DNA from: a virus
Reading direction: 5' to 3' (one strand)
DNA: 21,597 nucleotides
Virus record (IMG/VR): IMGVR_UViG_3300034356_000185
Span: 1 to 21,597 of that record
Part shown: positions 1-21,597 of the stretch, piece by piece
Position numbering within the stretch: position 1 is the stretch's first letter
Layout: each line of letters opens with the position of its first letter
The notes under the pieces: model-generated
What the model was told of the DNA's origin: nothing
Seen by the model: the letters and a program-made list of their open reading frames with translations, nothing else
Database searches by the model: none
Program-made: the position numbers and the translations under genes

Positions 1-2
1 CC

Positions 3-380
3 CTACTAGTTCATCATAATGTTTTTAAATTTTACAACGACATAAAGGGTCGTCAGAAAAGTGGTAAGTCATTCTTTAAGGATGATTTATTTTTTATAGA
101 AACTGAGCAGTTCTTCATGTACAAGCAGAATGGTAACTGGAACGCCTATGACCGCTACTGCTTTGTTAAGCCAATAGCAGCTACAGAAAGCTACATCAAG
201 AAACCTTTCAGTGAAGAGCCTCTCATGGGTATTATGAAATACCCAAATGATTATCTCTTAACGCAAGGCATCAAAGCTGGAGACACGGTTTGCTTTAGCC
301 CTGACAGTGAATATGAATTTACTGTAGATGAGGAGAAGCTTTATCGAATGTATGACCATCAAATAACAATCAGATTATGA
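3..380 (+). CDS. Partial small protein, possibly GroES-like co-chaperonin (5' end outside window)
   Basis: The frame is open without a stop from base 3 to the TGA at 378-380, so the gene begins upstream; the ATG at 117 is internal and probably not the start. The visible part is 126 residues. The C-terminal third (KPI..., then GIMKYPN, GIKAGDTVCF, SEYEF, EKLYRM and a final hydrophobic strand ITIRL) follows the layout of a GroES-type beta-barrel, in which a 'K-x-G-D-x-V-x-F' turn is followed by a strand carrying an acidic residue and a closing I/L-rich strand. T4 gp31 shows that phages can carry such co-chaperonins for capsid folding. The mobile loop cannot be identified here and the similarity is by eye, so the function is tentative. 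The stop overlaps the next start as ATGA, so the two genes are probably translationally coupled. Confidence 0.6.
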   Translation, partial: LLVHHNVFKFYNDIKGRQKSGKSFFKDDLFFIETEQFFMYKQNGNWNAYDRYCFVKPIAATESYIKKPFSEEPLMGIMKYPNDYLLTQGIKAGDTVCFSPDSEYEFTVDEEKLYRMYDHQITIRL

Positions 381-850
381 GCTTAATCACATTTGATAAC
401 GTATTAGAAAATCCAAAAGATTATGTATCAGACATTCACCTACACGGTTTTCAGGACGTGGCCGATAAGCAGCACATATTCAGAAACATACAGCCTAGAG
501 GAGACAACGATGACTTTGCCAAATTTGTATCTAAACTATTTCCTGATTATAAGGTAGAGCTTAACTTCGTAAGGAAGTCCCCGTTAAATCAGCAGGAGCC
601 TAACTTTATTCATAGCGATGAAATGATGGGAGACTTAACTTGCATACTGTATTTGAATGAGGAGTCTCCAAGTGAAGACGGAACAACAATATACGATGAA
701 GAGAAGAAGCCGCTAATCAGGGTCTATTCAAAATTCAATCGTATGGTTGCGTTTGAATCAAACCTATTGCACTCCAGAAACATATTTGAAAACTTTGGAG
801 AAGAGGAGTCAGCTAGATTAATTCAGGTTGCGTTCTTAAAGTCTAAGTGA
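377..850 (+). CDS. 2-oxoglutarate/Fe(II)-dependent oxygenase-like protein
   Basis: This 157-residue protein shows the signature of the double-stranded beta-helix oxygenases: an iron-binding HxD (H79-S-D81) followed by strand TCILYLN, a G-T-T-x-Y turn at 102-106, a distal histidine (H132) after the hydrophobic strand RMVAFESN, and R147 in SARLIQVAFL, placed to bind the 2-oxoglutarate carboxylate. Members of this superfamily hydroxylate protein side chains, nucleic-acid bases or small molecules; the target is not predictable here. The length is short but normal for the minimal fold. It starts at an ATGA overlap with the preceding gene and ends in a TGATG overlap with the next, so it belongs to the same translational chain that leads into the terminase. 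Enzymatic class is fairly secure from the H-D-H-R set; the substrate is unknown. Confidence 0.75.
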   Translation: MSLITFDNVLENPKDYVSDIHLHGFQDVADKQHIFRNIQPRGDNDDFAKFVSKLFPDYKVELNFVRKSPLNQQEPNFIHSDEMMGDLTCILYLNEESPSEDGTTIYDEEKKPLIRVYSKFNRMVAFESNLLHSRNIFENFGEEESARLIQVAFLKSK

Positions 851-1140
851 TGAAAGATATCAAAGAAATAAAGCTAAGAATTATTGCTGCAGGCTATAAG
901 GCCGTTGATGAATTAATCAAGGTTGCTGAAGAGACCGTAGTAAAAAGTAAGGATGAGGAAGGTGAGCTTGCTGCTGACAGATTAAAGAATGCAGCTGCCA
1001 CCAAAAAGTTAGCTATATTCGATGCCTTTGAGATTCTAAACAGAATAGAATCAGAGAAGGAGAACTTAGATTCAATTGACAAAGGCATAAGTAGAACAGA
1101 TACCAAACAAGGGTTTGCAGAGCGAAGGTCAAAACAATAG
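850..1140 (+). CDS. Small helical protein, candidate small terminase subunit
   Basis: I chose the ATG at 850, which overlaps the preceding TGA (848-850) as TGATG; a GTG at 847 is in frame but less likely. The 96-residue product is charged and almost wholly helical, with amphipathic stretches around residues 3-30 and 40-70 (motifs ADRLKNAAA, AIFDAFEILNRI) and a polar C-terminal tail GFAERRSKQ. There is no obvious helix-turn-helix. Its size and its place directly before, and overlapping, the large terminase are what is expected of a small terminase subunit, which recognises phage DNA and feeds it to the motor, but that is inferred from position. The overlap with the next gene is 26 bases if the TTG at 1115 is the start there. 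Confidence 0.6.
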   Translation: MKDIKEIKLRIIAAGYKAVDELIKVAEETVVKSKDEEGELAADRLKNAAATKKLAIFDAFEILNRIESEKENLDSIDKGISRTDTKQGFAERRSKQ

Positions 1141-3364
1141 TCTGTGTAGGGTAGTAAAGGATTACATTCCTCCTGCAGTTATCTCTAACAAGAATAGAGT
1201 GATGTCTTGGCTGTACGGGTATAATGAGCAGTACGATGTCATTGTAATATCTAAGAGCGGCAAGATAGGACAGGTAGTAGAGATATCAGGATTGAAAATT
1301 GCTCTTCCGCCTACACCTGATAAATGTTTTGAAAGACACGCATCTAAATCTGAGCAGCACTGGGAGAGAGATGAATTGCCAAGAGAATTATTTAGGATTC
1401 AGTCTATATTTCAATGGAATGAAAAACCCAAGGAGTTCAAAGACCAGTGGGTAGATTACATTGAGCAGGAGTTTGACCGCAGAGAGCAAGGATTTTGGTA
1501 TATGAACAATGGAGTAAAAACCTACATCACAGGCTCCCATTATATGTATCTACAGTGGTCTAGTATTGACATTGGATACCCCGACTTCCGTGAAGCCAAT
1601 CGAATCTATTGGATATTCTGGGAAGCGTGCAGAGCAGACAATAGAAGTTTTGGCATGATATACCTAAAGATTAGACGTTCAGGATTCTCTTTTATGTCAT
1701 CATCTGAATGCGTGAACATAGGTACTCTTGCCCGGGACGCACGTATAGGCATCTTGTCAAAGACAGGTGCTGATGCAAAGAAGATGTTTACTGACAAGGT
1801 GGTTCCAATCAATAGCCGTCTACCGTTTTTCTTTAAGCCCATCATGGATGGCATGGATAAGCCAAAGACTGAGTTGGCATACAGAGTTCCGGCAGCAAAG
1901 ATTACTAAAAAGAATATGTACGAGACTGACGATACTGATGTCGATGGACTTGATACATCAATAGACTGGAAGAACACTGAAGACAACTCTTATGATGGCG
2001 AGAAGCTATTATTCTTGGCTCATGACGAATCTGCAAAATGGACCAAGCCTGTAAACATCAAAGAGAATTGGCGTGTAACCAAAACCTGTCTACGATTAGG
2101 TAGTAAGATTATTGGCAAGTGCATGATGGGCTCAACGTCCAATGCGCTTTCAAAAGGTGGACAGAACTATAAAGACATTTACGAAGACTCAAACGTAAAA
2201 TACAGGAACGCTAACGGTCAAACTAAGAGCGGGCTCTATGCCCTGTTTATCCCTATGGAGTGGAACATGGAAGGCTTCATTGACATCTATGGTCACCCTG
2301 TATTTAAGAAGCCCACAGCCCCTATAAAAGGCGTTGACGGCAATCTAATTAAGAACGGTGCAATAGACTATTGGGACGCTGAGGTTGATTCATTAAAGAG
2401 TGATGCAGATGCATTGAATGAATTCTATCGTCAGTTTCCACGCACAGAGTCGCACGCATTTAGAGACGAGAGTAAGTCATCCATATTTAACCTGACCAAG
2501 ATATATCAGCAGATTGATTACAATGACTCAATGATTAAGGAGCACTATATTACTAGAGGGTCTTTCTCATGGAAGGATGGGATTAAGGATACTCAGGTGA
2601 TTTGGACTCCCGACCAAAGAGGTAGATTTACTATGAGCTGGGCACCACCTAAACACATGCAAAACAATGTTCATGTACGTAATGGAATTAACTACCCCGG
2701 AAATGAACATCTTGGGTCATTTGGATGTGATTCATACGATATATCTGCTGTGGTTGGCGGACGTGGTTCTAACGGAGCGCTACATGGAATGACTAAGTTT
2801 CACATGGACGATGCCCCTGTAAATGAGTTTTTTCTAGAGTACATTGCAAGACCGCAAACTGCTGAGATATTTTTCGAAGAAGTGCTGATGGCCTGTGTGT
2901 TTTATGGGATGCCTATCTTGGTAGAAAACAATAAGCCAAGATTATTGTATCACTTAAAAAACAGGGGCTACAGAGGTTTTTCTATTAACAGACCGGACAA
3001 ACAGTTTGCTAAACTGACAAAAACTGAACGAGAGTTAGGCGGAATACCCAACTCATCTGAAGATGTCAAGCAATCACACGCATCAGCTATTGAGTCTTAC
3101 ATTGAGAAATTCGTAGGCTTAGACTCAGAGGGCAAGTACAGGGAGTCAGACTTGATGGGCACGATGCCATTCACCAGAACACTTGAGGATTGGGCTAAGT
3201 TTGACATAAATGATAGAACTAAATTTGATGCTTGTATTAGCTCAGGGCTGGCTATCATGGCAAATCAAAAACACCTCTACATTCCTGAAAAAAAAGAATC
3301 GAAATTAATTATTAACTTCGCTAAATATAAGAACGAAGGGGTAACAAGTCAATTGGACAAATGA
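1115..3364 (+). CDS. terL: Terminase large subunit (DNA-packaging ATPase/nuclease)
   Basis: This is the DNA-packaging motor. Residue numbers assume the TTG at 1115. The ATPase domain has a non-standard Walker A, K185-I-R-R-S-G-F-S192, where the usual lysine of GKT/S is replaced by the basic pair before SG, as in many phage terminases. Walker B is LLFLAH-D304-E305, the glutamate being catalytic. The RNase H-like nuclease domain follows: D539 in GCDSYD, E604 in ILVENNK and D705 in KFDACIS are the likely metal ligands. Other landmarks are YITGSHYMYLQW and GYPDFREANRI before the P-loop. At 749 residues it is large for TerL but close to that of crAss-like and similar Bacteroidota phages. The start is uncertain: TTG 1115 overlaps the previous gene, ATG 1202 would remove 29 residues. 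The stop overlaps the portal start (ATGA), so the two are coupled. Confidence 0.93.
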   Translation: MQSEGQNNSLCRVVKDYIPPAVISNKNRVMSWLYGYNEQYDVIVISKSGKIGQVVEISGLKIALPPTPDKCFERHASKSEQHWERDELPRELFRIQSIFQWNEKPKEFKDQWVDYIEQEFDRREQGFWYMNNGVKTYITGSHYMYLQWSSIDIGYPDFREANRIYWIFWEACRADNRSFGMIYLKIRRSGFSFMSSSECVNIGTLARDARIGILSKTGADAKKMFTDKVVPINSRLPFFFKPIMDGMDKPKTELAYRVPAAKITKKNMYETDDTDVDGLDTSIDWKNTEDNSYDGEKLLFLAHDESAKWTKPVNIKENWRVTKTCLRLGSKIIGKCMMGSTSNALSKGGQNYKDIYEDSNVKYRNANGQTKSGLYALFIPMEWNMEGFIDIYGHPVFKKPTAPIKGVDGNLIKNGAIDYWDAEVDSLKSDADALNEFYRQFPRTESHAFRDESKSSIFNLTKIYQQIDYNDSMIKEHYITRGSFSWKDGIKDTQVIWTPDQRGRFTMSWAPPKHMQNNVHVRNGINYPGNEHLGSFGCDSYDISAVVGGRGSNGALHGMTKFHMDDAPVNEFFLEYIARPQTAEIFFEEVLMACVFYGMPILVENNKPRLLYHLKNRGYRGFSINRPDKQFAKLTKTERELGGIPNSSEDVKQSHASAIESYIEKFVGLDSEGKYRESDLMGTMPFTRTLEDWAKFDINDRTKFDACISSGLAIMANQKHLYIPEKKESKLIINFAKYKNEGVTSQLDK

Positions 3365-5796
3365 AGAATATAACAATCCAAATTAATTCAGTGTCTTTTC
3401 CTAGTCAAATAGCTACGGATGCTGAGAAGGCATCTGATACCTTTGGTTTACAAATAGGTCAAGCTATACAATATGAGTGGTTTCGTAAGGACGGAAACTC
3501 ATGTAGGTACTACGGACAATGGCAAGATTTTCGAAGATTACGATTATACGCAAGAGGCGAGCAGCCTATTGGCAAATATAAAAACGAGTTAGCAATTGAT
3601 GGAGACCTATCTTATTTAAATCTAGATTGGACTCCTGTTCCTATTATACCAAAGTTTATTGACATTGTCGTTAACGGAATGTCAGACCGACTATTTAAAG
3701 TTAAGGCGTATGCACAGGATGCTATGTCTCAATCTAAGCGTAGTAAGTATCAGGACATGGTTGAGTCTCAAATGATTTCAAAACCAATCCTTAATACAAT
3801 TCAGGAGAAGACTGGGATAAATACATTTATGATGGACCCCGACCAACTTCCTGAATCAGATGAAGAGCTGTCACTATATATGCAGCTTAACTACAAGCCT
3901 GCAATTGAAATAGCTGAGGAAGAGGCCATCAACACAATCTTTGACGAAAATCACTATGATGATACACGTAAGAGAATAAACTACGACATTGCAACAATTG
4001 GCATTGGTTTAGCTAAGCATGAGTTCCTGCAAGGTGAAGGAGTAAAGGTCTCTTATGTAGACCCAGCTAATGTAGTTTACAGTTATACCGAAGACCCATT
4101 CTTTAAGGATTGTTTTTATTGGGGAGAAATAAAGACTCTTCCTATTGGTGAGCTATTGAAGATTGACCAATCGCTCACGAACGAAGACTTACAACAAATA
4201 ACTCAGTACAGTCAATCTTGGTATGACTACTACAATGTCGCTCAGTTTTATGAGAACAGTATGTTCTACAGAGACACCTGCACATTATTGTATTTCAATT
4301 ACAAGACCACCAAAAAGATTGTCTATAAGAAAAAGAATCTTGAAGGTGGAGGCTCTAGAGTAATTGAGAAGGATGACACCTTTAATCCTCCTATGGAAAT
4401 GATGGAGGAGGGTAGCTTTGAGAAGATTGAAAAAACTATTGATGTATGGTACGAAGGTATCATGGTAATGGGTACTAATATGTTGTTGCAATGGAGGCTG
4501 TCTGAGAACATGGTTCGTCCAACTTCAGCATCACAACACGCATTACCAAACTATGTAGCCTGCGCTCCTCGTATGTATAAGGGAGCCATTGAGTCATTGT
4601 GTAGAAGGATGATTCCTTTTGCTGACTTGATTCAAATTACCCACTTAAAACTTCAGCAGGTTATTGCACGTACAGTACCAGATGGTGTGTTCATTGATGC
4701 CGATGGTCTTAATGAGATTGACTTAGGAACAGGCAATGCCTATAATCCTGAGGATGCATTGAGGCTATACTTCCAGACCGGTAGTGTTATTGGTCGTAGC
4801 TACACTCAAGACGGTGAGTTTAACAATGCACGAGTTCCTATTCAGCAGCTCACATCCAATTCAGGTTCTGCTAAAACGCAGATGTTGATTACCAACATGA
4901 ACCACTACATTGACATGATTAGGTCTGTAACAGGACTTAATGAGGCAAGAGATGGCTCCATGCCTGACCCGAATTCTCTAGTTGGTCTACAGAAGTTGGC
5001 GGCTCTTAACTCGAACACAGCTACACGACACATTCTTGATGCGTCATTATATGTGTTCCGTTCATTGTCTGAAGCCCTAACCTATAGAGTAGCTGACATA
5101 TTGGAGTACTCTGATTTTGCAGAAGAGTTTGCCAATCAAATAGGCAAATACAATGTGTCTATTCTAAATGACATCAAGGACCTTTATATTTATGACTTCG
5201 GTATCTTTATTGAGGTATCTCCTGATGAAGAGCAGAAGGCTCAACTTGAGGCCAATATTCAAATGGCTTTATCCAAGGGAGATATTAACCTTGAGGACGC
5301 AATTGATATTAGAGAGATTAGAAATATCAAGCTTGCTAATCAGCTATTGAAGATGAAACGTATTAAACTGCAGGAGCGTGAAGAAAAGATGGCTATGCAA
5401 AAGCAGGCCATGATTGCTCAGCAACAACTGCAGTCCCAGCAGTTAGCAGCAGAAACAGCTATGAAGACCATAGAAATGGAGACGCAGGCAAAAATGCAAA
5501 TCAAACAAGCTGAGGTGGCATTTGATATTGAGAAGGGCAAGAATGAGGCTATGCTTAAATCCCAGTTAATGAGAGAAGAGTTTAACTATACTCTTCAGAT
5601 AAGAAACATGGAGATTCAGGACTTCAATCAGCGGGACAAGATGAAGGAGGATGCCAAGGGAAAAAGAATTAGTCAGCAGAACACAGAGCAATCAAAATTA
5701 ATTAATCAAAGAAAGAACAATCTTCCTCCTTTGAGTTTTGAATCAAACGAGGATAGTTTGGATGGCTTTGATTTGGCAGAATTTGAACCTCGATAA
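3361..5796 (+). CDS. Portal protein
   Basis: The portal is the dodecameric ring at one capsid vertex through which DNA enters and leaves. At 811 residues, lying immediately after TerL (ATGA overlap) and two genes before the capsid protein, this one is placed and sized as the portal. The N-terminal half is a mixed alpha/beta body with features typical of phage portals, such as IPKFIDIVVNGMSDRLF near residue 95 and the YVDPANVVYSY strand-turn near 230. A helical region around residues 500-600 (SLVGLQKLAALNSNTA) would form the stem/crown. From about residue 660 to 780 the chain becomes a long Gln/Met/Lys-rich helix, likely a coiled coil that forms the crown or barrel projecting into the head. 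The tail end is acidic (EDSLDGFDLAEF). Function rests on position and architecture, not on a database match. Confidence 0.88.
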   Translation: MKNITIQINSVSFPSQIATDAEKASDTFGLQIGQAIQYEWFRKDGNSCRYYGQWQDFRRLRLYARGEQPIGKYKNELAIDGDLSYLNLDWTPVPIIPKFIDIVVNGMSDRLFKVKAYAQDAMSQSKRSKYQDMVESQMISKPILNTIQEKTGINTFMMDPDQLPESDEELSLYMQLNYKPAIEIAEEEAINTIFDENHYDDTRKRINYDIATIGIGLAKHEFLQGEGVKVSYVDPANVVYSYTEDPFFKDCFYWGEIKTLPIGELLKIDQSLTNEDLQQITQYSQSWYDYYNVAQFYENSMFYRDTCTLLYFNYKTTKKIVYKKKNLEGGGSRVIEKDDTFNPPMEMMEEGSFEKIEKTIDVWYEGIMVMGTNMLLQWRLSENMVRPTSASQHALPNYVACAPRMYKGAIESLCRRMIPFADLIQITHLKLQQVIARTVPDGVFIDADGLNEIDLGTGNAYNPEDALRLYFQTGSVIGRSYTQDGEFNNARVPIQQLTSNSGSAKTQMLITNMNHYIDMIRSVTGLNEARDGSMPDPNSLVGLQKLAALNSNTATRHILDASLYVFRSLSEALTYRVADILEYSDFAEEFANQIGKYNVSILNDIKDLYIYDFGIFIEVSPDEEQKAQLEANIQMALSKGDINLEDAIDIREIRNIKLANQLLKMKRIKLQEREEKMAMQKQAMIAQQQLQSQQLAAETAMKTIEMETQAKMQIKQAEVAFDIEKGKNEAMLKSQLMREEFNYTLQIRNMEIQDFNQRDKMKEDAKGKRISQQNTEQSKLINQRKNNLPPLSFESNEDSLDGFDLAEFEPR

Positions 5797-5814
5797 AATG
5801 TTAAAATAATTAAT

Positions 5815-5822
5815 TAAGTTTG
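5815..5822 (+). promoter_or_regulatory. Candidate Bacteroidota promoter (-7 element TAAGTTTG)
   Basis: The octamer matches TAnnTTTG exactly and lies in the 46-base gap before the scaffold-like gene. The predicted transcript would start near 5829, some 14 bases before the ATG at 5843. No TTG lies at the usual 17-23 base spacing upstream; the nearest (5783-5785) is 29 bases away, so the -33 element is missing or weak. It would drive the scaffold and capsid genes up to the terminator at 8391. Confidence 0.45.
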
Positions 5823-5842
5823 TAAAAATAAAATCTAATAAA

Positions 5843-6934
5843 ATGGAAATCAAAGTAAGGTCACTAGACGTTATCGAGCCCAAGGGGGTAAGAGAGGTAG
5901 AGAATGAGTTGATTGAAAAGCATGAGCAGTCACTAGAAAGTAGTGACGGCAACTTTGAATCTGGTCAAAACATCCCTAATGAAGCAGTTCCTGCTGGGGT
6001 TGATTTAAAAGATGAGGACGTTCTTTCATACCTTGGTAAAAGATATAACAAGCAGATAAATTCTCTTGATGATTTGGTTTCTGAGCGTACCAACGCCGAG
6101 CCACTTCCAGATGATGTAGCTGCTTATTTAAAATATAAAAAAGAAACAGGCAGAGGCTTTGAGGATTTCTTGCAATTGAAGAAGGACTTTGATTCAATGA
6201 ACCCAGAGCAGCTCCTTAAAGACTACCTTACATCTACTCAAGAAGGATTAGATAGTGAGGATATTGAGGCTTTAATGGATGACTATTCATTTGATGAAGA
6301 TTTGGATGATGAGTCTACCGTTAAGAAAGTTAAGATTGCTAGAAAAAAAATTATTGCTGAGGCCAAGAAATACTTTAACGGTCAGAAGGAAAAATATAGT
6401 GTGCCACTTGAGTCAAGTTCGGCATTTGTTCCTAATGAAGAAAAAGAAATTTACGAAAGCTATAAGCAATATGTTAAAGAGGCGAAGACTATAGAGGAGG
6501 AGACTAATAGAAAGCGTAGATGGTTTGACCAAAAAACAGATGAGGTCTTTAGTAAAGATTTCAAGGGATTTGAGTTCAACATCAACGATAAGAAAATCAT
6601 GTTTTCACCGGGAGAGGCCAATGAGTTAAAGAATGTTCAGTCTAGTCCACAGAATTTTATAAACAAATTCTTAGACGAAAGCGGAATGGTCAAAGACGCA
6701 TCGGGATACCATAGGTCACTAGCCATGGCTATGAACCCTGAAAAGTTTGCCAAGTTCTTTTATGAGCAAGGATTGTCAGATGCTACTGACGATGTTACTC
6801 GTAAAATTAAGAACATTAATATGACGGAGCGTAGAGCTCCCGAGGTTGGCAAGTTTACAGGAGGAATGCAGGTGAAAGCGATAAACCCTGACTCAGGAAG
6901 AAATCTGAGAATTCGCAGCGCAAAAAAAATGTAA
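5843..6934 (+). CDS. Probable scaffolding protein
   Basis: This 363-residue protein is highly charged, poor in cysteine and mostly helical, lying between portal and major capsid protein, where tailed phages usually encode the scaffold that guides procapsid assembly and then leaves. The N-terminal 60 residues are acidic and low in structure; a strongly acidic patch (SFDEDLDDES) lies near residue 150, followed by a basic helix (KKVKIARKKII). Helical stretches rich in E/K continue to about residue 230. The C-terminus turns basic and Gly-rich and ends RNLRIRSAKKM, which resembles the capsid-binding basic tails of known scaffolds. No protease signature is visible. The call is inferred from position and composition. 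A start at the ATG at 5843 follows the A-rich leader and the candidate promoter. Confidence 0.6.
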   Translation: MEIKVRSLDVIEPKGVREVENELIEKHEQSLESSDGNFESGQNIPNEAVPAGVDLKDEDVLSYLGKRYNKQINSLDDLVSERTNAEPLPDDVAAYLKYKKETGRGFEDFLQLKKDFDSMNPEQLLKDYLTSTQEGLDSEDIEALMDDYSFDEDLDDESTVKKVKIARKKIIAEAKKYFNGQKEKYSVPLESSSAFVPNEEKEIYESYKQYVKEAKTIEEETNRKRRWFDQKTDEVFSKDFKGFEFNINDKKIMFSPGEANELKNVQSSPQNFINKFLDESGMVKDASGYHRSLAMAMNPEKFAKFFYEQGLSDATDDVTRKIKNINMTERRAPEVGKFTGGMQVKAINPDSGRNLRIRSAKKM

Positions 6935-6954
6935 AAACTAAAAACTAAAAAACA
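6935..6954 (+). promoter_or_regulatory. A-rich translation leader of the capsid gene
   Basis: The 20 bases between the scaffold stop and the capsid ATG are made of A with two repeats of the unit CTAAAAA and contain no Shine-Dalgarno sequence. Unstructured A-rich leaders of this kind are known to promote translation in Bacteroidota, whose ribosomes rarely use Shine-Dalgarno pairing. This fits the high expression needed for the capsid protein. No TAnnTTTG element is present here. Confidence 0.4.
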
Positions 6955-8373
6955 ATGGCAAGTGCATTATTAAACAACCCCACCTTCGCTCTACAGCCGA
7001 GTGCTGAGCAAGTGGCGTTGCAAACAAACTACATTACTAACTTCGATTTCTTGAACCAGTATCTACCTGATACCTACGAGAAAGAATTTGAGCGTTATGG
7101 TAATAGAACCATCGCTTCCTTCCTAAGAATGGTTGGAGCTGAGATGCCTTCTAACTCTGACCAGATTAAGTGGGCAGAACAAGGTCGTCTACACATTAAG
7201 TATACCTCTTGTACTTCAGCTGCTGCTGCTGCTTCTAATACAGCTACCTTTACAGTTGCTGACTCAGGTGTTACTTATATCGCAATCCGTGTTGGACAAA
7301 CTTTAATGATTCAGAACAACTCTTCAGGAGTGTTCAACAAGGCAATCGTTACTGCTGTTCCTTCTGCAACTACTTTCACAGTAGCTTACTATGAGGCTGC
7401 AGGTCAAGCTTTTGCTGTATCTACTGCTTGTACTGTATTCATTTACGGTTCTGAGTTTAAGAAAGGTACTAATGGAATGGTTGGTTCTTTGGAATCTGAG
7501 GATGACATCTATTCTAACAACCCTATTATCATCAAAGATAAGTATGCGGTTAACGGTTCTGACATGGCTCAAATCGGTTGGATTGAAGTTACTACTGAGA
7601 ACGGAGCAACTGGATATCTTTGGTATTTGAAATCTGAGCACGAGACTCGTCTTCGTTTCGAAGATTATCTTGAGACTGCAATGATTGAAGCTGTTCCTGC
7701 TGCTACCGCTTCAGGTGCTAAAGTTGCTGGAATGATGGGTTCTGAAGGTATCTTCTACGTTGTAAACGCAAGAGGTAACGTATGGGGTGGTGGAACTCCA
7801 ACTACTCTACCTGATTGGGATACTATCGTTTCTCGTCTTGACAAGCAAGGTGCTATCGAAGAGAACGTAGTATTTGTTAACCGTGGTCTTAGCTTCGACA
7901 TCGACAATATGTTGGCTACCTTGAATGGATACAATGGAGGTAGTGCTGCAGGTGCTGCATCTTATGGTCTATTTGACAATGATGTTGACATGGCGTTGAA
8001 CCTTGGATTCACTGGATTCCGTAGAGGTTATGACTTCTACAAGTCTGACTGGAAGTACTTGAACGACCCAACTATGCGTGGTGGTTTAGCTTCTGCTGCT
8101 GCTACTGCAACAGGTACCATCACTGGTTTGTTGGTTCCTGCAGGTTCTACTTCAGTGTATGACCAAATCATGGGTAAGAACGCTAAGCGTCCATTCTTGC
8201 ACGTTCGTTACAGAGCTTCTGAAGCTGAAGACAGACGTTACAAGACTTGGATTACTGGTTCTGCCGGTGGTGCCGCTACTAGCGACCTTGATGCAATGGA
8301 GGTTAACTTCCTATCTGAGCGTTGTGTATGTACCCTTGGTGCAAACAACTTCGTGTTGTTCAGATTTGGTTGA
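6955..8373 (+). CDS. Major capsid protein
   Basis: This 472-residue protein forms the icosahedral head. Position (after scaffold, followed by a terminator), size and composition all fit an HK97-fold capsid protein: an N-terminal helical arm, KEFERYGNRTIASFLRMVGAE near residues 40-62, and later domains with MMGSEGIFYVVNARG and FVNRGLSFDIDNMLATLNG, consistent with the spine helix and the P-domain region. An extra Ala/Thr/Val-rich beta stretch at about residues 83-165 looks like an inserted domain. Codon choice is unlike the neighbours: 13 of 20 arginines are CGT and 7 AGA, while the neck and barrel genes use almost only AGA; GGT, GCT and TCT are also favoured. This is the usual mark of a very highly expressed gene. 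The fold assignment is inferred from order and size. Confidence 0.88.
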   Translation: MASALLNNPTFALQPSAEQVALQTNYITNFDFLNQYLPDTYEKEFERYGNRTIASFLRMVGAEMPSNSDQIKWAEQGRLHIKYTSCTSAAAAASNTATFTVADSGVTYIAIRVGQTLMIQNNSSGVFNKAIVTAVPSATTFTVAYYEAAGQAFAVSTACTVFIYGSEFKKGTNGMVGSLESEDDIYSNNPIIIKDKYAVNGSDMAQIGWIEVTTENGATGYLWYLKSEHETRLRFEDYLETAMIEAVPAATASGAKVAGMMGSEGIFYVVNARGNVWGGGTPTTLPDWDTIVSRLDKQGAIEENVVFVNRGLSFDIDNMLATLNGYNGGSAAGAASYGLFDNDVDMALNLGFTGFRRGYDFYKSDWKYLNDPTMRGGLASAAATATGTITGLLVPAGSTSVYDQIMGKNAKRPFLHVRYRASEAEDRRYKTWITGSAGGAATSDLDAMEVNFLSERCVCTLGANNFVLFRFG

Positions 8374-8390
8374 TAATAAATAAAGGGGGG

Positions 8391-8419
8391 GGGTGTCTTT
8401 AGGGACACTCTCTTTTTTT
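8391..8419 (+). terminator. Rho-independent terminator after the capsid gene
   Basis: Bases 8391-8397 (GGGTGTC) pair with 8404-8410 (GACACTC), with one G-U pair, around a 6-base loop, followed by a T-rich tract at 8411-8419. The stem is preceded by a nine-G run (8385-8393), part of which can extend the stem by G-U pairing with the T tract. It would end most transcripts after the capsid gene and separate it from the downstream structural genes. Confidence 0.78.
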
Positions 8420-8450
8420 AAATTTTAAATCAAATTAAATTAATTAAAAA

Positions 8451-9191
8451 ATGGCAAAGAATATTCCTGTAGACAAGGTCTACAAACTAAAAATAGGAAG
8501 TCCACTGTCTTATACATTGGCTTCAAGAAATCACCCTAGATTTCCTCTAATGTGGTTTGATGAGAAGAACAATGTTAATCGTGCTCTCAGATATTCCATT
8601 AATCAAAAGTCTCCTTTTGAAGACGAGCAAGATGGAAATGCAATTATTGAACCTATTATTTTTGAAGACGGGTTTTTAAGAGTTCCAAAACAAAACCCTG
8701 TACTGCAGCAATTCCTTCACTATCACCCATTGAGTGGTATTATATTTAATGAAGTAGATAAGGAAAAGGAAGCAGCTGAAGAGGTTGAGGACTTGAACCT
8801 AGAAGTAGAAGCGTTAATAGAAGCTCGTCAATTAACTATTGACCAGATTGAAACTCTAACTAGAGTAATGTTTGGCAAGGACCCATCAATGGTGTCTACT
8901 GCTGAATTGAGACGTGATATCTTAGTGTTTGCTAAGACTGACCCTAGAGAGTTCCTAAATATATTAAATGACCCTGAACTAAAGTATCAGGCAAAGATTA
9001 GAATGTTTTTTGAGAACAAGTTATTGGTTTTGAGAAACGGGGACAAAGAGATTTGGTTTAACACCTCGACTAACAAAAAGAAGATGATGTCTATTCCTTA
9101 CGGGGAAGACCCTTACGAAATAGCAGGAGGATTCTTGCAAAGTGATGAAGGGATTGATTCATTGAAAATGTTAGAAGCAATTTTAGCTTAA
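8451..9191 (+). CDS. Unrecognised protein after the capsid gene (possible auxiliary capsid or head protein)
   Basis: I do not recognise this 246-residue protein. Residues 1-100 look like a compact, strand-rich domain (VYKLKIGSPLSYTL, FPLMWFDEKNN, IIFEDGFLRVPK, QQFLHYHPLSGI). Residues 103-170 are charged and helical, with a strongly acidic patch (KEKEAAEEVEDLNLEVEAL). The last 80 residues are mixed (IRMFFENKLLVL, IWFNTSTNKKKM, GGFLQSDEGIDSLKML). It has no cysteine-rich or membrane segment. The gene sits alone between two terminators, has a 31-base A/T-rich leader with no clear TAnnTTTG, and so is probably expressed by read-through from the capsid unit. Its position suggests a head protein such as an auxiliary capsid or head-completion factor, but this is only inferred. 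Confidence 0.8.
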   Translation: MAKNIPVDKVYKLKIGSPLSYTLASRNHPRFPLMWFDEKNNVNRALRYSINQKSPFEDEQDGNAIIEPIIFEDGFLRVPKQNPVLQQFLHYHPLSGIIFNEVDKEKEAAEEVEDLNLEVEALIEARQLTIDQIETLTRVMFGKDPSMVSTAELRRDILVFAKTDPREFLNILNDPELKYQAKIRMFFENKLLVLRNGDKEIWFNTSTNKKKMMSIPYGEDPYEIAGGFLQSDEGIDSLKMLEAILA

Positions 9192-9213
9192 AATGATTGA
9201 TTGATTGGAGGAG

Positions 9214-9243
9214 AAGGGGGCGTTGTAATGCCTCCTTTTTTTT
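9214..9243 (+). terminator. Rho-independent terminator before the neck/tail genes
   Basis: AAGGGGGC at 9214-9221 pairs with GCCTCCTT at 9230-9237, giving an 8-base-pair stem with one G-U pair and an 8-base loop, followed by T's to 9243. It ends the unit containing the 246-residue protein. The downstream promoter overlaps it. Confidence 0.8.
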
Positions 9244-9254
9244 GTTTATATTTG
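9223..9254 (+). promoter_or_regulatory. Bacteroidota promoter for the neck and barrel genes
   Basis: The -33 element TTG (9223-9225) and the -7 element TATATTTG (9247-9254) are separated by 21 bases, matching the TTG / TAnnTTTG arrangement described for Bacteroides and Flavobacterium. Transcription would begin near 9260, about ten bases before the ATG at 9270, leaving a very short leader. The -33 triplet lies inside the loop of the upstream terminator. It is the only site in the window with both promoter halves, and would drive genes from 9270 at least to 15583 or beyond. Confidence 0.62.
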
Positions 9255-9269
9255 TGAAAAGGCGAAAAA

Positions 9270-10208
9270 ATGATAAACTCTGTTAGAAATACGGTACTAT
9301 CCGTTTTGAACAAGAACAACTACGGCTACATCTCCCCTTCAGATTTTAATTTGTTTGCTCTAAATGCGCAAATGGAAATATTTGAAGGATATTTTGATGC
9401 CTATAATAAGGTAATAAATACTGAAAACTCTAGAATGGCAGGCACCGACTACGCTGATTTGGAGCAACCTATGTCAGAAACAATGGAGGGTTTTCTAAGA
9501 ACAGATTATCTTACTAAGATTACAGCCAACAAGTTCTCATCACCAACTCCTACTACTACAGGATATTACCCTTACTACATATTAGACGTACAGTGCAAGC
9601 CAGTTATTCTTGCGACAGGAACTAACACGTCTGTGTCTGCAGGTAACTTAGTCAACAGTGCAGGAGCATTCTTATCAAAGGGTATAGTACCGGGAGATGT
9701 TGTCACCAACCTTACGACAGGATTGGTTAGCACTGTAGTTTTAGTATCCAGCAATACCACCATACAATTAGAATCGAACATATTCTTGGCGTCTGCTAAT
9801 TCATACACTATAATTTCTTCAGCTACAATTGTTCAAGCTGAAAAAGTTAATGTTGGAAAGATTGCACTTTTAAATAATTCTAATCTTACAGCCCCAACAA
9901 TTCAATTTCCTGCTTATACGTTGCAAGGAGAAGTAATTACATTGTATCCTTCTTCTATTCAAAACAAAGGACAAGTTGAGTGTACTTACTTCAGATTCCC
10001 TGAGCCACCAAAATGGACATATATTACTTTGACAAATGGAGAGCCTGTATTTGACCAATCACAAGGTGACTATCAGGACTTTGAGTTGCCACTTGAGGAT
10101 GAGTATAAGTTGATTTCAAGAATACTTCAATACTGTGGAGTTTCAATTAGAGAGTCAGAGGTTACTCAATTCAGTATGGCTAAAGAACAACAGGAGCAGA
10201 ATCCATAA
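9270..10208 (+). CDS. Neck/ring structural protein
   Basis: This 312-residue protein probably forms one of the rings joining portal and tail barrel. The N-terminus is a helical domain with INSVRNTVLSVLNKNNYGY, ISPSDFNLFALNAQMEIFE and YFDAYNKVIN, a pattern I associate with short-tailed Bacteroidota phages and crAss-like relatives. A beta-rich domain at about residues 116-187 (IVPGDVVTNLTTG, VVLVSSNTTIQL, SANSYTII) looks inserted into the body. The body resumes after it, with QGEVITLYPSSIQNKGQVEC and YFRFPEPPKW, and the C-terminus is helical. It is the first gene after the full promoter and is 10 bases from the next ring-like protein. Exact ring identity is not resolvable. Structural role is likely from position; the family assignment is from memory of sequence patterns. 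Confidence 0.7.
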   Translation: MINSVRNTVLSVLNKNNYGYISPSDFNLFALNAQMEIFEGYFDAYNKVINTENSRMAGTDYADLEQPMSETMEGFLRTDYLTKITANKFSSPTPTTTGYYPYYILDVQCKPVILATGTNTSVSAGNLVNSAGAFLSKGIVPGDVVTNLTTGLVSTVVLVSSNTTIQLESNIFLASANSYTIISSATIVQAEKVNVGKIALLNNSNLTAPTIQFPAYTLQGEVITLYPSSIQNKGQVECTYFRFPEPPKWTYITLTNGEPVFDQSQGDYQDFELPLEDEYKLISRILQYCGVSIRESEVTQFSMAKEQQEQNP

Positions 10209-10218
10209 AAAATAACAC

Positions 10219-11142
10219 ATGGCATACTTATCACAATACCAATACTACGAGAACGAAGGAGCGGCACCTGAGGATGCCAATTGGGGCTCGTATCAATATA
10301 TCAGTCTTCAGGACGTTGTCAACAACTTCTTGTTGATGTACTCAGGCAATCACTCATTGGTAAACAATGAGGAGCGGTATAAGATATTGTTTCATGCAAA
10401 GAGAGCTGTTCAAGAGCTTAACTACGATGCATTCAAAGAAATAAAAGTTCTTCAGCTTACCGTTCCAGACAACTTGATATTTATATTACCATCTGACTAT
10501 GTCAACTGGGTTAGGGTTTCTATGTATAAGGATGGATGGTTAAGGCCATTGACTGAGAATATTCAGACGTTATCATCTAGAGCATATCTTCAAGACAATA
10601 CAGGTCGTATTTTATTTGACGAGGATGGAAATGCTTTGAGCCCTCAATACTCTAATATTGATTTTGATAGATTAAGCAAAATTAAGAAGAGCATTTATTT
10701 GAATCAAGCGAATCAGTTTGATGGCAATGAAGGGTTTAACTACGATGGAATGTGGTACTTTGAGGGAAACATTGGTGCGGCTTATGGTCTTAACACGGAG
10801 ACGGCAAACTTTAATCCTACCTTTAATATTGACAGGAAAGCAGGAGTAATTAATTTTGATTCTCCAATGGCAGGAGAGTCTTGCATTGTTGAGTATGTGT
10901 CAGACGGTATGGAGCAAGGAGATAATTCTAAGATTACCGTTAATAAGTTATTTGAAAAGTACATTTATGCTTACATTCAGTGTGAGATTTTAAGTAGCAA
11001 GTTGGGGGTTCAGGAATATATTGTTACCCGTGCTCGTAAAGAAAGGACTGCGTTATTGAGAAATGCTAAGATAAGAATCAGCAATATCCATCCCGGAAGA
11101 CTATTGATGAACATGAGAGGTCTAGACAAGATTATTAAATAA
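10219..11142 (+). CDS. Tail adaptor (P22 gp4-like/tail tubular) ring protein
   Basis: The 307-residue product has the arrangement of head-to-tail adaptor proteins: an N-terminal helical bundle (SLQDVVNNFLLMYSG, RYKILFHAKRAVQELNYDAF), then a beta-rich middle beginning with the typical turn LQLTVPDNLIFILPSDYVNW and VRVSMYKDGWLRPL, and a C-terminal helix pair (KLFEKYIYAYIQCEIL, RARKERTALLRNAKIRI). In P22 gp4 and T7 gp11 these proteins bind below the portal and carry the tail. An IDGNEG-like loop region (residues 165-200) may be an insertion. It lies directly before the giant barrel protein, with a single base between stop and next ATG, so the two are probably translationally coupled. Confidence in the adaptor role is good, in the exact family moderate. 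Confidence 0.75.
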   Translation: MAYLSQYQYYENEGAAPEDANWGSYQYISLQDVVNNFLLMYSGNHSLVNNEERYKILFHAKRAVQELNYDAFKEIKVLQLTVPDNLIFILPSDYVNWVRVSMYKDGWLRPLTENIQTLSSRAYLQDNTGRILFDEDGNALSPQYSNIDFDRLSKIKKSIYLNQANQFDGNEGFNYDGMWYFEGNIGAAYGLNTETANFNPTFNIDRKAGVINFDSPMAGESCIVEYVSDGMEQGDNSKITVNKLFEKYIYAYIQCEILSSKLGVQEYIVTRARKERTALLRNAKIRISNIHPGRLLMNMRGLDKIIK

Positions 11143-11143
11143 T

Positions 11144-14100
11144 ATGGCAAAGATTACCAGAAACTTCGTAACGGGAAGGATGAATAAAGTCTATGACGAA
11201 AGAGTCATTCCTGATGGAGAATACATTGATGCTATGAACATCAGAATGGGTTCTACAGAAGAATCTGAGATTGGTGTTATTGAGAATACAAAGGGGAATT
11301 TACCATTGACTTCTCTAACTTATATTGACGGGACTCCTCTTAGTAATTCTGCAAGATGTATAGGGGCTATTGAGAATAGTGTTACCGAAACCATTTATTG
11401 GTTTGTACATGATTCTAACTTTCCAGTTGGGGCCACAGGTAAGCTAGACCTAATTGTTTCTTTTAATGTCAGCACAAATATTTTGACATACCATGTCATC
11501 TCTATTAATGATGGGGGTGGTGTCAATACCATTTTGAATTTTAATCCAAGCTACCTTATTACAGGGGTAGATATTTTGGATAATAAACTGCTGTTCTTTA
11601 CGGACGACTACAATGCTCCAAGGACAATAAATGTTCAAAGAAACTATCCTAATCCAGTTGCTAACATAGACCAAGTTAGTGCTGAGTCTTTGCTGGTAAT
11701 AAAGAAGCCACCTTTAGAGGCACCTGCAGTTCAACCAATAGTAAACAATGGTCAAGAGAATTTCTTAGAGACACGATTCATTTGCTTCGCTTATAGATAC
11801 AGATACATTGATGGAGAGTATAGTGCTACTTCTCAATGGTCTCAGCCTGCATTCATACCTAAGAATTTTAGTTTTAGTGTTGACAGTTATTTGAATGAGG
11901 GCATGACTAATCTATGCAATTCAGCAGTCATCACTTATAATACAGGAAGCTCTTTAGTTACTGGAATTGACTTATTGTTTAAGAGGTCTGATGGGAATAT
12001 TATTAAAGTAATTGAGAAGCTTGATAAACAAAACTTAGGATTGGTTGACAATGTCTTAGAGCCATACACATTTACAAACAGTAAAATCTTTACCATTCTT
12101 TCTGAGTCAGAGCTATTGAGGCTGTACGATAATGTGCCTAGATTTGCAAAGGCTCAGACTATTATGGGCAACAGATTGATGTATGGCAACTACGTGGAGG
12201 GATATGACTTAGTAGACCAAAACGGTGTGCCAATAATGTTTGAGTACTTTACGTCATTAGTATCTGAGGATATTGGCTTAACAGATACAGACACTAGCGT
12301 TGAGGCAGGGAATTACTCTATTGATGGAGCTGAAAATATTCCTGACTCAATAGTCAATATTGATTTAGTGGATAAAGTATTGATTGCAGGTTCAGCAATA
12401 AGTTTGGATTTGACTATAGACCACGCCCAATTCACTGGAGACTCTCCATTTCCAACTGAAACTACAGAAAACATAAGATTAAATTTTGTTTTCTTTTTAC
12501 CTAGAGATTTTACTTCGGTCTATGATTTGGGGTCTAGTGCAGAGTTTCAGGAGGCCATAGGGACCGATGGGAATATTCAGCCTCTTGCAACCTTTTGCGA
12601 TGGAGTTACACTTACAGACCAATTCAACTGTGATTTACCAAACACTTTGAGTGGGTTGTTTAAAACAGCTAGTGGAATTAGTGCGGCTGGTCAAGCTATT
12701 GGGATATTAACATCTCCTGCTAGCAGTGAGATTGGCCTTCAGATTCCGGCAATGAAATATGTTAACAATATTGCAACTCCAACTCAGACAGTATACGAAT
12801 ACTATAGCATCACATTTGCTAACGCATCTTTCCAAGAAATAGCAAATACTCAAAGCCTTCATAGTAATAGAGACTACGAGATTGGTATTGTCTATATGGA
12901 TGATTTTAACAGGGCATCAACAGCTTTAGTTAGTCCAAACAATACTGAGCATGTAGCTTGTGGATTGTCTTCTTTCAAGAACTCTATTCAAGTCACAATA
13001 CCTTCTCAACAGGCTCCTCCTGCTTGGGCTACTAGATACAAGTTTGTCATCAAGCCTGACCAAGAGAATTATGAGGTGATTTATTGCAACATATTCTTTG
13101 AAGACCCAAATAGTAATAATGCTTACTTCTTATTGGAAGGAGAGAACTCTAGAAAGGTAGAGGTTGGTGATAGATTTATTGTGAAGGCAGACTCAGAAGG
13201 ACCTACTACAAGTTGTGTTTATGCCACTGTTCTTGAGAAGTCTTCTCAGGCTGAAGGTTTTCTTGAGATACCGAGTGAAAATGACTCTACGATTTTTGTA
13301 TCTGTTCCTGCTGGAGTATATGCTAAGATTAATCCGAACAGCTTTAATGTTATTCAAGATGAGAATGCAGTTATTGCTCCGGGAACTATAACAATAAAGG
13401 AGAAGCAAGGAGGAGACTATCCTATTCTATTCTACCCTATGAATATACCGGGGGATGATGTTGATAATCCTAGCTATTTATCCACTTGGGAATTTATAGA
13501 CTACAATGTTCCTGCAGGAAGTAGAATTGTAATGTCAATAAAACAATTCAGAGGAGGAGAGGGAAATAAATGTGAGGAAAGAAGAAATACTTTTGAACAA
13601 ACCTTCATATCTCCAAACGTATACAACAATATGTATGATTGGTTTGTAGGCGAAAACATTGAACAGTATTTAAATGATGGAATAAAAATTGTGGGGGGCG
13701 CTGGTTGCCCTATTCAAAATGATTTTATTCCGGGAATTTCAGCTTCGCCAACTATTACTACAGCTCTTTGCACAAACTACTATCAGTTCTATAGAGACGC
13801 TGTCACTAATGAGCTTCAGTTAATGGTGACAGGAACCGAGGCTTGTAGTTTTGGGCTGAAACCTAGAGCAAGAGATTCAAACGTATCGGTAAACATTACT
13901 GTATTCCGTTCTGATAAAGTTATAATCTTTGAAACCGAACCATCTGAGTCTTTGCCTGATGTATTCTTTGAGAACGAGATGTCATTCGCTATTGTGAATG
14001 GAAACCATCAAGGAAATATTCAGAACCAAAACATTGCTACGGGTACTCCTGCAATAGTTGACACTAAGTTCTTTAACTGCTTTGCATTTGGAAACGGTGC

Positions 14101-15583
14101 TGAGAGTTATAAGATTAGAGACTCATTGGTTGGCAACTTCTTTAACTTTGGCAACAGAGTGACTAGTGTTTCTGCTCAGGACTACAAAGCCGCAGATAGA
14201 TTTGCAGATATTACCTATAGTGGTGTCTATAGCGCAGAGTCAAACGTAAACAAGCTCAACGAGTTTAACCTTGGCTTGCTTAACTATAAAGTATTGGAGC
14301 CATCATTCGGAGACATCTACGTAATGGATGGTAGGAATACTGATGTGTTAGTGCTTCAAGAAGATAAGATTTCATACGTCCTTGCAAGTAAGAACTTGAT
14401 TTCAGACTCTACAGGTGGTGGTGTAATATCTTCTGTACCTGAAATATTAGGAACTCAGATTGCAAGAACTGAAAGATATGGAATTAGCTTTAATCCTGAG
14501 AGCTATGTGCAGTGGGGATTCAATAGATTCTTTACTGACATAAAGAGAGGTGCTGTAATTCAGCTTGTAGGAGACTCATCTAGCAATGACCAGCTTGCAG
14601 TTATCTCTGAACTAGGAATGAGAACATGGTTTAGAGACGAGTTTAATAGGTCATACGCTACTCAGAAGCTAGGTGGGTTTGACCCATACATGAACGAGTA
14701 CGTGTTATCTACAAACGATATAGACCTTCCATCAAATCCTCAGTGCTTGGCTTGTGGGGTATCACAAACTTTTACTCTTAGCACATTACCATCTGTATCA
14801 AATAGCTTTGAATACTGCGTAGATTTAGGTGCTGTTATTGGAACCTCTGATATTAATTACACAGTTGAAACAATTAGTGCTGGTGCATCATTTGAAATTA
14901 CTGTGGTCTACGATGGAACCACTTATGCCACCGGAGTTGAGACCACTAGTGGAACGCTGACATTTACTAAAGATAATATTTCTGTTGAAACAGCTACAAT
15001 AACAATAGATTATACTGGAGATATAGTTCTTTCAGTACTGGCTGAATGTACAATTACTACTAACTTGACAATTGTCCAAGTGGTTGTGACAAATGACTTC
15101 CAATCAGGAGAGACTATTCAGACGCAGTACAGATATGTTAATGGAACTTATACTTCTCCATTGCAGTCTGTTGGTACTACGTTCTTATCTTCTAACGATA
15201 ATCCATTGGTGTCAAGATATAGCTCTTTGACAGGAGCTGTGGGTCCCGGAGCTTTCCCTCCTGCAGGAAGTACACTGAGTATTATTACTAACAAGTTGTC
15301 TACAGACACGTTTGTATTCAATCCTGCTACAGACAAGTTTAGATATTTGATGTCAAATACATTGTACACCAACACATCTGCAAACATATCTACTTTGCTA
15401 GGACTGTCTACTATAGCGACACCAAACCAAGGAGGTGGAATTAATAACTTTGCGAATTTTACTGTCCCTGCTTTAGATGATTACCTATATCTTATTTGGG
15501 ATTTTAGAGATTCTGTGCCTTTGACATTGTGTTATTCTAGTACAACTACACTAGATGCTTGCTGTGGATGTCCAGTAGTTTAA
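11144..15583 (+). CDS. Giant tail-barrel ('muzzle'/stabilisation) protein
   Basis: At 1479 residues this is the largest complete gene. The N-terminus has the hallmark motif F8..G11.MN13-14..DER18-20.IP..GEY25-27..A.N32 and then IGVIENTKGN, seen in the tail-stabilisation proteins of crAss-like and other Bacteroidota short-tailed phages. Further landmarks in order are YRYRYIDGEYSATSQWS (near 217), LLFKRSDG (near 277), LYDNVPRFAKAQTIMGNRLM (near 326), IVYMDDFNRASTA (near 582), WATRYKF (near 628), and RGAVIQLVGDSS followed by GMRTWFRDEF (near 1135-1167). In crAss001 the equivalent forms the barrel at the tail tip. Residues about 1201-1302 form an extra beta-sandwich not needed for the barrel, starting CLACG. 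The C-terminus is Cys-rich (DACCGC). Cys and Asn/Thr-rich beta segments suggest rigid, exposed structure. I infer a tail-barrel role; the precise homology cannot be checked here. Confidence 0.88.
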   Translation: MAKITRNFVTGRMNKVYDERVIPDGEYIDAMNIRMGSTEESEIGVIENTKGNLPLTSLTYIDGTPLSNSARCIGAIENSVTETIYWFVHDSNFPVGATGKLDLIVSFNVSTNILTYHVISINDGGGVNTILNFNPSYLITGVDILDNKLLFFTDDYNAPRTINVQRNYPNPVANIDQVSAESLLVIKKPPLEAPAVQPIVNNGQENFLETRFICFAYRYRYIDGEYSATSQWSQPAFIPKNFSFSVDSYLNEGMTNLCNSAVITYNTGSSLVTGIDLLFKRSDGNIIKVIEKLDKQNLGLVDNVLEPYTFTNSKIFTILSESELLRLYDNVPRFAKAQTIMGNRLMYGNYVEGYDLVDQNGVPIMFEYFTSLVSEDIGLTDTDTSVEAGNYSIDGAENIPDSIVNIDLVDKVLIAGSAISLDLTIDHAQFTGDSPFPTETTENIRLNFVFFLPRDFTSVYDLGSSAEFQEAIGTDGNIQPLATFCDGVTLTDQFNCDLPNTLSGLFKTASGISAAGQAIGILTSPASSEIGLQIPAMKYVNNIATPTQTVYEYYSITFANASFQEIANTQSLHSNRDYEIGIVYMDDFNRASTALVSPNNTEHVACGLSSFKNSIQVTIPSQQAPPAWATRYKFVIKPDQENYEVIYCNIFFEDPNSNNAYFLLEGENSRKVEVGDRFIVKADSEGPTTSCVYATVLEKSSQAEGFLEIPSENDSTIFVSVPAGVYAKINPNSFNVIQDENAVIAPGTITIKEKQGGDYPILFYPMNIPGDDVDNPSYLSTWEFIDYNVPAGSRIVMSIKQFRGGEGNKCEERRNTFEQTFISPNVYNNMYDWFVGENIEQYLNDGIKIVGGAGCPIQNDFIPGISASPTITTALCTNYYQFYRDAVTNELQLMVTGTEACSFGLKPRARDSNVSVNITVFRSDKVIIFETEPSESLPDVFFENEMSFAIVNGNHQGNIQNQNIATGTPAIVDTKFFNCFAFGNGAESYKIRDSLVGNFFNFGNRVTSVSAQDYKAADRFADITYSGVYSAESNVNKLNEFNLGLLNYKVLEPSFGDIYVMDGRNTDVLVLQEDKISYVLASKNLISDSTGGGVISSVPEILGTQIARTERYGISFNPESYVQWGFNRFFTDIKRGAVIQLVGDSSSNDQLAVISELGMRTWFRDEFNRSYATQKLGGFDPYMNEYVLSTNDIDLPSNPQCLACGVSQTFTLSTLPSVSNSFEYCVDLGAVIGTSDINYTVETISAGASFEITVVYDGTTYATGVETTSGTLTFTKDNISVETATITIDYTGDIVLSVLAECTITTNLTIVQVVVTNDFQSGETIQTQYRYVNGTYTSPLQSVGTTFLSSNDNPLVSRYSSLTGAVGPGAFPPAGSTLSIITNKLSTDTFVFNPATDKFRYLMSNTLYTNTSANISTLLGLSTIATPNQGGGINNFANFTVPALDDYLYLIWDFRDSVPLTLCYSSTTTLDACCGCPVV
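14744..15049 (+). other. Extra beta-sandwich domain at the end of the barrel protein
   Basis: Residues about 1201-1302 run from CLACG through FEYCVDLG, SFEITVVYDGTTYATG and ITIDYTGDIVLSVLAEC. The strand pattern is that of an immunoglobulin-like sandwich. It resembles the second domain of the next protein, as reported among the findings. It is probably exposed at the distal end of the tail. Confidence 0.45.
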
Positions 15584-15601
15584 AATAAAAAATAAAATAT
15601 A

Positions 15602-16819
15602 ATGGCTACAAGTTCAACATATTATTTAAATGGTCCATCACTAGGTTCGGCTACGGCTGTGTTTACAAACGCAGCTTTAACGGTATGTGCCGCCAATGGT
15701 TTCTACTCGGACGGTGTAATAGTCAGAGAACAAGTGTCATGTGTACTTCTTCCTCAGCAAACCTGTACTTCTTGTTCAGTAGCTTGTGGAGAAGCAATAA
15801 GTCTTAGTGGGAATGAAGGCGTATACTATTTAAATGTAAATCTTGGCAGCTCAACTGGAGCTGTAATTATTGAGTTTAATCCTTTTGGTATTCCAGATGG
15901 AGTTATTGCTTTATTTGATAGCGTTACTTATAATGGCCTTTCTTCACCTTCATTTGGGTGGCTTCAAGGCACGGCAGGATTACCTACTTATATTGGGTCA
16001 TCATCTGCTGGTTGTAGCAGTGGGTTAGTAGCAGGCTCTCCTTATACGCTTGATGAGTTCCAATATAATGGGACAATATTTGCTCCGCTAGGGACTACAG
16101 AGAGCGTATCTATAGCTGCAGGTCAACTTGAACTTACTGCATCAGGTCCGGGGAATTGCATTATGGTAATACCAAAAACTGCAGCGTCTCCATCTACTTT
16201 AAATCTTACGTTTATAGGACCATGCTCAGGTACAGCATTTACTATGTCAGTAGCTTGTCCTGCTGCACTTACGTCATTCTCATCAAGCACAGTTAATGTT
16301 GATAGCTCAACGGCTTGTTCAGCTACTATAAATCAAACGTACTACGTGGCTCACGTTAATGGAGCAGGCGGTACTTTAGGTTTGTATGACTTGGTTTTTA
16401 GTGATGTTAATGGGCAGTTTAAACTTGGTGTAGGCTACTATCAGACTAATGATGCAGGTACCAATGAGTGGTTTCAAGTAGATGCCAACGGGGTTATCAT
16501 TGCTTTTGGTGATTGCTTGTATAGTCAATTCATAGTATATTTTGATGTGACTACAAGCCCTAATACTTACGGATGGGGAAGTTCTGTAGCTGCTTGTGCA
16601 GGAACAGGAACTCCTTTAACGGTTTACATTACTGGCACTGCTACCGACTTATTCAATGCAGTAGTAACTCAAGGCAAATCACTTTATACAAACGCAGGGC
16701 TTACTATTCTTTTGAACGGAAACAATACGTGGTATAAAACTGTTTCTGCTCCTGCTAGTGGAGAAACTTTACAGGTAGGAATATTAGGAGATACATCAAC
16801 ATGGGGAGGACCTTGTTAA
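15602..16819 (+). CDS. Cys-rich modular beta protein, candidate tail appendage or receptor-binding protein
   Basis: This 405-residue protein is nearly all beta strand, rich in Ser/Thr/Ala/Gly and in cysteine (pairs such as CTSCSVAC at 55-62). It has no catalytic motif. The pattern is modular: three copies of an LYTNA-like unit at residues 19-47, 264-305 and 359-405, each ending in cysteine, and a beta-sandwich domain at about 58-209 (YYLNVNLGSSTG, IPDGVIALFDSVTYNG) that looks like the extra domain at the end of the barrel protein. Its place, directly after the barrel gene, and the surface-exposed beta composition suggest a tail appendage or a receptor-binding protein, but a head decoration is also possible. 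I do not recognise a family. It starts at an ATG preceded by an A-rich leader, and the next gene follows after three bases. Confidence 0.6.
   Translation: MATSSTYYLNGPSLGSATAVFTNAALTVCAANGFYSDGVIVREQVSCVLLPQQTCTSCSVACGEAISLSGNEGVYYLNVNLGSSTGAVIIEFNPFGIPDGVIALFDSVTYNGLSSPSFGWLQGTAGLPTYIGSSSAGCSSGLVAGSPYTLDEFQYNGTIFAPLGTTESVSIAAGQLELTASGPGNCIMVIPKTAASPSTLNLTFIGPCSGTAFTMSVACPAALTSFSSSTVNVDSSTACSATINQTYYVAHVNGAGGTLGLYDLVFSDVNGQFKLGVGYYQTNDAGTNEWFQVDANGVIIAFGDCLYSQFIVYFDVTTSPNTYGWGSSVAACAGTGTPLTVYITGTATDLFNAVVTQGKSLYTNAGLTILLNGNNTWYKTVSAPASGETLQVGILGDTSTWGGPC
15656..15742 (+). repeat. Module A (first LYTNA-like repeat)
   Basis: Encodes residues 19-47, beginning AVFTNAALT and containing GFYSDG, with a final cysteine at 47. 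It is the first of three related units in this protein. The units are diverged at the DNA level, so only the protein pattern shows the repetition. Confidence 0.45.
16391..16516 (+). repeat. Module B (second LYTNA-like repeat)
   Basis: Encodes residues 264-305, beginning LVFSDVNGQFKL and containing GVGYYQTNDAG, with cysteine at 305. It is the longest of the three units and has an insertion relative to the others. Confidence 0.4.
16676..16816 (+). repeat. Module C (third LYTNA-like repeat)
   Basis: Encodes residues 359-405, beginning SLYTNAGLT and containing NGNNTWYKT, ending in the C-terminal cysteine 405. The last residue of the protein is therefore the terminal cysteine of the module. Confidence 0.45.
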
Positions 16820-16822
16820 ACT

Positions 16823-17599
16823 ATGGCAAATTACACACTAACATACAGCGAAGCGACACCCGGATGGGTGTCCTTCTATTCTTATTATCCTGATTGGATG
16901 ATAGGAATGAATAATTATTTCTACACTTTCAAAGGTGGAGACTTGTATAGACACAATGTGAATGAGACCAGAAATAACTTCTATGGTACTCAGTCTACAT
17001 CTACATTACAAAGCGTATTCAATGTATCACCGCTAGAGAATAAGTTATTTAAAACCATAGCACTAAAGGGAGACTCTCCTTGGGCAGTAACTTTACAAAC
17101 TGACATACAAGTATCAGGATTTATTAGCGCCAATTTTTTTGAGAAAAAGGAGGGGACTTTCTTTGCTTTTGTTAGAAACGATACCGTTGGTCAGCTAAAT
17201 CTAAGAAGTGTAAATGGCATAGGAAGAAGCTCACAAGTTGTTGGTGGTAATGTTATCAAGTTTCCATTAACCATTTCTATTGGTAGCATCATAAGTATTG
17301 GAGACTTATTTTATTTCCTACTGGCCCCTAACTTTACAGGAGACCCATTACTTGGAGGACAGGTGACGGCAATTACAGTTGACCTACCAAATGGAGTGAA
17401 CCAAATAACTATCAATACAACGATATCTGGGACCACTCCTATTGCTGTGCAGGATGCGTATTTTCTTTACATTAAAAACTCAATTGCTGAGTCTCATGGT
17501 GTGCTAGGACATTACTGCGTATTTGACTTAGAGAATACTGAGACAGAAAAGATTGAGCTATTCACTATCGAGTCTGACGTAATGAAAAGTTTCCCTTAA
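16823..17599 (+). CDS. Structural protein of the barrel/tail region
   Basis: This 258-residue protein has a pattern I recognise from Bacteroidota phage virion gene clusters: YTLTYSEATPGWVSFYSYYP at the start, then MIGMNNYFYTFKGGDLYRHN, SVFNVSPLENKLFKTIAL, and FFEKKEGTFFAFVRN near residue 110. The C-terminal half is beta-rich with Ile/Val/Thr strands (FPLTISIGSIISIGD, VNQITINTTISG). There is no enzymatic motif. It sits between the Cys-rich protein (three-base gap) and the GNAT gene, and is probably a minor virion protein of the tail or its exterior. The function is not known; the family memory is from sequence pattern, and the precise role is inferred from position. Confidence 0.65.
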   Translation: MANYTLTYSEATPGWVSFYSYYPDWMIGMNNYFYTFKGGDLYRHNVNETRNNFYGTQSTSTLQSVFNVSPLENKLFKTIALKGDSPWAVTLQTDIQVSGFISANFFEKKEGTFFAFVRNDTVGQLNLRSVNGIGRSSQVVGGNVIKFPLTISIGSIISIGDLFYFLLAPNFTGDPLLGGQVTAITVDLPNGVNQITINTTISGTTPIAVQDAYFLYIKNSIAESHGVLGHYCVFDLENTETEKIELFTIESDVMKSFP

Positions 17600-17605
17600 A
17601 ATTAA

Positions 17606-17613
17606 TATCTTTG
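17606..17613 (+). promoter_or_regulatory. Candidate promoter element before the GNAT-like gene
   Basis: TATCTTTG matches TAnnTTTG exactly in the 21-base gap before the ATG at 17621. No TTG lies at the right distance upstream, so the -33 half is lacking. A transcript from it would begin near the ATG itself, giving an almost leaderless message. Chance occurrence is possible, although intergenic space is scarce. Confidence 0.35.
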
Positions 17614-17620
17614 TTATAGC

Positions 17621-18031
17621 ATGGCACTAACAATACGAGAGTTAAGCGAAGCAGATTACGAAGACATTCTTGTAGGGTGGTGGAAGGACTGGAAATGGAT
17701 TCCTCCTCAAAGGGACTTCCTTCCTGACAATGGTAAAGGTGGCATCATAGTTTATGACGGTGATGTCCCTATTTGTGCAGGATTTATGTACCTTACTAAC
17801 TCTAAGGTTGGATGGGTAGACTGGATAATATCAAATAGGTATTATACCAACAAAGAACTAAGGAAAGACGCCATAGAATTATTGGTGTTTAAATTGACTG
17901 AAATCTGTGCATTAGTTGGGTGTAAGTACGTATACGCACTAATTAAAAATGAAAGTTTAATAAATACTTATGTGGGTCTTGGCTATATCAAAGGAGACTC
18001 ATACACAAGTGAAATGATAAAGGTCTTATAA
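17621..18031 (+). CDS. GNAT-family N-acetyltransferase-like protein
   Basis: The 136-residue product is the size of a single GNAT domain and follows its strand order: MALTIRELSEADYEDI (first strand and helix), PICAGFMYLTNSKVGWVDWIIS (central strands), then a helix NKELRKDAIELLVFKL, the strand CKYVYALIKN and the closing INTYVGLGYIKGD. GNATs transfer the acetyl group of acetyl-CoA to amines. The usual CoA pyrophosphate loop R/Q-x-x-G-x-G/A is not intact: the corresponding position reads N77-K-E-L-R-K-D-A, without glycines, so cofactor binding may be atypical. The N-terminal segment GWWKDWKWIPPQRDFLPDNG is unusual and Trp-rich. It lies among virion genes but is not obviously structural; it could modify a virion or host component. 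Fold call moderately secure, substrate unknown. Confidence 0.7.
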   Translation: MALTIRELSEADYEDILVGWWKDWKWIPPQRDFLPDNGKGGIIVYDGDVPICAGFMYLTNSKVGWVDWIISNRYYTNKELRKDAIELLVFKLTEICALVGCKYVYALIKNESLINTYVGLGYIKGDSYTSEMIKVL

Positions 18032-18032
18032 T

Positions 18033-18854
18033 ATGGCAGTAATAACATCAGCAGCAATTGCTGGAACAGCAATAACAGCAGCAACAATCGGTGCAGGCGT
18101 TGGCGTGGCCGCAACAGCGGCAACAACAACAATGTCGTTTATTAATGCAGGTAAGCAAAAGAAGGCTATGCAACAAGCAGAAAAGGATGCTGATGAAGCT
18201 ATGCAGGAGGCACGCAAAAAACTTCAGGTAAACGTATACGATAAGTTGTCAATTAATAAAGAGCCTTTTGAATTACAAAGAGAAGCAATGCTTTCTCAAG
18301 GAGCTCAGGCTATTCAGGCAGGGGTTGAAAGTGAGCGAGGAGCTGCCGCTACAGCAGGTCGTGTCCAGATGGCACAGAACGAAGGGCAGGCTGGTATTAG
18401 GACAGCAATGGGCGAGGAGATGCAAGCTCTTGAAAGACTAAGCGCACAAGAGGATTCAAGGCTCCGTGACATTGGTGTTCAACTAGACTTGGAAGAAGTA
18501 GCAGGTGCTCAGCTTGCGGCTGCTAATGCGCAAGAGTTACAAGCTCAAGCCCAGAAACAAGGGTTTGAGGGATTAACTAGTATGGGAAGTCAGTTAGCCG
18601 ATGCTGTTCCTTTGTTTGCAAGAGATAGGGGTGCGGAAAAATCGGCAATTGGGCAAATGGTTGGAAAGTATTCAGGAGGCGACCTTAAATTTGGAGATTT
18701 TACTCAACAAGAATTAATGAATTTAGAAAAGGTAAGCGGTATGAATAACTTTGAATACAATCAATTCTTAAAATCGCTTACTCCAGAAAAACGAGATATG
18801 TTATTCTCTAATCCGGAGTACATTAAAAGTCTTGGCTCAAGAGGCTCTAACTAA
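18033..18854 (+). CDS. Internal virion protein, probable ejection protein
   Basis: This 273-residue protein starts with an Ala/Gly/Thr-rich hydrophobic stretch (residues about 4-37: AIAGTAITAATIGAGVGVAA...) that could form a glycine-zipper membrane helix. From residue 40 to about 190 it is charged, Ala/Gln/Glu-rich and helical, likely coiled coil (KKAMQQAEKDADEAMQEARK; QAGIRTAMGEEMQALERL). The last 80 residues are a small helical tail (FTQQELMNLEKVSG, KSLTPEKRDML). This layout resembles the small ejected proteins of short-tailed phages (T7 gp14, P22 gp7), which leave the head with DNA and insert into the host envelope. It begins one base after the GNAT stop and precedes two further internal-protein candidates. 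Role inferred from architecture and order. Confidence 0.62.
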   Translation: MAVITSAAIAGTAITAATIGAGVGVAATAATTTMSFINAGKQKKAMQQAEKDADEAMQEARKKLQVNVYDKLSINKEPFELQREAMLSQGAQAIQAGVESERGAAATAGRVQMAQNEGQAGIRTAMGEEMQALERLSAQEDSRLRDIGVQLDLEEVAGAQLAAANAQELQAQAQKQGFEGLTSMGSQLADAVPLFARDRGAEKSAIGQMVGKYSGGDLKFGDFTQQELMNLEKVSGMNNFEYNQFLKSLTPEKRDMLFSNPEYIKSLGSRGSN

Positions 18855-18871
18855 AATAGTATTATTAAATA

Positions 18872-20662
18872 ATGGCAACATACTATAAATACGCAGAACG
18901 TAGTGCTGATAGTCAGGTAAACTGGGCTGAGGTTGGCAAGGGCATATCTGATATGCTTACTGAAGAAATAAGGTTACGTGAAGAAAAAAAAGCAGCGTAT
19001 GAAGAGGCTTATCGACAAGACACCAACGCACTTGTTAATGCTCCTCAGGGAACTTGGCAGGATGGCAATGCCACTGTAAATAACTTTGCTCATGACATGA
19101 TGGCTCAGCAGTTAATTGACTACAAATTACTTAAAAGTGGTACAATGAACGAGAGAGATTACACGTTAAGAAGAGAGAATTATAAAACAGGCACTGACAC
19201 TGTATTTGATTTACAAAAAATACTTCAAGCAGAGAGGAGTGTAACAATAGACTCATTTTTAAAAGGAGATATACAGGCCCTGAATATTTCAAACATGGCT
19301 GATGTTGAAGCTTATACTGATTTTGCTAATGCAAAAATAGACATAGACCCTTATGGAGCGAACATTAATATGTCCATATATGAGACAAAAATGGTTGATG
19401 GAAAAGAGGTAAGAGTAATAAAGAAAACCTCACCTGTCAATGTTCTAAAGGGTCAGTTGCTTCAAAAGGTACCAAGCTTTAAACTAGATGAAGTAGTAAA
19501 TAAAGATGTAGAGTCCTTGGCAATTGACACTGATTTCATATACGATGCCGCAAGTACAACGGGAGCTGGCTCAATCACAAAACTAATAGGATACGGAGCA
19601 ATAGCAGGGGAGTATGCAAAGAAGGATAAAGATGGTAATCTATTATATCCTGAACTTGCAGCTCCAGTAGGTAAAATGAAAGATGCTGTCACGCAGACTG
19701 TAAACAAATATTTCTCAAACATATATAACATATCGTCTGTTTTGACTGAGAATACTGGTAAGTATAGCGCTGAGTCATATACTTGGGACAAAGAAGAAGC
19801 GGCTAAGGACAAGACTAAGTTATTAAAAAAGCTAGACCCTAAAACTGGATTACCTGTTTTGGATATGGATGGCCCTCATTACAAAGAGCAAGAGCAGGAG
19901 GCCAGAGAATATGTAGAGAAAACAATCTTAGGCAAACTAGATGCTAAGAGAGAGATTGTTCCGATTCAGAAGGAACAGAAACAATATGCTCCTGAGCACA
20001 TTGGTGATAGAGGAGATAAAATAAAACAAGCTAAAAACTTTGGTGAGAACTTAGGTACACTTATTGCAGGTTTGACAGATGAAGATGTTGGGAATTCTGC
20101 TAGATACACAGGTCAATTTGCAGGAAGGCAAGTAATAAGGGAGAATGGTAAAATTATAGTTCGAAATATGGATGGTACGGGGGAGTCTATATTTGATTTA
20201 AAAGGTGACCCTAAAAAATTAGCTAGTGGTATAATAAGTGCATTTGGAGTAGAAAATGAAGATGCTGCTCTAAAATCTGCTTATGAAACAATTGGAAATA
20301 AACCATCTAATTTAACTACCAATGTAACTGCTATTACATCAACACCTCCGCCATCATCAGCTAAATTTGTTATACCTACCGATGCTTTCACTCAGGAGTC
20401 TACTGAAGCTGCAGCAGCTTTTCAAGAAGCATTCGGTCCTGATTTTATTGTAGAGGATTTGACCCCTAGTGAATTTGATACGGGTAATAGAGTTAAAGTT
20501 ACAGCTCCTAATGGAAAGACAAGGACATTTAATACAGACGTAGGTAAAGATGCAGCAGGTACTGCAAAAGGAGAAGCTGAAGCTTGGGCTAAATTAAATA
20601 ATATAACTAAGTCAGCTGGGGGTAGTGGCTCATCAGGAACAGTAAATTACGGAGATAAATAA
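18872..20662 (+). CDS. Probable internal virion (cargo/ejection) protein
   Basis: A 596-residue protein with no enzymatic motif I recognise. The N-terminus (YYKYAERSADSQVNWAEVGK, then SDMLTEEIRLREEKKAAYEE) is a signature I associate with internal proteins of Bacteroidota short-tailed phages. The body is charged and helical with Lys/Glu-rich segments; a Pro/Ser linker near residues 490-500 (STPPPSSAKFVIP) leads to a small C-terminal domain (FGPDFIVEDLTPSEF, NRVKVTAPNGKTRTFNTD) and a Gly/Ser-rich tail. It lies between the ejection-type protein and the long last gene, and six bases separate it from that gene. The most likely role is a capsid-packed protein delivered with DNA. Family identity not established. 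Confidence 0.6.
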   Translation: MATYYKYAERSADSQVNWAEVGKGISDMLTEEIRLREEKKAAYEEAYRQDTNALVNAPQGTWQDGNATVNNFAHDMMAQQLIDYKLLKSGTMNERDYTLRRENYKTGTDTVFDLQKILQAERSVTIDSFLKGDIQALNISNMADVEAYTDFANAKIDIDPYGANINMSIYETKMVDGKEVRVIKKTSPVNVLKGQLLQKVPSFKLDEVVNKDVESLAIDTDFIYDAASTTGAGSITKLIGYGAIAGEYAKKDKDGNLLYPELAAPVGKMKDAVTQTVNKYFSNIYNISSVLTENTGKYSAESYTWDKEEAAKDKTKLLKKLDPKTGLPVLDMDGPHYKEQEQEAREYVEKTILGKLDAKREIVPIQKEQKQYAPEHIGDRGDKIKQAKNFGENLGTLIAGLTDEDVGNSARYTGQFAGRQVIRENGKIIVRNMDGTGESIFDLKGDPKKLASGIISAFGVENEDAALKSAYETIGNKPSNLTTNVTAITSTPPPSSAKFVIPTDAFTQESTEAAAAFQEAFGPDFIVEDLTPSEFDTGNRVKVTAPNGKTRTFNTDVGKDAAGTAKGEAEAWAKLNNITKSAGGSGSSGTVNYGDK

Positions 20663-20667
20663 TCAAA

Positions 20668-21597
20668 ATGGACGAGCAGGTAATAGACGACTTATACAAC
20701 AGAGCTGTATCTAAGGGGTACAAAAAAAGCCGACAAGAGTTTATTGGGCTATTACACTCTGATGGTGATGTAATGAATGATATGTATTCTTACGTACAAT
20801 CAAGTGGCTACAAGAAGGGTATAGATGACTTTAAAAATTTAGTTGGGGCCACTACTCAAGAGTCTACTATATTAAAAAAAAAAGAAGATACTACGGAATC
20901 ACCTTCGGAAGCTGGTTCTTTGGCTTTGTCCGAATCAGCTGACCCAGAGGCATTACGTTTTGGCAAGTTAGTATCAAAGATAAATCAACCTGAGGCCAAG
21001 AGAGTAGACGAAGAGGGATATATAGACCCTCGCTCTATGCTTGGTATGTATCCAACGAAAGAGCAGGCTGACAAGGCTACTACTCAAGCCATGGTCGACA
21101 TAGATGCTACTAAAGGAGAGCGTAAGCAACCTGCAAAAGGGGGTGGTCAAGGATATGTAGAAAATCTATTTACCAATCTTGGATTAGGTGCTGCTTACTT
21201 TAATGAAGGAATTGCGTCCATACCTGAGACAGCAATTAACCTACTTGCTATACCACAAAACTATGTTGCAGAAAAGACAGGGTGGGATATTGGTGTAACT
21301 GCAGAAGGAATAAAAAAATCTTGGGGGATTACAAATCCTTTATTGGATTACGTACAGGAAGACAAAAAAATATTAAGCGGTGAAGTATCCAAGTTTATAG
21401 CGGATAGATATGAGGACCCTAGCGTTGTAGGTAATTTTCAAAAAGGAAACTACAAAGATGGGTTTGAATTACTTGGCTCAGCTATAGCTCAATCAGTACC
21501 TACTAGCATTGGTCTTATGGCTGGCGGTGCCAAGATGACACCTGCTCAATTAGCAGCACTTAGTACGATTGTATTTACTGAGGGGCAAAGGCAAGAG
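20668..21597 (+). CDS. Start of a probably very large internal virion protein (3' end outside window)
   Basis: The ATG at 20668 opens a frame that runs 310 codons to the window end without a stop. The N-terminus holds two copies of a short helical motif with the core G-Y-K-K, 30 residues apart (residues 8-29 and 38-59). A low-complexity linker follows (about 60-95). Residues 165-310 contain alternating hydrophobic helices, e.g. NLGLGAAYFNEGIAS and SAIAQSVPTSIGLMAGGAKM, that could be membrane-active. N-terminal motifs of this kind occur on large ejected proteins of Bacteroidota phages; in crAss-like phages the neighbouring large genes include virion RNA polymerase and other cargo. The visible part has no polymerase or lysozyme motif, so function is open. 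Confidence 0.65.
   Translation, partial: MDEQVIDDLYNRAVSKGYKKSRQEFIGLLHSDGDVMNDMYSYVQSSGYKKGIDDFKNLVGATTQESTILKKKEDTTESPSEAGSLALSESADPEALRFGKLVSKINQPEAKRVDEEGYIDPRSMLGMYPTKEQADKATTQAMVDIDATKGERKQPAKGGGQGYVENLFTNLGLGAAYFNEGIASIPETAINLLAIPQNYVAEKTGWDIGVTAEGIKKSWGITNPLLDYVQEDKKILSGEVSKFIADRYEDPSVVGNFQKGNYKDGFELLGSAIAQSVPTSIGLMAGGAKMTPAQLAALSTIVFTEGQRQE
20689..20844 (+). repeat. Tandem 30-residue motif (two copies) in the last protein
   Basis: Residues 8-29 and 38-59 share D-x-Y...V-x-S-x-G-Y-K-K....-F..L, with G17-Y18-K19-K20 and F25 in the first copy matching G47-Y48-K49-K50 and F55 in the second, exactly 30 residues apart. The DNA of the copies is diverged. It is likely a small helical-hairpin unit used for packaging or contact with another virion protein. 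Confidence 0.55.

Follow-up and report, generated by a model that had tools for sequence, protein, structure and literature searches.

Distantly related beta-sandwich modules at a break in a phage muzzle gene

Two neighbouring genes in the window, the whole stretch of 21,597 nucleotides of viral DNA analyzed here, encode proteins that we call P0001 and P0002, and each contains a cysteine-bearing beta module, A in P0001 and B in P0002. The locus raises the question of whether A and B are related, whether they were exchanged between the adjacent genes, as the sequence-only reading of this DNA had proposed, and what P0002 is doing between two muzzle genes. We found that A and B are homologous, distant beta-sandwiches and that they were probably not swapped between P0001 and P0002. 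The window itself is best explained as carrying tail genes from a podovirus-like phage in which more than one chain makes up the muzzle, the gate at the tail tip; the relatives are Flavobacterium and Cellulophaga phages, which points to the likely host group. The features discussed below are the following.

11144-15583, plus strand: P0001, muzzle protein of 1479 residues, with a core of residues 1-1190 (11144-14713)
14714-15052, plus strand: module A, P0001 residues 1191-1303, an eight-stranded jelly-roll sandwich (HMM and AlphaFold strands)
15047-15571, plus strand: module Cx, P0001 residues 1302-1476 (HMM and model)
15602-16819, plus strand: P0002, 405 residues, modular (N-B-M2-M3), between two muzzle genes
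15602-15778, plus strand: N module, P0002 residues 1-59 (HMM)
15773-16249, plus strand: module B, P0002 residues 58-216, the fold of A with a long extra loop (profile alignments and model)
15932-16156, plus strand: extra loop region of B, about residues 111-185 (alignments and model strands)
16250-16516, plus strand: M2 module, P0002 residues 217-305 (HMM)
16514-16816, plus strand: M3 module, P0002 residues 305-405 (HMM)
16823-17599, plus strand: P0003, detached muzzle C-terminal domain, 258 residues (Pfam crAss_MUZ_C PF25729 and PHROG)

All eight strings by which the sequence-only reading had recognized the modules are present in the genes to which it assigned them: in P0001, CLACG at residue 1201 (nucleotide 14744), FEYCVDLG at 1222, SFEITVVYDGTTYATG at 1249 and LSVLAEC at 1296; in P0002, CSVACGEAI at residue 58 (nucleotide 15773), VYYLNVNLG at 74, IPDGVIALFDSVTYNG at 97 and LNLTFIGPC at 200. 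Three of the four landmarks are equivalent in the two modules, and the closing strand had been placed one strand off. LNLTFIGPC pairs with TATITIDYT of A, and the counterpart of LSVLAEC in B is FTMSVAC (213-219), which is aligned as far as 216 and extended over its last three residues. Better limits for the modules are 1191-1303 in P0001 and 58-216/219 in P0002. When A and P0002 were compared as two sequences, BLASTP gave nothing significant; its second alignment, with E = 2.3, was in the right register. Profile-profile comparison with hhalign gave 42.8% with the first alignments and, when 54 sequences were set against 38, 53.3%, the aligned stretch running from the cysteines to the Y-x-x-G. 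A wide B family of 57 rows raised the value to 89.9%, and the 19 distant B members used by themselves raised it to 95.6% (E 1.2e-8). The high-scoring profiles included intermediate relatives, and the sets were thinned at 85% identity (57 of 89 stretches for B, 63 of 102 rows for A). The 95.6% alignment covers most of both modules (columns 12-99 of 109 in A, columns 1-135 of 142 in B) and includes one large gap on the A side.

Several controls bear on this match. Against Cx, N, M2, M3 and the muzzle C-terminal domain, A reached at most 5.1% (at most 8.3% with the first alignments), and the real score of 51.5 compares with no more than 17.9 in 200 column permutations and 19.1 for the reversed profile. 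When 92 windows along the muzzle were compared, those that scored overlap A, except for one starting at 1366, whose columns we take to extend into the copy of B in muzzles of the phi18:3 type. The A HMM also picks up B copies, weakly and in register (i-E 4.3e-4 in L091, 1.5e-3 in L063 and 4e-3 in L104). The same HMM weakly matches muzzle residues of about 111-170 in many muzzles (best i-E 0.054), a stretch that lies outside the 14 best of the 92 windows.

The predicted structures agree with the alignments. In the AlphaFold models the strands of A and B correspond, so that the two modules share a predicted fold, B being the fold of A with one loop lengthened by about 65 residues; this extra region is nearly absent from A and is shorter in Fpv5 gp13. 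When the models were compared separately with the PDB, 38 of the 50 entries listed were common to both. The jelly-roll sandwich of A superposes on solved members of the PPC/collagen-binding type, with a VIA-align Z of 11.1 against the ColG collagen-binding domain 1nqj (94 residues, 2.5 A). For B, the comparison with 1nqj (Z 8.0, 91 residues, 2.5 A) is borderline by the tool's own yardstick, and its Z values of 6-9 are of a level that a common arrangement of strands alone can give. As part of the explanation favored below, we take A and B to be anciently related jelly-roll sandwiches of the PPC/GOLD type, although neither passed a Pfam profile match to the PPC/collagen-binding sequence family.

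P0001 matches Pfam crAss_MUZ PF25731 at 36.6 bits (cut-off 27) over residues 6-238 only, corresponding to profile positions 4-211 of 1224, and phrog_14478 with an E of 1.9e-227 (best stretch 6-749). No solved chain in the PDB was matched by P0001 with phmmer at E up to 1; given this and the short span of the PF25731 match in a protein of 1479 residues, P0001 can be tied to the crAss001 structure only in part. The C-terminal muzzle domain crAss_MUZ_C lies on P0003 (PF25729, 57.4 bits against a cut-off of 27, residues 49-119; phrog_38031, E 2.3e-76), which makes P0001 alone a split, muzzle-type protein. P0003 also matches the C-terminal part (1124-1377 of 1474) of phrog_14478 with an E of 2.4e-8, so the front and back of a single PHROG are matched by P0001 and P0003, respectively. 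The core and C-terminal domain are found in one chain in elemoA gp25, phi38:1 gp97 and Gundel_1 gp060, where they are separated by only 6, 6 and 19 residues, and the core profile stops where unsplit muzzles run on into the C-terminal domain. The chain of P0001 ends directly behind Cx, in an ACCGC linker motif. Where unsplit muzzles have a short loop, the window has A-Cx, P0002 and P0003. Split muzzles also occur in isolates, the Cellulophaga baltica phages phi18:3, phi46:3, phi13:2 and phi19:3, and both halves of the phi18:3 muzzle (gp114 and gp115) are annotated in the record with "experimental MS/MS proteomics".

P0002 itself matched no Pfam family at E up to 1 and no PHROG at E up to 0.01. 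Its AlphaFold model has a pLDDT of 88.8, and when the whole protein was compared with PDB structures by Foldseek, nothing matched with an E below 0.001. Taken singly, none of A, B, N, M2 and M3 matched a Pfam family above its cut-off; A had sub-threshold matches to Big_3_5 and four others, and B had none at E up to 10. Weak sequence matches to PDB chains (two for the B profile and three for the A-Cx profile, best E 0.85) were taken for chance. Within P0002, M2 is profile kin of both N (98.7%) and M3 (91.6%) by hhalign.

The loci were gathered because they resemble P0001, P0002 or B, and 80 of at least 598 P0001-like stretches were kept, so the counts given here are biased. A is present in 82 of the 83 3'-complete muzzle open reading frames (ORFs) fetched, a count that omits ORFs cut at the 3' side by a contig end, the window's own locus (L004) and identical ORFs and that includes five second copies of contigs (L107-L110 and L114). 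It is absent from the single-chain muzzles of phi38:1, Gundel_1 and elemoA, and A is thus a standing part of the split-type muzzle. B lies inside the muzzle chain, after A-Cx, in the phi18:3 group, L098/L114, L105 and L106, where no separate gene bearing N or B was found. An N-B fusion to the L106 muzzle, suggested by a BLAST alignment, was dropped, as the HMMs find no N there. In the loci seen, B always comes behind A-Cx and ahead of the gene for the C-terminal domain, and loci with B in the muzzle differ from those with B in P0002 in the gene boundary only. A P0002-type gene sits at the break in 70 of the 84 loci that have a muzzle and a C-terminal domain gene (rows that include repeated contigs).

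The sequence-only reading had suggested that adjacent genes exchanged a surface module, and module sharing of this kind finds support in relatives, where muzzle and P0002-type genes have X, Y, N and B in common. The muzzle and P0002-type copies of X are 79-93% identical in amino acid sequence, the highest value being that between an L027 muzzle tail and an L030 P0002-type protein, and those of Y are 54-56% identical. N is also found at the muzzle C terminus in some relatives. Several independent moves of N into muzzles, as suggested by three changes on the free tree, were not upheld: a tree with all 11 muzzle N copies in one clade (L107-L110 left out) was not rejected (p-AU 0.83), so the sharing of N may be one old event. 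Mapped on the muzzle-core tree, P0002 has 13 architecture states in 70 rows, which take at least 24 changes to explain, and the muzzle tail has 5 in 78 rows, which take at least 10; 8 of the 78 rows were set to unknown, since their P0002-type gene was cut or their locus lacked a C-terminal gene. L107-L110 were left out of both counts and L114 was kept. B within the muzzle is weakly suggested as the ancestral state, by a rooting in which the P0002 group has a support of 84 and the long-branched Elemovirus outgroup is placed within the tree.

What was not supported is the exchange of A and B themselves. A direct swap would suit the adjacency of P0001 and P0002, and X shows that modules do pass between such genes; however, A is found in nearly every muzzle ORF fetched, B follows A within one chain in phi18:3-type muzzles and belongs to a distinct family that has members in other phages, and the similarity of A and B is seen at the profile level only, in contrast to the 79-93% identity of the X copies. 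This likeness is probably older than the split, and we consider a swap improbable as its source. Convergence on a very common jelly-roll fold would account for the failure of BLASTP, for best PDB matches (SIDT1, ColG and GOLD domains) that have this fold without being related, and for the weak match of the A HMM elsewhere in the muzzle. It is nevertheless already disfavored, and we think it very improbable, given an E of 1.2e-8 over most of both modules, a match that far exceeds those obtained with permuted or reversed profiles and with five other modules, and the in-register, if weak, hits of the A HMM on B copies of several proteins.

Two other readings concern P0002 rather than the modules. 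It could be an independent tail fiber, spike or cargo protein that merely lies between two muzzle genes, as B is also present in other Flavobacterium phage proteins (Fpv5 gp13 and tant8-1) and is repeated in a 1920-residue ORF. The fusion of N, B, X and Y to the muzzle chain in other lineages, together with the frequency of P0002-type genes at the break, makes this reading unlikely. Stop-codon readthrough could instead join P0001, P0002 and P0003 into one long muzzle, since their ORFs in the window are all in the same frame, 18 and 3 bases apart, and the P0002-type and C-terminal genes agree in frame in 32 of 70 loci, a little more than one-third. The muzzle and P0002-type genes do so in only 21 of the 70 loci, however, and all genes in only 8, window included. 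We rejected readthrough, which seems to us the least credible of these readings, because a common frame is not conserved among the 70 loci.

The explanation that we favor, and consider reasonably probable, is that A and B are ancient kin in a muzzle that is split at a loop carrying inserted modules, with P0002 attached to it and presenting exchangeable modules to the host. A string of beta modules would have been inserted at one loop of the muzzle core and the chain broken there, such that P0001 (core, A and Cx), P0002 (N-B-M2-M3) and P0003 (C-terminal domain) would jointly replace the single protein of relatives. A and B belong to one muzzle chain in the phi18:3 type, and B is on the separate P0002 chain in the lineage of the window. 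P0003 would fold back onto P0001, and P0002 would attach at the same outward-facing loop, where its exchangeable modules could touch the host envelope, the gate itself remaining unchanged; A and B may likewise take part in receptor binding. We more tentatively suggest, as a possibility somewhat short of an even chance, that the break in the muzzle gene acts as a cassette site, at which boundaries shift and modules are traded with a satellite subunit, with a constant gate and a three-chain muzzle. A muzzle of two or three chains with a mosaic gene in its break would offer a defined site at which to study changes in host contact that leave the gate untouched, and it gives a reading to P0003 and to P0002, a protein outside the Pfam and PHROG families. 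As split-muzzle isolates exist, this reading can be tested. In the part of the open-access literature covered, where absence does not mean unpublished, no paper was titled on a split muzzle or on the A/B module.

Among known systems, the ColG/ColH collagen-binding (PPC) and GOLD domains are among the best structural matches of A and B; they differ in that there is no Pfam sequence match and no sign of a shared function. The tandem BACON repeats of crAssphage tail proteins, described as repeated surface modules that evolve by duplication, are alike as repeated surface modules and are of another domain type, and the available part of that source holds no tie to a break in the muzzle gene (PMC10136315). 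The crAss001 muzzle gp44 is one protein of five domains that forms a hexamer at the tail tip with a gated beta-propeller, according to the available part of the structural report, which describes the muzzle as highly conserved among crassviruses, with a length that varies by insertion; it places the length-changing insertions in the crass and IG2 domains, notes that such variation can affect surface properties and regards the crass domain at the tip as probably touching the cell (PMC10172136). P0001 resembles gp44 in passing the PF25731 cut-off (within its first 238 residues) and P0003 in passing that of PF25729; unlike gp44, the window encodes the C-terminal domain separately, and A-Cx and P0002 lie where the chain is broken. 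MW202828 (Podoviridae sp. isolate ctfjg026) shares the gene order, namely, muzzle (50.6% identical), small P0002-type gene, C-terminal domain gene and acetyltransferase-like gene, but its P0002-type protein has 183 residues, in which N alone was recognized. Phage phi18:3 (Pachyviridae, Baltivirus) shares a split muzzle with A and Cx (gp114/gp115) and, unlike the window, carries B in the muzzle tail, with a Big_9/cadherin-like domain also fused to the muzzle.

The muzzle, the tail-tip gate of this phage, is split, and the break in it is a site of variable beta modules. The window, a virus record of 21.6 kb, carries the following genes, all on the + strand.

1115-3364, +, terminase-like ORF, named from gene order against MW202828
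3361-5796, +, portal-like ORF, named from gene order against MW202828
6955-8373, +, probable capsid protein (phrog_13704, 'virion structural protein')
9270-10208, +, head/packaging protein (phrog_14543)
10219-11142, +, head/packaging protein (phrog_13977)
11144-15583, +, P0001, muzzle protein; crAss_MUZ above cut-off, over residues 6-238 only
15602-16819, +, P0002, modular protein (N-B-M2-M3) between P0001 and P0003
16823-17599, +, P0003, detached muzzle C-terminal domain; crAss_MUZ_C above cut-off

The two head/packaging proteins were taken for ring proteins. PHROG 14478 is matched at its front by P0001 and at its back by P0003; P0002 matched no Pfam family (E up to 1) and no PHROG (E up to 0.01). 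The tail gene run also holds a 136-residue protein (17621-18031, phrog_17252), whose MW202828 counterpart bears the annotation 'N-terminal acetyltransferase subunit'. At 20668-21597 a long ORF begins and is ended by the window edge; the MW202828 gene at its place, of ~11.6 kb, is annotated 'reticulocyte binding/rhoptry protein' and is probably a large virion protein with a wrong name.

The core profile ends shortly before the C-terminal domain starts in the single-chain muzzles phi38:1 gp97 (1072/1079), Gundel_1 gp060 (1148/1155) and elemoA gp25 (1216/1236), and module A (P0001 residues 1191-1303) is absent from all three. Beyond residue 1190, where the core profile of P0001 ends, come A, module Cx and a stop codon, then P0002 with its own stop, and finally P0003. 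Since the single-chain core abuts the C-terminal domain without A, whereas that of P0001 leads into A, an insertion has entered one loop and A lies at its start. Phage phi18:3 is like the window in that its insertion opens with A and Cx and its C-terminal domain is separate (gp115), but there a Big_9-like domain and then B follow Cx within the muzzle chain; gp114 and gp115 both carry a note of MS/MS detection. Stop-codon readthrough joining the three ORFs was considered and rejected. They do share a frame in the window, but one frame for all genes occurs in just 8 of 70 loci, window counted (muzzle and P0002-type gene, that is, the N- or B-bearing gene at the break, 21/70; P0002-type and C-terminal gene, 32/70), and this rarity makes readthrough unlikely.

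A and B (P0002 residues 58-216) are homologous. The sequence-only reading had proposed that they share beta-sandwich landmarks, seemingly exchanged between adjacent genes, and all its quoted strings are found in place in P0001 and P0002. The likeness was missed by two-sequence BLASTP (E 1.9 and 2.3). Viral contigs supplied the relatives (for P0002, 11 loci; for P0001, 80 of at least 598 candidates), HMMs divided each protein into modules, and the module profiles were compared. The A-B match reached 42.8%, then 53.3%, before distant B relatives were added: the phi18:3 (Cellulophaga phage) muzzle tail, Flavobacterium psychrophilum phage Fpv5 gp13 and kin, 22 loci (5 of them contigs already in the set) and one Flavobacterium genome contig. 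Against the wide B family (57 rows) A reached 89.9%. When that family was reduced to its 19 distant members, the match rose to 95.6% (E 1.2e-8), running from the initial CG to the second-last strand. In the controls, five other modules from the same proteins gave at most 5.1%, and the real score of 51.5 compares with at most 17.9 in 200 column permutations and 19.1 for a reversed profile. Among 92 windows along the muzzle, the scoring ones overlap A with one exception, which we interpret as extending into B where phi18:3-type muzzles carry it. As counter-evidence, the A HMM weakly matches residues about 111-170 in many muzzles (best i-E 0.054); windows there were not within the best 14 of the 92.

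AlphaFold models of P0001 1185-1479 (52-row alignment, pLDDT 88.6) and P0002 (51 rows, pLDDT 88.8) place the strands as follows.

A, predicted strands: 1207-13, 1219-27, 1233-44, 1249-56, 1259-62, 1270-76, 1283-91, 1293-1300
B, predicted strands: 65-69, 73-80, 86-94, 99-105, 108-110/112-115; past an extra loop, 186-192, 199-206, 212-217

In the joint sequence alignment seven of the eight A strands each have a B partner, strand 5 being only partly paired. The last landmark pair of the earlier reading needs correction: LNLTFIGPC pairs with TATITIDYT of A, and the true equivalent of LSVLAEC is FTMSVAC, the alignment reaching residue 216 and the final three residues following by extension. The models suggest the same kind of fold for A and B. 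Compared with the PDB separately, both matched the ColG collagen-binding domain 1nqj (A, Z 11.1, 94 residues, 2.5 A; B, Z 8.0, 91 residues, 2.5 A) and the TMED1 GOLD domain 7rrm (Z 10.3 and 7.9), the values for B being moderate. Second-look alignments listed 50 PDB entries per model, and 38 of A's 50 were also among those of P0002. In a viral structure library, the fourth match of the A-Cx model (E 9.6e-7) came from Flavobacterium phage tant8-1, a protein of 588 residues; sequence comparison also places a B-type module in that phage.

The fetched loci gave 83 distinct 3'-complete muzzle ORFs of more than 1300 residues (5 being second copies of contigs), and A is present in 82 of them, the sole exception being an Elemovirus muzzle. 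Behind Cx, these 82 have a plain end or unmodelled modules (50), B (12, including 5 second copies), N (11), Y (5) or X (4), X and Y being further modules seen in relatives. P0002-type proteins occur as N without further recognised module, N-B-M2, N-B-M2-M3, N-M3, N-M2-M3, N-Y, N-X, a doubled N-B-M2-B-M2, two successive genes and a few rarer forms. On the muzzle-core tree, the P0002 states (13 including absence, 70 rows) require at least 24 changes and the muzzle-tail states (5, 78 rows) at least 10, both counts being raw minima. No N- or B-bearing gene lies between muzzle and C-terminal gene in 14 of 84 loci; 13 of these have B in the muzzle (repeated contigs counted) and one, L070, has N in the muzzle tail. 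In a rooted tree of 26 rows the B-in-muzzle lineages fall outside the P0002 lineages (support 84), by which the separate gene would be derived; one outgroup sits inside the tree on a long branch, which leaves the rooting unsure.

Several relatives showed further peculiarities. Four loci (L054, L088, L090, L093) have two tandem P0002-type genes, an 81-residue N-only one and then a longer one. The muzzle ORF at L093:8001-12167 ends at 1389 residues and is a broken or misassembled copy; that of L088, identical in core in the tree, extends to 1490. A 5'-open ORF of 1920 residues (L111:2-5761) encodes a B-repeat, fibre-like protein, in which four B-type modules and the greater part of another are recognised and the three at the end are closely spaced. 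Past B, the L105 muzzle tail has a pair of near-identical ATFDTNGG...YTFTGWSP...FVAQW repeats, which we take to resemble Flg_new/InlB-type adhesion repeats.

Muzzle and P0002-type genes have modules in common. Module X, 107 residues long, stands at the end of the muzzles of L021, L022, L027 and L030, and L027 and L030 have it at the end of their P0002-type proteins as well; all muzzle/P0002-type pairs share 79-93% of amino acids, and the L027 muzzle against the L030 P0002-type copy 93% (79% nt). Because the copies in L027 and L030 cluster by position (muzzle-muzzle 92% aa/87% nt; P0002-P0002 94%/92%), the transfer of X, in either direction, would predate the split of these two loci. Y is common to muzzle tails (L031, L036, L037, L039, L041, L043) and P0002-type proteins (L050, L053, L058) at 54-56%, and the N copies in muzzles may stem from a single event. 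Of the 51 muzzle tails that exceed 15 residues, 46 had a match of E 1e-5 or lower among the N/B-bearing proteins and 5 had none, in a comparison with redundant rows and with filters and composition correction off, where some matches are cysteine linkers of just 15-20 residues.

The pieces of the split muzzle would assemble, with P0002 riding on the muzzle and the modules pointing toward the host as putative host-binding elements. The gathering of Ig-like modules in phage tails is of a known kind, and BACON repeats are an instance described in a review (PMC10136315). According to the crAss001 paper, cell contact is probably made by the crass domain at the tip, and the muzzle surface can be altered by insertions (PMC10172136); a similar view appears in that review (PMC10136315). 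Among the literature listings searched, no paper was by its title about a crass-type muzzle that is interrupted at a single loop by a mosaic gene.
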